Shown in pieces: positions 1-64,000 of a stretch of DNA of 64,000 bases; the stretch's first letter is position 1, and every line of letters begins with the position of its first letter. Source of the DNA: an uncultured Arthrobacter sp. (lineage in GTDB: Bacteria > Actinomycetota > Actinomycetes > Actinomycetales > Micrococcaceae); the NCBI RefSeq assembly GCF_947495145.1, contig NZ_CANLXP010000015.1:1-64000 (forward strand), given 5' to 3'. Under the pieces are notes generated by a model. That model ran no database searches, was not told the origin of the DNA, and was given only the letters and a program-made list of their open reading frames with translations. The position numbers and the translations under genes are program-made.

Positions 1-9
1 AGGGTCACC

Positions 10-56
10 GTTTCGCGGGCATTCTCATTTGAGGCACCGAGGGTGTTTCGCGGGCA
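10..56. repeat. 12-bp direct repeat pair upstream of lsr2
   Basis: GTTTCGCGGGCA occurs at 10-21 and again at 45-56, 35 bp apart, which is between three and three and a half helical turns. The pair lies just upstream of the lsr2 -35 element. It could be a regulator site for lsr2 or the end of an upstream unit outside the window. Only the repetition is directly seen; the role is inference. Confidence 0.4.
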
Positions 57-80
57 CTTTAGATGAGTCTCGTCGGTTCT

Positions 81-110
81 TTGACGTTTGGGATTAATGC
101 GGACGATAAT
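81..110 (+). promoter_or_regulatory. lsr2 promoter
   Basis: TTGACG at 81-86 and GATAAT at 105-110, spaced 18 bp, are close to the vegetative sigma-70 consensus. Transcription would start near 117, giving a short leader of about 35 nt with an AGGAG Shine-Dalgarno before the lsr2 GTG at 152. Confidence 0.55.
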
Positions 111-151
111 TGCTCTGGAATAGTTCGTCAGGGCCGATTGAGGAGATTATC

Positions 152-475
152 GTGGCGCAGAAAGTCAAAATCATTCTGATTGACGACCTCGACGGCGGTG
201 AGGCGGATGAAACCGTGAGGTTCGGCCTCGACGGAACGCAGTATGAAATCGATCTTTCCTCGGCGCACGCAGAGGAACTTCGGGGCGCCCTATCCTCCTA
301 CGTATCTGCGGGACGTCGGGAAAGCCAGCCCAAGCAGCGTCAGAGTGCGCCCGCTGCCCGTAACCAGGAAGCGGCACAGATTCGCGAATGGGCAAAAGCC
401 AACGGATACAACGTCTCCTCACGCGGCCGCGTTAATTCGGAAATCATTGAGGCGTACCGGGCGGCCCAGCGCTAA
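152..475 (+). CDS. lsr2: Lsr2 family nucleoid-associated protein
   Basis: A 107-aa histone-like protein of the Lsr2 family, the actinobacterial counterpart of H-NS, which binds the minor groove of AT-rich DNA and silences foreign or stress genes. The N-terminal half (KVKIILIDDLDG and the following beta hairpin/helix) is the dimerisation domain. The C-terminal half (about 70-107) is the DNA-binding domain, with the SSRGR segment providing the AT-hook-like RGR. The GTG at 152 is chosen because AGGAG at 141-145 lies 6 nt upstream and the family starts with M-A-Q-K-V; an in-frame ATG at 110 would add 14 unconserved residues. It precedes clpC, as in related actinobacteria. Recognition of the family is secure. 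Confidence 0.93.
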   Translation: MAQKVKIILIDDLDGGEADETVRFGLDGTQYEIDLSSAHAEELRGALSSYVSAGRRESQPKQRQSAPAARNQEAAQIREWAKANGYNVSSRGRVNSEIIEAYRAAQR

Positions 476-526
476 CAATCGACGCGAGGCTTGAAGGTCA
501 CCGCACTCTGCCTCACCTCCCGCCCT

Positions 527-577
527 ATCTCGCCTGTGGCGAACATGCTCCCGAAGCCTTCCCTAGGCACGTAGCAT
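527..577 (+). promoter_or_regulatory. clpC promoter with possible ClgR site
   Basis: CGC-CTGTG-GCG at 531-541, followed by AAC, fits the CGC-N5-GCG core reported for the Clp-gene activator ClgR in corynebacteria and streptomycetes, apart from the central base. TAGCAT at 572-577 is a plausible -10 element. The palindrome sits about 30 bp upstream of that -10, where an activator would be expected. No ClgR gene is visible here, so the assignment is inference. Confidence 0.4.
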
Positions 578-607
578 CGAATTACGCGTTAGCTAGGAGT
601 GTGTCTC

Positions 608-3115
608 ATGTTTGAGAGATTTACGGATCGTGCCCGTCGAGTTGTAGTGCTGGCCCAGGAAGAGGCCCGCATGCTCAACCACAATTACATCGGCACCGAG
701 CACATTCTGCTTGGGCTAATTCACGAGGGTGAGGGCGTTGCCGCAAAGGCGCTTGAATCTCTCAGCATTTCCCTGGGCGCTGTGCGCGAGCAGGTGCAGG
801 AGATTATCGGACAGGGCCAGCAGGCTCCCTCCGGTCACATCCCCTTCACCCCGCGCGCCAAGAAGGTGCTCGAGCTGTCTCTTCGTGAGGCGCTCCAGCT
901 TGGCCACAACTACATCGGCACCGAGCACATCCTGCTCGGTCTCATCCGTGAGGGTGAGGGCGTTGCCGCGCAGGTCCTGGTCAAGCTCGGCGCTGACCTC
1001 AACCGGGTCCGCCAGCAGGTTATCCAGCTGCTTTCCGGCTACCAGGGCAAGGAGCCGGTAGCTTCCGGCGGCCAGCAGCAGGAGGGCACTCCTGCGGGCT
1101 CAGTCGTGCTTGACCAGTTCGGACGCAACCTCACCCAGGCGGCCCGTGAGGGCAAGCTCGATCCGGTCATCGGCCGCGAGCTTGAGATGGAACGCGTCAT
1201 GCAGGTTCTCTCCCGCCGCACCAAGAACAACCCGGTGCTCATCGGTGAGCCCGGCGTCGGCAAAACCGCCGTCGTCGAGGGCCTCGCGCAGGCAATCGTC
1301 CGCGGAGACGTCCCCGAGACCATCCGTGACAAGCAGCTGTACACGCTGGACCTCGGATCACTCGTTGCCGGTTCCCGCTACCGCGGTGACTTCGAGGAAC
1401 GCCTGAAGAAGGTCCTGAAGGAGATTCGCACCCGTGGCGACATCATCCTGTTCATCGACGAGATTCACACCCTCGTGGGTGCCGGTGCGGCTGAAGGCGC
1501 TATCGACGCCGCCTCCATCCTGAAGCCGATGCTGGCCCGTGGAGAGCTGCAGACCATCGGTGCAACCACGCTGGATGAATACCGCAAGCACATCGAGAAG
1601 GACGCGGCTCTTGAGCGCCGCTTCCAGCCCATTCAGGTGCAGGAGCCTTCGGTGGCGCACGCCATTGAGATTCTGAAGGGGCTGCGGGACCGCTACGAAG
1701 CACACCACCGTGTCTCCATCACCGATGCCGCGCTGGCTTCCGCCGCCAACCTGGCTGAGCGCTACATTTCCGACCGTTTCCTGCCGGACAAGGCGATTGA
1801 CCTCATCGACGAAGCCGGCGCACGCCTGCGGATCCGCCGCATGACGGCTCCGCCGGAGCTCAAGGAAATTGACGAGCGCATCGCCTCCGTCAAGCGGGAG
1901 AAGGAATCCGCCATTGACGCCCAGGACTTTGAGGGTGCCGCCCGCCTGCGCGATCGGGAGCAGAAGCTGCATGACGAGCGCATGGACAAGGAGCGCCGCT
2001 GGAAGTCCGGCGGCCTCGATGACATTGCTGAGGTCGACGAGGAGCTGATCGCCGAGGTTCTGGCCAACTCCACCGGCATCCCAGTCTTCAAGCTCACCGA
2101 GGAAGAGTCCACGCGCCTGCTCAAGATGGAAGATGAGCTGCACAAGCGGGTCATCGGCCAGGATGACGCCATCAAGGCCATCTCCCAGGCGATCCGCCGT
2201 ACCCGAGCCGGCCTGAAGGATCCCAAGCGCCCGGGCGGCTCGTTCATCTTTGCCGGCCCCACCGGCGTCGGAAAGACGGAGCTTGCCAAGGCGCTGGCCG
2301 AGTTCCTCTTCGGCGATGAAGATGCCTTGATCACGCTGGACATGTCGGAGTACTCGGAGAAGCACACAGTCTCCCGGCTCTTCGGTGCGCCTCCGGGGTA
2401 CGTGGGCTACGAGGAAGGCGGCCAGCTGACCGAGAAGGTCCGCCGTCGTCCGTTCTCCGTGGTCCTTTTCGACGAGGTGGAGAAGGCACACGCCGATCTC
2501 TTCAACTCGCTGCTGCAGATCCTTGAAGACGGTCGCCTTACCGACAGTCAGGGCCGCGTGGTGGATTTCAAGAACACCGTCATCATCATGACCACCAACC
2601 TCGGTACGCGTGATATCTCCAAGGGCGTCATGACCGGCTTCCAGTCGGGCACCGACACCAACACGAGCTACACCCGCATCAAGGCGAAGGTCACAGAGGA
2701 ACTCAAGCAGCACTTCCGGCCCGAGTTCCTCAACCGTGTCGATGACACCGTGGTGTTCCCGCAGCTCACCCAGGACGAGATCATCGAGATCGTGGACCTG
2801 TTCCTCGAACGGCTGAGCAAGCGCATGGCAGACAAGGGCATGAGTATCGAGCTCACCCCTGCTGCCAAGGTGCTGCTTGCCACCCGTGGTTATGATCCCG
2901 CAATGGGTGCCCGCCCGCTGCGCCGGACCATCCAGCGGGAGATCGAAGACCAGCTTTCCGAGAAGATCCTGTTTGGCGATCTCAAGGCCGGAGAAATGGT
3001 TTCGGTCGACGTCGAGGGCGAAGGCGAGGAAGCTCAGTTCACGTTCGTGGGACACGGCGCGCCCAAGGAGATCGAGGACTCTCCTGCGGCTATCGAGGCA
3101 GTCGTCCCCGAGTAA
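608..3115 (+). CDS. clpC: ATP-dependent Clp protease ATPase subunit ClpC
   Basis: An 835-aa Hsp100 AAA+ unfoldase that feeds substrates to ClpP. Two Clp-N repeats occupy about residues 1-145, each with an [12 protein letters not shown] motif. AAA domain 1 has Walker A GEPGVGKT near residue 213 and Walker B LFIDEIH. A UVR-type middle region lies near 430-465. AAA domain 2 has GPTGVGKT near 549, and the small D2 domain follows. The length and UVR insertion identify ClpC rather than ClpA or ClpB. The ATG at 608 has AGGAG 8 nt upstream; the GTG at 599 overlaps that ribosome site and is less likely. It is monocistronic, with a possible ClgR operator upstream and a clear terminator downstream. Confidence 0.96.
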
Positions 3116-3127
3116 CGCATTTCCACC

Positions 3128-3166
3128 AACATGCCCGTACCGGTTCGCCGGTGCGGGCATGTTTGG
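3128..3166 (+). terminator. Terminator after clpC
   Basis: An inverted repeat with AACATGCCCG on the left and CGGGCATGTTT on the right, plus an inner CCGG/CCGG around a TTCG tetraloop, starts 12 nt after the clpC stop. It ends in a short T-rich tract (GTTTGGTTT), the expected form of an intrinsic terminator. Confidence 0.75.
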
Positions 3167-3213
3167 TTTCGCCCGGTTGTGAGCTGGCGCACATCGGATG
3201 ATAGAGATATTGC

Positions 3214-5304
3214 ATGACTCTCGCACCCGATTCGCCTACCCCTGCGAATACCGCCACTGCCTTCCACGACCTGGATCGATTCGTTGCGCTGCCCCGCCTC
3301 AACGGACTTTCCCTAAGCGCCGACGGCTCCCGGCTGGTCACGTCGGTGGCCACCCTGAACCCCAAGGGCACGGCGAATGTGTCCGCTCTCTGGGAGATCG
3401 ACCCGGCCGGTAAGCAGCCGGCCCGGCGCATCACCCGCAGCGCAAAGGGCGAATCGGGTGCCGCTTTTCTCAAGAACGGCGACCTGCTGTTCACCTCCGC
3501 CCGGCCGGACCCAAAGAACTCGGACGAGGAGCCCGTCGCAGCGCTCTGGAAGCTACCCGCCGCGGGCGGGGAAGCCCGCGTAGTCCATTCCCGGTCGGGC
3601 GGCGTGCAGTCAGTCATCGCGGCAGCAGACGCGGACGCCGTCGCCGTCGTAGCGGAGGTCCTGGCGGGATCGACCGACGAATCGGATGACGAGGAACGCC
3701 GGAAAGCACGCAAGGAAGCAGGGGTCGCCGCGATCCTGCACACGGGCTACCCGGTCCGCCACTGGGACGCAGATCTCGGCCCCTCGGAGCCCCGCTATTT
3801 CCTGGTCGAGCAGGGTGAGCGCGGTGAGAGTGGCCCGGTGACGGTCGACGACGAGCCTCCCATCACACTCCGTGCTGTGACCGGCGGGGTGGGCTCATCC
3901 CTGCGGAACGCGACACCGCGCATCAGCCCGGACGGCACTTTCCTGCTCACCTCGCAGACCGTGCCCGTAGGAGCCGGCGACCAGCGGTCGGTCCTCGTGC
4001 GCGTCGATGCGGCAACCGGTGAGCGCACCGTCGTCCTCGACCACCCGGATTTCGATTACGACGCCGGCCCCATCAGCCCGGACAGCTCAACCGCGGTGGT
4101 GGTGGTCCGTCACCGAACCGGCCCGGGCACCCCGCCGAACACGGAACTCGGCCTCCTTCCTGCTGATGGCGGAGAGCTTGCGCCACTCGCCTCCGACTGG
4201 GACCGCTGGCCCGCTCCCGCAGCGTGGCTGCCGGACGGAAGCGGGCTCGTGACTACAGCCGACGACGACGGCGCCTCGCCGGTCTTCACGGTTGACGCAG
4301 CCAGCGGTGAGGTGAAGAGAGTGACGATGGACGCGGCGTCGTATACGGACGTCGTTGTGTCACCGGACGGCGCGGTGGCCTACGCGCTGCGCAGCTCCTA
4401 CGAGTTCCCGCCCGAAGCGGTGCGGATCGAGCTGGCAGCAGGAACAGTTGCACCCCTTCCGGCACCGAGTGAGCGCCCGGTACTGCCGGGAACACTTGAG
4501 CGGGTGGAGGCCTCCGGCGTGGACGGGCACCCGGTGAAGTCCTATCTCGTCCTGCCCGAGGGCGCCAGTGAGAGCAATCCGGCGCCGCTGCTGCTCTGGG
4601 TCCACGGCGGTCCGCTCGGTTCCTGGAACGCGTGGACGTGGCGGTGGTCGCCGTGGCTGCTGGCGGCGAAGGGGTATGCCGTCCTGCTGCCGGATCCTGC
4701 CCTCTCAACCGGCTACGGCCAGCGAATGATCGAGCGCGGCTGGGGTGCCTGGGGAGAGGCGCCCTACACGGATCTCATGGCCGCAACGGACGCGGGTGTG
4801 GCGCGCGCGGACATCGACGAGAGCCGCACGGCTGCGATGGGCGGCTCCTTCGGCGGCTACATGGCCAACTGGGTGGCCGGGCACACGGACCGCTTCAACG
4901 CTATCGTGACGCACGCCAGCCTGTGGGCGCTGGACCAGTTCGGGCCGACCACCGACGCCTCGTTCTACTGGGAGAAGGAGATGACGCCCGAGATGGCGCT
5001 CGCGAATTCCCCGCACACGCACGTCGAGAAGATCAGTACGCCGATGCTGGTCATTCACGGCGACAAGGACTACCGCGTGCCCATCGGCGAAGGCCTGAGG
5101 CTCTGGTATGAACTGCTGTCGAAGTCGCAGCTCCCAGCCGGCCGTGACGGGGAGACCGAGCACCGGTTCCTTTACTTCCCGGATGAGAACCACTGGATCC
5201 TCAAGCCGCAGCACGCAAAAATCTGGTATTCTGTCGTCGAGCATTTCCTTGCCCGCCACCTGCTGGGGGAGAAGGTGGACCTGCCCGCCGAGCTGGGAAC
5301 CTGA
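3214..5304 (+). CDS. S9 family serine peptidase (prolyl oligopeptidase / acylaminoacyl peptidase type)
   Basis: A 696-aa cytosolic-type peptidase: an N-terminal beta-propeller region (about 1-430, with repeated SPDG-like blades) followed by an alpha/beta-hydrolase domain. The catalytic triad is visible: Ser near 545 in GGSFGG, Asp near 618 in HGDKDYRVP, and His near 659 in DENHWI. This is the S9 family that cleaves oligopeptides, often after proline, or removes acylated N-terminal residues. Exact specificity cannot be read from sequence. No signal peptide is seen. There is no good Shine-Dalgarno before the ATG at 3214, and the start may be leaderless or slightly different. It is followed by argA on the same strand with its own promoter. 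Confidence 0.88.
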   Translation: MTLAPDSPTPANTATAFHDLDRFVALPRLNGLSLSADGSRLVTSVATLNPKGTANVSALWEIDPAGKQPARRITRSAKGESGAAFLKNGDLLFTSARPDPKNSDEEPVAALWKLPAAGGEARVVHSRSGGVQSVIAAADADAVAVVAEVLAGSTDESDDEERRKARKEAGVAAILHTGYPVRHWDADLGPSEPRYFLVEQGERGESGPVTVDDEPPITLRAVTGGVGSSLRNATPRISPDGTFLLTSQTVPVGAGDQRSVLVRVDAATGERTVVLDHPDFDYDAGPISPDSSTAVVVVRHRTGPGTPPNTELGLLPADGGELAPLASDWDRWPAPAAWLPDGSGLVTTADDDGASPVFTVDAASGEVKRVTMDAASYTDVVVSPDGAVAYALRSSYEFPPEAVRIELAAGTVAPLPAPSERPVLPGTLERVEASGVDGHPVKSYLVLPEGASESNPAPLLLWVHGGPLGSWNAWTWRWSPWLLAAKGYAVLLPDPALSTGYGQRMIERGWGAWGEAPYTDLMAATDAGVARADIDESRTAAMGGSFGGYMANWVAGHTDRFNAIVTHASLWALDQFGPTTDASFYWEKEMTPEMALANSPHTHVEKISTPMLVIHGDKDYRVPIGEGLRLWYELLSKSQLPAGRDGETEHRFLYFPDENHWILKPQHAKIWYSVVEHFLARHLLGEKVDLPAELGT

Positions 5305-5339
5305 GGAGACTGAGGAATCTCTGCGAGTTCAAGGGGTCC

Positions 5340-5352
5340 TAGACTGGGTCGG
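5340..5352 (+). promoter_or_regulatory. Leaderless promoter of argA
   Basis: TAGACT at 5340-5345 lies 7 nt before the GTG start at 5353, so the predicted transcription start coincides with the first base of the codon. No Shine-Dalgarno is present. Confidence 0.6.
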
Positions 5353-5862
5353 GTGAGCCAATCCTTCCGAATCCGCCGTGCCACCACCGCTGACGTACCC
5401 ATCATCAAGCAGCTGGTGGCTCCGCTTGCCGAGGAGCGGATCCTCATCGCCAAGGAGACGGTTGCCTACTACGAAGGCCTCCAGGAGTTCAAGATCGCCG
5501 AAGACGACGACGGCGGTGTACTGGGGTGCGGAGCCCTCCATGTCATGTGGGAGGATCTCGCAGAGATCCGTACCCTCGCCACTTCTGCGGCGGCGCGAGG
5601 CAGGGGAGTGGGGAGCGCCGTCGTTAGTGCCCTGCTTGAGGAAGCACGCGCGATCGGTGTGCGGCGCGTTTTCTGTCTCACGTTTGAGGAGGCGTTTTTC
5701 CGCCGCCACGGATTCCGTGTGATGGAGGATCAGTCGGCGGTGGACCCGCTGGTGTATTCGGAACTGCTGCGCTCGCATGACGAAGGCGTGGCGGAATTCC
5801 TCGATCTGGCGCGGGTGAAGCCGAATACGCTGGGCAACACGCGGATGATCCGCGAACTCTGA
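5353..5862 (+). CDS. argA: Amino-acid N-acetyltransferase (GNAT-type N-acetylglutamate synthase)
   Basis: A 169-aa GNAT-fold protein resembling the short stand-alone ArgA of actinobacteria, which acetylates glutamate with acetyl-CoA at the first step of arginine synthesis. Diagnostic features are the N-terminal RRATTADVPII start, EIRTLATS (beta 4) and GRGVGSAVV, which is the acetyl-CoA pyrophosphate-binding loop near residues 80-90, followed by CLTFEEAFFRRHGF. It lacks the kinase-like domain of enterobacterial ArgA. The GTG start is fixed by the leaderless -10. It sits alone, away from other arg genes, which is common for this type. A different GNAT substrate cannot be fully excluded. Confidence 0.82.
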   Translation: MSQSFRIRRATTADVPIIKQLVAPLAEERILIAKETVAYYEGLQEFKIAEDDDGGVLGCGALHVMWEDLAEIRTLATSAAARGRGVGSAVVSALLEEARAIGVRRVFCLTFEEAFFRRHGFRVMEDQSAVDPLVYSELLRSHDEGVAEFLDLARVKPNTLGNTRMIREL

Positions 5863-5913
5863 CGGCCAACTAGCCACAGCTGCGAGGCATCGATAGGCTA
5901 AGGGTGCTTGGTA

Positions 5914-5965
5914 TTTGAACGTCACCGTTCGAAAGGTAACCGTTTGGAAAGGTGATCGTTCAAAC
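5914..5965 (+). repeat. Nested direct and inverted repeats upstream of csbD
   Basis: TTTGAACGTCACC (5914-5926) and GGTGATCGTTCAAA (5951-5964) form an inverted repeat with one unpaired base and a 24-nt centre. Between and over the arms are near-tandem copies of CGTTYGRAAGGT beginning at 5926, 5941 and 5957, with 15-16 bp periodicity. The array precedes csbD by about 57 bp. It looks like a multi-site operator or a stable RNA hairpin; no regulator is identifiable. Confidence 0.5.
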
Positions 5966-6021
5966 ATCGGGCGAGTCCTCCCAGACAGGAGGACGGAAAC
6001 GTCGACGAAAGGCGGAACGCC

Positions 6022-6195
6022 ATGGGTGCAGACGACAAGACACAGAACAATGCCGAGAAGCTGGGCGGCAAGGTCCAGGAAGGCCTGGGCAAGGCCACCG
6101 GTGACAAGGATATGGAAGCCGAAGGTCAGAAGGACCAGAGCAAGGCTGACCTGAAGAACGCCGGCGAGAACATCAAGGACGCGTTCAAGAAGTAG
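6022..6195 (+). CDS. csbD: CsbD family stress-response protein
   Basis: A small, charged, lysine/glycine-rich protein of 57 aa. It shows the CsbD pattern: a D-K-T..N..EKLGGKVQEGLGKATGD core followed by a Q-K-D-Q-S-K-A-D-L-K helix and an amphipathic C-terminus. CsbD proteins are induced by general stress in Gram-positives and have no proven biochemical activity. The ATG at 6022 follows an AAAGGCGG ribosome site. It is too short for many gene finders. A repeat array lies upstream and a perfect 12-bp-stem terminator downstream, so this is an isolated single-gene unit. Confidence 0.88.
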   Translation: MGADDKTQNNAEKLGGKVQEGLGKATGDKDMEAEGQKDQSKADLKNAGENIKDAFKK

Positions 6196-6225
6196 CCGGT
6201 CCGAATTGGTGGCTTCGAGCCGCCG

Positions 6226-6264
6226 GCTGTGGGAAGGATCCTCCAAAGGACCCTTCCCACAGCT
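6226..6264 (+). terminator. Terminator after csbD
   Basis: GCTGTGGGAAGG (6226-6237) pairs perfectly with CCTTCCCACAGC (6252-6263) around a 14-nt loop, 30 nt downstream of the csbD stop. There is no long T tract, as is usual in high-GC actinobacteria. Confidence 0.7.
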
Positions 6265-6317
6265 GTATCCGGGGCCCGTCTTTCCCCAAGGGTCTGGGCA
6301 ACCGTCACCGCCGCAGA

Positions 6318-6335
6318 GTACTGTTCAAGTACCCT
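6318..6335 (+). promoter_or_regulatory. Possible dhaK promoter and small palindrome
   Basis: GTACT-GTTCA-AGTAC (6318-6332) is a perfect 5-bp inverted repeat overlapping TACCCT (6330-6335), a plausible -10 for the dhaKLM operon. Overlap with the -10 would suit a repressor site. The motif is short, so chance occurrence is possible. Confidence 0.3.
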
Positions 6336-6436
6336 AGCGTCCGCCGGGTGAGGCTATCTCCTGCATCAGGAAATGAAGCGGGCCGATCAATGGCGAACCG
6401 GTTATCCAGCAGTCGATCACCGTCAAGGAGACTCGC

Positions 6437-7438
6437 ATGAAGAAGCTGATCAACGACCCGCAGTCAGTGGTAACGGAATCCGTCGAGGGTTTCGGAGCTG
6501 CTCACGCCGATCTGGTCGAGGTACATTCGGACCCGCTGTTCATCACCCGCAAGGACGCGCCGGTCAAGGGCAAGGTGGGGCTTGTCTCTGGCGGTGGAAG
6601 CGGCCATGAACCACTGCACGCCGGCTTCGTCGGACGCGGAATGCTCGACGCCGCGGTGCCGGGCGCAGTGTTCACCTCACCTACCCCGGACCAAATCATT
6701 CCCGCCACGCTCGCCGTGGACGGCGGTGCCGGTGTGCTGCACATCGTCAAGAATTACACCGGAGACGTCCTCAATTTCGAGACCGCAGCCGAGATGGCGC
6801 AGGCCGAGGGCGTGGAGGTCAGGTCGGTCTTGATCAATGATGATGTCGCTGTTGAAGACTCGCTTTACACAGCCGGACGGCGAGGTGTAGCCGGGACGGT
6901 GCTCGTGGAACGAATCGCCGGTGCGGCAGCGGAGCGCGGTGACGGGCTGGATGCCGTCACCCAGATTGCCCAGCGGGTAAATGACAATGTGCGTTCCATG
7001 GGTGTGGCGCTTTCCGCCTGCACTGTTCCGCACGCCGGAGTGCCCAGCTTCGAGCTGACCGAGGAAGAGATCGAAATCGGCATTGGCATCCACGGCGAAC
7101 CCGGCCGGCACAAGATCGCCATGGAGAACGCCGACGGCATCACCGATCGTCTCCTGGAGCCCATCCTCAGCGATCTGTCCGCATCCGACGGTGACCGCGT
7201 GCTGCTTTTCGTCAACGGCATGGGCGGCACGCCCGCAAGTGAGCTCTACATCGTGTATCGGCGTGCGCGTCAGGTGCTGGCTGAGCGGGGCGTATCGGTG
7301 GAACGCTCCCTGGTGGGCAACTACATCACCGCGCTGGAGATGCAGGGCGCCTCGATTTCGGTGCTGAAGCTTGACGATGAAATGGTGGAACTCTGGGACA
7401 CGCCGGTTTGGACGCCGGCCCTGCGATGGGGAGTGTAA
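6437..7438 (+). CDS. dhaK: PTS-dependent dihydroxyacetone kinase, DhaK subunit
   Basis: A 333-aa substrate-binding subunit that holds dihydroxyacetone as a covalent hemiaminal while DhaL-ADP is rephosphorylated by DhaM. The N-terminal [14 protein letters not shown] motif (about 53-66) and the C-terminal GIHGEPG motif, with its His near residue 219, are family signatures. Length matches DhaK rather than the fused ATP-type kinase. AAGGAGA at 6426-6432 gives a good ribosome site. It is the first gene of a tight dhaK-dhaL-dhaM operon; the dhaK stop is followed directly by the dhaL ATG. Confidence 0.95.
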
Positions 7439-8077
7439 ATGGCGTTGAACGCGCAATGGGCCGAAGCCTGGATCCGGGAGTGCTCGCAGGTTCTCACTGA
7501 GCACCGCTCCGAGCTGATCGAGCTGGACCGGGCAATCGGTGATGCCGACCACGGCGAGAACATGCAGCGCGGATTCGCCGCAGTGGTGAAAAAGCTCGAC
7601 GACGGCGGCCAGGACACTCCGGCAGCTGTTCTCAAGCTGACAGCCATGACCCTTATGTCCACCGTGGGTGGGGCGGCCGGTCCGCTGTACGGCACTGCTT
7701 TTCTCCGCGCGGCCACTGCTGTCGGTGACGCAGCGGAGATCGATCCTGCCGCCGTCGTCGCCTTCCTTACCGCAGCGCGTGATGGCGTCGTTGCTCGCGG
7801 CAAGGCAGAGACCGGAGACAAGACCATGATCGACGCCTGGACCCCGGCCGTCGAGGCGGCGGAAACGGCACAGGCAGCCGGCGCATCGAGCCTGGAGGTG
7901 CTTGAGGCTGCAGCCAATGCCGCCCAGGCGGGCGCGCTGGCAACCGAGCCGCTCAGTGCGAGGAAGGGCAGGGCAAGCTACCTGGGTGAGCGCAGCGCCG
8001 GGCATCGGGACCCGGGTGCGCAGTCCACGGCCCTGATCCTTCAGGCGGCAGCTGACACCGCAGGGCGCGAGCAGTGA
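7439..8077 (+). CDS. dhaL: Dihydroxyacetone kinase, DhaL subunit
   Basis: A 212-aa helical-barrel subunit that keeps ADP as a bound cofactor, takes phosphate from DhaM and passes it to dihydroxyacetone on DhaK. The Mg/ADP-binding DADHGENM segment sits near residues 36-43, TVGGAAGPLYGTAF near 75-88 and GDKTMIDAW near 123-131. The C-terminal KGRASYLGERSAGHRDPGA segment is also typical. The ATG abuts the dhaK stop and the gene overlaps dhaM by 4 nt, pointing to translational coupling and fixed stoichiometry. Confidence 0.95.
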   Translation: MALNAQWAEAWIRECSQVLTEHRSELIELDRAIGDADHGENMQRGFAAVVKKLDDGGQDTPAAVLKLTAMTLMSTVGGAAGPLYGTAFLRAATAVGDAAEIDPAAVVAFLTAARDGVVARGKAETGDKTMIDAWTPAVEAAETAQAAGASSLEVLEAAANAAQAGALATEPLSARKGRASYLGERSAGHRDPGAQSTALILQAAADTAGREQ

Positions 8078-8802
8078 CGGTCGGCCTGGTGATTGTTTCG
8101 CACAGCAGCAAGATCGCCGAGGGGGTGATTGAGCTGGCCGCACAGATGGCGCCGGGTGTCCGCATGCAGGCGGCCGGCGGCACCAGTGACTCACCGTCGC
8201 GCATCGGTACCAGCCTTGAGAAGGTGCAGTCGGCTCTTGAGGAAGCGGAACAGGGCGACGGCGTCGTGGTCCTTACTGACCTTGGCTCGGCCGTGATGAC
8301 CGCGGAGATGACGCTTGAGTTCCTCTCCCCGGACGCCCGAGCGCGAATTCGTTTGCCGCAGGCTGCACTGGTGGAAGGAGCGGTTGCGGCGGCTGTGCAG
8401 GCGGAGTCGGGCGGCACGGTGGATGAGGTGGCAACGGCTGCCGAACGCGCCATCGTTTCAATCGATCCCGAGTCGCTTGAGCCGTTCGTGTCCCACGGAG
8501 CCGCTGCTCCCGGTCCGTCTGCACCGCTGGAGGAATCGACCGAACCACCCGTAACAGGCGCGTGGACGTTACCGAACAAGATGGGTCTGCATGCCCGTCC
8601 TGCAGCAGTTATCGCCAGGGCGCTGACCGACCTGGACGCCGAGGTGACCATCAACGGCGTCGACGGCAAGTCAGTGATGCTGCTGATGTCACTGGCGCTG
8701 GGAGAGGGCCAGGAGCTGCGCGCGGAGGCCACCGGCCCACAGGCCCAGGAGGCCATCGAGTACATCGGCGGCGAAGTGAAGGCCGGGTTCGGGGAAATCT
8801 GA
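8074..8802 (+). CDS. dhaM: Dihydroxyacetone kinase phosphotransfer subunit DhaM, EIIA-HPr fusion
   Basis: A 242-aa phosphotransfer protein. Residues 1 to about 130 form a mannose-type EIIA domain with the active His near residue 9 (VSHSSKIAEG) and VVVLTDLGSAVMT. A linker of about 30 residues rich in E/P/S/A leads to an HPr domain whose phospho-His is near 172 in GLHARPAA, with the SVMLLMSLALGEG region. The EI-like third domain found in enterobacterial DhaM is absent, so phosphate must come from a separate EI; ptsI is present at 28.3 kb. The GTG start overlaps the dhaL stop (GTGA). It converges on mutY with only about 20 bp between. Confidence 0.92.
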   Translation: MTVGLVIVSHSSKIAEGVIELAAQMAPGVRMQAAGGTSDSPSRIGTSLEKVQSALEEAEQGDGVVVLTDLGSAVMTAEMTLEFLSPDARARIRLPQAALVEGAVAAAVQAESGGTVDEVATAAERAIVSIDPESLEPFVSHGAAAPGPSAPLEESTEPPVTGAWTLPNKMGLHARPAAVIARALTDLDAEVTINGVDGKSVMLLMSLALGEGQELRAEATGPQAQEAIEYIGGEVKAGFGEI

Positions 8803-8821
8803 CCGGAGGTTCCGGTGTAGG

Positions 8822-9745
8822 TCAGGCGGGGAGCCGGAGCCCGAGTGGTGTTTCCTCGGCCAGCCCGTCGGCGAGCAGGCCGCCCAGGGCACGCTCCAGC
8901 TGCTCGGACGGCACATTCAACCCGTAGAGTTCTTCGAGCGCCGCAGGTGTGCCGTAGGTCAGATCCACAGGGCGCTCATGGATCAGCGGCCGCGGAACCG
9001 GGGCTGTAGCGTGCCGCAGAACGTGCATGATCGCACCGCGCACCTGCCGGTCGGTCCCGGCCCATGACTGGCCTTTCGGTACATAGGTGGGCGCGGGCTT
9101 TCCCGCCGCGACCCAGGCGCACCCGTTCATCACCGGGCAGCGTTCGCATGACGGGGTTCGAGCGGTGCATACCAGCGCGCCCAGCTCCATCACGGCCGCG
9201 TTCCAGCGCACGGAGGCGGCGTCGTCGTCGGGCAGGAGATTTGCGGCCCGCTTCATTTCAGCAGCGGTCAGCGTCGGTGCGGGAAGGGCCGAGCCTCCCA
9301 CCAACCGGGCATGCACGCGGCGGATGTTGGTGTCGACAACCGTCTCGCGGCGGCCGAAGGCGAAAGCGGCGACGGCGGCAGCGGTGTAGGTGCCCACGCC
9401 CGGCAGGGCAAGCAGGTCCTGATACGAACCCGGCACCCTTCCCCCGTGACGTTCGACGACGGCGTTCGCCGCCGCATGCAGGCGCAGCGCTCGCCGTGGG
9501 TAGCCGAGGCGTCCCCAATGCCGCAGGGCATCACCCGCCGGGGCTGCAGCCAGATCCGCGGGCGCCGGCCAGCGGGCCATCCAGTCTTCCCACACGGGCA
9601 GCACCCGGGATACGGGAGTCTGCTGCAGCATGAACTCGCTCACCAGAACGCCCCAGGGTGTGCGGGAGGGCAGCCGCCACGGGAGGTCGCGGGCGGCGTC
9701 GTCGAACCAGCCACTCAGGCGAGCATGCAGTACTGCGGCGTCCAC
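8822..9745 (-). CDS. mutY: A/G-specific adenine DNA glycosylase MutY
   Basis: A 307-aa base-excision repair glycosylase that removes adenine opposite 8-oxoguanine. It has an HhH-GPD core with LPGVGTYTAAAVAAFAFG followed by the catalytic Asp in VDTNIRRV. A 4Fe-4S cluster is predicted from C-x6-C-x2-C-x5-C (the segment CTARTPSCERC through NGC). The C-terminal region is short compared with enterobacterial MutY, so the NUDIX-like 8-oxoG recognition domain is reduced, as in other actinobacteria. It starts at GTG 9745 with a GGAG site upstream; a TAGGGT -10 at 9782-9787 (minus strand) implies a leader of about 30 nt. Confidence 0.92.
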   Translation of the reverse strand: MDAAVLHARLSGWFDDAARDLPWRLPSRTPWGVLVSEFMLQQTPVSRVLPVWEDWMARWPAPADLAAAPAGDALRHWGRLGYPRRALRLHAAANAVVERHGGRVPGSYQDLLALPGVGTYTAAAVAAFAFGRRETVVDTNIRRVHARLVGGSALPAPTLTAAEMKRAANLLPDDDAASVRWNAAVMELGALVCTARTPSCERCPVMNGCAWVAAGKPAPTYVPKGQSWAGTDRQVRGAIMHVLRHATAPVPRPLIHERPVDLTYGTPAALEELYGLNVPSEQLERALGGLLADGLAEETPLGLRLPA

Positions 9746-9851
9746 GGTGAGCTCCGGGTTCTCGGGAATTCGGCAGAGTCCACCCTACCGAAGGCGCGCG
9801 CAACTCAGCACTCTGCGGCGTGGTGTGCCCGCCTGCTGGCCCAGGGGCTCC

Positions 9852-9863
9852 TAACCTTGAACC
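9852..9863 (+). promoter_or_regulatory. Leaderless promoter
   Basis: TAACCT (9852-9857) lies 6 nt before the ATG at 9864 and there is no ribosome site. Confidence 0.55.
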
Positions 9864-10568
9864 ATGAGCTCGGCAGGAGGTACAGGCAGCAGCCGGGTGA
9901 ATGGCCCCAGGCGGAAACCCAGCCCCCGGGTCTACAAGCGGCGCCGTCAGCTGGTCGCGGTGCTCGCGCTTCTACTCGTCGGGGGCCTGGTATGGGCAGG
10001 AATCGCGGTTGCGGGGCTCTTTCGCGGTGATCCGGATCCTGCACCGGCGGCCGGGTCGGCCAGTGCTGCTCCTGGGCCAACCGCGTCAGCGTCGTCCCCG
10101 GCAACACCGACACCGTCAGCGACGCCGTCAGCAACCGCCTCGCCAACCGCGACGCCGTCTCCTACCCCGACCTCCACGGAGCCGGTGTGCAACCCCGCGT
10201 CGATCGAGGTGACCGGCAGCACGGACGCCGAAACCTATGCACCGGAACAGAATCCTGTCTTCTCCCTGACCGTCAGCAACACGGGCGAGGTTCCTTGCCC
10301 GGTGAACGTCGGCACCGCGCAAATGGAGTTCCTGATCACCAGCGGGGATGACCGGATCTTCTCCTCCCGGGATTGCCAGGAGGGCGCAGAGGACCTTGAA
10401 GTGACCATAGAGCCTGGAGAGTCCGAAACCGCCCGCTTCACGTGGGAGCGGGTACGCAGCGCTCCCGAGTGCGCCGAGGTTGAGAACGTGCCGGGGCCAG
10501 GCCAGTACGTCTTCCAGACCCGCCTCGGTGAACGTACCAGCGACGAGACGGTCTTCACCCTCGAGTAG
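9864..10568 (+). CDS. Membrane-anchored protein with Ser/Pro/Thr linker and extracellular beta domain
   Basis: A 234-aa protein of unknown function. Residues 1-29 are basic, a single transmembrane segment spans about 30-50 (VAVLALLLVGGLVWAGIAVA), and a low-complexity linker of A/S/P/T repeats runs to about 110. A beta-sandwich-like domain then follows, with four cysteines that could form two disulfides (VCNPASI, VPCPVN, SRDCQEG, APECAEV). The topology is type II or N-in with an exported C-terminal domain. Such architecture is common for actinobacterial cell-envelope proteins. The divergent neighbour is mutY and the convergent neighbour is disA; neither suggests a role. Confidence 0.75.
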   Translation: MSSAGGTGSSRVNGPRRKPSPRVYKRRRQLVAVLALLLVGGLVWAGIAVAGLFRGDPDPAPAAGSASAAPGPTASASSPATPTPSATPSATASPTATPSPTPTSTEPVCNPASIEVTGSTDAETYAPEQNPVFSLTVSNTGEVPCPVNVGTAQMEFLITSGDDRIFSSRDCQEGAEDLEVTIEPGESETARFTWERVRSAPECAEVENVPGPGQYVFQTRLGERTSDETVFTLE

Positions 10569-10596
10569 AACCAGCTGCTGCGATCAGGCGCGGAAC

Positions 10597-11673
10597 CTAC
10601 ATGAAGCGGTCGAGGAGGCTGGTCTCGGCAATCCGCGAGAGTCCCTCGCGAACGGTGCGCGCGCGTTGCTCGCCGATGCCGTCCACGGCCATGAGGTCAT
10701 CGATATTGGCGGCCATAAGGTTCTGCAGGCCATTGAAGTGGTCCACGAGCCGGTTGGCCACCGTCGGCGGCATGGCCTTGATACCGGAGAGAAGCCGGTA
10801 CCCCTTGGGCTGCACTACGGCGTCGAGGGAGTCCGTTGACTGATTGAACCCGAGCACGCTTGCAATGGTTCCGAGGTCGATGAGGTCCGTGGAGCTGAAA
10901 CCCTGGAGGCGCGCGAGCTGGTCCTCCACCGGAGTGCTGCCCCCGTCCAGCCCTGAGTAGTCCCGCAGCACCATCTCGCTGCCCGGGCCGAGACCGGTGG
11001 TGAGCTCCTCAACCTGCAGTGAGAGCAGCCGGCCGTCGATGCCAAGCTCAAGCACATACTGAGAAATTTCTTCCGAGATACGGCGCACCATCTCCTGACG
11101 CTGCAGGGTGACAGCGACGTCACGAACGGTGACCATGGCCTCGATTTCCAAAGCCGACAGTGACCCGGTGACCTGATCCAGCCGCGCCCGGTAGCGCTCC
11201 AGGGTGGCGAGTGCCTGGTTGGCACGGGCGAGTACCGGTTCGGACCCCTCCAGCACGTGGCGGAGACCGTCGACGTAGAGCGCGATGATCTGCATGGACT
11301 GACTCACCGAGATGACGGGAACCCCGGTCTGAATGGCTACGCGCTCTGCCGTTCGGTGCCGGGTGCCTGATTCCTGTGTCTCGATCCGGTGGTCCGGCAC
11401 CAGCTGCACGCCCGCGCGCAGGATATTGCTGGCATCACGATCACAGACAATCGCACCATCCATCTTCGCGAGCTCGCGCAACCGGGTGGGGGAGAAATCG
11501 ATTCCGATGTCGAAGCCGCCTGAGCAGATTGAGTCCACCGTGCGGTCGAATCCGAGGACGATCAGGGCGCCGGTGCGGCCGCGCAGGATCCGCTCAAGGC
11601 CGTCGCGCAACTGCGTACCCGGCGCCACCCGCGCCAGGGTTGCCTTCAGCGCGTCCTCCGGACTGCGTACCAT
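10597..11673 (-). CDS. disA: DNA integrity scanning diadenylate cyclase DisA
   Basis: A 358-aa enzyme that makes c-di-AMP from two ATP and stalls at branched DNA. The N-terminal DAC domain (about 10-145) shows DGA at 72-74 and RHRTA at 105-109, both essential family motifs. A helical linker follows, and the C-terminal helix-hairpin-helix domain (about 290-350) contains DDLMAVDGIGEQRARTVREG. The ATG at 11673 is preferred because GAGGAG lies just upstream; an in-frame start 14 codons earlier has no support. It is downstream of radA on the same strand, a conserved pairing in which RadA is known to restrain DisA activity in related bacteria. Confidence 0.95.
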   Translation of the reverse strand: MVRSPEDALKATLARVAPGTQLRDGLERILRGRTGALIVLGFDRTVDSICSGGFDIGIDFSPTRLRELAKMDGAIVCDRDASNILRAGVQLVPDHRIETQESGTRHRTAERVAIQTGVPVISVSQSMQIIALYVDGLRHVLEGSEPVLARANQALATLERYRARLDQVTGSLSALEIEAMVTVRDVAVTLQRQEMVRRISEEISQYVLELGIDGRLLSLQVEELTTGLGPGSEMVLRDYSGLDGGSTPVEDQLARLQGFSSTDLIDLGTIASVLGFNQSTDSLDAVVQPKGYRLLSGIKAMPPTVANRLVDHFNGLQNLMAANIDDLMAVDGIGEQRARTVREGLSRIAETSLLDRFM

Positions 11674-11818
11674 CTCACTCCTCTTCGAAGCTGGGCAGGC
11701 CAATGCGCGGCCCAACAGTTCCTAATCCTATGGGAGCACGCATTCAGCCGAGTGCCCAGTTTCCACTCAAATGCATAACGTTCTGCTCCGTTGGCGGCTC
11801 AACGAAGCTGCAGGAGGC

Positions 11819-13195
11819 TTAGAAGAGCAGTTCGAGGGCTTCCGTGAGGGTGCTGATCTGCTTCACGGTGAAGCCGGCAGGTATGCGGCCAGGCCCGTTG
11901 GGTGACTCCGGCACGACGGCGTGGGTGAAGCCAAGGCGCTCGGCCTCCTGGATGCGCCGTGAGATTCCCGGTACCGGACGGACCTCGCCGGCCAGACCCA
12001 CCTCCCCGAACGCGATCATGCGGGAGGGAAGCGCCTGATTGGTCTTCGCCGACGCAATGGCGAGAGCAACCGAAAGGTCCGTTGCCGGCTCGCTCAGCTT
12101 CACGCCTCCCACGGTGGCAACGTAACTGTCATCCTTATGCAACTGCAGTGACGCCCGGCGCTGCAGGACGGCGAGGAGCATGGAGACGCGGGAGCTGTCC
12201 AGGCCGCTGGTGGCGCGGCGCGGCTGTGCGGTTGCTGATTCGGCAAGCAGCGCCTGGACCTCCGCCAGCAGCGGGCGCCTGCCCTCGAGGGTGACGGTGA
12301 TGCAGGTTCCCGCCACCGGCTCCTTGGTACGGGACACGAAAAGCCCGCTCGGATCCGCCAGGCCCACAATGCCGGTGTCGGTGAGATCGAAGCACCCTAC
12401 TTCGTCAGTGGGGCCGTAGCGGTTCTTCACTGCACGCATCAGGCGAAGGCGTGAGTGCCTCTCACCCTCGAACTGGCAGACCACATCAACGAGGTGCTCC
12501 AGGAGCCGCGGTCCCGCAATCGAGCCGTCTTTGGTCACGTGTCCGACCAGCAGCGTGGTCATTCCGCGGGTCTTCGCCGCGTTGATCAGCGACGCCGCCA
12601 CTTCACGCACCTGGGTGACCCCGCCCGCACTGCCATCCACGTCCGGGCTGCTGAGCGTCTGTACCGAGTCCACGATGAGCAGCGCCGGATCCACCTTCTC
12701 AACCTGACCGAGAGCCTGGCTGAGATCCGACTCCGCCGTGAGGTACAGGGTATCCGCGAGGGCGCCGATGCGTTCTGCCCGGAGCTTCACCTGTGCCGAG
12801 GATTCCTCACCCGTGACGTAGAGAACGGTGCGTCCCAGCCGGGCGACCCTCGCCGCTACGTCGAGCAGCAGCGTGGACTTACCGACGCCCGGCTCGCCGG
12901 CAACGAGGATTACGGCGCCGGGGACCAACCCGCCGCCGAGGACCCGGTCCAGTTCACCGATCTCGGTGGGCTGGTAGGACGCGGTGGTGGAGTCAACGTC
13001 AGCGATACGCAGGGCAGGACGCGCAACTGTAGTTGCCGCCGTCGTACGCGCCACCCCCGCCGCAGCGGTTTCCTCGACCGTGCCCCATGCCTGGCATTCA
13101 CCGCACCTGCCCACCCATTTGGCGGTGGTCCAGCCACACTCACCGCAGCGGTAAGCGGGGGATTGCGTGCGCGATCGCGCGGTCTTCGTAGCCAT
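11819..13195 (-). CDS. radA: DNA repair protein RadA/Sms
   Basis: A 458-aa branch-migration ATPase of the RecA superfamily. An N-terminal C4 zinc finger is present (YRCGECGWTTAKWVGRCGEC, about 16-34). Walker A is GEPGVGKST at 100-108, and the RadA-specific KNRYG motif follows in the middle. The C-terminal Lon-protease-like domain is also present. The ATG start is fixed by a TACGTT -10 element 6 nt upstream, implying a leaderless mRNA. The gene precedes disA with a 145-bp gap, and the two may be cotranscribed. Confidence 0.95.
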   Translation of the reverse strand: MATKTARSRTQSPAYRCGECGWTTAKWVGRCGECQAWGTVEETAAAGVARTTAATTVARPALRIADVDSTTASYQPTEIGELDRVLGGGLVPGAVILVAGEPGVGKSTLLLDVAARVARLGRTVLYVTGEESSAQVKLRAERIGALADTLYLTAESDLSQALGQVEKVDPALLIVDSVQTLSSPDVDGSAGGVTQVREVAASLINAAKTRGMTTLLVGHVTKDGSIAGPRLLEHLVDVVCQFEGERHSRLRLMRAVKNRYGPTDEVGCFDLTDTGIVGLADPSGLFVSRTKEPVAGTCITVTLEGRRPLLAEVQALLAESATAQPRRATSGLDSSRVSMLLAVLQRRASLQLHKDDSYVATVGGVKLSEPATDLSVALAIASAKTNQALPSRMIAFGEVGLAGEVRPVPGISRRIQEAERLGFTHAVVPESPNGPGRIPAGFTVKQISTLTEALELLF

Positions 13196-13207
13196 GACTC
13201 AAACGTA
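13196..13207 (-). promoter_or_regulatory. Leaderless promoter of radA
   Basis: On the minus strand TACGTT (13202-13207) ends 6 nt before the radA ATG, and no Shine-Dalgarno is present. Confidence 0.55.
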
Positions 13208-13250
13208 CCGGGTGCAACTGACAGTCCTGCAGAGGCTCAGCTGTTGATCC

Positions 13251-14378
13251 TCACAGCTTCGGCAGGTATCCGGCCGCATCCTCGTGGGGCAGGCCGGTTG
13301 CCTCCAGGAGATCGACGACGAGCGGGCGATACAGAATGACGAGGCCCTCACCCTCAAGACGCTTCACATTGAGCCGGGCGGGGTGCAGCACCGTGGCCAC
13401 CGCCGCGAGATCCTCGCGTGCCCTGCGCAGGTGCTGGTCGCGTTCGGAAATGGAGGAGGAGTGCAGGGCCAGCGCAAGGACGTCAACGGCGTCGGCGGTA
13501 TCCTCGATCACCTGCGCGAGTGACTGCACTGCCTCGTCCGAAAGCGCCGCATGGTTGATCACCGAAGTCAGCCGCCGGGAGAACACCCGGCTGTTGCGGA
13601 TGGCCAGGTCGATATAGCTGATCGCGCCGCGGAGGTCGCCGAGTTCACCCCGGTGCCGCCGGTACGCGGGGGACAGGCGGGCAACTTCCGCGGCAGCCCG
13701 CATGGTGCCGGAAAGGCCGTCCATCAGCGGCTGGCAGTTCCGCGCCCGTACCAGCGCGTGCCAGGCCTGGGTGGGATCGCTCGCCGTCAGCGCCCTCGCG
13801 TTCTCGCGCAACACCCCCGACAACTCGCCGAGCAGCTTCCGTAGGTCGCCTTTCGGCTCGCGGCGAGGGTCGCGCGGCACCACCATGGTGATCAGCAGCG
13901 CAATGACACCGCCGACGACGGCGTCCACACTGCGCGTGAACGGCCCACCCTCCGGGGCAGGGAGAAGGACCACCAGCAGGGACTGCAGCGCCAGTTGGGT
14001 GGTGAAGATGGTCCCGCTGTCCAGGAACCGCGCCAGCAGCACCGACACAAAAAGTACGACGGCGGCCTGCCACACGCCCGTGCCCAGCACCGCGAGCAGC
14101 ACGTCCCCCACGGCGATGCCGAGGGTGCAGCCGAAGCCCACCTCGAGCACGCGGCGCAGGCGCGGATCACGGGAAAAGCCCAGCGCGATAAGCGCCGAGG
14201 TCGCGGCGAAAAGCGGACCGTCGTGGCCAAGTACCTGCTCGGCGAAGGCGTAGGCGCCCACAGCGCCGACCGTGATCTGGACGGCCGGGAGCAACGATGA
14301 CCGGCTGCGGCGCAGACCCACACGGGATCGGGTGCGCACGAAGGAACGTGCGCGGTCCAGTCGCGAGCGCCGGGTCAT
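13251..14378 (-). CDS. FUSC family membrane protein
   Basis: A 375-aa protein with an N-terminal block of about six hydrophobic segments (about 28-175, including LLPAVQITVGAVGAYAFAEQ), then a long cytosolic helical region. The pattern matches the FUSC / aromatic-acid exporter (YccS/YhfK-like) superfamily. No substrate can be inferred. The start at 14378 (MTRRSRLDRAR) is set by a TAGGGT -10 element 7 nt upstream; upstream in-frame starts would run into the neighbouring gene. The TAG of that -10 is also the stop codon of the preceding membrane gene. Confidence 0.75.
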   Translation of the reverse strand: MTRRSRLDRARSFVRTRSRVGLRRSRSSLLPAVQITVGAVGAYAFAEQVLGHDGPLFAATSALIALGFSRDPRLRRVLEVGFGCTLGIAVGDVLLAVLGTGVWQAAVVLFVSVLLARFLDSGTIFTTQLALQSLLVVLLPAPEGGPFTRSVDAVVGGVIALLITMVVPRDPRREPKGDLRKLLGELSGVLRENARALTASDPTQAWHALVRARNCQPLMDGLSGTMRAAAEVARLSPAYRRHRGELGDLRGAISYIDLAIRNSRVFSRRLTSVINHAALSDEAVQSLAQVIEDTADAVDVLALALHSSSISERDQHLRRAREDLAAVATVLHPARLNVKRLEGEGLVILYRPLVVDLLEATGLPHEDAAGYLPKL

Positions 14379-14385
14379 ACGCCTG

Positions 14386-14391
14386 ACCCTA
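14386..14391 (-). promoter_or_regulatory. -10 element that doubles as a stop codon
   Basis: TAGGGT on the minus strand begins with the TAG stop of the upstream membrane gene and lies 7 nt before the FUSC ATG, so a promoter seems built into the 3' end of the preceding coding region. Confidence 0.5.
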
Positions 14392-15150
14392 CCGCCGCGA
14401 ACGGTCCAGGAGGGTGAAGCTTGTCGATGAGCCCGTGGTCTGCGTCCGGACGGCTGCGAGCGGCGCCGCGAGCATGAGTGAGCCGGCAATCAGCTCCAGG
14501 AATTCCTCCAGGTGGTAAAGCACCGCCAGCGCAGCCGTCGGTGCACTGAGGCGGATGAGCTCGCCCGCCACGAACTCCAGCCCGACGGCGGCGAACAGCA
14601 AAGTGGCAATACCCAGGACGATCAGCCGGGTTGATGCTTCCGGCAGATGGCGGGCGCTGAGGATCGCCAGTAGGAGAACGGCGATGGCAATTGGAATACC
14701 GAAGACAAGCCACACGAAGGTGAAATCTGCAATGTCGACGAACTGGGTGGCCAGGGCGTCGAGGCGTTCATGCAGCCAGGTGCCCTCGTCCAGGCAGAGG
14801 ACGAAGACCAGGGCGCCGAGGATCCACCACGCAGCGGATCCCTTGATTTTTTGGTGCCGGGCGAGAACCGCAACGAAGGAGAGGGTGGTGGTTGCGGCGG
14901 CGAGCTGCACCACGGCCCACCAGGTAGGAAAATTGCCCTCATAGTTGACGTCGAAGTACACGCTGAAGAGCGTCTCGCCCCGAGGCTGGCCGGTCAGCAA
15001 AGGGGCAATAAGGCTGAATCCGACGACCAGCGCATGTACCACTGCCAGCCCGAACAACAGGCGGCGCCATCGAAGCGGATGACCGGGCCGTTCCGCCACT
15101 CGATCCTCGGCTTGGATCGGGTTTCCGTCGGGACTGCGGTCGGTGGTCAT
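14389..15150 (-). CDS. Six-TM conserved membrane protein
   Basis: A 253-aa integral membrane protein with about six hydrophobic segments, beginning near LLFGLAVVHALVVGFSLIA and including IAIAVLLLAILSARH. Short loops carry acidic clusters (CLDEGTWLHERLD). I do not recognise a named family. Two ATG codons, at 15156 and 15150, are in frame. A TAGCGT element (15158-15163, minus strand) is 7 nt from the second, so a leaderless start at 15150 fits the promoter grammar of the window. It is directly upstream of the FUSC gene with about 10 bp between them. Confidence 0.65.
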   Translation of the reverse strand: MTTDRSPDGNPIQAEDRVAERPGHPLRWRRLLFGLAVVHALVVGFSLIAPLLTGQPRGETLFSVYFDVNYEGNFPTWWAVVQLAAATTTLSFVAVLARHQKIKGSAAWWILGALVFVLCLDEGTWLHERLDALATQFVDIADFTFVWLVFGIPIAIAVLLLAILSARHLPEASTRLIVLGIATLLFAAVGLEFVAGELIRLSAPTAALAVLYHLEEFLELIAGSLMLAAPLAAVRTQTTGSSTSFTLLDRSRR

Positions 15151-15258
15151 GGTCATAACGCTAATAGGTCCACATGAGAAGCAGGATTCAGGTTAAATAG
15201 CCCATTCCGCCGAAAGCACAAGGGTTGGGGACCGGAACAGGTCAAGAATCCGCCGGCC

Positions 15259-15280
15259 GTTCACCTTCCGTTCATTTTGA
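15259..15280 (+). promoter_or_regulatory. PHO box upstream of pstS
   Basis: Two tandem 11-nt units, GTTCACCTTCC and GTTCATTTTGA, match the GTTCA-type direct repeats bound by PhoP in Streptomyces and relatives. They lie about 130 bp before the pstS start. This predicts induction of pstSCAB under phosphate limitation. Confidence 0.65.
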
Positions 15281-15407
15281 GCGGCCAGTCTCGTTACCTG
15301 TGGTCCCTAGCGTGAGGTGCGTACTCAACTCGTACTGACAGCTGTCTACACGATCCGTGCCCTTGTGAGCACCGACTGTTCAAAACCCTGGAAGGGGCAA
15401 TATTCAA

Positions 15408-16523
15408 GTGAAGGCTCTTCGCTTTGGCCGCGCAGCGGCAGTTATCTCTGTGGCCGCTCTGGCCCTTACGGCGTGCGGTTCCGACGCCGCCGTCAGCCCC
15501 GGCACCGAGGGCGATGCAAGCGCTGCTCCCGAGAGCACCGTTTCCGGGACCCTGACCGGTGCGGGCGCCTCCTCACAAAATGCGGCGATGACCGCGTGGA
15601 AGACCGGCTTCGAGGAACTGAACCCTGAGGCCACCATCCAGTACTCCCCGGACGGCTCCGGTGCGGGCCGCGAAGCATTCCTCGCCGAAGGGGTGCGGTT
15701 CGCCGGCTCGGATGCGTACCTGGATGACGAGGAATATGAGGCATCGAAGGAAATCTGCGGTCCCGACGGCGCCATCAACATTCCCGCCTATGTCTCACCG
15801 ATCGCGGTGGCCTTCAATCTCCCTGAGATCAGTGAACTGAATCTCGACGCAACCACCATCGCTTCCATCTTCGCCGGTGAGATTTCCAACTGGAATGACG
15901 AAGCCATAGCCTCCCAGAACGAGGGCGTGGAACTGCCCGACCTGCCGATCACGGTTGTGCACCGTGCAGATGACTCAGGTACCACCGAGAACTTCGTTGA
16001 GTACCTTGCTGCGGCAGCACCCGACGTCTGGACCTACGAGGTCTCCGGCGACTGGCCCGCCGAAATCGTTGCCGAGAACGCACAGGGCACCAACGGCGTC
16101 GTTTCCACCACCTCTTCCACCGAAGGCGCCATCACCTACACCGACGCATCCGCCGTCGGCGATCTGGGACAGGCACTGGTGAAGGTAGGCGAGGAATACG
16201 TGCCGCTGAGCGCTGAGGCCGCTTCACGCGCAGTCGAGGTTGCCGAGCCGGTTGAAGGCCGCAGCGAAGTCGACATGTCCCTCGAGCTGCAGCGGGACAC
16301 CACCGAGTCGGGTGCCTACCCCATCGTGCTTGTTTCCTACCACCTCTACTGCAGCGCATACGAGGACCAGGAGACCGTGGACCTCGTCAAGGCTTTCGCC
16401 AGCTACGCAGTGAGCGAGGAGGGCCAGGCAACAGCTGAGTCCTCCGCCGGCAATGCGCCCATCTCCGAGGCGCTGCGTGAGCAGGCCATGGAAGCGATCG
16501 ACTCGATCCAGGTTGCTTCCTAA
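15408..16523 (+). CDS. pstS: Phosphate ABC transporter substrate-binding lipoprotein PstS
   Basis: A 371-aa high-affinity phosphate-binding protein. The signal peptide ends in the lipobox LTAC (Cys near residue 24), so it should be lipid-anchored outside the membrane. Phosphate-binding motifs visible include GAGASSQNAAM, GSGAGREAFL and DDSGTTENF, all typical of PstS. The GTG start has GAAGGGG 12 nt upstream. It is the first gene of pstSCAB, under a PHO box. A strong hairpin between pstS and pstC may leave PstS in excess over the transporter. Confidence 0.95.
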   Translation: MKALRFGRAAAVISVAALALTACGSDAAVSPGTEGDASAAPESTVSGTLTGAGASSQNAAMTAWKTGFEELNPEATIQYSPDGSGAGREAFLAEGVRFAGSDAYLDDEEYEASKEICGPDGAINIPAYVSPIAVAFNLPEISELNLDATTIASIFAGEISNWNDEAIASQNEGVELPDLPITVVHRADDSGTTENFVEYLAAAAPDVWTYEVSGDWPAEIVAENAQGTNGVVSTTSSTEGAITYTDASAVGDLGQALVKVGEEYVPLSAEAASRAVEVAEPVEGRSEVDMSLELQRDTTESGAYPIVLVSYHLYCSAYEDQETVDLVKAFASYAVSEEGQATAESSAGNAPISEALREQAMEAIDSIQVAS

Positions 16524-16527
16524 TAGT

Positions 16528-16574
16528 CCAACAACGCCCCGCCAGGAACGGACAGGCCCTGGCGGGGCTGTTGG
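16528..16574 (+). terminator. Intercistronic hairpin between pstS and pstC
   Basis: GCCCCGCCAGG (16536-16546) pairs with CCTGGCGGGGC (16558-16568), and flanking CCAACA/TGTTGG extends the stem with a 2-nt bulge. It starts 5 nt after the pstS stop and has no T tract. It probably acts as partial terminator or 3' end stabiliser for pstS mRNA. Confidence 0.65.
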
Positions 16575-16674
16575 CTGTCTGCGGCCCGACGCCGGTTGCA
16601 GGTACCTTGTATAAGCGGGACAGTTGCGTGAGCACTGTCCCAGACGATCCCCGTGAAGCGCCGAAAGGTCCCCA

Positions 16675-17607
16675 GTGTCCACGAATGCAGTGAAACGAGC
16701 GGGTGGTGCAGGTCAATCCGGAGACAAGATATTCTCCGGCGCCAGCCTGGCCGCCGGCTGCCTCATTCTGGCAGCGCTCTTCAGCGTTGCAGTCTTCCTG
16801 ATCATCGAAGCTCTGCCGGTTTTCGGCGCGGACCCGGCGGACGTTACCGGCGGGGATGGTTTCTTCACCTACATCTTCCCGATCGTCATTGGAACCGTTA
16901 TTGCGGCCGCCATTGCCCTTCTGATCGCCACACCGCTCGGTATCGGGGTGGCGCTGTTCATTTCGCATTACGCTCCGCGCCGCTTCGCGCAGGGTCTCGG
17001 CTACGTGATCGACCTGCTTGCTGCAATTCCGTCAGTGGTCTACGGCGCCTGGGGTTACGCCGTCCTGGCACCGCAGCTGGCTATCGCCTACGACTGGCTT
17101 GCGCGCAACGCCGGGTGGATTCCGATCTTCGAGGGCCCGGCAAGCCAGACCGGACGCACCATGCTCACCGCCGGGATCGTGCTCGCCGTCATGGTCCTTC
17201 CGATCATCACCTCACTGAGCCGGGAGATCTTCCTCCAGACGCCGAAACTTCATGAAGAAGCAGCACTGGCCATGGGCGCCACGCGTTGGGAAATGATCAC
17301 CATGTCGGTGCTGCCCTTCGCCCGCCCGGGCATCATCAGTGCCGCCATGCTCGGCCTCGGCCGCGCGCTGGGTGAAACCATGGCCGTGGCACTGGTACTT
17401 TCGGGCGGCGCCCTGACCGCAAGCCTTATTCAGTCCGGCAACCAGACCATCGCTGCCGAGATCGCCCTCAACTTCCCCGAGGCCTACGGGCTGCGCCTGG
17501 CGGAACTGATCGCCGCAGGGCTGGTCCTCTTTGTCATCACCCTCGCCGTCAACATCGTCGCGCGCTGGATCATAAGCCGGCACAAAGAATTTTCAGGGGC
17601 TAACTAA
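16675..17607 (+). CDS. pstC: Phosphate ABC transporter permease PstC
   Basis: A 310-aa inner-membrane permease with six predicted TM segments (the first near 25-48) and the ABC permease EAA loop around HEEAALAMGATRWEM (about 198-212), followed by GLGRALGETMAVA. PstC and PstA form the channel driven by PstB. The GTG start at 16675 follows AAAGGT. Its 3' end overlaps the pstA ATG by one base, indicating translational coupling. Confidence 0.94.
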   Translation: MSTNAVKRAGGAGQSGDKIFSGASLAAGCLILAALFSVAVFLIIEALPVFGADPADVTGGDGFFTYIFPIVIGTVIAAAIALLIATPLGIGVALFISHYAPRRFAQGLGYVIDLLAAIPSVVYGAWGYAVLAPQLAIAYDWLARNAGWIPIFEGPASQTGRTMLTAGIVLAVMVLPIITSLSREIFLQTPKLHEEAALAMGATRWEMITMSVLPFARPGIISAAMLGLGRALGETMAVALVLSGGALTASLIQSGNQTIAAEIALNFPEAYGLRLAELIAAGLVLFVITLAVNIVARWIISRHKEFSGAN

Positions 17608-18710
17608 TGGCCAACGCCACTTTGACTCCGCGTCGCTCGCAACTGACCAAGGGCAAGATGCCCTCCTACACCCTGTGGGTAGTGCTGGCAGCCTCCATCG
17701 TCGTCGGTGCTGCCCTGGCCGCGCTGGTCGGCTTCAGCCTCGTGCCCTGGGCACTCTTCAGCGCCGTCCTCTTCATCGTGGCCGGAACCGCAGTCACCGG
17801 CGTCGTCGAGGGGGCACGCAAGGCACGGAACCGGTTGGCCATGTTCCTGATTTACGGGTCCTTCCTGGTTGCTCTCCTGCCCCTGCTTTCAGTCATCTGG
17901 ACGGTGCTGGAGCGCGGCGTTCCCGGCCTGACCTACAACTTCCTGTTCACGTCCATGAACGGCGTCACGGGCGCCATTGACAATCAGGTCGCCGCAGAAG
18001 GTACGCCGGTCCTGGGCGGTGCCTACCACGCCATTGTCGGGACCCTCCAGATCACGCTGTGGGCAACGCTCATTTCCGTGCCCATCGGGCTCCTGGCGGC
18101 CGTCTACCTGGTCGAGTACTCCACGGGCGGCAAACTCGCCCGGGCCATCACCTTCTTTGTCGACGTCATGACCGGTATTCCATCCATCGTCGCCGGTCTC
18201 TTCGCAGCAGCACTGTTCGGCCAGCTGTTCGGGCCCGGCACGCGCACCGGCTTTGTTGCCGCCGTCGCGCTGTCAGTCCTGATGATCCCGGTCGTAGTGC
18301 GCTCCACCGAGGAGATGCTCAAGATCGTTCCGAATGAACTCCGTGAGGCGGCCTATGCACTGGGCGTGCGGAAGTGGCGCACGATCACCCGCGTGGTGAT
18401 TCCGACGGCGATCTCCGGCATCGCCTCAGGCGTCACCCTGGCAATCGCCCGGGTGATCGGCGAGACGGCGCCCATCCTGGTCACCGCCGGTTTTGCAAGC
18501 TCAATCAACTGGAACGTCTTCGGTGACTGGATGAGCACCCTGCCGACGTTCATTTACTACCAAATCCTCACTCCCACCTCGCCGACGGCCACAGACCCCA
18601 GCACGCAGCGTGCATGGGCGGCTGCGCTGGTGCTGATCATCATGGTCATGCTCCTGAATCTCGTGGCGCGGCTGATCGCCCGCCTCTTCGCTCCCAAGAC
18701 CAGCCGCTGA
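17607..18710 (+). CDS. pstA: Phosphate ABC transporter permease PstA
   Basis: A 367-aa partner permease of PstC. It has an extra pair of N-terminal hydrophobic segments (about 25-70) before the canonical six-TM permease core. The EAA loop lies at [14 protein letters not shown] (about 247-260), and IGETAPIL matches the PstA signature. The N-terminal extension makes it longer than enterobacterial PstA (about 296 aa) but is usual in actinobacteria. It is followed by pstB after a 28-bp gap. Confidence 0.94.
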
Positions 18711-18738
18711 CCCGCGGGCACAACCAGAAGGATCTCCA

Positions 18739-19518
18739 TTGTCCAAGCGAATCGACGTCAAGGACCTCAACGTTTACTACAGCAAGTTCCTCGCTGTGGA
18801 AGACGTGAACATCAGCATCGACGCACGCTCCGTCACGGCATTCATCGGCCCGTCCGGCTGCGGAAAATCGACCTTCCTGCGGACGCTGAACCGCATGCAC
18901 GAGGTTATCCCCGGTGCGCGCGTTGAGGGCGAAGTGCTGCTGGACGGCGACAACCTGTATGACTCCGCGGTGGACCCGGTAACGGTCCGCAGCCAGATCG
19001 GAATGGTTTTCCAGCGGCCCAACCCGTTCCCCACCATGTCCATCCGCGACAACGTTCTGGCCGGCGTGAAGCTGAACAACAAGCGGATCTCAAAGTCGGA
19101 CGCGGATGCGCTGGTGGAGAAGTCCCTGCGCGGCGCCAACCTCTGGAACGAAGTGAAGGACCGTCTGGGCCGTCCAGGCTCAGGCCTGTCCGGCGGCCAG
19201 CAGCAGCGTCTCTGCATTGCCCGCGCAATTGCGGTCTCTCCCGAGGTCATCCTCATGGACGAGCCATGCTCTGCGCTTGACCCGATCTCCACCCTCGCCA
19301 TCGAGGACCTCATCAACGAACTCAAGAGCGAGTACACCGTGGTGATCGTGACCCACAACATGCAGCAGGCGGCGCGTGTCTCAGACAAGACCGCTTTCTT
19401 CAACATCGCAGGCACCGGCAAACCGGGCAAGCTGATTGAGTACGGCGAAACTACCCACATCTTCAACATGCCCTCGCAGAAGGCAACGGAGGACTACGTC
19501 TCCGGGCGCTTCGGATAG
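18739..19518 (+). CDS. pstB: Phosphate ABC transporter ATPase PstB
   Basis: A 259-aa ATP-binding subunit that powers PstSCA. It has Walker [10 protein letters not shown] (about 34-42), Q-loop [10 protein letters not shown], signature LSGGQQQRL and Walker [14 protein letters not shown], all characteristic of PstB. It starts at a TTG (18739) with AGAAGGA 8 nt upstream, and the protein begins MSKRIDV. It is the last gene of pstSCAB and converges on pit with about 60 bp between. No phoU follows directly, but a DUF47/PhoU-like gene accompanies pit. Confidence 0.95.
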
Positions 19519-19578
19519 AGCGGAGGCAGGTGCCAGTCGGCAGTCGGCGGCCAGACGCTGGCATTCGACCGCATGCTG

Positions 19579-20589
19579 CTAGAGCAGCGGGCTCATGGCC
19601 AGGTAGAGGATGGCTGCAAGCAGCGCGGTGGCGGGCGCCGTCGTAATCCATACCAGCAGTACAGAGCGCACCACGCGGCCGCGAACCGTGGCGTAGCGCT
19701 GGTTCGCGCCGGAACCCACAATCGCCGATGTCATGGTGTGCGTGCTGGAGAGCGGCATGTTCAGGGACAGCGCGCCGACGAACAGCATGACTGCGCTGAC
19801 GCCCTGGGCGGTCATGCCGCGCAGGGGATCGATGCGCACGAGCCTGTTCGAGAGGGTGTGCGTGATGCGCCACCCTCCCAGCAGTGAACCGCCGGCCAGC
19901 AGCACGGCGGCGAAGATCTGGACCCACAGGGGAACTCCGTCGCCCGAGTAAAGACCCGCACCCACCAACGCCAGCACAACCACGGCCATGGTGCGTTGTC
20001 CGTCCTGAAGGCCGTGTCCGAGGGCGAAAGCGGCGGTCAGGACTGCCTGCGCCATCCGGTTTCCGTTGTTGACCTTCCGCGGCGAGTTGTGGCGCAGCAG
20101 CCACGTTGCAGGGAAGACGGCGACGTACGCCAGAAGGTAGGCGATCAGAGGCGAGAGCAGCAGCGGCAGGGCGATCTCCAGGAGGAACACCCGGCCGGAG
20201 CCGGAAATGGATCCGCCGCCCAGCACAGCCGCTGCTCCGCCGGCACCGATCAGCCCGCCGATAAGCGCGTGCGTGGACGACGACGGTTTGCCGCGGTACC
20301 AGGTGAAGATCCCCCAGGCGCAGGCTGAAATCAGCGCGGCCAAAAGGATTCCCAGACCGCTCTGCCCGGTTGGAAGGCTGATGCTGTCGCCGATGAAGAG
20401 CGTGGCAAGGCTGGAGCTCATCAGCGCCCCCACCAGGTTGAACAGCGCAGCGAGCAGCACTGCGACGCTGGGCGTCAGGGCGCGCGTTCGAACCGACGTG
20501 GCAATCGAGTTGGAGACATCGTGGAAACCGTTGATGAAGGCAAAACCGCCGGCAAGGAGAATTACTGCACCGAGGAGGAAGAACTCCAC
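19579..20589 (-). CDS. pit: Inorganic phosphate transporter, PiT family
   Basis: A 336-aa cation-coupled, low-affinity phosphate transporter with about ten TM segments. The PiT signatures GFHDVSNSIATSVRTRALTP (about 20-39) and the related inverted repeat GALSLNMPLSSTHTMTSAIVG in the C-terminal half are both present. It begins at GTG 20589 immediately after the TAG of the upstream DUF47 gene, so the two are translationally coupled. Placed tail to tail with pstSCAB, it gives the locus both low- and high-affinity phosphate uptake. Confidence 0.92.
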   Translation of the reverse strand: MEFFLLGAVILLAGGFAFINGFHDVSNSIATSVRTRALTPSVAVLLAALFNLVGALMSSSLATLFIGDSISLPTGQSGLGILLAALISACAWGIFTWYRGKPSSSTHALIGGLIGAGGAAAVLGGGSISGSGRVFLLEIALPLLLSPLIAYLLAYVAVFPATWLLRHNSPRKVNNGNRMAQAVLTAAFALGHGLQDGQRTMAVVVLALVGAGLYSGDGVPLWVQIFAAVLLAGGSLLGGWRITHTLSNRLVRIDPLRGMTAQGVSAVMLFVGALSLNMPLSSTHTMTSAIVGSGANQRYATVRGRVVRSVLLVWITTAPATALLAAILYLAMSPLL

Positions 20590-21216
20590 CTACGATTCCT
20601 TGACGACGATGGCACCGACGTGGGTGGCGACCTTGCGGATGTCCTTCGTGACGTCGACCAGCTGGTTGGCCACGTCACGATGCCGGGCATAAACGAGCGG
20701 CTTGTGCTCGGAGAGCAGCTCCGAGCACCAGATCCTGTGCGTGCGTTCGGCACGTTTGGCAAGACGCAGGATCTCGATCCAGTAATCTTCGAGATCATCG
20801 AGGGAATTGAGTTGCCGCATCGCCTCCGCGGTCAGCTCCGCCTGCCGGGTGATTACCTCAAGCTGCTCGGTTGCGCGGCGGCTCAGCTTGTTCAGTTTGT
20901 AAAGGGCAATGAGCTCCGCCGCGCCGTCGAGCTTCTCCATGGCTTCGCTGAGCAGCCGCGACATTGCGTAGAGGTCTTCCCGCGGCAGCGGATTGATGAA
21001 GCTGGTGCGCATCGAGGTCAGCAGGGCGAAATGAAGATCGGTGGACGTGCCTTCGTACTGGTGAAGCTCCTCGGCCAACTGGTCGTACTCCTGGGCGGCG
21101 GCACCGAGGATGCCCGACATGCTGCGGACTCCCAGCACCAGTTGCTGGGCCATGCTGGAGAGCAGTTCCAGTCCTGCGTTTTCCTGGGGGAAGAGGCGGA
21201 GCTTCACGACGGTCAC
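20590..21216 (-). CDS. DUF47 family Pit accessory protein (PhoU-like)
   Basis: A 208-aa all-helical cytosolic protein of the DUF47/PhoU-like group, typically encoded next to PiT transporters and thought to modulate them. The MKLRLFPQE-type start and the long helices with conserved acidic residues (LLSEAMEKLDGAAELI) fit. It starts at GTG 21216; a second in-frame GTG lies 3 codons later. A TATTCT -10 on the minus strand (21245-21250) could drive both genes. Confidence 0.85.
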   Translation of the reverse strand: MTVVKLRLFPQENAGLELLSSMAQQLVLGVRSMSGILGAAAQEYDQLAEELHQYEGTSTDLHFALLTSMRTSFINPLPREDLYAMSRLLSEAMEKLDGAAELIALYKLNKLSRRATEQLEVITRQAELTAEAMRQLNSLDDLEDYWIEILRLAKRAERTHRIWCSELLSEHKPLVYARHRDVANQLVDVTKDIRKVATHVGAIVVKES

Positions 21217-21438
21217 CTAGGGTCGCACGGACGGTTGCTTCCTAAGAATACCTGTGCGCCGCGCTCGGGTGACCGCCGCTGTGCAGACGGCACCCGAGGG
21301 CACAAAAGTGGCGCCGAACCGGGAGCGCCTCTCGGCGGAAGGCCGCTCGAAGCGGCTAAATGTTGAAGCCCGGGGGTTCCACGGTCCGACACCAGTTTCA
21401 GTCTGCTACCGGACTGCCTGCATGTCAACGAGCAGTAG

Positions 21439-21903
21439 CTACTCGACTGCCGAACGGCTGGTTCCGGCCCCCGGAGTCCACCATTCCTTCGGCTCAACGA
21501 CGGGGAATCGCCTGCCGGAAACGGAATTCGGAACGATCCGTACAAACTGATCCTTCTTGCCCGCCTGCCACGGAAAGAGGGGCAGCGAGAACGACTCGAG
21601 AACATCATCCGGCCGCTTCACCAGTTCGGCGCGGCCGCGTATGACGACGCTCCACGCGACGCCGGCGTCTTGGTTTACACCGTCGGCCTCCAGTGCTACC
21701 CGCGCGTCTGATTCGACAGCAGCGAGCTTGGTGCCGGTTCCCGTGCGAAAGACGATGGTCCCGTGGTCTGTGGTGTAGTTGACCGGAAAAATGTCCGGAC
21801 CGTCCTCGAGAGCGACCGCGAGCCGACCCACCGAGACGCCCCGCAGGCAGTCCCAGCAGTCACTGTCAGACAAAACTTCGGGTGCCGCCGAATTCTCTTC
21901 CAT
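21439..21903 (-). CDS. Pyridoxamine 5'-phosphate oxidase family (split-barrel flavin-binding) protein
   Basis: A 154-aa protein with the FMN-binding split-barrel fold: SVGRLAVALEDGPDIFPVNY near 25-44, TIVFRTGTGTKLAAV near 49-63, and a WSVVIRGRAELV strand. This small group is distinct from PdxH (present elsewhere in the window) and usually binds FMN, F420 or haem; the cofactor cannot be decided here. The ATG start is set by a TAGGAT -10 element 6 nt upstream (21910-21915, minus strand), so the mRNA is likely leaderless. About 220 bp without an apparent gene separates it from the DUF47 gene. Confidence 0.8.
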   Translation of the reverse strand: MEENSAAPEVLSDSDCWDCLRGVSVGRLAVALEDGPDIFPVNYTTDHGTIVFRTGTGTKLAAVESDARVALEADGVNQDAGVAWSVVIRGRAELVKRPDDVLESFSLPLFPWQAGKKDQFVRIVPNSVSGRRFPVVEPKEWWTPGAGTSRSAVE

Positions 21904-21967
21904 ACGGCGATCCTAGACCCCGAAACCGCCCCGAGACAGGGGTGCCAACCGGAGCTCGCCGCTACGC

Positions 21968-22615
21968 TCAGTCGAGCTCGCCGCGGCGCCAGGATGCGGC
22001 AGCGTGCTCCAGGTCTTCAGCGGTCTTGACCAGCTGGTGTGAACTGCGGGTGAGCTTGCTGGCGTGGGCACCGTTGGAGGTGTCGGCATCGTCGGCGTGG
22101 TTTGTCTGGCCGAGGGCAACCACGCGGCAGAACGCGGCGAACCGCTCAAGGGCCACATCGAACTCGCCATCGAAAGCTCCGGAGAGAATGGTGTCTGCCA
22201 TGTGCTGAACCTCATCAGCGCCCGGTGGCTCCGCGACACCTGCAACCACCTTCGAAACCTGCGCCACTTCCTTGCCGGCTTTGAAATAGGCTGCGATCTT
22301 CTCGGGATTCTGCTGGGTTGCAGCACGGAGGGCATAAAGGCGCCAGAGTGCGCCGGGAAGCGAGCGCGCAGGGCTCTCGGCCCACATCTCCGCGATGGCT
22401 TCAAGCCCCTGCTGGTCGGCGAGTTGCACCAACCGCTGCGTTACCGCCGGGTCATCGGCCTCCCGGCCATGGTGAACCAGCGCGTGCGCGGCAAGGTGCG
22501 CGGCTTCGGAAACCCTCGACGGGTCAGCACCGCCCGAAAAGACCTCAAAGTCTACTGGCGCGAACGGCTTGGGTTTGTGGTGCCGAGGGCTGTTGTCTAC
22601 ATATTCGCCGTCCAT
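21968..22615 (-). CDS. Conserved actinobacterial hypothetical protein
   Basis: A 215-aa soluble, mainly helical protein with no motif I recognise. It starts MDGEYVDNSPRHHKPK and has alanine-rich helices (VSEAAHLAAHALVHHGRE) and a histidine-bearing charged C-terminus. The start at 22615 is preferred over an in-frame ATG at 22639 because TATCCT on the minus strand (22622-22627) is exactly 6 nt upstream, matching the leaderless pattern. It is divergent from tRNA-Lys. No function is proposed. Confidence 0.7.
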   Translation of the reverse strand: MDGEYVDNSPRHHKPKPFAPVDFEVFSGGADPSRVSEAAHLAAHALVHHGREADDPAVTQRLVQLADQQGLEAIAEMWAESPARSLPGALWRLYALRAATQQNPEKIAAYFKAGKEVAQVSKVVAGVAEPPGADEVQHMADTILSGAFDGEFDVALERFAAFCRVVALGQTNHADDADTSNGAHASKLTRSSHQLVKTAEDLEHAAASWRRGELD

Positions 22616-22755
22616 GGGTCGAGGATACTCCTGCGCCATTTGAGGGGCTAGGCACGGGGGAATCCCGGCTGCATCGGCGCGGTGGAGCCCGGTTGCCCGA
22701 TCGCCTGATCGGGTGCGATAAAGTAGACACGTCTCCGGGGCTGACCCGGTGGCGT

Positions 22756-22828
22756 GGGCCTTTAGCTCAGTTGGTAGAGCATCGGACTTTTAATCCGTGG
22801 GTCGTGGGTTCGAGTCCCACAGGGCCCA
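22756..22828 (+). tRNA. tRNA-Lys (anticodon TTT)
   Basis: A 73-nt cloverleaf. Acceptor GGGCCTT pairs with AGGGCCC (one G-T), the D-arm is GCTC/GAGC, and the anticodon arm CGGA-CTTTTAA-TCCG has loop anticodon TTT. The T-arm is GTGGG-TTCGAGT-CCCAC and the discriminator is A. CCA is not encoded. It is preceded by AAAGTAGACA-like promoter sequence near 22721-22730 and followed by a strong terminator. Confidence 0.96.
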
Positions 22829-22843
22829 CCTTGAGAACACCTG

Positions 22844-22881
22844 AAGAGCATCCCCGCGAGGCATCGGCGGGGGTGCTCTTT
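22844..22881 (+). terminator. Terminator after tRNA-Lys
   Basis: AAGAGCATCCCCGC (22844-22857) pairs with GCGGGGGTGCTCTT (22867-22880) around a 9-nt loop, followed by TTGTTCT. It starts 15 nt after the tRNA. Confidence 0.8.
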
Positions 22882-22882
22882 G

Positions 22883-22906
22883 TTCTGGTGCCGCTTCTGG
22901 TGCCGC
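22883..22906. repeat. Tandem 12-bp repeat downstream of tRNA-Lys
   Basis: TTCTGGTGCCGC is present twice in direct tandem. A tRNA 3' flank is a common integration region, but no integrase gene or partial tRNA copy is visible here, so this is only a possible scar. Confidence 0.4.
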
Positions 22907-23024
22907 GGATTCTTGCGCAGGTTGCTTTCCCGCAACGGCCATTGACTACCACGCGCATCAAGCCTGTACTGGAAGTGCAGGTTTTTTCCGAGCAAACGGC
23001 ACGCCGGTGCCGGAAGGAAGCCCG

Positions 23025-23630
23025 ATGCCCGCTCTCCTGGCGTTACCGGTCCAGACGGCACTCGCCGTCGTCGTGATCTGCGCGCTTATTGCCTTGACGG
23101 CGTTCGCCGTGTCGCGCGGTCTGGCGACGGACGAGGACCGCGACGGAGTGTTCTGGTACGGCTTTACGGGCGGTTTTGCGTGCCTTGGTGCTGTCATCGG
23201 TGCAATGGTCCTAGTCCCGGAGACTGCGGCGGTAAGCGGACTCGCCGGCATGCTCGGCATCGGTCTGGCCGGCGGCTGGGTGTGGCGCGGTGAGCAGGAG
23301 CGGGCGGCGCGTCGTCGTCGTCGGTCTGTGGAAGAGGCTCAGTCAGCGCTGCGGGCGCGCCATGAATCGGTGCTGCAGCGCTGGGTGAGCTACGAACTGG
23401 ATCCGGCTGTCGCTATCGACTACCCGGACATGACGGATCTCAGGCAACCGGAAACAGCCCAGTTGGTGCGTGCCATGCGGAAAGCGGCGGCGCTGCGGGA
23501 GCAGGCTGACGCGGACGACGACGGCGCTGCGCCCGGTTATGAATCGGCTGTCGCTGATCTGGAGAACGCATTTCAAGCGGCTGAGCGTGCTGCCGGCGCC
23601 CATTCGACCCCTCGGAGGCGAGACAGTTAG
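23025..23630 (+). CDS. Hypothetical two-TM membrane protein
   Basis: A 201-aa protein with two hydrophobic segments (about 8-28 and 44-82, the latter glycine-rich and possibly two passes), then a basic stretch (ERAARRRRRS) and a long charged helical cytosolic tail. The ATG at 23025 is chosen because GGAAGGAAG lies directly upstream; a GTG 18 nt earlier has none. It matches no family I know. The basic residues after the TM block suggest the C-terminus is cytosolic. Confidence 0.65.
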   Translation: MPALLALPVQTALAVVVICALIALTAFAVSRGLATDEDRDGVFWYGFTGGFACLGAVIGAMVLVPETAAVSGLAGMLGIGLAGGWVWRGEQERAARRRRRSVEEAQSALRARHESVLQRWVSYELDPAVAIDYPDMTDLRQPETAQLVRAMRKAAALREQADADDDGAAPGYESAVADLENAFQAAERAAGAHSTPRRRDS

Positions 23631-23690
23631 GCTGGACCGGTCACTGGGGGTGTCTCTGGCGGTATTACTGGGGATCGAAGGGGAAAATCC

Positions 23691-24968
23691 ATGGGTTCAG
23701 CTCGTACAGCCCGGCGCAGGGCGGCAGCCATCCTGGCTGTAGGAGCGCTGGCCTTCGCCGGTGTAGGCGTTGCCTCGCCCGGAGCCGCCGCCGCACATGC
23801 TGACCGTCCGGGCACCCCTGCGCAGGGCAAGGGCAAGCAGGAAGTGCGTTTTGCTACCTACAACGCCAGTCTCAACCGGTCCGCCCAGGGTGCGCTGGTG
23901 GAGGATTTGAGCACCGGCGACAATGAGCAGGCGCAGCGGATTGCAGAGGTTATCCAGCTCAATAACCCGGACGTCGTGCTGCTCAACGAGTTCGATTACG
24001 ACGCCGGCCATGAGGCCGCCGAACTCTTCCGCACCAACTACCTCCAGGTCAGCCAGAACGGCAAGACACCCGTCCGCTACCCGTACCTCTACACTGCACC
24101 GTCCAACACCGGCATCCCCAGCGGGATGGACCTGAACAATGACGGAAACGTTGGTGGCGCGGATGACGCGCTGGGTTTCGGGCAGTTCGAGGGTCAGTAC
24201 GGCATGGTCCTCTACTCGAAGTATCCGATCGATACCGGGAACGTCCGCACCTTCCAGAATTTCCTCTGGAAAGACATGCCGGACGCCCTCCTGCCCGATG
24301 ATCCCGCAACGTCCGGGGCCGCAGACTGGTTCACCGACGAGGAACTTGAACTTGTTCGCCTGTCCAGCAAATCGCACTGGGACGTACCGGTGACCATCGG
24401 CGACGCGACGGTCCATGTGCTCGCAAGCCATCCGACGCCGCCGGTCTTCGACAGCGAGGAAGACCGCAATGGCCGGCGGAACAGCGATGAAATCCGCTTC
24501 TGGGCGGACTACATCCGCGGCGGCGAAGACGCCCGCTACATTTACGACGACGACGGCGCCCGCGGCGGACTGGACCGGCGCTCCAGTTTCGTGGTTCTAG
24601 GCGACCTCAACAGCGACCCGGTGGACGGCGACTCCCGCCCCGGATCGATTGGCCAGCTCCTCGGGCTGAAAGAGGTTCAGGACCCGGAGCCTTCAGCAGA
24701 AGGAGCAGCTGAAGCGTCGGTCCTGCAGGGCAGGGTGAATTCAGAGCACCGCGGAGATCCAGCCCTGGACACCGCCGACTTCGAAGACGCCGAAGCCGGC
24801 AACGTGCGTGTGGATTACGTACTGCCGTCCAAGTCCATGAAGGTACGCGACGCCGGCATCTTCTGGCCGCGGGCCGGAACGCCCGGTTCAGAGCTCACCG
24901 GGGTGTTCCCGTTTCCGACGAGCGACCATCGGCTGGTGTACGTCGACGTAGAAGTCAGGAAGCGCTGA
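23691..24968 (+). CDS. Secreted endonuclease/exonuclease/phosphatase family protein
   Basis: A 425-aa protein with a Sec signal peptide (RRRAAAILAVGALAFAGVG, probable cleavage near AAAHA around residue 35). The metal-dependent EEP fold follows: FATYNASLNR (first strand), LLNEFDYD with the catalytic Glu, VLGDLNSDPVDGD and the terminal TSDHRLVYVDV with the His. It could act on extracellular phosphodiesters or DNA; specificity is not readable. It has a GAAGGGG ribosome site. A phosphate-scavenging role is possible but no PHO box was seen upstream. Confidence 0.85.
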   Translation: MGSARTARRRAAAILAVGALAFAGVGVASPGAAAAHADRPGTPAQGKGKQEVRFATYNASLNRSAQGALVEDLSTGDNEQAQRIAEVIQLNNPDVVLLNEFDYDAGHEAAELFRTNYLQVSQNGKTPVRYPYLYTAPSNTGIPSGMDLNNDGNVGGADDALGFGQFEGQYGMVLYSKYPIDTGNVRTFQNFLWKDMPDALLPDDPATSGAADWFTDEELELVRLSSKSHWDVPVTIGDATVHVLASHPTPPVFDSEEDRNGRRNSDEIRFWADYIRGGEDARYIYDDDGARGGLDRRSSFVVLGDLNSDPVDGDSRPGSIGQLLGLKEVQDPEPSAEGAAEASVLQGRVNSEHRGDPALDTADFEDAEAGNVRVDYVLPSKSMKVRDAGIFWPRAGTPGSELTGVFPFPTSDHRLVYVDVEVRKR

Positions 24969-25006
24969 ACTGATCAACCCAGAGATGGCTGATCAGTCCG
25001 TAGCAG

Positions 25007-25513
25007 CTAGCTGCTACGGCGAACTGGATCCTGAGGCGGGATGCGGTGCCGCCGTTCCCAGGAGACTGCGCTGAGCCAGGCGCCGGCTGCGAGGAAAATA
25101 CTCCCGCCGACCACCATGCCGCCGGCCGACTGGCTGATGATGTAAATCCACTGCGGGAACGGGCCGTTGATTGCCGTCTCATCGACCTGAAGCGGCGCGA
25201 ATACAGCCCACAGGCCCAGCGCAAGCAGCGCCGCTCCCAGCAGCCACAAGATAAGCACGAACGGGTTGAACCTCCCTGCGGGCGTGGCGGTGTCGGCGTC
25301 AGGCGCTGCTTCTTGCGGCATTACCTCGACAACGTTCGCCTGCTCTTCCGCAGGACGGGGAGGCTGCGGTTCAGGAGATGTGCCCTGCCGACGGTGAGGC
25401 GGTTCTTCCGGAGCGGTCCAGCGGCTGCCGGGGGACGCGTGCGGAGCTCCCGTGCCGCCGCGCTGGTAGATGGGACTGTACCGGTTGTCGATGTTCGGCG
25501 TGTTCTCGCCCAT
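25007..25513 (-). CDS. Hypothetical protein with two C-terminal TM segments
   Basis: A 168-aa protein. The N-terminal half is hydrophilic and proline-rich (MGENTPNIDNRYSPIYQRGG through PPRPAEEQ). Two hydrophobic segments follow (about 91-110, FVLILWLLGAALLALGLWAV, and about 130-150). The ATG at 25513 follows GGGAGGA; an in-frame upstream start has no ribosome site. The architecture resembles small actinobacterial membrane proteins of unknown role. It converges on the secreted EEP protein. Confidence 0.65.
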   Translation of the reverse strand: MGENTPNIDNRYSPIYQRGGTGAPHASPGSRWTAPEEPPHRRQGTSPEPQPPRPAEEQANVVEVMPQEAAPDADTATPAGRFNPFVLILWLLGAALLALGLWAVFAPLQVDETAINGPFPQWIYIISQSAGGMVVGGSIFLAAGAWLSAVSWERRHRIPPQDPVRRSS

Positions 25514-25932
25514 GTGTTCCTCCCTGACCCTGTGCTGGAAATCTACTAGTTCTGCGGCATCAGGGTAAGTGTCGGCCGTGTTCGCGCACGAAATTCCGCG
25601 AACCGCTCTGGTCAAGGCTCCGGACGCTCGTGTAGGTTGAAACGCATGGGAACAATAATTTTCGAGTAATTGTGCTGGACGTGTGCCTCTTCGCCCGTCC
25701 CAACAACAACAAACACCATTCGAAAAGACCGTGTTGAGGCCTCGCCTCCATGTACGTTTCCACTGCTCCCGGATTTGAGCTGCGGTTCGCCTGGTCCTTT
25801 GACCGGGCTCCGCTCTCTGATCAGGTCCCCCTCGGAACCGCGGGCACCATCGAACCCGGCAGAACGCCGTCGTCCTCGATGTTGCCCGCAGGTGAGTGGC
25901 TCAGCCGGTCACAAAGCCATTGAAGGAGAGCC
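25514..25932. other. 419-bp intergenic stretch with a possible leaderless micro-ORF
   Basis: No confident gene. TAGGTT (25633-25638) lies 7 nt before an ATG at 25646 that opens an 8-codon frame ending in TAA at 25669 (MGTIIFE), which fits the leaderless pattern used by real genes here. A second 57-codon frame (25750-25923) lacks a ribosome site and looks non-coding. The region is richer in A and T than its surroundings around 25640-25720 and probably carries the promoter of the 25933 gene. Confidence 0.35.
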
Positions 25933-26145
25933 ATGACCCAGTCGAATAATCAACAGCCCCTGAACGTCAATCTCACAGAAGCCGCCGCGAAGAAGCTGGT
26001 GGATGATCCCCGGGCGCGTGAGGCGCTCGCGCGGAAGAACCCTGCCTTCGGCGAGCTGGACAGTGCACACAGCACCGGTCGGAGGAACAAATCAATCCAC
26101 CCCAGCAGCAAGCAGGGTAAGCCGGAGAAGAAGGTGCGCTGGTAG
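25933..26145 (+). CDS. Small basic hypothetical protein
   Basis: A 70-aa hydrophilic protein. An acidic/alanine helix at the N-terminal half (LTEAAAKKLVDDPRAREALA) is followed by a disordered, lysine-rich C-terminus (KSIHPSSKQGKPEKKVRW). The ribosome site GAAGGAGAG precedes the ATG by 6 nt, supporting translation. There is no recognised domain. The next element downstream is the large palindrome at 26189. Confidence 0.6.
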   Translation: MTQSNNQQPLNVNLTEAAAKKLVDDPRAREALARKNPAFGELDSAHSTGRRNKSIHPSSKQGKPEKKVRW

Positions 26146-26188
26146 TTCACCTGCCGGACGCCTGTCGGGAAAAAGGGAGTTAAAGTGA

Positions 26189-26239
26189 AACTGGCTCGCC
26201 ATTCTGCGTATGGGGGAATCGCAGAATGGGGAGCCAGTT
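26189..26239. promoter_or_regulatory. 20-bp-arm palindrome, probable operator
   Basis: Arms 26189-26208 (beginning AACTGGCTC and ending TTCTGCG) and 26220-26239 are complementary at 19 of 20 positions around an 11-nt centre. The right arm ends 7 bp before a TATACT -10 (26247-26252), so it overlaps where a -35 would lie. There is no following T tract, which argues against a simple terminator. Most likely it is the binding site of the HTH protein encoded 60 bp downstream. Confidence 0.55.
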
Positions 26240-26246
26240 CCCCAAC

Positions 26247-26252
26247 TATACT
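26247..26252 (+). promoter_or_regulatory. -10 element of the HTH/7-TM operon
   Basis: TATACT differs from the consensus at one position. Transcription would begin near 26259, giving a leader of about 40 nt. Confidence 0.5.
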
Positions 26253-26300
26253 TCACGGGAGGGGTCAAAAGTCCAGTCAAACTCCACCTGAAGGGTGATG

Positions 26301-27035
26301 ATGACAGTCACAGCTAAAGCATTCCAGCTGTGGCGTACCCGGATAGCACCGGAGGCAACCGTTTCAGACCTCTGCCGCAAGGCGGACATCAAGCGCTCCA
26401 CCCTCGCCCAGCAGCTGGTTCGCGGAAAAGTCTCTCTTGAAACCGTGATCAGCGTTGCCCGCGCCTACGGGATTCCACCGGTGCAGGCGCTCAGTGAGTT
26501 CGACGGGTACCGGGACCTTGAGGACGGCATGTTGCCTCCCACTCCGGCTGAATACCTCAGCCAGGTATCCCCGATGGACCTCCTGCGGTTGGTCCTGGGG
26601 CGCAGCGAGGATACCGACTGCGTAGGCCGCCCGTTGAGCTTCCAACTGGCGCCGCTTCCACACCGCTATTCAGTGCGCTCCTGGTTCGAGGCGGTCGACC
26701 GCGGCGATCTTCGCCACGCCCTCACCTCAAGCACCGGCATCGCTCCGCAGAATCTCTCGGCCCAACTCAGCGCCGGCCGGTTGAATACGCAACTATGCGT
26801 CGAGGTTGCCCGGCTATCGGGGGTCTCGTTGGTGAACGGACTCGTTGTCACCGGGATCCTTACCCCTGAAGAGGGCGGCTGGGCCGACGACGGCCGCGAA
26901 CAGGTCTTGTGCGACCTGCCTGATTCGGAGCTCATTCTGATGGCCCGGGACCGGCTCGACGGGCTGGGCAAACGCCTGCGCAAACAGGAGCAGGACAACA
27001 CACGCGACCAGGCTTTATGGGAGAACCTCGGATGA
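26301..27035 (+). CDS. Helix-turn-helix (XRE-like) transcriptional regulator
   Basis: A 244-aa protein. Residues about 8-60 form a helix-turn-helix: TVSDLCRKADIKRSTLAQQL then VSLETVISVARAYGIPPVQALSEF. A second, weaker HTH-like repeat appears near 130-180 (ALTSSTGIAPQNLSAQLSAG), followed by a charged C-terminal coil. Starts at 26295 (GTG), 26298 and 26301 are all in frame. The ATG at 26301 leaves 5 nt after AAGGG and is preferred. It overlaps the downstream membrane gene (ATGA). Upstream sits a 20-bp-arm palindrome, so autoregulation is likely. The exact family is uncertain. Confidence 0.72.
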   Translation: MTVTAKAFQLWRTRIAPEATVSDLCRKADIKRSTLAQQLVRGKVSLETVISVARAYGIPPVQALSEFDGYRDLEDGMLPPTPAEYLSQVSPMDLLRLVLGRSEDTDCVGRPLSFQLAPLPHRYSVRSWFEAVDRGDLRHALTSSTGIAPQNLSAQLSAGRLNTQLCVEVARLSGVSLVNGLVVTGILTPEEGGWADDGREQVLCDLPDSELILMARDRLDGLGKRLRKQEQDNTRDQALWENLG

Positions 27036-27772
27036 GTGTCGGGATGGCTATCCAATGGCTTGCGCTCGCGCTCTGCGTTATTTTCGCGTGCGTCCGACTG
27101 CCGGATGCAATGCGTGGCAGAGGGCGAAGCGTCTTTGCCGTGCTGGTCCTGTTCTGCGTGGCGGTGGCGTTGAGCCTGTCGCCGATCTATCTATTCGTTG
27201 ACAGCCTGCTCGGCGGGACCAATATCGCCAACCTGCTCATCCGGTTCACTCTCTATGCCATCATGTTGCTGCTGGGCGGGCGTATTGCTGCCGCCTTCGG
27301 GTCCAGGCGTGCGCTCACCTTAATCAGGGGGCCGGTCGGCCTCGCGGTCCTGGGTCTTACGGTCGTGGCAACGGTGACCCTTTTTGTGGTGAGTGACCTG
27401 CCGGAATCCTCGACCGGGCTGCGCGCGTACGCTGATCAGTCCACGGTGCACTGGTACTCGCACCTGGGACGCATCTACCCTTCGTATGTCGGGGCGTGCC
27501 TGCTGGGTCCGTCAATCGCAGGTGTCCGCGATACATCGGCCCGCTCCCTGCATCGGATTGCAGCGGCTCTCCTTGCGCTCGGATTCGTGATGGCCCTGGG
27601 CCATACTGCCCTCAAGTTCACCGGCATCAGGACGGGAGCGGCTGACCTCATTCTGCCCTTCGGCGCAATAGTCCTGGTTACGACCGGCCTTACGATGATC
27701 TGGCTGTCCCGCAGGCGGGCGACCGGGCGCCGCTCGGCCAACTTCCTGGCGGATGAACACCGACAACCATGA
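27032..27772 (+). CDS. Seven-TM membrane protein, MAB_1171c / DUF6545-like
   Basis: A 246-aa integral membrane protein with about seven hydrophobic segments and a short basic C-terminal tail (SRRRATGRRS). Layout and size resemble the actinobacterial MAB_1171c-type putative transporters that are commonly encoded beside an XRE-type regulator, though the longer cytosolic C-terminal domain of those proteins is missing or reduced. The ATG at 27032 overlaps the regulator stop by 4 nt, so the two are made together. It may be a sensor, transporter or receptor partner of the HTH protein; which one cannot be told from sequence. Confidence 0.65.
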   Translation: MSVGMAIQWLALALCVIFACVRLPDAMRGRGRSVFAVLVLFCVAVALSLSPIYLFVDSLLGGTNIANLLIRFTLYAIMLLLGGRIAAAFGSRRALTLIRGPVGLAVLGLTVVATVTLFVVSDLPESSTGLRAYADQSTVHWYSHLGRIYPSYVGACLLGPSIAGVRDTSARSLHRIAAALLALGFVMALGHTALKFTGIRTGAADLILPFGAIVLVTTGLTMIWLSRRRATGRRSANFLADEHRQP

Positions 27773-27864
27773 GGTGCCGGTTAGTCCTTTTGGATGATTA
27801 TTGCGTCAATAGTTGGAAACACTGTTCACGTTTTCATCATGGTGTGTCAAAATTATGATTATGT

Positions 27865-27950
27865 AACTCCCGGTGACCGTGGGGGGTCAGCGGGTTACAC
27901 ACAGCAATAGGTGCGTCCATTAGAACGGGTGGACGCACCTATTTCGTTTC
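27865..27950 (+). ncRNA. Candidate small RNA with two hairpins
   Basis: An AT-rich tract (about 27785-27862) contains TTTTCA (27831-27836) and TATGAT (27854-27859) spaced 17 bp, a good promoter pair. The predicted RNA starts near 27866, at an imperfect hairpin (GTAACTCCCGGTGACC at 27863-27878 against GGTCAGCGGGTTAC at 27885-27898), and ends in the perfect 14-bp terminator at 27906-27943. No reading frame of note lies in the interval. It lies between a 7-TM gene and ptsH. Confidence 0.4.
27906..27950. terminator. Bidirectional terminator before ptsH 3' end
   Basis: AATAGGTGCGTCCA (27906-27919) pairs perfectly with TGGACGCACCTATT (27930-27943) around a 10-nt loop and is followed by TTCGTTTC. 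On the minus strand it serves ptsI-ptsH; on the plus strand, the sRNA candidate or the HTH/7-TM operon. Confidence 0.75.
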
Positions 27951-27981
27951 CTGCGCCGGTTACCGGACCGGTAGGGCCTGC

Positions 27982-28257
27982 TCAGGCGTCGTGGTCTGTC
28001 TCCAGGATGCGAACCAGAGAGTCGAGGGCGTCGCCTGCGCCATCATCTTCCGAGCGGAGAACCACCACGTTGCCGTGCTCGGCGCCCAGGCTCATCAGGG
28101 ACAGGATGGATGAGGCGTCCATGGCTTCATCCGCCGGGCTGCCCTCAAGGGCGATGGTGACCTCGACGGGGAGTTCTCCCGCCGCTTCAGCGAAGATGGC
28201 GGCAGGCCGGGCGTGAAGCCCTACCCGGCTGGCTACGGTTGCTTTGCGTTCGATCAT
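27982..28257 (-). CDS. ptsH: Phosphocarrier protein HPr
   Basis: A 91-aa general PTS phosphocarrier. His near residue 15 in VGLHARPAAIFAE is the EI-phosphorylated residue. The MDASSILSLMSLGAEHG region carries the serine position that HPr kinase uses in low-GC bacteria, but no HPr kinase is expected in actinobacteria. GGAAGGA precedes the ATG. It lies 29 bp downstream of ptsI. Together with EI it should also feed the HPr-like domain of DhaM in this window. Confidence 0.93.
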   Translation of the reverse strand: MIERKATVASRVGLHARPAAIFAEAAGELPVEVTIALEGSPADEAMDASSILSLMSLGAEHGNVVVLRSEDDGAGDALDSLVRILETDHDA

Positions 28258-28286
28258 GATCTTCCTTCCGTTGCTTTGGTGCGAGC

Positions 28287-29975
28287 CTACAGGCCCAGGG
28301 TCTCAAGAATCGGCAGACCGGCGCGCACTGCTGCGCGAGCCTCGAGGGCGGTGGGCGCGGCAAGAGCCTTCTCTGCCAGCTCCTGTGCGTCAGCGAGGGA
28401 CACCGATCCAATCACGGCAGCCACGGCTGCCAGTGCCCGTGAACTCATCGACAGCGATTGAACGCCCAGGCCAACCAGCACGACGGCGAGAGCCGGATCG
28501 GCGGCAGCCTCACCACATACGCCGACTGACTTGTCCCCACCCGCACCGTCCTGAGCGTCGTGATCCGTCTCGCCGCGGGCGGCGTCGGCACCGGCCACAG
28601 TGAGCCGGATCAGCTCAAGGACGGCCGGCTGCCAGGGATCGTTCAGGGCGGCGAGGGGTCCGAGCTGGCGGTCCGCGGCCATGACGTACTGCGTGAGGTC
28701 ATTGGTGCCGATCGACGCGAAGTTCACGTGCTGCAGGATGGTGCGTGAGGTCAGCGCGGCTGACGGAACCTCCACCATGACGCCGGGAACCTTGAGGCCG
28801 GCTGCTGCACAGGAATCAGCGAAACGCCGGGCCTCCTCCGCGGTGGAAATCATGGGTGCCATGACCCAGATGTCGGTGGTTGCGCCGTCGGCTGCTTCAG
28901 CAATCGCCTTCAGCTGGCGGTCGACCACCCCGGGCGTCGAAAGCTCCGTGCGGTAGCCGCGAACGCCGAGCGCAGGGTTCGGTTCCGAAGCGTCGGTCAG
29001 GAAGGGCAGGGGTTTGTCTGCTCCGGCGTCGAGTGTGCGCACCACTACTTTGCCGTCGGGGAACGCGTCGAACACCTGACGGTACGCTGCGGATTGCTCG
29101 GCGACGGTGGGCTCGGTGTCCCGGTCGAGGAAACAGAATTCCGTGCGCAGAAGTCCTACGCCTTCGGCACCGGCTTCGGCCGCCTTGCGGGCATCAGCAC
29201 CTGCCCCAACGTTGGCGAGCAGCGGCACGCGGTGCCCGTCCGTCGTCGTGCAGGTACCGCTGTAGGTGCCGAGGGAGCGCGCCTGTTCAGCCCAGATGAC
29301 GGCTGCCGTGCGCTCGACGTCACCCGGCCCGGTAAGCACTGTCCCGGCGGCGCCGTCGACGAAGACTTCCGTGCCGTCCTCGATGTCCTCAACCCCGCGG
29401 GCGGCGACCACGGCGGGCAGCCCCAGTGCACGCGCCAGGATGGCCGTGTGGGACTGGGGGCCGCCGGAGGAAGTGATCAGTGCCAGAACCCGTTCCGGGT
29501 TGAGCGTGGCGGTATCGGCCGGCGCAAGGTCCTCCGCGGCGAGGACGAACGGGTGGTCCGCCGTGGGAATGCCGGGAGCCGGCTGGCCGCGCAGTTCAGC
29601 GACCACCCGCGAGCGGACGTCCAGAACGTCCTGGGTTCGTTCGGCCATGTAGCCGCCCAGGCCGCGGAGCATGTCCGCGACCTGGGCGCCCGCCTCCCAT
29701 ACCGCGCGCTCGGCTGACGTGCCGGCCACGATGAGCGCGTTGGCCGACTTCAGGAGCATTGGATCCGCAGCCATCATGGCCGTGGCTTCAAGAACTGCCC
29801 TTGCGTCGCCGGTTGCGGAGTCGGCGCGTTTCTGGAGTTCAGCCTGGACGGTCTTGGCGGCGGTCTTCAGCCGTGCCGTCTCCTCGTCAACCGTGGTGTT
29901 GGACCGCCGTTCCCGGGCGGCGAGCCATTGGCGGAATCGATGGAGAAGGCACTGACAGCCGAGGGAAACACTCAC
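28287..29975 (-). CDS. ptsI: Phosphoenolpyruvate-protein phosphotransferase (EI), abnormal 5' end
   Basis: From VDEETARLKTAAK onward this is a normal EI: the phospho-His in GGPQSHTAILARALG, GVGLLRTEFCFL, VVRTLDAGADKPL, GVRGYRTELS and SIGTNDLTQYVMAADR of the PEP-binding domain, and GVCGEAAADP near the C-terminus. Upstream of VDEE the expected GVGVSxGxxxG start and Pro-rich segment are not recognisable. The in-frame residues (MSVSLGCQC...) look unlike EI, and the frame stays open further upstream into probable antisense sequence. GTG 29975 would give 562 aa, near the usual length, so the start is provisional. A rearrangement, frameshift pair or sequencing error is possible. An extra acidic insert of about 15 residues (ARGETDHDAQDGAGG) precedes GVCGEAAAD. 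Confidence 0.72.
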   Translation of the reverse strand: MSVSLGCQCLLHRFRQWLAARERRSNTTVDEETARLKTAAKTVQAELQKRADSATGDARAVLEATAMMAADPMLLKSANALIVAGTSAERAVWEAGAQVADMLRGLGGYMAERTQDVLDVRSRVVAELRGQPAPGIPTADHPFVLAAEDLAPADTATLNPERVLALITSSGGPQSHTAILARALGLPAVVAARGVEDIEDGTEVFVDGAAGTVLTGPGDVERTAAVIWAEQARSLGTYSGTCTTTDGHRVPLLANVGAGADARKAAEAGAEGVGLLRTEFCFLDRDTEPTVAEQSAAYRQVFDAFPDGKVVVRTLDAGADKPLPFLTDASEPNPALGVRGYRTELSTPGVVDRQLKAIAEAADGATTDIWVMAPMISTAEEARRFADSCAAAGLKVPGVMVEVPSAALTSRTILQHVNFASIGTNDLTQYVMAADRQLGPLAALNDPWQPAVLELIRLTVAGADAARGETDHDAQDGAGGDKSVGVCGEAAADPALAVVLVGLGVQSLSMSSRALAAVAAVIGSVSLADAQELAEKALAAPTALEARAAVRAGLPILETLGL

Positions 29976-30029
29976 GCCCTCGAGCTGCTGCGGGAGTACG
30001 TGCGGCTCGAGCGGGAGGCGCAGCCCTAG
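29905..30029 (+). pseudogene. Possible 3' remnant of an unidentified gene opposite the ptsI 5' end
   Basis: On the plus strand a frame ending at the TAG of 30027-30029 reads as a typical helical C-terminus (ESMEKALTAEGNTH, then ALELLREYVRLEREAQP) with high third-position GC. It has no start or upstream body; leftwards it runs into the antisense of ptsI. If real, it is the tail of another gene joined to a 5'-truncated ptsI. I cannot name the family. Confidence 0.25.
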
Positions 30030-30030
30030 G

Positions 30031-30078
30031 AAACCGGAGCGTTGGGCAGCCGGAGCGTTGGGAAACCGGAGCCCTAGG
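30031..30078. repeat. Three 16-bp tandem repeats
   Basis: Units AAACCGGAGCGTTGGG (30031), CAGCCGGAGCGTTGGG (30047) and AAACCGGAGCCCTAGG (30063) follow each other without gaps, and a fourth partial copy (TAACCGG) begins at 30079. CCTAGG palindromes mark both ends. The last unit contributes the TAG stop of the PAP2 gene. Confidence 0.6.
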
Positions 30079-30883
30079 TAACCGGCCCGGCCCGGCGCTC
30101 CCGCCGGTAATTCCGGAACGTCAGCAGCAGCCGGTGAGCCGTGATGACGAGGGCCATCCAGGCCAGACCCAGCGTCCACGCGACCGCTACGTCCGTAACC
30201 CAGTGATGCCCGAGATACACGCGGGTCAGCCCCATGATGAACGCGAAGACGATGGCCGCGGTGATGGTCAGTGCCCGGGCCCGTTTGGAATGCTGCCGCA
30301 GTACCAGCAGGTACGCGGTGATGCCCGAGATGACGACAGCGTTCAGCGTGTGCCCGCTGGGAAACGACGGCGACAGCTCAAACGGCGGCACCGCGAACTG
30401 GAGATCGGGCCGCAGCCGACCGATGGCGTCCTTGCCGAGGACCGTCATCAGCAGCGATCCTCCGGCGGCGACGACCATCAGGATGAACGGTGTGAATGAC
30501 CGGCGAACCAGAGTCAGCGCAAGCACTGCACAGGTGGCGAGGATGGGCATCCCCACCGGTCCGCCCAGGTGGGTGAACGCGGTCGCCGCCTCGTTGAGCC
30601 AGGGCGAACGCAGTTCCAGTGCCGCATTGAGCGCCGGCTGGTCCAGGGCAGCGATTCCGTCTTCCTCCGCCACCGCTTCGTAAACCTCCGCTGATGCGAC
30701 GGTGAGCGATATCGCGGCACCGATTCCTACAGCGAGCAGCAACAGAAGTGCCCACCGCGGCCCGATCCACTGCGCAACAGCCCGAACGCACGTGACCAGG
30801 AACCGGCCGACCGGCGTCGTCCATCTGGTCAGGTCGCGGGTACCGACATGATGGTCTTCGTTCTCCGGGTCCTGGAATGACAT
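30074..30883 (-). CDS. PAP2 superfamily phosphatase
   Basis: A 269-aa membrane phosphatase with about six TM segments. All three PAP2 motifs are present: GKDAIGRLRP (K-x6-RP), SFPSGHTLN (PSGH) and GLTRVYLGHHWVTD (the R...H..D motif with the catalytic His). Likely substrates are lipid phosphates such as phosphatidic acid, undecaprenyl pyrophosphate or phosphatidylglycerol phosphate, dephosphorylated on the outer membrane face. The start is fixed by TAACCT (30890-30895, minus strand), 6 nt before the ATG. Divergent from pdxH, which also has a leaderless promoter. Confidence 0.87.
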   Translation of the reverse strand: MSFQDPENEDHHVGTRDLTRWTTPVGRFLVTCVRAVAQWIGPRWALLLLLAVGIGAAISLTVASAEVYEAVAEEDGIAALDQPALNAALELRSPWLNEAATAFTHLGGPVGMPILATCAVLALTLVRRSFTPFILMVVAAGGSLLMTVLGKDAIGRLRPDLQFAVPPFELSPSFPSGHTLNAVVISGITAYLLVLRQHSKRARALTITAAIVFAFIMGLTRVYLGHHWVTDVAVAWTLGLAWMALVITAHRLLLTFRNYRRERRAGPVT

Positions 30884-30938
30884 CTTTCGAGGTTAGCAAC
30901 GCAGCCCGCTCCCTGCTCGGCCGGCCGGTGGCAAAGCG

Positions 30939-30950
30939 TAGGCTCTGAGC
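30939..30950 (+). promoter_or_regulatory. Leaderless promoter of pdxH
   Basis: TAGGCT (30939-30944) ends 6 nt before the ATG at 30951. The divergent PAP2 promoter -10 lies at 30890-30895, leaving only about 45 bp between the two -10 elements. Confidence 0.55.
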
Positions 30951-31598
30951 ATGAGCACACCCGTCCAAAACCTGCTGCGCGGACTGCCCGTCTTCCCCGA
31001 CCAGATGCAGCCGTTTGACCCGGCCGCTGCGCCTGATTCACCCCTGAACCTGTTCACCGAGTGGCTGGGCGCCGCGATCGACGGCGGTGTTCCCGCCCCG
31101 CATGCAGTCACCGTCTCAACAGTCGACGACGACGGCCGCCCGGCCGCGCGCGTGGTCATCCTTAGGGACCTCGACGATCACGGATTCTCGTTCGCCACCA
31201 GCAGCGGGAGCCCCAAGGGGCGGCAACTGCACGGGACGCCCTATGCAGCGCTGACTTTTTTCTGGCAGGAGGTGGGCCGGCAGGTTCGCGTCAGCGGCGC
31301 CGTGACGCCGGGAACCGCTGAGGAGAACGACGCTGACTTCCGCCGTCGTCATCCTGCTGCGCGTGCTCTGGTGCTGGCAGGGCAGCAGAGCGATGTTCTT
31401 CGGGAGGGCGAGTCGGTGAGTGCCGCCGTCGAGCGTGAGCTGGCCGGAATCGAGCATAAGGGATCGGCGACGTGGACCGTCTACACGGTGGCGCCGGAAC
31501 AGGTGGAGTTCTGGCAGGCGGATGCGGAGCGCCGCCACACGCGCCTCCGGTATTTGCGCAGAGGCGCGGGCTGGAGGCGCGAGGTCCTCTGGCCCTGA
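30951..31598 (+). CDS. pdxH: Pyridoxamine 5'-phosphate oxidase PdxH
   Basis: A 215-aa FMN enzyme that oxidises pyridoxamine/pyridoxine phosphate to pyridoxal 5'-phosphate. AVTVSTVDDDGRPAARVVIL (about 52-71), FATSSGSPKGRQL, ALTFFWQEVGRQVRVSG and the C-terminal dimerisation segment WQADAERRHTRLRY are the expected PdxH motifs. It is clearly separate from the small PPOX-fold gene at 21.4 kb. The 3' end coincides with one arm of a 27-bp inverted repeat. Confidence 0.92.
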   Translation: MSTPVQNLLRGLPVFPDQMQPFDPAAAPDSPLNLFTEWLGAAIDGGVPAPHAVTVSTVDDDGRPAARVVILRDLDDHGFSFATSSGSPKGRQLHGTPYAALTFFWQEVGRQVRVSGAVTPGTAEENDADFRRRHPAARALVLAGQQSDVLREGESVSAAVERELAGIEHKGSATWTVYTVAPEQVEFWQADAERRHTRLRYLRRGAGWRREVLWP

Positions 31599-31659
31599 AG
31601 TTTTGTCCACCTCTGGTGACTTCGCCCCAGCAGAAGCCACCAGAAGTGCACAAAACTTC
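31597..31659. repeat. 27-bp-arm inverted repeat between convergent genes
   Basis: Arms 31597-31623 (starting GAAGTTTTGTCCAC) and 31633-31659 (ending GTGCACAAAACTTC) pair at 24 of 27 positions around a 9-nt loop. It begins within the pdxH stop codon and ends 11 bp before the aldo/keto reductase 3' end. It is probably a bidirectional terminator, but the length and sequence also resemble a dispersed palindromic element. Confidence 0.65.
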
Positions 31660-31669
31660 CGGTCTTGCG

Positions 31670-32503
31670 CTAGTGACCGAAGGAATCCGAGTCGGTGAGG
31701 TCGCCGTCGCCGGTGTCCAGCGCAGACAGCGATTCAACTTCGTCCTGGGTGAGTTCGAAGCCGAATAGATTGATGTTCTGCTTGATGCGCAGCGGGTTGG
31801 CGGACTTGGGGATGGCCACCAGCCCGAGCTGGATGTGCCAGCGCAGGACAATCTGTGCCGGTGTCATGCCGTACTTGTCCGCGAGTTGATCTACGGCGGG
31901 ATCCTGCAGCAGGTTGCCGCCCTTGCCGAGCGGGCTCCAGGACTCCGTCACGATCCCGTGCCTGGCATGGAAGTGCCGCGACTCGGGCCGGGTATGGCGT
32001 GGGTCCAGCTGGATCTGGTTGACGTCGGGCACCAGGCCCTCGTCAAGCACCCGCTGCAGGTGCGCCGGCTTGAAGTTCGAGACGCCGATGGCCCGGACCA
32101 GCCCGTCCTCGCGCAGTGCCGCGAGTCCCTTGACGGCGTCGACGTAGCGGTCCTGGTCCGGATTGGGCCAGTGCACCAGCAGCAGGTCTATGTAGTCGAC
32201 GCCCAGCCGGGCGGCGCTCTGCTCGTAAGCCTTCCGGACGCCGTCGACGCTGTGCCACTGCTTGTTGAACTTGGTGGTGATGAAAACCTGATCCCGGTCG
32301 ATTCCCGACCGTCGGATCCCCTCTCCGACGCCGGCCTCGTTGCCGTAATTCTCCGCGGTGTCGAAGAGACGGTAACCAACTGACACTGCCTGTTCGACGG
32401 CGACGGCTGCCTCGTCGTCGTCGAGCGGCCAGGTGCCCAGCCCGAGCACCGGAATGGAGGCGCCGCTAAGGAGCTCGATGGTGGGTGCCGCTGCGTCAGT
32501 CAT
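31670..32503 (-). CDS. Aldo/keto reductase
   Basis: A 277-aa NADPH-dependent (beta/alpha)8-barrel oxidoreductase of the 2,5-diketo-D-gluconate reductase type. Catalytic Asp/Tyr are in LFDTAENYGNEAGVGEGI (about 45-62), Lys is in FITTKFNKQWH, and His is in DLLLVHWPNPD. IGVSNFKPAHLQ and the cofactor-binding VAIPKSANPLRIKQN near the C-terminus complete the pattern. The natural substrate is unknown. GAGGAGAA precedes the ATG at 32503. Confidence 0.88.
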   Translation of the reverse strand: MTDAAAPTIELLSGASIPVLGLGTWPLDDDEAAVAVEQAVSVGYRLFDTAENYGNEAGVGEGIRRSGIDRDQVFITTKFNKQWHSVDGVRKAYEQSAARLGVDYIDLLLVHWPNPDQDRYVDAVKGLAALREDGLVRAIGVSNFKPAHLQRVLDEGLVPDVNQIQLDPRHTRPESRHFHARHGIVTESWSPLGKGGNLLQDPAVDQLADKYGMTPAQIVLRWHIQLGLVAIPKSANPLRIKQNINLFGFELTQDEVESLSALDTGDGDLTDSDSFGH

Positions 32504-32625
32504 GTTCTCCTCGTATCGTTCGGGTGTGCAACTTCTTTCCCAGCTTTCTAGCTGGGACGGTAGTGCGTCAATCCGGTGACCCGAGCGTGACGGGAAAAAC
32601 AGTGGTGCGGAAAGGGCCGTGCGGG

Positions 32626-32637
32626 CAGACTGGGACC
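32626..32637 (+). promoter_or_regulatory. Leaderless promoter of the Y-family polymerase gene
   Basis: CAGACT (32626-32631) lies 6 nt before GTG 32638, which therefore is the favoured start. Confidence 0.5.
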
Positions 32638-33717
32638 GTGAGCCAAGGCGAAAACCAGTGGGTGCTGCACGTGGATCTGGACCAGTTCATTGCCGCGGTG
32701 GAGGTGCTGCGTCGGCCCGAGCTGGCAGGGAAGCCGGTGATCGTCGGCGGGCGCGGGGATCCCACCGAACGTGCGGTTGTATCGACAGCGTCCTACGAGG
32801 CGCGCGCATTCGGTGTCGGCTCCGGGATGCCGCTGCGTGTCGCCGCCCGCAAGGTGCCGGATGCCGTGATTCTGCCGGTGGATTCCGAGGCCTATCTCGC
32901 CGCCTCGGACGCTGTCATGGCCACCCTGCGTGCCCAGCCGGGAGCCACCGTGCAGGTGCTGGGCTGGGATGAAGCCTTCATGGGAGTGAGCACAGCTGAC
33001 CCGGAAACCTACGCGCGGGGCTTGCACGACGCGGTGCTGGAGAGCACCAGCCTGCACTGCAGCGTCGGTATCGGCGACACACTGGTGCGCGCCAAGATTG
33101 CCACGGGGTTTGCAAAGCCTGCCGGTGTTTTCCGCCTCACCGTTGAGAACTGGTTGGCGGTGATGGGGGACCGGCCCACCATTGACCTGTGGGGAGTCGG
33201 GTCGAAGGTTTCGGGCCGTCTCGCCAAACTCGATATCACGACCGTTGCGCAGCTCGCCGCCTGCGATCCTGCGGACCTTGTTCCGGAATTCGGTCCGAAG
33301 ATGGGTCCCTGGTATGCCCAACTGGGACGGGGTGACGGCGAACGGACGGTCGATGACACCCCGTGGGTTGCCCGCGGACACAGCAGGGAAACCACCTACC
33401 AGCAGGATCTGACTGAACCGGTGCAGGTGGATGAAGCCGTCCGGGAACTTGTGGCGCGGGTTCTCGAGGACGTGATTGCCGAGGGCCGGCCGGTGATCGG
33501 GCTGACACTCAAAGTGCGGTACGCGCCGTTCTTCACCAAGACCTACGCCAGACGGATAGCAGAGACCTTCGACCGCGAGGACGTGCTTGCCCAGGCTCTG
33601 AACCTCGTCGGGAAGATCGAGCCGGAACGGCCGATTCGCCTCCTTGGCTTCCGGGCGGAAATGTCTATGCCGGAGGAAGCGCGGAAGGGGCATACGCCAA
33701 CCCGCAGCGGCTGGTGA
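32638..33717 (+). CDS. Y-family DNA polymerase (DinB/Pol IV-like)
   Basis: A 359-aa translesion-type polymerase. HVDLDQFIAAVEV (first catalytic Asp), SYEARAFGVGSGMPLR and the palm motif are present, but the usual S-[IV]-D-E is GWDEAFMGV here: Asp and Glu kept, Trp replacing the aliphatic residue. HhH motifs (LWGVGSKVSGRLAKL) and a little-finger domain follow. No C-terminal beta-clamp-binding QLxLF motif is visible. This matches actinobacterial Pol IV paralogues, and activity is likely but unproven. The GTG at 32638 is chosen over upstream in-frame ATG because of the -10 spacing and because conservation starts there. Confidence 0.8.
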   Translation: MSQGENQWVLHVDLDQFIAAVEVLRRPELAGKPVIVGGRGDPTERAVVSTASYEARAFGVGSGMPLRVAARKVPDAVILPVDSEAYLAASDAVMATLRAQPGATVQVLGWDEAFMGVSTADPETYARGLHDAVLESTSLHCSVGIGDTLVRAKIATGFAKPAGVFRLTVENWLAVMGDRPTIDLWGVGSKVSGRLAKLDITTVAQLAACDPADLVPEFGPKMGPWYAQLGRGDGERTVDDTPWVARGHSRETTYQQDLTEPVQVDEAVRELVARVLEDVIAEGRPVIGLTLKVRYAPFFTKTYARRIAETFDREDVLAQALNLVGKIEPERPIRLLGFRAEMSMPEEARKGHTPTRSGW

Positions 33718-33748
33718 GTGCGCCGTCGTCGTCGTGCCCTTAATGCAG

Positions 33749-33788
33749 ATCGACTCCCTACCCGCCGGAAAGCAGGTAGGGAGTCGAT
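33749..33788. terminator. Bidirectional terminator
   Basis: ATCGACTCCCTACC (33749-33762) pairs perfectly with GGTAGGGAGTCGAT (33775-33788) around a 12-nt loop, between the convergent polymerase and putP genes. Confidence 0.8.
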
Positions 33789-33799
33789 GCGGAATGAGG

Positions 33800-35299
33800 C
33801 TAGGAAACGGTAACGGTTTCCTTGCGGTCCGAGACGCCTTGGACGGCCGCGTCGAACTCGGCTTCGATCTCCGGGTTCGGCTTCCAGGTCAGCCGGCTGA
33901 CGACGACGGCGACAACCAGGTTTGCGAAGAACGCCGGCACAATCTCGTACATGGTCGCGGCCAGCGGCGAGTTGCCCCAGGCGAAGACGATGATGGCGCC
34001 GACAACCATTCCGGACAGGGCGCCCGGCATGGTCAGCTTCCGCCAGAAGAGCGAGAGCAGCACGGTCGGGCCGAAGGACGCTCCGAACCCGGCCCACGCG
34101 AAGGCGACCAGTGCAAGGATCGACTCGTTGCGGCCGGACGCCAGGATGATCGCTACGATCGCAACCACCAGCACGCCGAGCCGGCCCAGGATGACACCCT
34201 GCTTCGGGGTGAGGTTCTTCTTGGACACCATGTTGTACAGGTCCTCGACCAGTGCGGAGGAGCACACCACGAGTTGCGACGAGATGGTGCTCATGATCGC
34301 CGCAAGGACGGCGGCGAGGACAATGCCTGCAACGAAGGGGTGGAAGAAGGCCTGCGAAAGCGCCAGGAACACGGCCTCGGGATCCGCGAGAGTCAGCTGC
34401 GGGTTCTGCTCGAAGTAGGCGATACCCACCAGTGCGGTGGCAACGGCGCCGAAGACTGTGAGGATCATCCAACCGATGCCGATGCGGCGTCCGGCCTTGG
34501 CGTCCTGCGGGGACCGCAGCGCCATGAAGCGGACAATGATGTGCGGCTGGCCGAAGTAGCCGAGGCCCCAGGCTGCAGCCGAAATGATGGCGAGGATTGA
34601 ACCGCCGGCTACGAAGTTGAGCATCGAGGGGTCGACGGCGCGGATGGAATCGGTCATTCCGGTAAGGCCGCCGACGTTGATGAACCCGATGATCGGCACC
34701 GTGAGCAGCGCAATGAGCATGAGGATGCCCTGGGCTACGTCAGTGAAGGTGGCTCCCATGAAGCCGCCGAACAGTGTGTAGGCAATGGTGACAGCGGCGA
34801 CGAGAATCATGCCGAGGGTGTAGTTGGAGTTGAAGGACGACTCGAAGAAGGTGCCGCCTGCAACCATGCCCGAGGACACGTAGAAGGTGAAGAACACCAG
34901 GATGATGACGCCGGAGACAACGCGGAGGACGCGTGAACGGTCCTTCAACCGGTTCTCGAGGAAGCTCGGCACCGTGATCGAGTTGTTCGAGACCTCGGTG
35001 TAGCTGCGCAGCCGGGGAGCCACGAACTTCCAGTTGAGCCACGCGCCGATGGTCAGGCCGATGGCGATCCAGACCTCAATAAGGCCGGACAGGTAAATCG
35101 CGCCGGGGAGTCCGAGCAGCAGCCAACCCGACATGTCGGAAGCTCCTGCGCTGAGCGCCGCTACGCCGGGCTTGAGCCCGCGGCCGGCGAGCATGTAATC
35201 GTCGAGATCGGACGTTTTCCGGTAGGCGTACCAGCCGATCCCCAGCATGGCGGCCATGTAAAGCGCCATGGCAAGGTATTGGAAGGTCTGGTCAGTCAT
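33800..35299 (-). CDS. putP: Sodium/proline symporter PutP
   Basis: A 499-aa solute:sodium symporter with 13 predicted TM segments. DDYMLAGRGLKPGVAALSAGASDMSGWLLLGLPGAIYL near 32-70 is highly characteristic of PutP, including the Na+/proline-binding Asp/Ser region. GYFGQPHIIVRFMA and LVVCSSALVEDLY are also family segments. It imports proline as nutrient or osmolyte. AAGGAACC precedes the ATG. No proline catabolic genes are adjacent. Confidence 0.9.
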   Translation of the reverse strand: MTDQTFQYLAMALYMAAMLGIGWYAYRKTSDLDDYMLAGRGLKPGVAALSAGASDMSGWLLLGLPGAIYLSGLIEVWIAIGLTIGAWLNWKFVAPRLRSYTEVSNNSITVPSFLENRLKDRSRVLRVVSGVIILVFFTFYVSSGMVAGGTFFESSFNSNYTLGMILVAAVTIAYTLFGGFMGATFTDVAQGILMLIALLTVPIIGFINVGGLTGMTDSIRAVDPSMLNFVAGGSILAIISAAAWGLGYFGQPHIIVRFMALRSPQDAKAGRRIGIGWMILTVFGAVATALVGIAYFEQNPQLTLADPEAVFLALSQAFFHPFVAGIVLAAVLAAIMSTISSQLVVCSSALVEDLYNMVSKKNLTPKQGVILGRLGVLVVAIVAIILASGRNESILALVAFAWAGFGASFGPTVLLSLFWRKLTMPGALSGMVVGAIIVFAWGNSPLAATMYEIVPAFFANLVVAVVVSRLTWKPNPEIEAEFDAAVQGVSDRKETVTVS

Positions 35300-35431
35300 G
35301 GGTTCCTTTCACAGAATTCTTGGAACTGGCTGAGTGCAGCCGCCCACTATTCCAAGGTCGCACCCAGTTTGGCTAATAAAGTGACCTGGTTCACCATGAT
35401 TTCGGAGCAGAAAAGAGTTGTTACCGGCGGG

Positions 35432-35443
35432 TAATATGGCAAA
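35432..35443 (+). promoter_or_regulatory. Leaderless promoter of thioesterase gene
   Basis: TAATAT (35432-35437) ends 6 nt before the ATG at 35444. Confidence 0.55.
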
Positions 35444-35992
35444 ATGCACTTGATTTTTCGGACCCTCTGGATCCTCTTCGCCTCCCGTCGCCGGTCGAAG
35501 GTGAGCATCTGGGATTCGGCTTCGTTGCCGCTCCGGGTTCAGCTGACGGACATCGACATCGCCATGCATGTGAACAACGGAATGTACCTGTCGTTGATGG
35601 ACCTCGGCAGGTTCGATCTCATGATCCGCAGCGGCGTATGGAAGGTGATGCGCCGCAATGGCTGGGGCCCGGTGGTCAATGCCGAAACGATCACGTTCCG
35701 GAAGTCGCTTCAGCTGGGTCAGCGCTACACCATCGAGACGCGGATTCTGGGCTTCGACGAGCGGGCCATCTTCTTTGAGCAGCGAATGGTGCATGGCGGC
35801 GAGGTCTATGCACGCGCGTACATCGCCACCCGCCTGCTCGGCTCAAAGGGGCCGGTGCCGAATGAGGAGATTTTCGAGGCGTTGGGGAATCCTCCGGCGG
35901 AGATGGTGCTTCCGGAGTGGATTCACGAGTGGCGCATCAATACCGCGCTTCCCAGCACCCGGCGTCCTGCTCCGCACGAGTGGGCGCGGTAG
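35444..35992 (+). CDS. Acyl-CoA thioesterase, hotdog fold (4HBT type)
   Basis: A 182-aa protein of the 4HBT/hotdog superfamily. LTDIDIAMHVNNGMYLSLMD (about 35-54) is the catalytic D/N-x-x-HVNN-type helix entry, followed by a strand-rich core (RYTIETRILGFDERAIFFEQ). It likely hydrolyses acyl-CoA esters. The stop is adjacent to the convergent acyl-CoA dehydrogenase stop, and shared fatty-acid context supports the call. The N-terminus is slightly hydrophobic (LIFRTLWILFAS) but not a clear signal peptide. Confidence 0.82.
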   Translation: MHLIFRTLWILFASRRRSKVSIWDSASLPLRVQLTDIDIAMHVNNGMYLSLMDLGRFDLMIRSGVWKVMRRNGWGPVVNAETITFRKSLQLGQRYTIETRILGFDERAIFFEQRMVHGGEVYARAYIATRLLGSKGPVPNEEIFEALGNPPAEMVLPEWIHEWRINTALPSTRRPAPHEWAR

Positions 35993-37915
35993 TCAACGGT
36001 AGTTGCGGTGTAGATTCTCCGCGTCGGATGACGTTCCGCCCGGTTCGGCGATCCAGGGGCCGGTTCCGTCCGACTGGTCGAGGATGCCTTCTTCAAGCCA
36101 CTCAAGGCTGCCGTCGAGGACGCTCCGTGCCAGGCGGGAATCGGCGCTGTCCGTATTCCTCCACAGGTCGGTGAACAACTGTTCGATCCGCAGCCGCGAT
36201 TGCCGGCAGAAGACGTCCGCGAGGTTGCCGGCTTCATCCCTGCCTTGCTTCTCAAGGTGCTTCGCATGCGAGCACGTCGCCGCCATCGCGAAGAGTTCCG
36301 CGCCGATGTCCACAATTCGCCCAAGAAACACCTGGCGGTGCTCAAGCTTTGCCTGCCATCTGGCCATGCCGAGGAAGGTGTGCCGGGCAAGGCGCCGCGA
36401 CGCCCGCTCAACGTAGCGCACGTGCCCGGCGAGCCGCCCGAAGTCGGTGTAGGAGCGCGGAGACAGCCCGGGCCCGGCCAGCAGACGCGGCAGCCAACCG
36501 GCGTAAAAACTGCTGGCGCTGCCGGCTGCCTTTGCTTTCGCCAAAAGGTCAGCGTCCGACGACGCCAGATCACCTGCCGCTGCCAGGTGGGCGTCCACTG
36601 CCTCGCGGGCAATGAGCAGGTGCATGATCTCCGAGGAACCCTCGAAGATCCGGTTGATCCGCAGGTCGCGCAACTGTTGCTCCACCGGGACCGCACACTC
36701 CCCGCGGGCCTTGAGGGACGCGGCAGTCTCATACCCTCGGCCACCGCGGATCTGCACCAGTTCATCGGCGATCCGGTAGGCCATCTCGCTTGACCAGAGT
36801 TTCGCCAGCGCAGCTTCGATCCGCACGTCTTTCTGGCCCGAATCGGCGAGGGCTGCCGAGAGCTCGAAGACGGATTCCAGCGCGAATGCTGTGGCAGCTA
36901 TGAAGGAAATCTTCTGCGCGACTGCCTCATGCTTGCCGATCGGCCGCCCCCACTGCACACGGGCCGTCGACCACTCCCGGGCGATTTTCAGCGACCATTT
37001 GCCGGCCGCCGCGCAGTTCGCCGGGATCGAGAGCCTGCCCGTGTTCAGGGTGGTGAGCGCGATCTTGAGGCCCTGGCCTTCCTTGCCCAGACGGTTCGCG
37101 ATCGGAATGCGGACGTTCTCGAACCGGGTAACGCCGTTCTCGATCCCGCGCAGACCCATGAAGGCGTTGCGGTGTGTCACCGTCACGCCCGGGGTATCTG
37201 CTTCCACAACGAAAGCGGAAATGCCGCCGGCTCCGCCGTTGTGCGCCGGCACCTTCGCCATCACCACCACCAGCTCGGCGATAACTCCATTGGTGGTCCA
37301 GAGTTTGCTGCCGTTGAGCACGTAGGTGCCGTCGTCGTCGTTGCGGGTGGCCGTGGCGCTCATGCGGGCGGGATCGGAGCCGACGTCGGGCTCGGTGAGC
37401 AGGAAGGCGGAGATCGCGCCGGAGGCGCAGCGGGGGAGATATTCGCGCTTCTGTTCCGGCGTGCCGAACATGCGGACCGGCTCGGGAACCCCAATGGACT
37501 GATGGGCCGAAACCAGGGCGCCCAGGCTGGGGTGAACGGAACTGAGCAGCATGAGGGCGCGACCGTAGTAGGCCAGCGACAGGCCCAGGCCGCCGTACTC
37601 CCTGGGGATCTTGATGCCGAAAACACCGAGTGCTGCAAGGTCGCGAAGGTACTCATCCGGGATGCGTGAATCCCGCTCGATGACTTGTCCGTCCACCCTG
37701 GCCAGCAGCGACGTGAGTCGGGAGAGGAACTCCTCGCCGTCGTCGCTGTTGCCGGAAGCGGAGGAGGGGCGGGGGTGTATCAGGGACAGGTCGCAGCGCC
37801 CCAGGTAGAGACCTTTCGCGAAGCTCGGCCGGTTCCATTCCGTTTCCCGGGCGGACTCGGCCACCTCCCGGGAAGTGCGCTCGTCGACGTTCTCGTGAAG
37901 TGCTTCGGCGCTCAT
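35993..37915 (-). CDS. Acyl-CoA dehydrogenase, long form
   Basis: A 640-aa FAD-dependent dehydrogenase catalysing alpha,beta-dehydrogenation of acyl-CoA. The canonical core spans about 90-460: FLLTEPDVGSDPARM (FAD/substrate loop), KLWTTNGVIAELVVVMA, and QIRGGRGYETA with INRIFEGSSEIMHLLIAR carrying the C-terminal signature. An extra helical C-terminal domain of about 150 residues resembles the VLCAD/ACAD9-type long forms. The ATG at 37915 with GAAGGGGG upstream is preferred; the frame remains open 83 codons further but without conservation. Confidence 0.88.
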   Translation of the reverse strand: MSAEALHENVDERTSREVAESARETEWNRPSFAKGLYLGRCDLSLIHPRPSSASGNSDDGEEFLSRLTSLLARVDGQVIERDSRIPDEYLRDLAALGVFGIKIPREYGGLGLSLAYYGRALMLLSSVHPSLGALVSAHQSIGVPEPVRMFGTPEQKREYLPRCASGAISAFLLTEPDVGSDPARMSATATRNDDDGTYVLNGSKLWTTNGVIAELVVVMAKVPAHNGGAGGISAFVVEADTPGVTVTHRNAFMGLRGIENGVTRFENVRIPIANRLGKEGQGLKIALTTLNTGRLSIPANCAAAGKWSLKIAREWSTARVQWGRPIGKHEAVAQKISFIAATAFALESVFELSAALADSGQKDVRIEAALAKLWSSEMAYRIADELVQIRGGRGYETAASLKARGECAVPVEQQLRDLRINRIFEGSSEIMHLLIAREAVDAHLAAAGDLASSDADLLAKAKAAGSASSFYAGWLPRLLAGPGLSPRSYTDFGRLAGHVRYVERASRRLARHTFLGMARWQAKLEHRQVFLGRIVDIGAELFAMAATCSHAKHLEKQGRDEAGNLADVFCRQSRLRIEQLFTDLWRNTDSADSRLARSVLDGSLEWLEEGILDQSDGTGPWIAEPGGTSSDAENLHRNYR

Positions 37916-38068
37916 GGCAGCCCCCTTCAACGGCAGGCTCCGCCAGCCGGAACCCGGCCATGGGTAAATGCTACTCCCGAGTAGGAAACGCGGCCCGACT
38001 ACTTCGCCGAGAAACCAGTCCCGGTGGAGCGGGATCTCCCACGTCCAGCAGGAACTGAGCTGAACCAA

Positions 38069-38080
38069 TAGATTAGGAAG
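38069..38080 (+). promoter_or_regulatory. Leaderless promoter of malQ
   Basis: TAGATT (38069-38074) lies 6 nt before the ATG at 38081. AGGAAG within the spacer is too close to act as a ribosome site. Confidence 0.5.
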
Positions 38081-40153
38081 ATGGCTCAGCTCACACCTCT
38101 GGCGCAGCTCGCCGGGCAGCACCAGGTCGGAACCACCTTCAAAGGCTGGGACGGCACGCCGCAAACGGTCAGCGATGCAACCCTGACCGCGGTCCTTACC
38201 GCGCTGGGCGTTCCCTGCGCAGATGACGACGACGTCGCTTCCTCCCTTCGGGCGGCTGAACTTGCGCCGTGGCTGCGTACGCTGCCTCCCGCCGTCGTCG
38301 TTCGGGAGGGTGATCCCACCACGGTGCCGGTCAGTGTGCCGACCGGATCAACTCCCTCCGTCCGGATCGTGTTGGAAGACGGGACTGAACGGCCGCTGAC
38401 AGTCGGGTCAGCACAGAAGCAGGACGTGGACGGAACGAGCGTCAGCCGGTTCACGGTGGAGATCCCGCTCGACCTCCCGCTCGGCTGGCACTCGCTTGTA
38501 GTGACTGACGGGTCTACCGAAACGCGTTGCGCGCTCGTTGGAACCCCGCGGAAACTCAGCACGGCCGATCGGCTGACCCGGACCTGGGGGCTCATGGCGC
38601 AGCTGTACTCGGTGCGGTCGCGGTCGTCGTGGGGTATCGGGGACCTCGATGACCTCGCGCGAGTCTCAGAAATTTCCGCCGCGAAGGGTGCGGGATTCGT
38701 GCTGATCAACCCGCTGCACGCCGCGCAGCCCAAGCCGCCTGTCGAGGCATCCCCCTACCTGCCGAGCACACGCCGGTTCTTCAATCCCATCTACCTTCGC
38801 GTTGAGAACATTGCCGAGTTCGACGGCCTTCCCGATGCCGACGCGAAGACCGTCCGCGACCTGGCTGCATCATTCAAGGCAGCTAACGGCAACGCGGAGG
38901 TTATCGAGCGCGATCCGAGCTACGCCGCCAAACTGCAGGCGCTCGAACTCGTCTTCGCCGTCCCGCGCCACCCTGAGCGGAACGAAGCGTTCCGGCGGTT
39001 CCGCTCCGAGGCCGGGCCGGGGCTGGAGAACTTCGCCCTGTGGTCCGCGCTCGCTGAAAAGCTCCCCGAGGGAGCCCGCGAGTGGAGCGACCCCGAGTTC
39101 CTTGAGGCGCAGCGAACCGAGCTCGAGGGGCGCATCGAGTTCCACGCCTGGCTGCAGTGGCTCTGCGACGAACAGCTCGAAGCAGCCCAGCACGCAGCGG
39201 CGGATGCCGGGATGAACCTCGGCATCATGCACGATCTCGCCGTGGGCGTCCACCCCGCCGGTGCTGACGCCTGGACCCTGCAGGATGTGCTGGCATCCGG
39301 CATCAGCGTCGGTGCCCCGCCGGACATGTTCAACCAGCAGGGCCAGGACTGGGCGCAGCCGCCGTGGCACCCGGAACGACTCGCGGAGTCCGGCTACGCG
39401 GCGTACCGTGACATGCTGCGAACCATCCTCCGCCATGCGGGCGGCATCCGGATCGACCACATCCTGGGCCTGTTCCGGCTGTGGTGGATTCCGCAGGGCT
39501 CCATGCCCGGCGACGGCGCCTACGTGTACTACGACCACGAGGCGCTCATCGGCATCCTCGCGCTTGAAGCGGAGCGGGCGGGCGCCGTCGTCGTCGGGGA
39601 GGACCTCGGAGTCTTCGAGCCGGGCGTGCAGGAGTACCTGGCCGAGCGCGGCGTGCTCGGCACCTCGATCCTGTGGTTTGAGTACGACGACGACGAGCCC
39701 CGCCCGGCGGAGCAGTACCGGACGGCGTGCCTCACCACTGTCACCACCCACGACCTTCCGCCAAGCGCGGGGTATCTCGCCGGCAGGCATGTGGAACTGC
39801 GCGAGCAACTCGGCTTGCTGGGCCGATCCGTGGAGGAGGAGAAGGCCGCCGACCGGGAAACCCAGGAGCAGGTGCTTTCGCTCGTCCGCTCCACGACCGG
39901 CACTGAGCCCGCCAGCGTCCAGGAGACGGTTGAAGCGATGCATTCCTTCATCGCGCGCACACCGTCGGTTCTCCTCGGCGTGGCGCTGACCGACGCGGTG
40001 GGGGAGGAACGCACCCAGAACCAGCCGGGAACCACAGCCGAGCAGTATCCCAACTGGCAGATTCCGCTGGCAGGACCGGACGGCGTCGTGCTCATTGAAG
40101 ACCTGCCCGGCTCTGCCCGGTTCGATTCGCTGGTGCGCGCTGTCCAGCGATAA
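38081..40153 (+). CDS. malQ: 4-alpha-glucanotransferase (amylomaltase)
   Basis: A 690-aa GH77 enzyme that transfers maltosyl and longer 1,4-glucan segments between acceptors in glycogen/maltodextrin metabolism. An N-terminal beta domain (about 1-165) typical of actinobacterial MalQ is followed by the GH77 barrel: SPYLPSTRRFFNPIYL, GIRIDHILGLFRLWWIPQG with the nucleophile Asp, VVVGEDLG with the acid/base Glu, and TVTTHDLPPSAGYLAGR with the third Asp. It is monocistronic. No other glycogen genes are adjacent. Confidence 0.94.
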   Translation: MAQLTPLAQLAGQHQVGTTFKGWDGTPQTVSDATLTAVLTALGVPCADDDDVASSLRAAELAPWLRTLPPAVVVREGDPTTVPVSVPTGSTPSVRIVLEDGTERPLTVGSAQKQDVDGTSVSRFTVEIPLDLPLGWHSLVVTDGSTETRCALVGTPRKLSTADRLTRTWGLMAQLYSVRSRSSWGIGDLDDLARVSEISAAKGAGFVLINPLHAAQPKPPVEASPYLPSTRRFFNPIYLRVENIAEFDGLPDADAKTVRDLAASFKAANGNAEVIERDPSYAAKLQALELVFAVPRHPERNEAFRRFRSEAGPGLENFALWSALAEKLPEGAREWSDPEFLEAQRTELEGRIEFHAWLQWLCDEQLEAAQHAAADAGMNLGIMHDLAVGVHPAGADAWTLQDVLASGISVGAPPDMFNQQGQDWAQPPWHPERLAESGYAAYRDMLRTILRHAGGIRIDHILGLFRLWWIPQGSMPGDGAYVYYDHEALIGILALEAERAGAVVVGEDLGVFEPGVQEYLAERGVLGTSILWFEYDDDEPRPAEQYRTACLTTVTTHDLPPSAGYLAGRHVELREQLGLLGRSVEEEKAADRETQEQVLSLVRSTTGTEPASVQETVEAMHSFIARTPSVLLGVALTDAVGEERTQNQPGTTAEQYPNWQIPLAGPDGVVLIEDLPGSARFDSLVRAVQR

Positions 40154-40225
40154 GGGGCGGCTCTACCGCTTATCGCGCAGAAATGACCGTTCGGCGCACG
40201 CCGGTTATGTTTGCCTCAGGCAATA

Positions 40226-40241
40226 TGTGACCTCATGCACA
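40226..40241. promoter_or_regulatory. Possible CRP-type site upstream of OFA transporter
   Basis: TGTGA-CCTCAT-GCACA matches the CRP/GlxR consensus TGTGA-N6-TCACA at nine of ten arm positions. It is about 80 bp before the transporter start. TTGCCTCAGGCAA just upstream (40211-40223) is another small palindrome. Confidence 0.35.
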
Positions 40242-40306
40242 ATGTTCCATGGTGGGGGCCGAGCGGACGACGCCGTCCATACGCGCAAGGGAGAGGCATT
40301 CAGTTC

Positions 40307-41689
40307 ATGAGCTGGCTCGATAGGGAACACACAATTGCTCCACCCGGATTCAACCGATGGCTGATCCCGCCCGCGGCGCTCGCCGTGCATCTGTGCATCG
40401 GGCAGGCCTACGCCACCAGTGTCTACAAGACGGCACTCGTGGAGCACTTTGACGCGAGCCTGACCGAGATCGGCCTGATCTTCTCCATCGCCATCGTGAT
40501 GCTCGGATTGTCCGCAGCGGTGATGGGCACCTGGGTGGACCGCAACGGGCCGCGTAAAGCCATGTTCACCTCTGCGATGTTCTGGGTGAGCGGCTTTCTG
40601 GTCGGCGCCCTCGGCATTTTCACCAACCAGCTCTGGCTGGTGTACCTCGGTTACGGCGTGATCGGTGGAATCGGGCTGGGCATCGGCTACATCTCGCCCG
40701 TTTCAACGCTGATCAAGTGGTTCCCCGACCGGCCCGGCCTCGCTACCGGTATGGCCATCATGGGCTTCGGCGGCGGCGCGCTGATCGCGAGCCCGCTTTC
40801 CACGCAGCTGCTGAGGATGTTCGACCCTGATTCCGGCACGGACGGTTGGGTAGCGAGCGGCGAAGCCGTCGGCATGCTCTTTGTGACCCTCGCGGTCATC
40901 TACCTCATCTACATGGTCTTCGGAGCCTTCACCATCAAGGTTCCCGCTGCCGATTGGCGGCCGGACGGCTTCGATCCGAGCACCCTGAAGTCCAAGGCAC
41001 TGGTCACCAGCGACAACGTCTCCGCGAAGAACGCCATTCGTACCAAGCAGTTCTGGCTGATCTGGATCGCGCTGTTCTGCAACGTGACCGCGGGAATCGG
41101 CATTCTTGAACAGGCCGCACCGATGATCCAGGACTTCTTCCGACAGGCAGACGGCGCCAGCGCGGTGTCCGCGGCTGTAGCGGGCGGCTTCGTGGGCCTG
41201 CTGTCCATCGGCAACATGGCCGGCCGCTTCGGATGGTCAACCCTGTCCGACCACATTGGCCGCAAGCGCATCTATATGGTCTACCTCGGCGTCGGCGCGG
41301 TGCTGTATACAGTGCTTGCTCTCGCCGGATCCTCCACCACGGTGCTCTACGTGCTGCTGGCCTTCGTGATCATCTCCTTCTACGGCGGCGGCTTCTCCAC
41401 CGTGCCCGCGTACCTCCGCGATCTCTTCGGCACCTTTGAGGTGGGCGCGATCCATGGCCGCCTCCTGACCGCCTGGTCGGCCGCCGGCATTGCCGGGCCG
41501 CTGATCGTGAACGGGTTCCTCGATGCAAGGGGCACCCCGGGAGAGCTTGTTGCTGCCGATTACCAGCCGGCCCTGCTGACCATGGTTGGCCTGCTGATCA
41601 TCGGATTTATCGCCAACCTGATGATCAAGTCCGTGGATTCAAGCTTCCACGAACCCAAGAAGACCGCCGAACCCGCAATGGAGGCATGA
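40307..41689 (+). CDS. OFA family MFS transporter (oxalate/formate antiporter-like)
   Basis: A 460-aa 12-TM major facilitator with the OFA family look: an N-terminal PAALAVHLCIGQAYATSVYK segment, GTWVDRNGPRKAMF loop after TM2, GIGYISPVSTLIKWFPDRPG, and NMAGRFGWSTLSDHIGRK loop 8-9. Substrates in the family are small carboxylates. The ATG at 40307 follows GGGAGAGG and fits conservation; an upstream frame extension is not supported. A 36-aa membrane peptide follows after one base, and the two should function together. Confidence 0.87.
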   Translation: MSWLDREHTIAPPGFNRWLIPPAALAVHLCIGQAYATSVYKTALVEHFDASLTEIGLIFSIAIVMLGLSAAVMGTWVDRNGPRKAMFTSAMFWVSGFLVGALGIFTNQLWLVYLGYGVIGGIGLGIGYISPVSTLIKWFPDRPGLATGMAIMGFGGGALIASPLSTQLLRMFDPDSGTDGWVASGEAVGMLFVTLAVIYLIYMVFGAFTIKVPAADWRPDGFDPSTLKSKALVTSDNVSAKNAIRTKQFWLIWIALFCNVTAGIGILEQAAPMIQDFFRQADGASAVSAAVAGGFVGLLSIGNMAGRFGWSTLSDHIGRKRIYMVYLGVGAVLYTVLALAGSSTTVLYVLLAFVIISFYGGGFSTVPAYLRDLFGTFEVGAIHGRLLTAWSAAGIAGPLIVNGFLDARGTPGELVAADYQPALLTMVGLLIIGFIANLMIKSVDSSFHEPKKTAEPAMEA

Positions 41690-41690
41690 G

Positions 41691-41801
41691 ATGGAAATCA
41701 GCAAGGCTCGACTGACCGTCGTGTGGGCACTGGTGGCGGTGCCCCTGGCCTACGGAATCTTCACAACCCTCACCCGGGTGGCCGCGCTCTTCACCGGCTA
41801 G
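41691..41801 (+). CDS. MFS transporter small subunit-like single-TM microprotein
   Basis: A 36-aa peptide with one TM helix (residues about 7-31, LTVVWALVAVPLAYGIFTTL). It starts one base after the OFA transporter stop, so translation is coupled. Very short proteins with a W-x5-PLAYG pattern directly downstream of OFA transporters are annotated in other bacteria as MFS transporter small subunits. I recognise the pattern but cannot confirm it by search. It is too small for default gene calling. Confidence 0.7.
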   Translation: MEISKARLTVVWALVAVPLAYGIFTTLTRVAALFTG

Positions 41802-41814
41802 CTGCAATTACAAC

Positions 41815-41886
41815 CGCAGAAGCGCCGGTGAGTGGCAGGATCGTGGGGACATCCCCACGATCGCGTCACTGACCGGCGCTTCTGCG
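41815..41886. terminator. Long two-level hairpin between OFA operon and gapB
   Basis: Outer arms CGCAGAAGCGCCGGT (41815-41829) and ACCGGCGCTTCTGCG (41872-41886) are perfect. A second pair AGTG/CACT and an inner stem GATCGTGGGGA/TCCCCACGATC (about 41839-41862) with a 2-nt loop follow. It lies between convergent genes and should terminate both. At 72 nt it is larger than the other terminators here. Confidence 0.7.
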
Positions 41887-41932
41887 CAGCGGCTGAACGC
41901 TCGCCGCCGAAGGCGACCGCAGCGCGCGGAAG

Positions 41933-43414
41933 CTAAACGCTCGCGGCAAGCTCCGCCGTCGGGATGGCTTCCTTCGCGGGGAACGACGGCGCGTGCACGC
42001 CTGCCATCTCCTCCATCACGCGCACGACCTGGCAGCTGTAGCCGAACTCGTTGTCATACCAGACGTAGAGCACCAGGTTCTTGTCGTTGCAGATGGTGGC
42101 GAGGCCGTCGACCGTGCCGGAGCGGCGCGAGCCCACGAAGTCGGTGGAGACGACGTCCGGGGAATCGATGTAGTCCAGTTGCTTGCGCAGGTCGGAGTGC
42201 AGCGACATCTCGCGGAGGAAGTCGTTGACGTCGTCCTTTGTCGTTTCGTTCTCGAGTGACAGGTTCAGGATCGCGATCGAGACGTCCGGGGTAGGCACGC
42301 GGATGGAACTGCCGGTGAGCTTGCCCTGCAGCTCGGGCAGTGCCTTGGCCACGGCCTTGGCCGCACCGGTCTCCGTGATGACCATGTTCAGGGCAGCGGA
42401 GCGTCCGCGGCGGTCGCCCTTGTGAAAGTTGTCGATCAGGTTCTGGTCATTGGTGAACGAGTGCACCGTCTCCACATGCCCGTGCACCACGCCGAACTCG
42501 TCATTGATTGCCTTGAGGACCGGGGTGATGGCGTTGGTGGTGCACGATGCCGCGGTGATGATGCGGTCATCCGCGGCGATGTCCGTGTGGTTGATGCCGT
42601 GGACGATGTTCTTCAGGGAGCCCTTGCCCGGCGCGGTCAGGAGGACCTTCGCAACGCCTTTACTCTGCAGGTGCTGGCTGAGGCCATCCTCGTCACGCCA
42701 CCGGCCGGTGTTGTCGACAACCAGCGCGTTGTTGATGCCGTAGGCGGTGTAGTCGATGGTGGTCGGGTCATTCGAGTAGATGACCTGAATGCTTACACCG
42801 TTGGCTGTGATGGTGTTGGTTTCCTCGTCCACCTGGATGCTGCCCTCGAAGGAGCCGTGCACCGAGTCACGGCGCAGCAGGCTGCCGCGCTTCATGAGGT
42901 CGTTTTCAGCCCCCTTGCGCACTACTATCGCCCGCAGGCAGAGGCCGTGCCCGCCGCCTGCCTTCTCGATCAACAACCGGGCCACCAGGCGGCCGATGCG
43001 CCCGAAACCGTAGAGAACGACGTCGGTGCTCGTCCTTGCGTCCGCGCCGCGCTTTCCGACGACGTCGGCAAGTTCCGTCCGGAGGAACTCCTCCAGGGAG
43101 GCACCGGCGCCGTCCGTCCGGTATTTCTGTGCGAGGCGGGCAACGTCAATCGACGCTGCTCCGAGGTTCAACTCTGCGAGGGTGCGCAGCAGGGGAGCGG
43201 TCTCTTCGAGGAGCAGCTCTTCCTTGCTCATGCGCCGTGCAAACCGATGGGCCTTCAAAATGCCCATGGTGGACTTGTTGATGAGGCTGCGCCCATGGAT
43301 GCTGGTAACCACGTTGTTCTCGCGGTAGAGGCGGCCGATGACGGGAATCATCCCCTCGGCGAGAGCCTCCCGGCTCATCCAGGTGTCGCGGGTGACGGAA
43401 GGGTTGTGATCCAC
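41933..43414 (-). CDS. gapB: Glyceraldehyde-3-phosphate dehydrogenase, long GapB-type
   Basis: A 493-aa GAPDH with a helical N-terminal extension of about 130 residues before the Rossmann motif VVLYGFGRIGRLVARLL. The active-site Cys is in AASCTTNAITPVL. NLIDNFHKGDRRGRSAALNM and WYDNEFGYSCQVVRVM are GAPDH signatures. The extension and length match the GapB/Gap2 type known from Corynebacterium glutamicum, where it works mainly in the gluconeogenic direction. The coenzyme preference cannot be proven here. It starts at GTG 43414 after a GAGAGAGAGG run. A minus-strand TATCCT (43558-43563) with TTATCA upstream is a candidate promoter. Confidence 0.87.
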   Translation of the reverse strand: MDHNPSVTRDTWMSREALAEGMIPVIGRLYRENNVVTSIHGRSLINKSTMGILKAHRFARRMSKEELLLEETAPLLRTLAELNLGAASIDVARLAQKYRTDGAGASLEEFLRTELADVVGKRGADARTSTDVVLYGFGRIGRLVARLLIEKAGGGHGLCLRAIVVRKGAENDLMKRGSLLRRDSVHGSFEGSIQVDEETNTITANGVSIQVIYSNDPTTIDYTAYGINNALVVDNTGRWRDEDGLSQHLQSKGVAKVLLTAPGKGSLKNIVHGINHTDIAADDRIITAASCTTNAITPVLKAINDEFGVVHGHVETVHSFTNDQNLIDNFHKGDRRGRSAALNMVITETGAAKAVAKALPELQGKLTGSSIRVPTPDVSIAILNLSLENETTKDDVNDFLREMSLHSDLRKQLDYIDSPDVVSTDFVGSRRSGTVDGLATICNDKNLVLYVWYDNEFGYSCQVVRVMEEMAGVHAPSFPAKEAIPTAELAASV

Positions 43415-43734
43415 GATGATCAGGTCCTCTCTCTCGCCGGGTTGTCCGGCGTTTGCCGCGAAGCTTCCAGGGTGGGAGTGCGGCAGTTCAGTTGATCGGT
43501 TCGCCGCACAGATCCGCGCGACGTTGACGTCGGCAGCCCGGATGCGGTGATGCAGCTAGGATAGCCGCCGCTTCCGGCAGCTGATAACGCCCGCGGGCAA
43601 TCTGTGACGAACGGCATAAGTTCTTCGGCCCGTAGCCGCTCATCCGTTGGGATTAGACCTTGCGGCGGAGCCGGTTTGTCGGTGCCGCTCGCTACACTGA
43701 CGCAGGAACAATCCGGAGGGTGCTGTACGTCGTC
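43415..43734. promoter_or_regulatory. 320-bp divergent control region, gapB / sensor kinase
   Basis: No gene seen. On the minus strand TTATCA (43582-43587) and TATCCT (43558-43563) form a plausible gapB promoter with a leader of about 140 nt. On the plus strand TACACT (43693-43698) is a plausible -10 for the kinase operon. No operator palindrome stands out. Confidence 0.4.
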
Positions 43735-45081
43735 ATGCTGAACATACTCAATCGCCTCACACCCGGAATGGAGGCCGAGGAAAGCCGGTGGGAGCGGCCC
43801 GGCCCTACTGCCGAGCAGCTGCGCAGGGACGTGACCGGCGTCGTGGTCTTCTTCCTGGTCAGCGCAGTGACGCTTGAGCTGAGCCGCGGAGTCGGGGCCA
43901 TGGCGGAGGAGCGCAGCCCTATCTGGCTGCAGCACGCCGTGCTTGCGCTGATGATCTTCCCCCTGGTGTTCAGGCGGCGTTTCCCGGTTGCGGTGATGCT
44001 GGTGATGTCGGCGCTCTTCATCATCCTCAGTCTCTGGATTCCGGCGCTTTCGCTGCAACTTTCCTACCAGGTGGCGTACTTCGCGTCGCTTTACTCGGCG
44101 GTGGCCTGGGCGAAAGACCGCAGGGTGTTGTGGCTCGGAACCACGGTTGTGGTGGTCGCCATGACGTTGTGGCTGATCCTTTCGCTGACCGTTTCGAACA
44201 CGTATGACGGGCTGCTGGAGCAGGTTTCCGAGGGAGACGAGACGTGGCGGGGCATTCTCGACACGCTGACCTCTGCAGCGCTCTACAACTTCATCGTGAA
44301 CTTCGCGTACTTCGGCGGTGCCATCCTGGCGGGCATGTCGTCCTGGCGCAACGCACTCCAACGCACACAGTTGGCCGAACAGGCAGCACAGATCGCCCGG
44401 CAATCGGCGGAACTCGCACGCCGTGCGGTCATCGAAGAGCGCCTGCGGATCGCCCGTGAACTGCACGACGTCGTCGCCCATCACGTGTCCGTCATCGGAG
44501 TCCAGGCGGGAGCGGCGCGTCGGGTGATGGACCGTAAGCCGGAGGTCGCCGCGGAATCGCTGCGCACCATCGAACAGGCCAGCCGCCAGGCCGTCACGGA
44601 CATGCGCAATCTCCTCGGCGTGCTGCGCTCGGAGGCGGCAACACAGGACACGGATGACGACGGCGGGCGCCATCCGGAGCCCGGACTCGCCGATATTGAG
44701 GTGCTGGCCAAGAGCGAACTGGACGGTGGCCTTGATGTCGCCTTCGCGCGGGTGGAGGACGCACCAGGGGCTCTCGATGAGGTATCGGCACCGCTGGCGC
44801 TGTCCCTGTACCGGACGGCCCAGGAATCCCTCACCAATGTCCGACGGCATTCGACTGCGTCCGCTGCGGTCATGACCCTGCGCACGTGGTGCACGGACGG
44901 GGAGCGCTGGGTAGAGCTGGAGACCGTGGACAACGGCAGGCCCAGGCAGCACGTGGAGGCAGGCTCCGGGTACGGATTACAGGGCATTCGCGAACGCGCC
45001 GCGCTGCACCGGGGGACGGTGGAAATCGGGCCGCGCTCGGACGGCGGCTGGCGTGTTCGTGCTCGTTTCCTGCTGCACTAG
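43735..45081 (+). CDS. Sensor histidine kinase, DesK/NarX (HisKA_3) type
   Basis: A 448-aa membrane kinase. About five TM segments span residues 25-205 and an amphipathic helix leads to the HisKA_3 dimerisation domain with the phospho-His near 244 in ARELHDVVAHHVSVIGVQAG. The HATPase_c domain shows TAQESLTNVRRHS (N box) and VDNGRP / GSGYGLQGIRERA (G boxes). It phosphorylates the NarL-type regulator 42 bp downstream. GGAGGG at 43715-43720 precedes the ATG at 43735; a GTG at 43720 is an alternative. The stimulus is unknown, but the exporter genes downstream suggest envelope stress or a toxic compound. Confidence 0.88.
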   Translation: MLNILNRLTPGMEAEESRWERPGPTAEQLRRDVTGVVVFFLVSAVTLELSRGVGAMAEERSPIWLQHAVLALMIFPLVFRRRFPVAVMLVMSALFIILSLWIPALSLQLSYQVAYFASLYSAVAWAKDRRVLWLGTTVVVVAMTLWLILSLTVSNTYDGLLEQVSEGDETWRGILDTLTSAALYNFIVNFAYFGGAILAGMSSWRNALQRTQLAEQAAQIARQSAELARRAVIEERLRIARELHDVVAHHVSVIGVQAGAARRVMDRKPEVAAESLRTIEQASRQAVTDMRNLLGVLRSEAATQDTDDDGGRHPEPGLADIEVLAKSELDGGLDVAFARVEDAPGALDEVSAPLALSLYRTAQESLTNVRRHSTASAAVMTLRTWCTDGERWVELETVDNGRPRQHVEAGSGYGLQGIRERAALHRGTVEIGPRSDGGWRVRARFLLH

Positions 45082-45123
45082 ACCCGTCCCTTCCTCCAGC
45101 GAAACTTCCCGAGAAAGAACGCA

Positions 45124-45822
45124 ATGAACAAGATTCGAGTGCTGCTCGCCGATGACCAGGGACTGGTTCGCGCCGGCTTCGCAACGATGCTCTCCATCGA
45201 GGACGACATCGAGGTGGTGGGCCAGGTAACCAATGGGCAGGAAGCAGTGGACTTCGTGGCCGCCAACGACGTCGACATCATCCTCATGGACGTGCAGATG
45301 CCAGTGCTGGACGGAATCCGGGCTACCGAACAGATCACGGCGGCGGGCCGGGGGAAAGTCATCATCCTCACCACCTTCGAACGCGATGACTACCTCTTCG
45401 ACGCAATCCGCGGCGGCGCGAGCGGGTTCCTGCTCAAGAACGCCGATCCGGAGGACCTCGTCGCGGCAGTGCAGGCTGTTGCCGGCGGGTATGCGCTGCT
45501 TGCCCCGGAGGTTACCCTCCGCGTCATCGAGCGCTTCGCGGACCAGCTCGGCAGCCAGGCTCCGGCGCAGGCGGATAAGCAGCCCAGCCCGCACCAGCAA
45601 CGTCAGCAGACCCTCCTCGCGACACTGACCCAGCGGGAAAAGGAGGTCCTGGAGTGTATGGCTTCTGGGCTGAGCAACGCCGAGCTGGCCCGGAAGCTCT
45701 ATCTTGCCGAAGCCACCGTGAAATCCCACGTCTCCTCCCTGCTCGCCAAGATCCAGGTCCGGGACCGGGTGCAGGCTGTCGTCTTCGCCTATGAGAGCGG
45801 GCTCATCCGTCCGGGGGAATGA
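45124..45822 (+). CDS. Response regulator, NarL/LuxR type
   Basis: A 232-aa regulator. The receiver domain has an acidic pair near 10-11 (LADDQGLVRAGF), phospho-Asp near 56 (IILMDVQMPVLDG) and Thr/Lys in LTTF and FLLKNADPEDL. A Gln/Pro-rich linker of about 20 residues leads to the LuxR-type HTH (LTQREKEVLECMASGLSNAELARKL split across helices, then TVKSHVSSLLAKIQVRDR). It pairs with the preceding kinase and likely controls the ABC genes 80 bp downstream. Confidence 0.92.
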   Translation: MNKIRVLLADDQGLVRAGFATMLSIEDDIEVVGQVTNGQEAVDFVAANDVDIILMDVQMPVLDGIRATEQITAAGRGKVIILTTFERDDYLFDAIRGGASGFLLKNADPEDLVAAVQAVAGGYALLAPEVTLRVIERFADQLGSQAPAQADKQPSPHQQRQQTLLATLTQREKEVLECMASGLSNAELARKLYLAEATVKSHVSSLLAKIQVRDRVQAVVFAYESGLIRPGE

Positions 45823-45903
45823 AGGTTCCGCCTTACGGCTCATCCGCCCCGCACCCGGCTTGCCTACTGTTGATGACAGAAGGATCAAACGGGAGGAAAC
45901 CCA

Positions 45904-46785
45904 ATGCTGCAGGTGCAGAACCTGACCCGGCGTTTCGGCGAGAACACCGCCGTCGACGACGTTAGTTTCACAGTTCCCTCGGGGAAAATGACCGGTTTCG
46001 TGGGGGCCAACGGCGCTGGCAAAACCACGACCATGCGCATGATCATGGGCGTGCTCACCGCGCATGCGGGCAGCGTCCTCGTGGACGGCCGCCCGGTCAC
46101 GGCAGACGACCGCGCCACGTTCGGGTACATGCCGGAAGAACGCGGCCTCTACCCGAAACAGCCCATCCTCGATCAGCTCGTCTACCTGGGCCAACTGCAC
46201 CGGATGAGCCAGACCGATGCCCGGTCCCGCGCACAGGACCTGCTGGAGCGGTTCCAGCTCGGCGACCGCGGAAAGGACAAGCTGGAGTCCCTGTCACTCG
46301 GCAACCAGCAGCGGGTGCAGATTGCGGCGTCACTCCTGCACCGGCCCTCGGTCCTCGTTCTCGACGAACCGTTCTCCGGGCTCGACCCCATTGCGGTGGA
46401 CTCCATGGTGGACCTCCTCCGCGAGCACACGGCTCAGGGCGTCCCCGTCCTCTTCTCCAGCCACCAGCTCGACCTCGTGGACCGTCTCTGCGACAACCTG
46501 GTGGTACTGCAGAAGGGCCGACTGGTGGCTGCCGGCACCGGCGATGAACTCCGCGCTACCGCTCCCCGCCGTCACAGGCTGACCGTCTCACCCGACGCCG
46601 GCTGGGTCCGGGAGGAAACCGCCGTAAAGGTCATCGACGTCGCCGGCCAGGACGCCGTCGTCGAGCTGGAACACGACGACGACGCGCAGCGGCTCCTTGC
46701 CGCCGCCATGGCGCGGGGAAGCGTGCAGGAGTTCAGCAGGATCAGGCCAAGCCTGAGCGAAATCTACCGGGGGGTATCCCAGTGA
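45904..46785 (+). CDS. ABC transporter ATP-binding protein, NatA-like
   Basis: A 293-aa ATPase with Walker A GANGAGKTT (about 37-45), signature LSLGNQQRV, which departs from LSGGQ at the second Gly, Walker B VLVLDEPFSGLDP and H-loop FSSHQLD. The C-terminal extension of about 80 residues is typical of NatA/drug-efflux ATPases. GGGAGGAA precedes the ATG. It overlaps the permease start by 4 nt (GTGA). With the permease it forms an exporter of the NatAB type. Confidence 0.9.
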   Translation: MLQVQNLTRRFGENTAVDDVSFTVPSGKMTGFVGANGAGKTTTMRMIMGVLTAHAGSVLVDGRPVTADDRATFGYMPEERGLYPKQPILDQLVYLGQLHRMSQTDARSRAQDLLERFQLGDRGKDKLESLSLGNQQRVQIAASLLHRPSVLVLDEPFSGLDPIAVDSMVDLLREHTAQGVPVLFSSHQLDLVDRLCDNLVVLQKGRLVAAGTGDELRATAPRRHRLTVSPDAGWVREETAVKVIDVAGQDAVVELEHDDDAQRLLAAAMARGSVQEFSRIRPSLSEIYRGVSQ

Positions 46786-48029
46786 GCACCGAAACCAGGC
46801 ACCAACAAAAACAGCAGCTGCAGCAGGAGCCGCCGTCGTCGTCCCCATCAGGGCGCAACGGGCAGCCGGCCTGGCTGATCGTCACGCTGCGTGAGGTCAT
46901 GGTCAAGGCGAAGGACCGCGGGTTCGCGATCTCCACGATTGTGACGCTGGTGCTGATTGTCGCCGGCGTCGTGTTCAACGCCTACATGTCCAGCCGCGGT
47001 GAGGATTTCACAGTGGCGATAACTTCGGAGGCGGGACAGTCGGTCGTCGCGCTCGCAGACGAGGAAGGCCGGGCCGACGACGGCAACACCACCTTCTCGG
47101 CGATTGTCGCCGAGTCGGAGGAAGCAGCGCTCGAGGAGGTCCGGGCAGAGGAAGCCGATGCGGCACTCATCCGGGGCGACGACGGCAGTTGGACTCTGAC
47201 GGGCAAGAACGAGGTTTCCAGGGGGCTGAACACCGGAATCGGTGCGTCGCTGGAGGCGTACATGCTGGAAACCAACGCGGCCGCGGCCGGAACGTCCCCG
47301 GAGGAGCTGCTCGCCGGTTCTGAGCTGGAGGAGTCGCTGCTTGAGGGCAGTGCGGAGAACCAGGCCGTGGCAGATGTTGCCGGGTTTGCCTTCAGTTTCC
47401 TGTTCTATATGGCGTCCATCATCTTCGGAATGGCTATCGCCAATTCGGTGGTGGAGGAGAAGCAGAACCGGGTGGTGGAGATTCTCGCCACGGCGATACC
47501 CGTCCGGCAGCTGTTGTACGGGAAGGTGCTCGGCAACACGGTCCTGGCCATGGTGCAGCTCGCGTTGTATGGCGGCGCGGCTCTGCTGGCCCTGAACCTG
47601 ACCGGTACGGCGGACCTCGTGGGAAGCATCATCCCTGCCTCGGGCTGGTTCCTCGTGTTCTTCCTGTTCGGGTTCCTGATCCTCGCGTCCATCTGGGCGG
47701 TGCTGGGTTCCCTGGCAAGCCGGCCGGAGGACCTGTCGAGCAATTCCACGCCGGTCATGGTCCTCATCTTCGCGGCGCTGGGTGCGGGGTTGTTTGCCTC
47801 CGGGCAGCTGCTGGTGGTCGCGTCCTACATGCCGGTGGTGTCATCGGTGGCAATGCCGATCCGCATGCTGAACTCGGAAGTGGCACTGTGGGAGCCGATC
47901 CTGTCACTGGGAATCGCGCTGGCTGCGGCATTCGCGCTCCTTTACCTCGGCGAGAAGATCTACCGCCGGGCCATCATGCAGAGCGGCGGTGCGCTGTCAC
48001 TGCGCAAGGCCATGAAGCTGGAGCAGTAA
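46782..48029 (+). CDS. ABC-2 type permease, NatB-like
   Basis: A 415-aa permease: a first TM near 48-68, a large extracytosolic domain of about 140 residues, and five or six TM segments in the C-terminal half including GFAFSFLFYMASIIFGMAIANS followed by VVEEKQNRVVEILATAIPVRQLL, a signature of NatB/YhaP proteins. The N-terminus is Gln-rich (QQKQQLQQ). GTG start, translationally coupled to the ATPase. Probably exports a cation, peptide or drug. Confidence 0.87.
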   Translation: MSTETRHQQKQQLQQEPPSSSPSGRNGQPAWLIVTLREVMVKAKDRGFAISTIVTLVLIVAGVVFNAYMSSRGEDFTVAITSEAGQSVVALADEEGRADDGNTTFSAIVAESEEAALEEVRAEEADAALIRGDDGSWTLTGKNEVSRGLNTGIGASLEAYMLETNAAAAGTSPEELLAGSELEESLLEGSAENQAVADVAGFAFSFLFYMASIIFGMAIANSVVEEKQNRVVEILATAIPVRQLLYGKVLGNTVLAMVQLALYGGAALLALNLTGTADLVGSIIPASGWFLVFFLFGFLILASIWAVLGSLASRPEDLSSNSTPVMVLIFAALGAGLFASGQLLVVASYMPVVSSVAMPIRMLNSEVALWEPILSLGIALAAAFALLYLGEKIYRRAIMQSGGALSLRKAMKLEQ

Positions 48030-48044
48030 AACCCCTTCGCAAAG

Positions 48045-48106
48045 ACGGCCCGCAGGGGCAGGAACGCCGGTTCGAATCGGCGTTCCTGCACCTGCGGGCC
48101 GTTTCT
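48045..48106 (+). terminator. Terminator after the ABC exporter operon
   Basis: ACGGCCCGCAGG (48045-48056) pairs with CCTGCGGGCCGT (48091-48102), with a further CAGGAACGCCG/CGGCGTTCCTG inner stem and a GTTCGAAT loop, followed by TTCTGCTTT. A long, stable intrinsic terminator. Confidence 0.8.
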
Positions 48107-48198
48107 GCTTTCCGCGCGGGCCGATTGCGGGGACAATTCCCGGTAGGACCACGTTGGTAGTCACAGGACACCCAAACACGTGAAAGAAGGAATTGGTC

Positions 48199-48480
48199 AT
48201 GGCTTCATTCGGATCGCTCGGCAAAATTGCAATGGGACTTGCGCGTAACCCCAAGGTCAGGGAGGCCCTGAACAGCCCCAAGTCCAGGGAAATGGGCAGC
48301 AAGGTGGTGGATCGGGTCGCCGAGGCTGCTGATAAAGCCACCAAGGGCAAGCACCAGGACAAGATCCAGAACGCCCGCGGCCAGGCGCAGAAGCACCTCG
48401 GCGGTCCCGGCGACGGACCGCAGGCCCCCGGGAGTGGCCCGCAGGCCCCCGGAGGTAGCCCCGAAAATCCACGCCTCTGA
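48199..48480 (+). CDS. Small MT0933-like protein with GPQAPG repeats
   Basis: A 93-aa basic/helical protein. The segment KVVDRVAEAADKATKGKHQDKIQNARGQAQ resembles the D-K-x-T-G-G-K-Y/H-x-D-K-I core of MT0933-type proteins, a group that includes Rv0909-like antitoxins. The C-terminal tail carries two GPQAPG repeats. ATG 48199 follows GAAGGA. The next gene starts 4 nt after its stop, but that gene does not look like the SRPBCC-type toxin known to partner Rv0909. Function therefore open. Confidence 0.5.
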   Translation: MASFGSLGKIAMGLARNPKVREALNSPKSREMGSKVVDRVAEAADKATKGKHQDKIQNARGQAQKHLGGPGDGPQAPGSGPQAPGGSPENPRL

Positions 48481-48483
48481 TCC

Positions 48484-48978
48484 TTGAGTGAGGCAGCGGA
48501 CTTCATTGATGCCGCGCTCCAGCGTGAAGCGTCGTGGGAGCGGGCCGATTTCCTGAACGCGCTCGACGACGGGCTGCGCTACTACGGTGCTTCGGTTGGC
48601 GCCGTCCGGGGCGCCGTTCGTGATGCCCGCCGCAAATTCAGGCATCTGACACACGATGAGGTGGCCTTCCTCAGCTCCGAGCTCTGGGGAATTTCACCGG
48701 CTTTCGAGCGGCGACTCGCTGCAGTGGTCCTTTTGCAGTCGAGCGTTGCACTGCTCCGGAACAGTGATCTGACGAGGATTGAAGGTTTCCTGCGGAGTTC
48801 GCAGACAGAATCGCTGGCGGGTCCACTCGCGGCCGACGTCGTCGGGCCAATGATTGCACGCCTCACCGGGCACGACAGACTGAAGGCGATCACCGTCGTC
48901 GACCGTTGGGCGCAGGATCAGGAGCCCATGCTGCGCCGGGCCGCGGAAGTGGTCCGGCAGTCCCTTCCGTCTGAATGA
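48484..48978 (+). CDS. Short DNA alkylation repair (AlkD-like) HEAT protein
   Basis: A 164-aa helical protein. YGASVGAVRGAVRDARRKF, LTHDEVAFLSSELWG, FERRLAAVVLLQ, DLTRIEGFLRSS and WAQDQEPMLRRAAEVV follow the order of motifs in AlkD-type HEAT-repeat glycosylases. It ends right after the R-R-A-A-x-V-V segment, well short of the usual 220-240 residues, so the C-terminal repeats are missing. It starts at TTG 48484, 4 nt after the preceding stop and with no ribosome site, suggesting reinitiation. Activity is uncertain. Confidence 0.6.
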   Translation: MSEAADFIDAALQREASWERADFLNALDDGLRYYGASVGAVRGAVRDARRKFRHLTHDEVAFLSSELWGISPAFERRLAAVVLLQSSVALLRNSDLTRIEGFLRSSQTESLAGPLAADVVGPMIARLTGHDRLKAITVVDRWAQDQEPMLRRAAEVVRQSLPSE

Positions 48979-49022
48979 AACATTGCGTCATAAAGAGAAG
49001 TATCAGGTAGGGGTGCTCGCGT

Positions 49023-49034
49023 TAGGCTCCATCA
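49023..49034 (+). promoter_or_regulatory. Leaderless promoter of the 2OG oxygenase gene
   Basis: TAGGCT (49023-49028) lies 6 nt before ATG 49035. Confidence 0.55.
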
Positions 49035-50072
49035 ATGACGCATACCCAGCGATCGATTCCCGTGCTCGATCTCAGCACAGCCCGCCGCCCCGACGGCTCT
49101 TTCGACCAGGACTTCATCGAGCAGCTGCGCGAAGCCGCCCATGCCGTGGGGTTCTTCCAGATCATCAACTACGGCGCTGCTTCCTCCCAGGTGGATGACC
49201 TGTTCAGTGGGATGAAGGATTTCTTTGACCTACCGGTGGAGGAGCGGCTCGCCCTCGACAACCGCAACTCCCCGCACTTCCGCGGTTATGCCCGTCTCGG
49301 TACCGAGGTGACGCGTGGCCGTGCTGATTCCCGCGAGCAGATCGACTTCTCCCCGGAGCGCGAGCCGGTCCCCGACTACCCGGTGGACCAGCCGTACTGG
49401 CTGCTTCAGGGGCCCAACCAGTGGCCGGAAGAAAACCCCCCGGAGCTCGAAAGCCGGGCGATGGAATGGGCTGCCCTGATGTCCGGGGTCGGTGCGGAGC
49501 TACTGTCGGCGATCGCCGTTGCACTGGGCCAGCCGGAGGATCACTTCGCGGACCTCTTCGAGGCCACGCCGGCCTGGATGGCCAAGCTCGTGCACTACGT
49601 CGGCGGGCTCGAGGGTGCTGGCAGCCAGGGCGTCGGACTCCATGCCGACTACGGCTTTGTGACGCTGCTCCTGCAGGACGAGGTGGGCGGGCTTGAGGTG
49701 CTGCCGCCCGGCACGGACACCCCGATTCCTGTCGAGCCCATTCCGGGGGCACTGGTGGTGAACCTGGGCGAGATGCTGGAGGTGGCCACCGGAGGCTACC
49801 TTGCAGCGACCATCCATCAGGTGCAGGCGCCGCCGCCCGGCGTGGACCGCTACTCGGTCCCGTTCTTCTGGTCGCCCCGTCTTGACGCCGTCGTCCAGCC
49901 CGTTCCGCTGCCGCCCGAGCTGCAAGCTGCCGCCCGCGGGATCTCGGATGACCCGGACAACCCCATGCTGTCCTCCTACGGGATGAACGTGCTCAAGGGG
50001 CGGGTACGTGCCCACCCCGATGTTGCCGAACTGCACCATCCCGGGCTGGGGAAGGTTCTGTCGCAGCGCTGA
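49035..50072 (+). CDS. 2-oxoglutarate/Fe(II) oxygenase, isopenicillin N synthase family
   Basis: A 345-aa non-haem iron oxygenase. The N-terminal DIOX_N part (IPVLDLSTARRPDGSF, GFFQIINYGA) leads to the double-stranded beta-helix with the iron ligands His near 203 and Asp near 205 (GLHADYGFVTLLLQD) and His near 261 (ATIHQVQ). Arg in DRYSVPFF binds 2-oxoglutarate. Standing alone without non-ribosomal peptide genes, it is more likely a small-molecule hydroxylase than an antibiotic enzyme. Confidence 0.87.
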   Translation: MTHTQRSIPVLDLSTARRPDGSFDQDFIEQLREAAHAVGFFQIINYGAASSQVDDLFSGMKDFFDLPVEERLALDNRNSPHFRGYARLGTEVTRGRADSREQIDFSPEREPVPDYPVDQPYWLLQGPNQWPEENPPELESRAMEWAALMSGVGAELLSAIAVALGQPEDHFADLFEATPAWMAKLVHYVGGLEGAGSQGVGLHADYGFVTLLLQDEVGGLEVLPPGTDTPIPVEPIPGALVVNLGEMLEVATGGYLAATIHQVQAPPPGVDRYSVPFFWSPRLDAVVQPVPLPPELQAAARGISDDPDNPMLSSYGMNVLKGRVRAHPDVAELHHPGLGKVLSQR

Positions 50073-50084
50073 GTCGGCAGGAGG

Positions 50085-50996
50085 CTAGGGCAGCAAGCGG
50101 CGCTTGGGAAGCGAGATGCGGTCCAGGTCGTTGGCGACGATCACGTGAGTGCCGCCGCTGGCACCTTCACCGACGACGACGGCAGCACCCGCCTCCTCCG
50201 CCAGCACCCCGACATCCGGGTAGCGTGACGAAAAGTGTGTAAGCACCAGCGTTCGTGCGTGTCCGTTCGCAGCCAGCGTGCCTGCCTGCCCCGCGGTGAG
50301 GTGCAGGTACTCGGCGGCGAGGCCGGCGTCGTCGTCGCTGAAGGTGGATTCGGCGACCAAAAGGTCGGCGTCCTCGGCGAGCGCCTCGGCGCCCTCGCAC
50401 TCAGCCGTGTCCATGACGAAGGCGAAGCTTTGGCCGGGCCTCGGCATGCTGACGTCCTCGAGGGCCGTGTCGCCGATCCGCCCCTCACGTTGCAGGCGGC
50501 CCACGTCGGGACCCTTGATTCCAGCGGCAGCAAGACGCTCAGGAAGCAGGCTTCGTGACGACGGTTCGGTGAGCCGGTACCCGTAGGCCTCGATCCGGTG
50601 CCGCAACGGTTGCACTTCGAGTCCGTCGGCGATGGCGCCGGCGGATCCGTGTGGGTGGAGCCGCAGGTCCAGGCCCGGCGTCGCGAGGGAGACGAGTGCC
50701 CGGACCGCTTCCTCGCCGGACGCGGGGTAGTGGAGGTGCACGGGGTGGGTGACGCCGTCGAGCACCATGCGGGACAGTACTCCCGGGAGACCGAAGCAGT
50801 GGTCGCCGTGCAGGTGTGTCAGGCAGATGCGGCTGACGCTGGAAGCACTGACGCCGGCGTAGGTCATCTGCCGCTGGGTGCCCTCACCCGGATCGAAGAG
50901 CAGCCCCTCGCCGTCCCAACGGAGGAGGTACCCGTTGTGATTGCGGGTCCGGGTGGGAACCTGGGAGGCGGTGCCGAGGATCACGAGTTCGCGCAT
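50085..50996 (-). CDS. rnz: Ribonuclease Z
   Basis: A 303-aa metallo-beta-lactamase-fold tRNA 3' endonuclease. ILGTASQVPTRTRNHNGYLL at the start, the zinc motif LTHLHGDHCFGLPGVL near 60-75, VMDTAECEGAEALAEDADLL and LVLTHFSSRYPD near the C-terminus match RNase Z. It matures tRNAs lacking encoded CCA, such as the tRNA-Lys in this window. CAGACT on the minus strand (51004-51009) is 7 nt before the ATG, so probably leaderless. Confidence 0.92.
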   Translation of the reverse strand: MRELVILGTASQVPTRTRNHNGYLLRWDGEGLLFDPGEGTQRQMTYAGVSASSVSRICLTHLHGDHCFGLPGVLSRMVLDGVTHPVHLHYPASGEEAVRALVSLATPGLDLRLHPHGSAGAIADGLEVQPLRHRIEAYGYRLTEPSSRSLLPERLAAAGIKGPDVGRLQREGRIGDTALEDVSMPRPGQSFAFVMDTAECEGAEALAEDADLLVAESTFSDDDAGLAAEYLHLTAGQAGTLAANGHARTLVLTHFSSRYPDVGVLAEEAGAAVVVGEGASGGTHVIVANDLDRISLPKRRLLP

Positions 50997-51014
50997 GGTG
51001 TCGAGTCTGCCCGC

Positions 51015-51416
51015 TCACCCCTCGGGTTCGTAGCCGATGAGCCAGTGGAGCCCGTGACGGTCGATGACCTGCCCGTCGGACGCGCCCCACGGTTTGGACG
51101 CGAGCGGATCGACCACGGTGCCGCCGTCAGCCAGCTTGTCGAACCAGTCGTGGAGAACAGCCGGTTCGGCTGTCCCCAGCAACGAGAGCATCATGCCCTC
51201 GAACCGGACGCTCTTGTCGCCGGGTCCTGCATCCGAACCTGCCAAAGCAACGGTGCCGTTGAGCGTTCCGTGGGCTATGGCATGGGGAGTTCCCTCGCTT
51301 CTACCGAAGTCCTCGTGAGTGTGCAGGGAAAGCTCTCCTCCGAAGACACCGGCGTAGAAGCTCAAAGCCTCACGCGCAGTGCCCGGGAAACTGACGTAGA
51401 TCTGGGGTGCTGTCAT
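51015..51416 (-). CDS. VOC family (PhnB-like) protein
   Basis: A 133-aa glyoxalase/bleomycin-resistance fold protein: YVSFPGTAREALSFYAGVFGGELSL at the start, a MMLSLLGTAEPAVLHDWFD middle and the C-terminal WGASDGQVIDRHGLHWLIGYEPE typical of PhnB-like 3-demethylubiquinone methyltransferase-fold proteins. Substrate unknown. An upstream in-frame TTG (51422) is less likely, since TAAGCT (51423-51428, minus strand) lies 6 nt before the ATG at 51416. Confidence 0.85.
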   Translation of the reverse strand: MTAPQIYVSFPGTAREALSFYAGVFGGELSLHTHEDFGRSEGTPHAIAHGTLNGTVALAGSDAGPGDKSVRFEGMMLSLLGTAEPAVLHDWFDKLADGGTVVDPLASKPWGASDGQVIDRHGLHWLIGYEPEG

Positions 51417-51550
51417 TGGCAAAGCTTACAAAGTGCACGCCCGCTGCGTAGCGATCCGCCCGGAAATGTCGGGCATTTCCACAGGGACAAGGGTGCCGCT
51501 TGAGCTGTAACGTTGGCGCATCAAGCGTGAATGACCGCAGGAGGAAAATC

Positions 51551-51823
51551 ATGGACAGCGAAGTAGACGACCACCAGAATCCTGTGCAGGACGGTCTTCA
51601 GAACGCGCATAGCCCCATCTCGCGGGATCCCGAGCGTACCGATGATGAGCGGGCGGAGGATCGAGCAGCAGATAAGGCCGAGGATGCAGCCGCGGATGAA
51701 GCTGAAAGTGAGGCGGAGGGCACTGCCGAGGGCGTCAGCGAAGCACCCGGTCCTGCCGAGGATGAGGACAACGAGGGCGACGACGACCGAGACCTCACGA
51801 CGGACACCAGTCCCAGCGATTAG
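51551..51823 (+). CDS. Highly acidic small protein
   Basis: A 90-aa hydrophilic protein dominated by Glu, Asp and Ala, with low-complexity repeats (DERAEDRAADKAEDAAADEA). It is probably disordered. AGGAGGAAAA gives a strong ribosome site for the ATG at 51551, so it is likely translated. No domain. Its stop overlaps the 3' end of the convergent MFS gene by 4 nt. Confidence 0.6.
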   Translation: MDSEVDDHQNPVQDGLQNAHSPISRDPERTDDERAEDRAADKAEDAAADEAESEAEGTAEGVSEAPGPAEDEDNEGDDDRDLTTDTSPSD

Positions 51824-53088
51824 GGTTGGGCGGCGGCTTGTTCCTCCGGCACGTCGAACACACGCCAGCCGCCCCTGCGAAAGACGGGAGTGCCAAGCAG
51901 CAGTACGACGACGGTGAGCGCCACGGTGCCGAGCATGACAAGCGCCATGGACCTGGCGTCACCGCCGAGCAGCCCCACAAGCGGGCTCACGATTCCTGCG
52001 ACCCCGGACTGCAGCGCGCCGATCACTGCTGCTGCCGTACCCGCCATATGCCCGTAGGAGTTCAACGCCAGTACCGATGCATTGGCCGGAATCATGCCCT
52101 GCGTACCGAGAACGAGCCACAGGGCTGCACACAGGCCGATGACACCGCCGAAGCCCGTTGCCGCCACTGCCACCAGAACCAGCGCGAACACGAGCTGCGC
52201 AACTGACGCCGCGCGCAGCAGCCTGGCGGGCGCGACCCTCCGGACCAGCGAGGCGTTCAGCTGAGCCGAGAGCACCAACGCCACACCGTTCAGCGCGAAC
52301 ACCAGCGCGAACTGGCCCTGGCTGAGGCCGTACTGGTTTTGGAACACGAAGGGTGAACCCACCACATAGCTCATGATGACGCCGAGTCCCAGCCCGGGAA
52401 TCACGGCGAGTGACATGAAGCGAACGTTCCGAAGCAGCTGCCAGTACCCGCCGGCCACATGGCGGATGTGGGCGGGCCGGCGTCGTTCATTGGGAAGCGT
52501 TTCCGGCATGAACCGCCAGACAATCACCACGAGGGCAACGCCGATCAGCGCCAGTGCATAGAACACCGCGCGCCACTGCCACAGGCCGGCGATGGCTTGC
52601 CCCACGGTCGGAGCGAATAGCGGCGCGACGCCGATCACCAGCATGAGGCGCGAAAGCAGCCGTGCGGCGTCGGATCCGACGAACCGGTCGCGGATGACCG
52701 CGATGGCGACGACGGCGGCAGCCGCGTTGAAGAAGCCCTGCAGCACCCGCAGCACAATGAGCGTGCCGATATCGGGGGCGATCGAGCAAAGCAGCGAGAT
52801 GACCACGTGCAGCGTGATCCCGACGATGAGCGGCAGCCGCCGCCCGAAGCGGTCTGACAGCGGACCGATCACCAGCTGCCCCACGCCGCCGCCCAAAAGC
52901 ATGCCCGACAGCGTGAACTGCACGGCTGCCTGGCTCGCCTGCAGATCCTCCGCCACCGCAGGAAGCGAAGGCAGGTACATGTCGGTGGTGACGGCCGGCA
53001 GCGCAGCGAGTGCGCCCAGCATCAGGATGTACTTGATCCCGGGAACATACCGAGGAGTTTGAGCCTGGGACGCAGGCGGGTTGGTCAC
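51820..53088 (-). CDS. MFS multidrug exporter, Bcr/CflA family
   Basis: A 422-aa 12-TM drug:H+ antiporter. TDMYLPSLPAVAEDL after TM1 and GVGQLVIGPLSDRFGRRLPLI (loop 2-3 signature) are hallmarks of the Bcr/CflA group. LMLVIGVAPLFAPTVGQAI matches motif C in TM5. The start is GTG 53088, fixed by TACAGT (53096-53101, minus strand) 7 nt upstream. Drug spectrum not inferable. Confidence 0.9.
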   Translation of the reverse strand: MTNPPASQAQTPRYVPGIKYILMLGALAALPAVTTDMYLPSLPAVAEDLQASQAAVQFTLSGMLLGGGVGQLVIGPLSDRFGRRLPLIVGITLHVVISLLCSIAPDIGTLIVLRVLQGFFNAAAAVVAIAVIRDRFVGSDAARLLSRLMLVIGVAPLFAPTVGQAIAGLWQWRAVFYALALIGVALVVIVWRFMPETLPNERRRPAHIRHVAGGYWQLLRNVRFMSLAVIPGLGLGVIMSYVVGSPFVFQNQYGLSQGQFALVFALNGVALVLSAQLNASLVRRVAPARLLRAASVAQLVFALVLVAVAATGFGGVIGLCAALWLVLGTQGMIPANASVLALNSYGHMAGTAAAVIGALQSGVAGIVSPLVGLLGGDARSMALVMLGTVALTVVVLLLGTPVFRRGGWRVFDVPEEQAAAQP

Positions 53089-53166
53089 CTGATCAACTGT
53101 AAACCGATTCCCGGCCGAGTGTCGGGGGAGTTGAAACGTTACGGGACCGCCGCTCTGCCGTCCCGA

Positions 53167-53178
53167 TAGGGTTGGAGG
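53167..53178 (+). promoter_or_regulatory. Leaderless promoter of ABC ATPase gene
   Basis: TAGGGT (53167-53172) is 6 nt before GTG 53179. The divergent MFS gene -10 is about 65 bp away. Confidence 0.55.
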
Positions 53179-53865
53179 GTGACTTCACGGGGGACTGTCC
53201 TGGAGGCCGAGCGCCTCGTCGTCGGCTACGCGGGTGCGCCGGTCTGCGGCGAGATTTCAGTGGCCGTCGGTGCAGGGGAGATCCTCGGCGTCGTCGGTTT
53301 CAATGGAGCGGGCAAGTCGACGGCCGCCCGCACGCTCGCCGGCCGGCAGCTCCCCATCTCGGGGGATGTGAAAGTCCACGGGCTGTTGGCAAATCCCGAC
53401 GCCGTTGCCTTCCGCAGGGAGGTATCCGCCGTTTTCGATGAGGACCTGTTCTTCCCGTCCCTCACTGTCCGCGAACATTTGCTGCTGGTCGCCCGCGGCC
53501 ATTCCCTCCCTGATCCTGAGGCGCAGGTGGAGGAGGAGTTGAGTTTCTTCGGCCTTCAAGAGCGGGCCGATGTTGTACCTGAGTCGCTCTCGTCCGGTCA
53601 GCGTCGGCGCACTCTGCTTGCTGCCGGTTTGATGCGGCCGGCCTCGTTGCTCATCCTCGACGAGCCCGAGCAGCGGCTCGACCCGGTGATGCGCGAAGCG
53701 CTGGGCAGGCGCATCCGTTTGCTGGCCGCGGGCGGTACGGCCGTGGTGCTCGTGACGCATGACCCGCAGCTGCTCCTGGACACGGCGACGTCCTGTCTTG
53801 TCATCGATGACGAGGTGACGGTTACCGCTCCGGATGCCGCAGCGGCCATTATCGCGGGCGCCTGA
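53179..53865 (+). CDS. ABC transporter ATP-binding protein
   Basis: A 228-aa ATPase: Walker A GFNGAGKST (about 40-48), signature LSSGQRRRT, Walker B LLILDEPEQRLDP and H-loop VTHDPQ. The signature has Ser in place of the first Gly. It shares one base with the next gene (TGATG), a DUF6297 membrane protein, and the two probably form one exporter. Substrate unknown. Confidence 0.88.
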   Translation: MTSRGTVLEAERLVVGYAGAPVCGEISVAVGAGEILGVVGFNGAGKSTAARTLAGRQLPISGDVKVHGLLANPDAVAFRREVSAVFDEDLFFPSLTVREHLLLVARGHSLPDPEAQVEEELSFFGLQERADVVPESLSSGQRRRTLLAAGLMRPASLLILDEPEQRLDPVMREALGRRIRLLAAGGTAVVLVTHDPQLLLDTATSCLVIDDEVTVTAPDAAAAIIAGA

Positions 53866-55391
53866 TGAGCACTGCCACCGCGGTGGGCTCCGCTGATCGA
53901 GCTGGGGAGATTGTCCGGTTCACCCGACGATCGGCCCGCCGTTACAACCGCGCCAGGACTTCCCTGCCGGACCTGTTCGTCGACGTCTATGTCAGCGTTC
54001 TCGCTCTCGGCTGCGCGGTTGCCCTCGCGGTGTCCTTCGTGCTTGCGCTGCGCGGCGAATTCGCCCAGCGCTCCACCACGGACAGCGGCCTCATCGCCGA
54101 CCCGGTACTCGTCCTGCCCAGCCAGGCGCTGGAGGTTCTGCTGACGTTCGCGGCGCTCACCGCCGTCGTCGTGCTTGGCCGGAGGCTTGGACCGCTTGCG
54201 GTTGGTGGGCCGGAGAGTACGTGGTGGCTCTCCCTGCCGGTGGATCGGCGGCCCATGGTGTGGGGTCCGTTCCTGAGACGGACGGTGCTTGCCGGTGTGG
54301 GCGCAGCAGTTGCCTACACGCCGGTCAGCATTTTGAGTGCGCTGGAACGGACTCCTCCTACGCATGCGTTTGCCGCCGCGACTTTCGGGCTGGCCGTCGC
54401 CGCGACGCTGGGTGTAGCCGCGTTGTTGCAGCAACGTCCGGGCGCGGTCGGGTTGAAGGTCACGGCCGCCGTCCTCGTGGTTGGCGGTGCGCTTGCCGTA
54501 GTGCTGGTGCCATCGGTCTGGACCGCGAGCGCCGGGCTGGTGCTGGCCGTGGCACTCCTGGCGTTCGTTTCACCGCGCGCCGGTTTCATCCCGGGCGCGG
54601 AGCTGACCCGCGCCGGAGCGGTCTCGGGGCACGTTGGATCGTCACTGTATTTCATGGACTCGAACGAGCTGCTGCGCGCCGTCCGAGCTGAGTCCCGTAC
54701 CGCGCACCGCCGCGGTGCACGGTTTTTCGCCCGGCGCACGAGCCGTCCGTTCACGGCTTTGCTGCGCGCCGACGTCGTTGCTTTCCTGCGTCTGCATCCC
54801 ACACCGACGACGGCGGTGCTCTGGCTGATGGCGTGTGTCGCCGTGATGCTGGTGGACGGCGGTTTGCCGGTGTTCGTGCAGCTTGGAGCCGTCGTTATTG
54901 CCGGATGTGCCGTGGCGTCCGGATTCGGGGCTGTCGCGCGGAAAGCAGCGCTTGTGCCGGAACTCGATGGGCTGGTGCCGGTCGGGCCGGCGCTGGTCCG
55001 GGCGAGCCGCTCCTTCATGCCTGCCGTCGCCATGGCGCTGTGGATGATGGTGCTCTGCGGGGTGCTGGTTCTCCTCGGGGCAGCTGGGCCGATGCTGATC
55101 CTGCTTGCGGCGCTGTCCGGCGTCGGGATGGGTGCCGGCTCGGTTCGCGGCGCTACCCGACCGGCCACGGACTGGTCAGCGCCGCCGGTTGAGACGCCGT
55201 TCGGTCCGGTTCCGCGCGCTCAGCTGGCGTCCTTGCTGCGGGGCGTGGACGTGACGGTGCTGAGTCTGATGCCCGTGGCCCTCACGCTGTATCTGGGCGT
55301 GGTGGCCCTGCCGGTGCTTGTGGTGCAGGGGGTGATCAGCGCAGTGGTGTTCCTGGTGGTTGCGATGACCAATCCGCACGGGAACAGCTAG
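53865..55391 (+). CDS. DUF6297 family membrane protein
   Basis: A 508-aa integral membrane protein with about 12 hydrophobic segments in two blocks separated by a basic cytosolic loop (ESRTAHRRGARFFARRTS near 283-300). Size, topology and position right after an ABC ATPase fit DUF6297, a permease-like actinobacterial family. Start ATG overlaps the ATPase stop. No catalytic motif visible. Confidence 0.75.
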   Translation: MSTATAVGSADRAGEIVRFTRRSARRYNRARTSLPDLFVDVYVSVLALGCAVALAVSFVLALRGEFAQRSTTDSGLIADPVLVLPSQALEVLLTFAALTAVVVLGRRLGPLAVGGPESTWWLSLPVDRRPMVWGPFLRRTVLAGVGAAVAYTPVSILSALERTPPTHAFAAATFGLAVAATLGVAALLQQRPGAVGLKVTAAVLVVGGALAVVLVPSVWTASAGLVLAVALLAFVSPRAGFIPGAELTRAGAVSGHVGSSLYFMDSNELLRAVRAESRTAHRRGARFFARRTSRPFTALLRADVVAFLRLHPTPTTAVLWLMACVAVMLVDGGLPVFVQLGAVVIAGCAVASGFGAVARKAALVPELDGLVPVGPALVRASRSFMPAVAMALWMMVLCGVLVLLGAAGPMLILLAALSGVGMGAGSVRGATRPATDWSAPPVETPFGPVPRAQLASLLRGVDVTVLSLMPVALTLYLGVVALPVLVVQGVISAVVFLVVAMTNPHGNS

Positions 55392-55413
55392 CACCCCGGC
55401 AACCGGCGCTAGG

Positions 55414-55737
55414 TCAGAGCGATCCGCCCGTTCCCGCCTGCCCCTGGACACCGGCGCCGGGGAACTGATGCGGGTTCTGGGGGCGGTCATCGTCGAAGGG
55501 TTTGCCGTCTGACTCCTCGCCGTACGTACGGGCACGGTTCAAATCCCTCTTCCGCGACTGCATCCCGAGGAAGAACATCAGGGCACCTTCGAGCAGAAGG
55601 AAGGCCCCGACTGCCGCGAGGAACCAGTCCAGTCCGCTTGCTGTGCCGTTGATGATGCTGCTGAGCGGCACAAGCAACAGGAAGGCACCGGCGAGCAGCG
55701 ACGTGCCGCCCGTCAGGAAAAGTTTGGTGTAGGTCAT
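55414..55737 (-). CDS. Small two-TM hypothetical protein
   Basis: A 107-aa protein: two hydrophobic segments (about 8-30 LTGGTSLLAGAFLLLVPLSS and 38-60) and a charged, Gly/Pro/Gln-rich tail. ATG 55737 follows AAGGGGGAA. No family recognised. It lies between the DUF6297 gene (convergent) and the ABC exporter pair. Confidence 0.6.
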   Translation of the reverse strand: MTYTKLFLTGGTSLLAGAFLLLVPLSSIINGTASGLDWFLAAVGAFLLLEGALMFFLGMQSRKRDLNRARTYGEESDGKPFDDDRPQNPHQFPGAGVQGQAGTGGSL

Positions 55738-55804
55738 GACGTTCCCCCTTGGATAGTCATAGTCCATTCAAACAGCCGATACCGAGATGGGGAACCCCGA
55801 CGGC

Positions 55805-57841
55805 CTAGACGGGATCCGCCGCCGCTGCGAATTGCGACATGTAGAGGCGGTAATAGGCTCCCTGCGCCTCGAGGAGCTGGGCGTGGCTGCCCTGCTCCAC
55901 GATCCGGCCGTCCTCCATCACGAGGATGATGTCGGCATCGCGGATGGTGGACAAGCGGTGGGCGATGACGAAGCTGGTCCTGTCGGTGCGCAGCGCCGCC
56001 ATTGCGTGCTGCACCAGCAGCTCGGTCCGGGTGTCCACGGAGCTGGTGGCCTCGTCAAGGATCAGCAGAGACGGGCTGGCGAGGAACGCGCGGGCAATGG
56101 TGATCAGCTGCTTCTCACCTGCGCTGACGTTGTTGCCCTCTTCGTCGATGACGGTGTCGTAACCTTCCGGCAGCGCCCGCACAAAGCGGTCCACGAAGGT
56201 CGCTTTCGCCGCCTGCATCACCTGCTCCTCGGTGGCATCCAGGTTGCCGTAGCGGATGTTCTCGTAGATCGACCCGCCGAAGAGCCATGCATCCTGCAGC
56301 ACCATGCCTACCCTGGAGCGCAACTCTGCACGGCTGATTCGGGTGATATCCACGCCGTCCAGGGTGATGCGACCGGAATTGAGCTCGTAGAACCGCATCA
56401 CGAGATTCACCAGCGTGGTTTTGCCGGCACCGGTCGGACCCACGATCGCCACCGTCTCGCCCGGCTTCGCGGCGAAGGATAGATCCTCGATCAACGGCCG
56501 GTCGGGCGTGTAGCTGAAGGTGACGTGCTCAAACTCGACGTGGCCGTCCGTCTTCGCGGGCAGCGCGGCTGTGGCCGTGTCCGGATCCTGTTCTTCGGCA
56601 TCGAGCAGCTCGAACACCCGTTCCGCCGAGGCGACACCCGACTGCAGCATGTTGGCCATGCCCGCCATCTGGCTCAGTGGCTGGTTGAACTCCCGGGAGT
56701 ACTGGATGAACGCCGTCGCCTCACCGAGGGTCATCGACCCGGAGGCCACGCGCAGGCCGCCGACTACCGCGATCCCGACGTAGGACAGGTAGGAGATGAA
56801 CTGCATCACCGGCATGATCATTCCCGACACAAACTGGGCACCGAATGATGCCTTGTAGAGGTCCTCGTTCTTCTGGTCGAACTGCTCCAGCGACTCCTTC
56901 TCCCTGCCGAATACCCGAACCAGGTCGTGGCCGCTGAACGATTCCTCGATGTGCCCGTTCAGCTGGCCCGTGTTCTTCCACTGCTCAGCAAACAGCTTCT
57001 GGCTGCGAACCCCGATCAAACCCGCCCCGAGAGCTGACAACGGCAGCGCAATCAGCGCGATGAGTGCAAGCTGCCACGAGACCACGAACATCATCACCGT
57101 GATACCAATCAGGCTCAGCGCTGACATGATGAGCTGTGCGAAAGCCTGCTGCAGCGCCTGCTGGACGTTGTCGACGTCGTTGGTTACGCGGGAGAGCAGG
57201 TCACCGCGTTGGCGCGTATCAAAGTAGTTCAGCGGGAGCCGGTTCAGCTTGGCCTCGACGTCGCGGCGCAGGTTGTAGACCACCCGCATGACGACCTTGT
57301 TCAGCAGGTACCCCTGCAGCCACATGAAGACCGATGACACCAGGTACATACCGAGCACAAGCAGGATGAGCCGGCCCAGCAGGGTGAAGTCGATGCCCGC
57401 ACCGGGCGTCAGCTCCATGCCCGAAAGCATGTCGGCGAACTGGTCCTGTCCTTCTGCACGGAGCCCTTCGATCACCTGTTGCTGGTTGGCGCCGTCGGGA
57501 AGGTTGCTGCTGATGACACCGCTGAAGATGACATCCATGGCGCTGCCGAGCACGCGCGGCGCAATGACATTGAGGACGACGGCGATCACTACCATCGCGA
57601 GCACCACCACGATGGCGGTTCTCTCCGGTGCCAACAGGCTGAAAAGCCGCTTGGCGGAGGGCCAGAAATGCTTGGCCTTCTTCGCCGGGGTGCCGCCAAA
57701 CATGTCCCCGTCAGCTTCGGAGGGCCGGAACTCCTCGTCGAGCACCTGTGCCTCGGCGTCTGCCGCAGCGCCGGGTGTGGGTGCGACCACGGGGTCGATG
57801 GTCCTGTCTTCGTCCGGACGGAGGTCCTTCTTAGTGCTCAT
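55805..57841 (-). CDS. ABC multidrug exporter half-transporter, subunit B
   Basis: A 678-aa TMD-NBD fusion. A soluble, acidic N-terminal extension of about 75 residues is followed by six TM segments and the ATPase: Walker A GPTGAGKTT, Walker B LLILDEATSSVD with the catalytic Glu, and signature VSAGEKQLI, which departs from LSGGQ. It overlaps its partner's stop by 4 nt. In such heterodimers one ATP site is degenerate: this subunit provides the intact Walker B but the altered signature. Confidence 0.9.
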   Translation of the reverse strand: MSTKKDLRPDEDRTIDPVVAPTPGAAADAEAQVLDEEFRPSEADGDMFGGTPAKKAKHFWPSAKRLFSLLAPERTAIVVVLAMVVIAVVLNVIAPRVLGSAMDVIFSGVISSNLPDGANQQQVIEGLRAEGQDQFADMLSGMELTPGAGIDFTLLGRLILLVLGMYLVSSVFMWLQGYLLNKVVMRVVYNLRRDVEAKLNRLPLNYFDTRQRGDLLSRVTNDVDNVQQALQQAFAQLIMSALSLIGITVMMFVVSWQLALIALIALPLSALGAGLIGVRSQKLFAEQWKNTGQLNGHIEESFSGHDLVRVFGREKESLEQFDQKNEDLYKASFGAQFVSGMIMPVMQFISYLSYVGIAVVGGLRVASGSMTLGEATAFIQYSREFNQPLSQMAGMANMLQSGVASAERVFELLDAEEQDPDTATAALPAKTDGHVEFEHVTFSYTPDRPLIEDLSFAAKPGETVAIVGPTGAGKTTLVNLVMRFYELNSGRITLDGVDITRISRAELRSRVGMVLQDAWLFGGSIYENIRYGNLDATEEQVMQAAKATFVDRFVRALPEGYDTVIDEEGNNVSAGEKQLITIARAFLASPSLLILDEATSSVDTRTELLVQHAMAALRTDRTSFVIAHRLSTIRDADIILVMEDGRIVEQGSHAQLLEAQGAYYRLYMSQFAAAADPV

Positions 57842-59571
57842 GCCACCTCCTCCGCCGTTGTCTGTGATTCAACGATTTCCTGGTAGGTCGGCGAGGTCTC
57901 CAGCAGTTTCTCATGGGTGCCACGGGCGACAATCTCGCCGTTTTCCATCACGAGGATCTGGTCCGCGTCGGTGATGGTAGTGACGCGCTGCGCCACGATG
58001 ATCACTGTGGCGTCCCTGGTTTTCGATTTCAGGGCGGCTCGCAACCGCGAGTCGGTGGTGACATCCAGGGCGGAGAACGAGTCATCGAACAGGTACACCT
58101 TCGGCTTGGCCACCAGCGCCCGTGCGATGCAAAGCCGCTGGCGCTGCCCGCCTGAAACGTTGGTGCCGCCCTGCGACACCGGTGCCTGCAACTCGTGGTC
58201 CTTGGCGCGGACGAAATCCGCTGCCTGGGCGACTGTGAGCGCTTCCCAGAGGTCGTCGTCGTGCGCGTTCGGGTTTCCAAACCGCAGGTTGTGCGCAACG
58301 GTGCCCGAGAAAAGGTAGGGGCGCTGCGGCACCAGGGCTACCCGGTCGGTGATGTCAGTGCGGGCCATGTCGGTAACCGGCACGCCGTCCAGCAGAACCT
58401 GGCCGCTGCCGACGTCGAACAGCCGGGGCAGCATGGAGATCAGCGTGCTCTTGCCGGCGCCGGTGCTTCCCACAATGGCGGTGGTCTGTCCGGGCTGCGC
58501 GGTGAAGCTGATGTTGCTGAGCACGGGTGCCTCCGCGCCCGGGTAGGCAAAGGAGACGTTCCGGAACTCGACTACGCCGGCCTTGGAGGCGGGCTGCAGC
58601 GGCGTTTCCGTTTCATGGATGGAAGGATCGATGTCCAGCACTTCACCGATGCGTTCAGCGCAGACGGACGCGCGGGGAATCATCATGGCCATGAAGGTGC
58701 CCATCATGACGGCCACGAGTATCTGGAGCAGGTATTGCAGGAAGGCGGTGAGCGCGCCCACTTCCATCTCTCCGGCTGCGACCCGGATGCCGCCGAACCA
58801 CAGCACCGCGGCGGTGGCGAGGTGGAGGATCATTCCGATGGCCGGGAACATGAGGACAAAGAGGGAGCCAACGGCGAGTGAGACGTCCGTGAGTTCCCGG
58901 TTTGCCCTGCCGAAGCGTTGGGCCTCGTAGGGCTCCCGGACGAACGCGCGGACCACGCGGATGCCGGTGATCTGTTCCCGCAGCACGCCGTTGATCTTGT
59001 CGATTTTGACCTGCATGGTGCGGAACAACGGCATCAGCCGCCAGACCAGGAAGCCGACGACGACGAACAGCGCCGGCACGGACACCCAGACCAGCCACGA
59101 GAGCGCCGGCTCTTCGCGCAGCGCCATGAAGATGCCGCCGATGCACATGATCGGCGCGGCGACCATGAAGTTCAGGCCCATCAACACGAGCATCTGCACT
59201 TGCTGTACGTCATTGGTTCCGCGCGTGATGAGGCTGGGCGCTCCGAAGTGGCTGACCTCCCGCGCCGAGTACCCGGACACGCGGTGGAACACACTCTTGC
59301 GGAGGTCGCGGCCCAGTGCCATGGCTGCCTTGGAGCCGAAGTAGACGGCTGCAATCGCTGCGGCTACCTGGATGAGGCTGACCCAGAGCATCACCATGCC
59401 GATGTCCCAGATGTACTCGGTGTCGCCCTGGGCAACGCCTTCATCGATGATCTGCGCGTTCAGGCTGGGCAGAAAGAGGGCAGCGATGGTCGAGGCCAGT
59501 TGCAGCACAACGACTGCGAGAACAAGCGGGGCGTAGGGCCGCAGGTACGTGCGGACCAGGGTAATCAGCAT
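57838..59571 (-). CDS. ABC multidrug exporter half-transporter, subunit A
   Basis: A 577-aa TMD-NBD fusion with six TM segments (first about 15-35) and an ATPase domain: Walker A GSTGAGKST, normal signature VSGGQRQRL and Walker B VYLFDDSFSALD, where Asp replaces the catalytic Glu. This complements subunit B and gives one active and one degenerate site, as in BmrCD-type exporters. The first gene of the pair, with GAGGAACC before the ATG. A 157-bp gap without genes precedes it. Confidence 0.9.
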   Translation of the reverse strand: MLITLVRTYLRPYAPLVLAVVVLQLASTIAALFLPSLNAQIIDEGVAQGDTEYIWDIGMVMLWVSLIQVAAAIAAVYFGSKAAMALGRDLRKSVFHRVSGYSAREVSHFGAPSLITRGTNDVQQVQMLVLMGLNFMVAAPIMCIGGIFMALREEPALSWLVWVSVPALFVVVGFLVWRLMPLFRTMQVKIDKINGVLREQITGIRVVRAFVREPYEAQRFGRANRELTDVSLAVGSLFVLMFPAIGMILHLATAAVLWFGGIRVAAGEMEVGALTAFLQYLLQILVAVMMGTFMAMMIPRASVCAERIGEVLDIDPSIHETETPLQPASKAGVVEFRNVSFAYPGAEAPVLSNISFTAQPGQTTAIVGSTGAGKSTLISMLPRLFDVGSGQVLLDGVPVTDMARTDITDRVALVPQRPYLFSGTVAHNLRFGNPNAHDDDLWEALTVAQAADFVRAKDHELQAPVSQGGTNVSGGQRQRLCIARALVAKPKVYLFDDSFSALDVTTDSRLRAALKSKTRDATVIIVAQRVTTITDADQILVMENGEIVARGTHEKLLETSPTYQEIVESQTTAEEVA

Positions 59572-59728
59572 GGAGCCGGTTCCTCGAATAGTGGACTGAA
59601 ATGTTGGGGTGATCAGCTGAGGCGGTGTCCGGTGTTGAGGTGGATGTACGCGTTGAGCCGGAAGAACCGCACTTCAGGTTAGTCCTGAGCGGCCGTCACG
59701 GCATCAGCCGAAAGGAGGATCCTGCACC

Positions 59729-61180
59729 TCAACGTCGCTGGCCGGCTTTCAGTGACACCGGGTCCACGAGCGTTCCGGCTTCTTCCCGCATCCACACCAG
59801 ACCCGTCGCACGCTTCTCTTCGTGCGTGGAGAAGCGGTACCGGAACATGCGAGCACGCACGTAGCGGGGAGGCTCACCGCCGAACGGATCGTGTCGCAGG
59901 AGCTTCAAAGTCTTCGGATCCGCCTGCAGGAGTTTCACCAGCAGCGGAGTGAACCAGCCGCCGTCGGACCCGAGCGCCAGGAACCACATGAGCCAGTCGA
60001 GGCGCAGGTGGTAGGGCGCGTACTGGCGCGGAATGCGGCTGGGATCACCCGGCTTGCCTCGAAACTCGTACTCCTGCCAGCGGGAGGAGGCTGCGCCGTC
60101 GTGCTCTACATCGTCCTTCGTTCCTTCGATGATCACCTCGTAACGGACCTTGGTCACGCTGCCGAACGCACCGTACGCGTTGACCAGGTGGAACCGGTTG
60201 AAGCTGGCGTTCATCAGCTGCCGCTTGGCGAAGAGATTCCGTAGCGGCTGCCAGCTCAGGTAGGCGATGAAGACGGTCAGAAGTACGACGACGGCGGCGA
60301 ACCAGGCCGGCGTCGTGCTGTAAGTGGGTGCGATGGTGAAGCCCACGGCTTCGTAGAAGGAGTCCGGCACCGCTCCGAAGGTGAGGACGATGGTGATCCA
60401 GTTGAGCCAGGCGAAGTTGCCGGAGATCACCAGCCAGCCCTGGGTGACGATGATGATGACCGCCGCCCATCCGGCGATCGGCTGCGGCGCGAAGAGGAAG
60501 AACGGCACCACCAGCTGGGTGAAGTGGTTTCCTGCAACTTCCATCCGGTGCATCGGCTTCGGGAGCAGGTGGAAGAAGCGGCTCGCCGGATTCGGCATGG
60601 GCTGGGTTTCGTGGTGGTAGTAAAGGGCTGTGAGGTCGCGCCAGGACCGGTCGCCGCGCATCTTGATCATCCCCGCGCCGAACTCCAGCCGGAACACGAG
60701 CCACCGGATCACCAGCAGTACCAGGAACGGCGGCGCCACCTCGTTTGAGCCGAGGAAGGCCACCAGGAACCCGGCTTCGAGGAGCAGGCTTTCCCAGCCG
60801 AAGCCGTAGAACACCTGGCCGATGTTCACGATCGACAGGTAGAGCCCCCAGAGAATCAGAAACGCGAGCAGCGGGAGCCACGGCGGGCCGGTCTGCGGAA
60901 GCCCGAGAACGAGCAACGCCGCAATGACGACGCCGACCCAGCAGACGGCAAGTAACATCCGGTCCGAGTAACGCCACCGGAACAGCGTGGGGCCGGTGCG
61001 TTTTCCGGCCCGTTCAATGAACCGCGGCGCGGGCAGGAGCCCGTTCTCGCCGAGCAGTGCCGGGAATTGGTTGATGGCGGAAATGAACGCCACCAGGTAG
61101 ATGGCGGCTACCCCGCGCTGGAGGATCTGCCGCCCCACTTCGTACCCCTCGGCGTCGAGCACGCCGCTCAACCACTCCAT
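59729..61180 (-). CDS. Lipase maturation factor family protein
   Basis: A 483-aa multi-TM protein with about eight TM segments. FALLG..GLLP-type start (INQFPALLGENGLLPAP), FGWESLLLEAGFLVAF, RWLVFRLEFGAGMIKMRGD, WRDLTALYYHHETQPMPNP and HRMEVAGNHFTQLVVPFF are strongly typical of LMF1-like proteins. The animal homologue assists lipase folding in the ER; the bacterial role is unknown, presumably at the cytoplasmic membrane. AGGAG precedes the ATG. Upstream is the first copy of the 60-bp direct repeat. Confidence 0.87.
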   Translation of the reverse strand: MEWLSGVLDAEGYEVGRQILQRGVAAIYLVAFISAINQFPALLGENGLLPAPRFIERAGKRTGPTLFRWRYSDRMLLAVCWVGVVIAALLVLGLPQTGPPWLPLLAFLILWGLYLSIVNIGQVFYGFGWESLLLEAGFLVAFLGSNEVAPPFLVLLVIRWLVFRLEFGAGMIKMRGDRSWRDLTALYYHHETQPMPNPASRFFHLLPKPMHRMEVAGNHFTQLVVPFFLFAPQPIAGWAAVIIIVTQGWLVISGNFAWLNWITIVLTFGAVPDSFYEAVGFTIAPTYSTTPAWFAAVVVLLTVFIAYLSWQPLRNLFAKRQLMNASFNRFHLVNAYGAFGSVTKVRYEVIIEGTKDDVEHDGAASSRWQEYEFRGKPGDPSRIPRQYAPYHLRLDWLMWFLALGSDGGWFTPLLVKLLQADPKTLKLLRHDPFGGEPPRYVRARMFRYRFSTHEEKRATGLVWMREEAGTLVDPVSLKAGQRR

Positions 61181-61286
61181 GCGTCAACGAAACTCCTGCG
61201 GGGCGGGAGCGTCAAGGGCTTCGGGTGACGCGACGTGCTGTGCGGTGTACTTGCGACGCGACGCGACGCAGGCGCTCGCCGCTCGG

Positions 61287-61346
61287 CGATAGCGTACGCG
61301 CCATGCGATAGCATTCAACCGCTATCCGATGGCTGAAGTGCTATCG
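61287..61346. repeat. 60-bp direct repeat, copy 1
   Basis: Begins CGATAGCG and ends with GATGGCTGAAGTGCTATCG (61328-61346). Copy 2 at 62265-62324 shares the last 19 bp exactly and several internal blocks (GCGATAG, ACCGCTA). CGATAGC/GCTATCG pairs within the copy can form hairpins. The two copies bracket the lipoprotein gene. Confidence 0.65.
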
Positions 61347-61398
61347 GCAACTTGGTCTGTGCACCGGCGTACGGCCGTAGCTGAATTTGGGGGACTTC

Positions 61399-62229
61399 AT
61401 GAAGGCATCGTTGGCAACTTCGTGCGTACTCGGAGCAGCGTTGCTGCTGACCGGCTGCAGCGGCGGCTCCGGTGAGGAGCCGGAAGCTGGGCGAGCGAGC
61501 GCGAGCGCCGCGGCTTCGGGTCAGTCCACTGAGAGCGCGGCGCCGGCAACCACCAGCGCGGCGCCGGCACCCACCAGCGCGACGCCGGCACCTGCCTCCT
61601 CGTCGGCGGCTGCGGCACCCGCGAACGTTGAGGCGCCAAGTAAGGCAGAACTAGAAGCGAGAGTGACAGCGTTGTCCGATGCCCTCGGGGACCCTTTCCA
61701 GCTCGTCTCTGCCGAGCAGGCTGCCGCGGGACTCGAAATTGTGCAGTCGGCGATGGAGGGCGCCGATATTCAGCCGGCCGAGTGCAAGGACCACGCGACC
61801 GGGAATGCTGCAGCATCGGGGGACTTGGCAGCTGGAGCGGTCAGCGGTGTAGGAGCTGCTGACGAATCGGGCGGCTACCTGGCTGTGGTCCTGATGGACG
61901 GATCAACGGAGGATGCGGTTCAGCAGGGGTTCAACATCAGCCGCGAGGCGCTCGAGAAGTGCGCTGAGGTGACCGCGACCATTCAGGGCAACACCATCAC
62001 CTCCATCACGGAGGAGGTGCCGCTGGACCGCATCGGCGAGGAGTCCTTTGCCCTTCGCGTGACTCAGGAGCTGGCCGGGCAGCCGGTCTTCCACAACCTC
62101 TCGGTTACAGCGCGGGGCAATGGAGTGATCGTGAACGTGCAGGCGATGAGCCAGGGCGAGCTCGATGGCATCACCCAGGACCAGCTCGCCGACCTTGCGG
62201 CTCAGCTGCTGGAGCCGGCGGGTTCATAG
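61399..62229 (+). CDS. Lipoprotein of unknown function with Ala/Pro/Thr linker
   Basis: A 276-aa protein. The signal peptide ends in lipobox LTGC (Cys near 20), followed by a long low-complexity linker (about 25-90) of Ala, Pro, Ser and Thr including three 7-aa repeats. The remaining domain (about 90-276) is soluble, mixed alpha/beta, with two cysteines (AECKDHA and KCAEV), and resembles sensor-domain-like or DUF-type extracytoplasmic domains but is not recognised. ATG 61399 follows GGGGGAC; a TTG 12 nt upstream is the alternative. It is flanked by direct repeats, which is unusual for a core gene. Confidence 0.72.
   Translation: MKASLATSCVLGAALLLTGCSGGSGEEPEAGRASASAAASGQSTESAAPATTSAAPAPTSATPAPASSSAAAAPANVEAPSKAELEARVTALSDALGDPFQLVSAEQAAAGLEIVQSAMEGADIQPAECKDHATGNAAASGDLAAGAVSGVGAADESGGYLAVVLMDGSTEDAVQQGFNISREALEKCAEVTATIQGNTITSITEEVPLDRIGEESFALRVTQELAGQPVFHNLSVTARGNGVIVNVQAMSQGELDGITQDQLADLAAQLLEPAGS
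61534..61596 (+). repeat. Three 21-bp tandem repeats inside the lipoprotein gene
   Basis: Units of 21 bp starting AGCGCGGCGCCGGCAMCCAC (61534, 61555) and a more diverged third at 61576 encode SAAPATT, SAAPAPT and SATPAPA. They could change in number by slippage and so vary linker length. Confidence 0.6.
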
Positions 62230-62264
62230 CCTCCCGGTCACACTGCGTTACCGATGTGGGCGCC

Positions 62265-62324
62265 CGATAAGCGTTCGGGCACGCGATAGGGGTTCACCGC
62301 TACCGGATGGCTGAAGTGCTATCG
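62265..62324. repeat. 60-bp direct repeat, copy 2
   Basis: Starts CGATAAGCG and ends GATGGCTGAAGTGCTATCG (62306-62324). GCGATAG (62283-62289) and CTATCGC (62319-62325) form an inverted pair. The end of the repeat supplies the TAG stop of the phoD gene on the minus strand. Confidence 0.65.
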
Positions 62325-63995
62325 CGAGTGAGCATCCGTTGCCTCAACCGGGTGCGGCGCGATGGTGATCGAGGTGACTTCCTGCAGCGTCGGGGCGGCA
62401 TGATGCCCGCCACTGACGACGCCGGTGTCCCACCGCAGCTTCAACCCCTCCGCCGTGACCTCCAGGCTTGCGATGTTGTTGTCGAACCAGGGCTTCTTCA
62501 GGGTGGACCAGTGGAACGGCGGGTGCGGAACGAAGCGCGCCAGGACGCCGCCAAGCGGACCGGCCACCCGGGTCGACATCAGCGCCGCAACCCAGCGCAG
62601 CGCCGGCCGTAGCGGATTCCGAATCGGAGAACACACGGCTTGCAGCACACGCGACTGCATGGGGTGATCCACCTCCTCGATATAGGAGAAATGGACGTCA
62701 CCGGACAGGAAGGTCACCGTTTCCGGAGCCGTGCCGCGCTTCCCTGTTGCAACCTCCGTGGCCATGGTTGCGACGGCGCGGAAGCTCTCGGGGAACGCCG
62801 CCCAGTGCTCCAGGTCGATGGCCTGCCGAATCCACTCACCGACGGCGGCGAGGCGTTCACCCCAGCGGCCGTCGGCGAGCACAGCGTTCCAGTCCTCGAT
62901 GTGATGGAGCCCCCGCGGAAGCAGGAACGGCAGGGACGTGGCCACGAGCAGATGCCGCCGGTCCCCACGCATCCGCTCGTCGAGCCACTGCAGTTCCTTG
63001 CGGTCGAGCATGGAGCGCTGCCCAGGCTGAAGCACTCGTGCTGCCCGTGAATCGAGGACGATCAGGCGGGTGTCGCCGAAGTCGCGGCAGAAGCTCCAGC
63101 GGTAACGCTCAGGGTCCCGGTCCGCTTCCTCCACGACCGCCTCGAGTAATGGGCTGAGCTCAAGTTCGCCAGGCCCTTGATGGGACCGGATTGCCTGCCA
63201 GATTTCGTCAGCCGCGCGTTCGTCCGGCGAGAGGTTGCCGAGGTGCTGGTATACCCAGTAGGACGCCAGGCCGGAGACGATGCGGTCCCGCCACCAGGGA
63301 ATCGTTGCAACTTTCTTCTTCCATAGCAGCGACGAGTTCCAGTCGTCCCGGATGTCGTGATCATCGAAGATCATGGCGCTCGGCAAAGTCGACAGCAACC
63401 ACCGGATGGCCGGACCGGACCACGCAATCCGGTAGATCTGCGTGTATTCCTCGTAATCGCGCAGTTCAGCATCCAGCTTGGTGGAGATGCCGCGGTCATC
63501 CCGAATGAATTGCAGCATCTCGTCGCTCGGGAGGTCCGCGTACACCTGGTCACCCAAAAATGCTATGAGATCGGGCCGCGCCGCCTCGTTCTGCGTCGCG
63601 AGATCGAGGGCGAACGCCAGCAGGGAATCAACGCCATGCGACTTGTGCGCCGCAAGGTCATTCACTTCGCTTGTCCTGCAGGAGCCGTAGGTGAGCCGGA
63701 AAGGACGCTCCGGCTCAAGGGTCCGGATGGTCGGCGCTGGGAACGGCGAATCTTCCTCCGGCCACACCCGCTGTCCGTCGATCTCCACTGTGTACGGCGA
63801 GCTGGATCCCGGCTCAAGACCCTCAACCTCAACCAGGGCGTAGTGGTGTCCGTGCGCCGAGAAGGTGACCGCTTCCCATTTGCGGCCGGCAGCGCTGACC
63901 CGTACCCGTGCAGTTTCGCGCGTTTCCACCCACACGCTTGCCGTCGTTTCGTCGACATACCGAAGCATGGGACCGAGTATCAGCGAGCTTTCCAT
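62319..63995 (-). CDS. PhoD-type alkaline phosphatase family protein
   Basis: A 558-aa metallophosphoesterase of the PhoD/alkaline-phosphatase-D group: an N-terminal beta domain (about 1-95), then FRLTYGSCRTSEVNDLAAHK, FLGDQVYADLPSDEM, IFDDHDIRDDWNSS and TFLSGDVHFSYIEEVDH, which carry the metal ligands. No signal peptide is visible at the ATG (63995), so it may be cytosolic or exported differently. Its promoter lies outside the window, so a PHO box cannot be checked. The 3' end overlaps the direct repeat copy 2. Confidence 0.85.
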   Translation of the reverse strand: MESSLILGPMLRYVDETTASVWVETRETARVRVSAAGRKWEAVTFSAHGHHYALVEVEGLEPGSSSPYTVEIDGQRVWPEEDSPFPAPTIRTLEPERPFRLTYGSCRTSEVNDLAAHKSHGVDSLLAFALDLATQNEAARPDLIAFLGDQVYADLPSDEMLQFIRDDRGISTKLDAELRDYEEYTQIYRIAWSGPAIRWLLSTLPSAMIFDDHDIRDDWNSSLLWKKKVATIPWWRDRIVSGLASYWVYQHLGNLSPDERAADEIWQAIRSHQGPGELELSPLLEAVVEEADRDPERYRWSFCRDFGDTRLIVLDSRAARVLQPGQRSMLDRKELQWLDERMRGDRRHLLVATSLPFLLPRGLHHIEDWNAVLADGRWGERLAAVGEWIRQAIDLEHWAAFPESFRAVATMATEVATGKRGTAPETVTFLSGDVHFSYIEEVDHPMQSRVLQAVCSPIRNPLRPALRWVAALMSTRVAGPLGGVLARFVPHPPFHWSTLKKPWFDNNIASLEVTAEGLKLRWDTGVVSGGHHAAPTLQEVTSITIAPHPVEATDAHSR

Positions 63996-64000
63996 ACCTC

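Follow-up and report, generated by a model that had tools for sequence, protein, structure and literature searches.

Complementary candidate RNAs flanking an HTH–membrane protein gene pair in the Arthrobacter family suggest a membrane-linked switch acting through RNA

The window, i.e. the whole 64,000-nt stretch of DNA from an uncultured Arthrobacter sp. that was analysed, contains two overlapping genes for a helix-turn-helix (HTH) regulator and a membrane protein, with a hairpin on one side and a dyad-symmetric element and a G-rich segment on the other. The following features were assigned:

26180–26238, minus strand: sRNA-C, a candidate hairpin RNA of about 60 nt, with its 5' end set at the first stem base and a short T-containing tail
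26219–26209, minus strand: loop of sRNA-C, ATTCCCCCATA, 11 nt with a run of five to six C (C5-6)
26245–26250, minus strand: -10-like box of sRNA-C, TATAGT, 7 nt ahead of the stem
26301–27035, plus strand: gene of the tandem XRE/Cro-like HTH regulator, 244 aa counted from ATG 26301
27032–27772, plus strand: gene of the membrane protein with seven predicted helices, its start codon overlapping the HTH stop (ATGA)
27825–27867, plus strand: candidate 43-bp dyad-symmetric operator/promoter with the invariant positions AC-N5-CAT-N17-ATG-N5-GT
27860–27948, plus strand: sRNA-G, a candidate RNA with both ends estimated
27881–27886, plus strand: G5-6 run of sRNA-G, lying in a small hairpin
27907–27942, plus strand: terminator-like 12-bp hairpin of sRNA-G, followed by TTCGTTTCC

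An earlier note on this DNA had described the first gene product as a regulator with two HTH-like regions, which was borne out by the mutual homology of its N- and C-terminal halves (hhalign 96.9%, E 1.8e-10); besides ATG 26301, a GTG at 26295 is a possible start. The actinophage family phrog_16278 matches the protein in two stretches (E 1.1e-16). No Pfam family matched above its curated score, the best being HTH_26 with 17.5 bits against 22, so that the protein was not assigned to a characterised and unrelated family. The AF2 model has a pLDDT of 85–91 across the first 70 residues, and Foldseek aligned the N-terminal domain with XRE domains, among them those of DdrO, ClgR, SinR and Cro, at probabilities of 0.9–0.99 over 55–100 columns, but with weak E-values of 0.4–1.7; as modelled, this domain may fold like an XRE/Cro repressor. 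The likeness to XRE/Cro-type repressors and to phrog_16278 consists of the N-terminal domain alignment and the phrog_16278 match, whereas the protein of the window has two such domains in tandem and a C-terminal helical region. Its nearest named relatives, from Arthrobacter subterraneus and Arthrobacter sp. Soil782, are each 86% identical, which suggests an Arthrobacter-like member of Micrococcaceae as the source of the window.

The 4-nt overlap of the two genes was confirmed, with ATG 27032 inside the ATGA at the HTH stop and an alternative in-frame ATG at 27017. Seven membrane-length helical segments, as claimed before, are present in the AF2 model of the membrane protein, a poor model (pLDDT 54.6) that gave no useful fold match, and a curated family was not found for this protein. 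A C-terminal DUF6545 domain is a feature of the MAB_1171c family, and a resemblance to both had been proposed. For MAB_1171c this holds among the relatives, 17/32 of which match the NF042915 model of MAB_1171c putative transporters at E up to 0.1 (best 1.4e-13), but not for the membrane protein of the window, which gave no match to NF042915 at E up to 5. For DUF6545 it does not hold, as no such domain appeared in a Pfam scan of the 32 relatives at E up to 0.1. The likeness to the MAB_1171c family is thus limited to the relatives, the window protein itself having neither a match to the model nor a DUF6545 domain. A few copies of the genes seem to be damaged, as several of the membrane-gene matches in g1 contain a stop. 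For MAB_1171c itself, a knock-out with a biofilm defect is described in the accessible part of PMC8707978.

Adjacency of the two genes is widely kept. In the fetched loci a membrane gene lies directly 3' on the same strand for 81 of 89 HTH genes, a count over loci fetched for holding a homologue and with paralogues included, and ATGA or GTGA is found at the HTH stop in 71 of the 81 adjacent pairs. No membrane gene was found for the remaining eight HTH genes (L079, L106, L107, L128, L130, L132, L133 and L171), of which L079 has an HTH frame that continues to 448 aa, and in L136 and L137 the window query detected no HTH gene next to the membrane gene. The kept adjacency, the overlap of mostly 4 nt and the co-occurrence of pair and palindrome, which the earlier note had suggested looking for in other genomes and which was found there, support its proposal of a two-gene regulatory unit. 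Protein searches of 295 genomes of the family found the HTH protein in 134 and the membrane protein in 136; the model searches reported below covered 290 genomes, G290–G294 being included in the protein searches only. An HTH subfamily was delimited at E <= 1e-50, a border set after inspection of the list, where per-genome best values leave a gap from 2.1e-56 to 7.9e-44. Full-length HTH matches among 248 sampled genomes of the order were limited to the own family.

The surroundings of the pair vary. Both genes occur in at least 22 genomes of the same genus (among the matches listed) and the pair adjoins ptsH in 22 of 24 g1-type loci, so that its earlier description as an accessory block amid core genes was wrong. 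In g1, g32 and g26, ptsH and/or ptsI are frequent neighbours of the module (27982–30179 in the window), a proximity that makes a link to the carbon source possible. A small basic gene at 25933–26145, previously counted as a member of the block, was found in 21 of the 24 g1-type loci but nowhere in the loci of other genera, and is therefore a neighbour and not a part. Read from translations, alpha-mannosidase-like and ABC genes are the neighbours in g7/g10 and an RNase J-like gene in g29; as the surroundings differ between genera, the pair has been kept together in different contexts. Paralogous pairs in L116, L124 and L126 adjoin a PAP2-like membrane gene, again as read from translations. An Arthrobacter-kind pair was also encountered in L063, a record titled Vibrio cholerae 35D, which is probably a mislabelled or mixed assembly. 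Homologues of the HTH gene are found on 30 plasmid records from Micrococcaceae and Microbacteriaceae, and in all four records inspected (L185–L188) the next gene after the HTH gene matches the membrane gene in size. On the other side of the pair, L185 and L188 have opposite-running genes including those of a CHAP or M23 peptidase and a ParA-like or AAA ATPase, an arrangement that looks as if it served transfer regulation.

Downstream of the membrane gene, the 43-bp element aligns without gaps across 52 loci. Its dyad is paired to 75.5%, compared to 17.8–48.8% when one side is slid, and five pairs are invariant; covariation at the variable pairs did not exceed that of shuffles. In the window the element reads as a -35-like TTCACG, a 17-nt spacer and a -10-like CAAAAT preceded by TGT, and our promoter reading across loci is TTCACA, 17 nt and NANAAT, with TG at the extended -10 position; the sole promoter hit of a consensus scanner falls inside the element but at other hexamers. 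At E up to 0.05 a model of the element (R2) matched 110 of 290 family genomes, 49 of which had helped to build the model and 61 had not. These are 110/110 genomes with the HTH subfamily and 0/180 others. Coordinates were compared in 56 genomes, of which 55 had not contributed to the model, and in all 56 the element follows the HTH gene by 705–879 nt on the same strand; in the 248 genomes of the order it was detected in 10, all of the own family. Under stricter filters, a search of the own genome at E <= 0.05 gave no second site, and G203 has an additional partial match elsewhere (28/43 positions, E 0.016). L106 and L107 (g25) have an HTH gene without a detected membrane gene, yet carry the 43-bp element and the G run downstream of it.

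Two half-sites, TTCAC and TTCAT, are spaced by 8 bp, an arrangement that would fit a protein with two HTH domains, and from this comparison we consider it probable that the HTH protein binds the 43-bp element; since the position of the element is linked to the HTH gene, co-occurrence alone is no proof of binding. The operator would then not be the upstream palindrome, as the earlier note implied, but likely this dyad 3' of the membrane gene, which that note had missed. Paralogous HTH genes in L063 and L118 are preceded by an N17 dyad that resembles this operator, but it was rejected because its score of 11 stands against shuffle maxima of 11 and 10. The 3' half of the element (27855–27867) can also be read, throughout the 52 loci of the alignment, as a three-codon frame, ATG-NNT-RTG-TRA, which probably results from the dyad symmetry.

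The small RNA suspected just downstream of the pair was recovered as sRNA-G at about 27860–27948. Across loci the 43-bp element is followed by the G5-6 run and then by a hairpin; in those loci of g1 and g32 that were matched by pattern, the run stands 13 nt past the operator, with one at 12, and in g1 it lies partly inside a stem. A hairpin with at least 9/10 pairs follows the G run in 50/52 loci, a value that 25% of shuffles per locus equal, and a looser scan gave at least 11/12 pairs in 52/52 loci, but with the best hairpin not directly after the G run in 13. Because so many shuffles reach the same pair count, the assignment of a terminator to sRNA-G rests on its conserved place and on a terminator-like site reported by the scanner at 27927–27940 of the window, and not on the number of pairs.

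On the other flank, the palindrome reported before is present at 26189–26239, where arms of 20 bp with a single mismatch enclose a loop that is 11 nt long in the register used here. In an alignment of 51 loci (47 distinct rows) both sides have changed in 17 of 19 stem pairs (shuffled mean 13.7), with 168 double-change cells against a shuffled mean of 53.6, and 89.7% of the cells pair, compared to 32–42% when the partner is slid. Read on the minus strand, G-U cells outnumber A-C cells by 38 to 7 in 16 inner pairs (without the outermost two and without pair 13/39, which is rich in mismatches) and by 46 to 21 in all 19, the cells being counts of sequences and not of events; this excess favours the minus strand. 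Within the palindrome, conservation is highest in the loop, which is asymmetric. A -10-like box stands 4–8 nt ahead of the stem in 51/51 loci and exactly 7 nt ahead in 43, compared to 10.9% of shuffled regions, for a pattern that was defined after sequence inspection. A clear -35 box was not seen, and no promoter or terminator of sRNA-C was among the hits of the consensus scanner. The tails have a mean of 4.8 T per 15 nt, with a T-tract after the stem in g29 and in two g20 loci.

At E <= 0.001 a model of the hairpin (R1) matched 110 of 290 genomes, 88 of them with more than 50 bits and all of these within the HTH subfamily; the other 22 matches were weak (below 44 bits). In 40/40 genomes outside the R1 alignment the hairpin lies 49–130 nt upstream of the HTH gene on the opposite strand. 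Pairing of sRNA-C with the ribosome-binding region of the HTH gene is not conserved, reaching at least 6 nt in only 9/46 loci. Neither sRNA-C nor sRNA-G matches Rfam at the gathering score, and mir-2574 matches near the palindrome (E 0.014 and 0.035), far under that score, were dismissed as chance. In g7/g10 the hairpin is oriented towards genes for an ABC exporter or ABC-F protein, for which it might serve as a leader. We regard sRNA-C and sRNA-G as very probably real RNAs.

Among the 110 genomes with the HTH subfamily, 22 have no strong local hairpin; 21 of these belong to genus g25 and the remaining one to g29. These 22 and G291 were searched with the pattern GGCTCC-TCCCCCA-GGAGCC, which revealed a single unlinked copy of the C hairpin in 11/23 genomes (0/23 with the reversed pattern as control) and no C-loop copy in the other 12. 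TATATT stands shortly before the stem on the C-loop strand in 11/11 unlinked copies, and 8/11 have a tail resembling TTTCACTTTAA of g1. These features of the unlinked copies argue that the hairpin is a separate gene, in the sister genus g25 presumably a stand-alone one, which is read on the C-loop strand. Genus g20 (G019, G047, G071; L165, L166, L167) carries a C-loop hairpin close to an ABC exporter, and no HTH or membrane gene was seen beside the hairpin; this exporter also adjoins the pair in g7/g10; a T5 tract follows the stem in two of the three g20 loci (L165 and L166). No HTH match was among the matches listed for G019, G047 and G071, and model R2 found no 43-bp element in G019.

Comparison of the 11-nt C loop with the G RNA gave perfect complementarity of at least 6 nt in 46/46 loci with both, with match lengths of 6 nt in 19 loci, 7 in 6, 8 in 11, 9 in 6, 10 in 1 and 11 in 3, the last being three g29 loci. 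These counts omit five of the 51 sRNA-C loci in which the operator was not found by text pattern (L074, L079, L082, L098 and L102), and model R2 does find the 43-bp element in the genomes of these five. Unlinked C hairpins are complementary to the G run over 7–9 nt in 7/7 genomes compared; two further rows, of 5 and 4 nt, arose where the dyad pattern matched the reverse strand and are not G elements, and L171 yields no row. In G143 the loop ends in G instead of A, and its G RNA has a C at the matching position. The match is a short homopolymer run, with only 6 nt in the window and the other loci of the 19/46, and random segments of equal length from the same locus reach the observed complementarity in 4.4% of draws on average. 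True partners exceeded shuffled ones in 300/300 comparisons (341, where the shuffles averaged 329 and went no higher than 339), a small margin that is inflated by relatedness. Judged from these sequences, the odds that sRNA-C and sRNA-G indeed interact are slightly better than even.

Therefore, from the overlap and kept adjacency of the two genes, the dyad linked to the HTH subfamily and the complementarity of the two candidate RNAs, we propose, with a probability of roughly 0.4, a membrane-linked regulatory module with a small-RNA output in which sRNA-G would act as a decoy of sRNA-C. In a first step the seven-TM protein, translationally coupled to the HTH protein, would sense a membrane or extracellular signal and hold or release the regulator; such control of the HTH protein by the membrane protein we infer with somewhat less than even confidence. 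The two tandem HTH domains of each monomer may then read TTCAC and TTCAT, so that a dimer would cover the 43-bp dyad, which reaches from the -35 of the sRNA-G promoter to about +8, and would thereby control sRNA-G, most likely as a repressor. In a third step the G5-6 run of sRNA-G would pair with the C-rich loop of sRNA-C, a hairpin RNA predicted to be transcribed away from the HTH gene. sRNA-C itself may target G-rich ribosome-binding sites as 6C/B11 does, with sRNA-G as its decoy or sponge. We also suggest, more tentatively, that a plasmid-derived HTH/seven-TM pair has turned into a chromosomal membrane switch, in which a single genomic operator drives a G-rich sponge that titrates a hitherto unrecognised regulator with a C-rich loop, the arrangement being kept by selection even where the C gene has been relocated.

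Four other explanations were weighed against this module. The HTH–membrane protein pair might control sRNA-G while sRNA-C pairs with G-rich mRNA leaders and sRNA-G with other C-rich RNAs, the two sharing a locus through common regulation and not acting on each other. The shortness of the G/C run, only 6 nt in most g1 loci, would agree with this, as would g20 with its C hairpin and a G019 that lacks the element by model R2, but complementarity in every linked locus and every unlinked genome compared, and the 11-nt perfect matches of g29, make such independence unlikely. We consider it still less likely that the hairpins are ordinary terminators or attenuators around an autoregulated operon, with the 43-bp element promoting a 3' UTR or nothing important. 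Hairpins do lie at both ends, the upstream one precedes ABC exporter or ABC-F genes in g7/g10 and g20, and T-tracts are present in g29 and two g20 loci; the conserved 11-nt loop, covarying stem, -10 box, stand-alone copies and perfect genome co-occurrence, however, exceed what a terminator needs. As a DNA operator of the HTH protein, whose arms would covary through changes of the recognition helix between clades, the palindrome is suitably placed upstream of the HTH gene in 88/110 subfamily genomes, and yet DNA symmetry does not give a G-U excess on one strand, the asymmetric loop is its most conserved part and the g25 copies are unlinked with their own -10. We thus rejected this very improbable reading on strand asymmetry and trans copies, and the palindrome is better read as an RNA with a C-rich loop from the minus strand. 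Hardly credible, finally, is a remnant of a conjugative-plasmid regulator without a current role here, since its plasmid homologues beside ParA-like/AAA ATPase and CHAP/M23 peptidase genes in examples, and an HTH frame that is split in the assembly of G278, stand against the presence of both genes in all 22 same-genus genomes among the matches listed and an invariant operator core.

The proposed membrane-linked module combines parts that resemble known systems. Streptococcal LytTR systems have a transcription factor with a membrane-bound inhibitor encoded beside it; compared with these, what is seen here is the gene order and overlap. Sponge circuits and C-rich sRNAs are known as well, and we know of no other case in which they are combined with a coupled membrane protein. 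Our literature search, with most subscription journals outside its coverage, returned nothing on these RNAs or the pair, and no actinobacterial sponge RNA for C-rich riboregulators was found. If true, the module would mean two new families of sRNA for Arthrobacter and its relatives, along with a defined operator and a membrane-to-RNA pathway testable in harmless soil strains, and it would be a self-contained signalling circuit new to Actinobacteria; it also suggests a route by which a regulator pair that plasmids carry as well may gain a chromosomal use.

6C/B11 RNAs (RF01066) are similar in their C-rich loops, and B11 of Mycobacterium abscessus represses a reporter whose leader, a 5' UTR, has a tract of six G, with both C-rich loops mutated as a test (accessible part of PMC10470900). 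sRNA-C has a single hairpin instead of two, no 6C match was found at the locus, and sRNA-C was rejected as a 6C RNA after a search of the own genome gave 0 RF01066 matches, a weak test in which 1/14 control genomes matched and none exceeded the cut-off. RosA in Bacillus and, as proposed, RsaI in Staphylococcus are sponge RNAs by which the level of a C-rich riboregulator is set (PMC8216469, in the part available). RosA of Bacillus subtilis is described there as a stand-alone G-rich RNA that is repressed by CcpA, with a predicted CcpA site at its transcription start, and that binds the C-rich RoxS. As far as that part of the source goes, the likeness consists of a stand-alone G-rich RNA complementary to a C-rich sRNA and, if the HTH protein acts on the 43-bp element as proposed, of a repressor site at the start; the complementarity is found here at the sequence level in 46/46 linked loci and 7/7 unlinked genomes. 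Unlike in RosA/RoxS as described there, the regulator proposed here has tandem HTH domains, its gene lies next to that of the RNA and forms a pair with a membrane-protein gene, the C-rich RNA usually lies on the other flank, and the pairing of the two RNAs is a predicted one.
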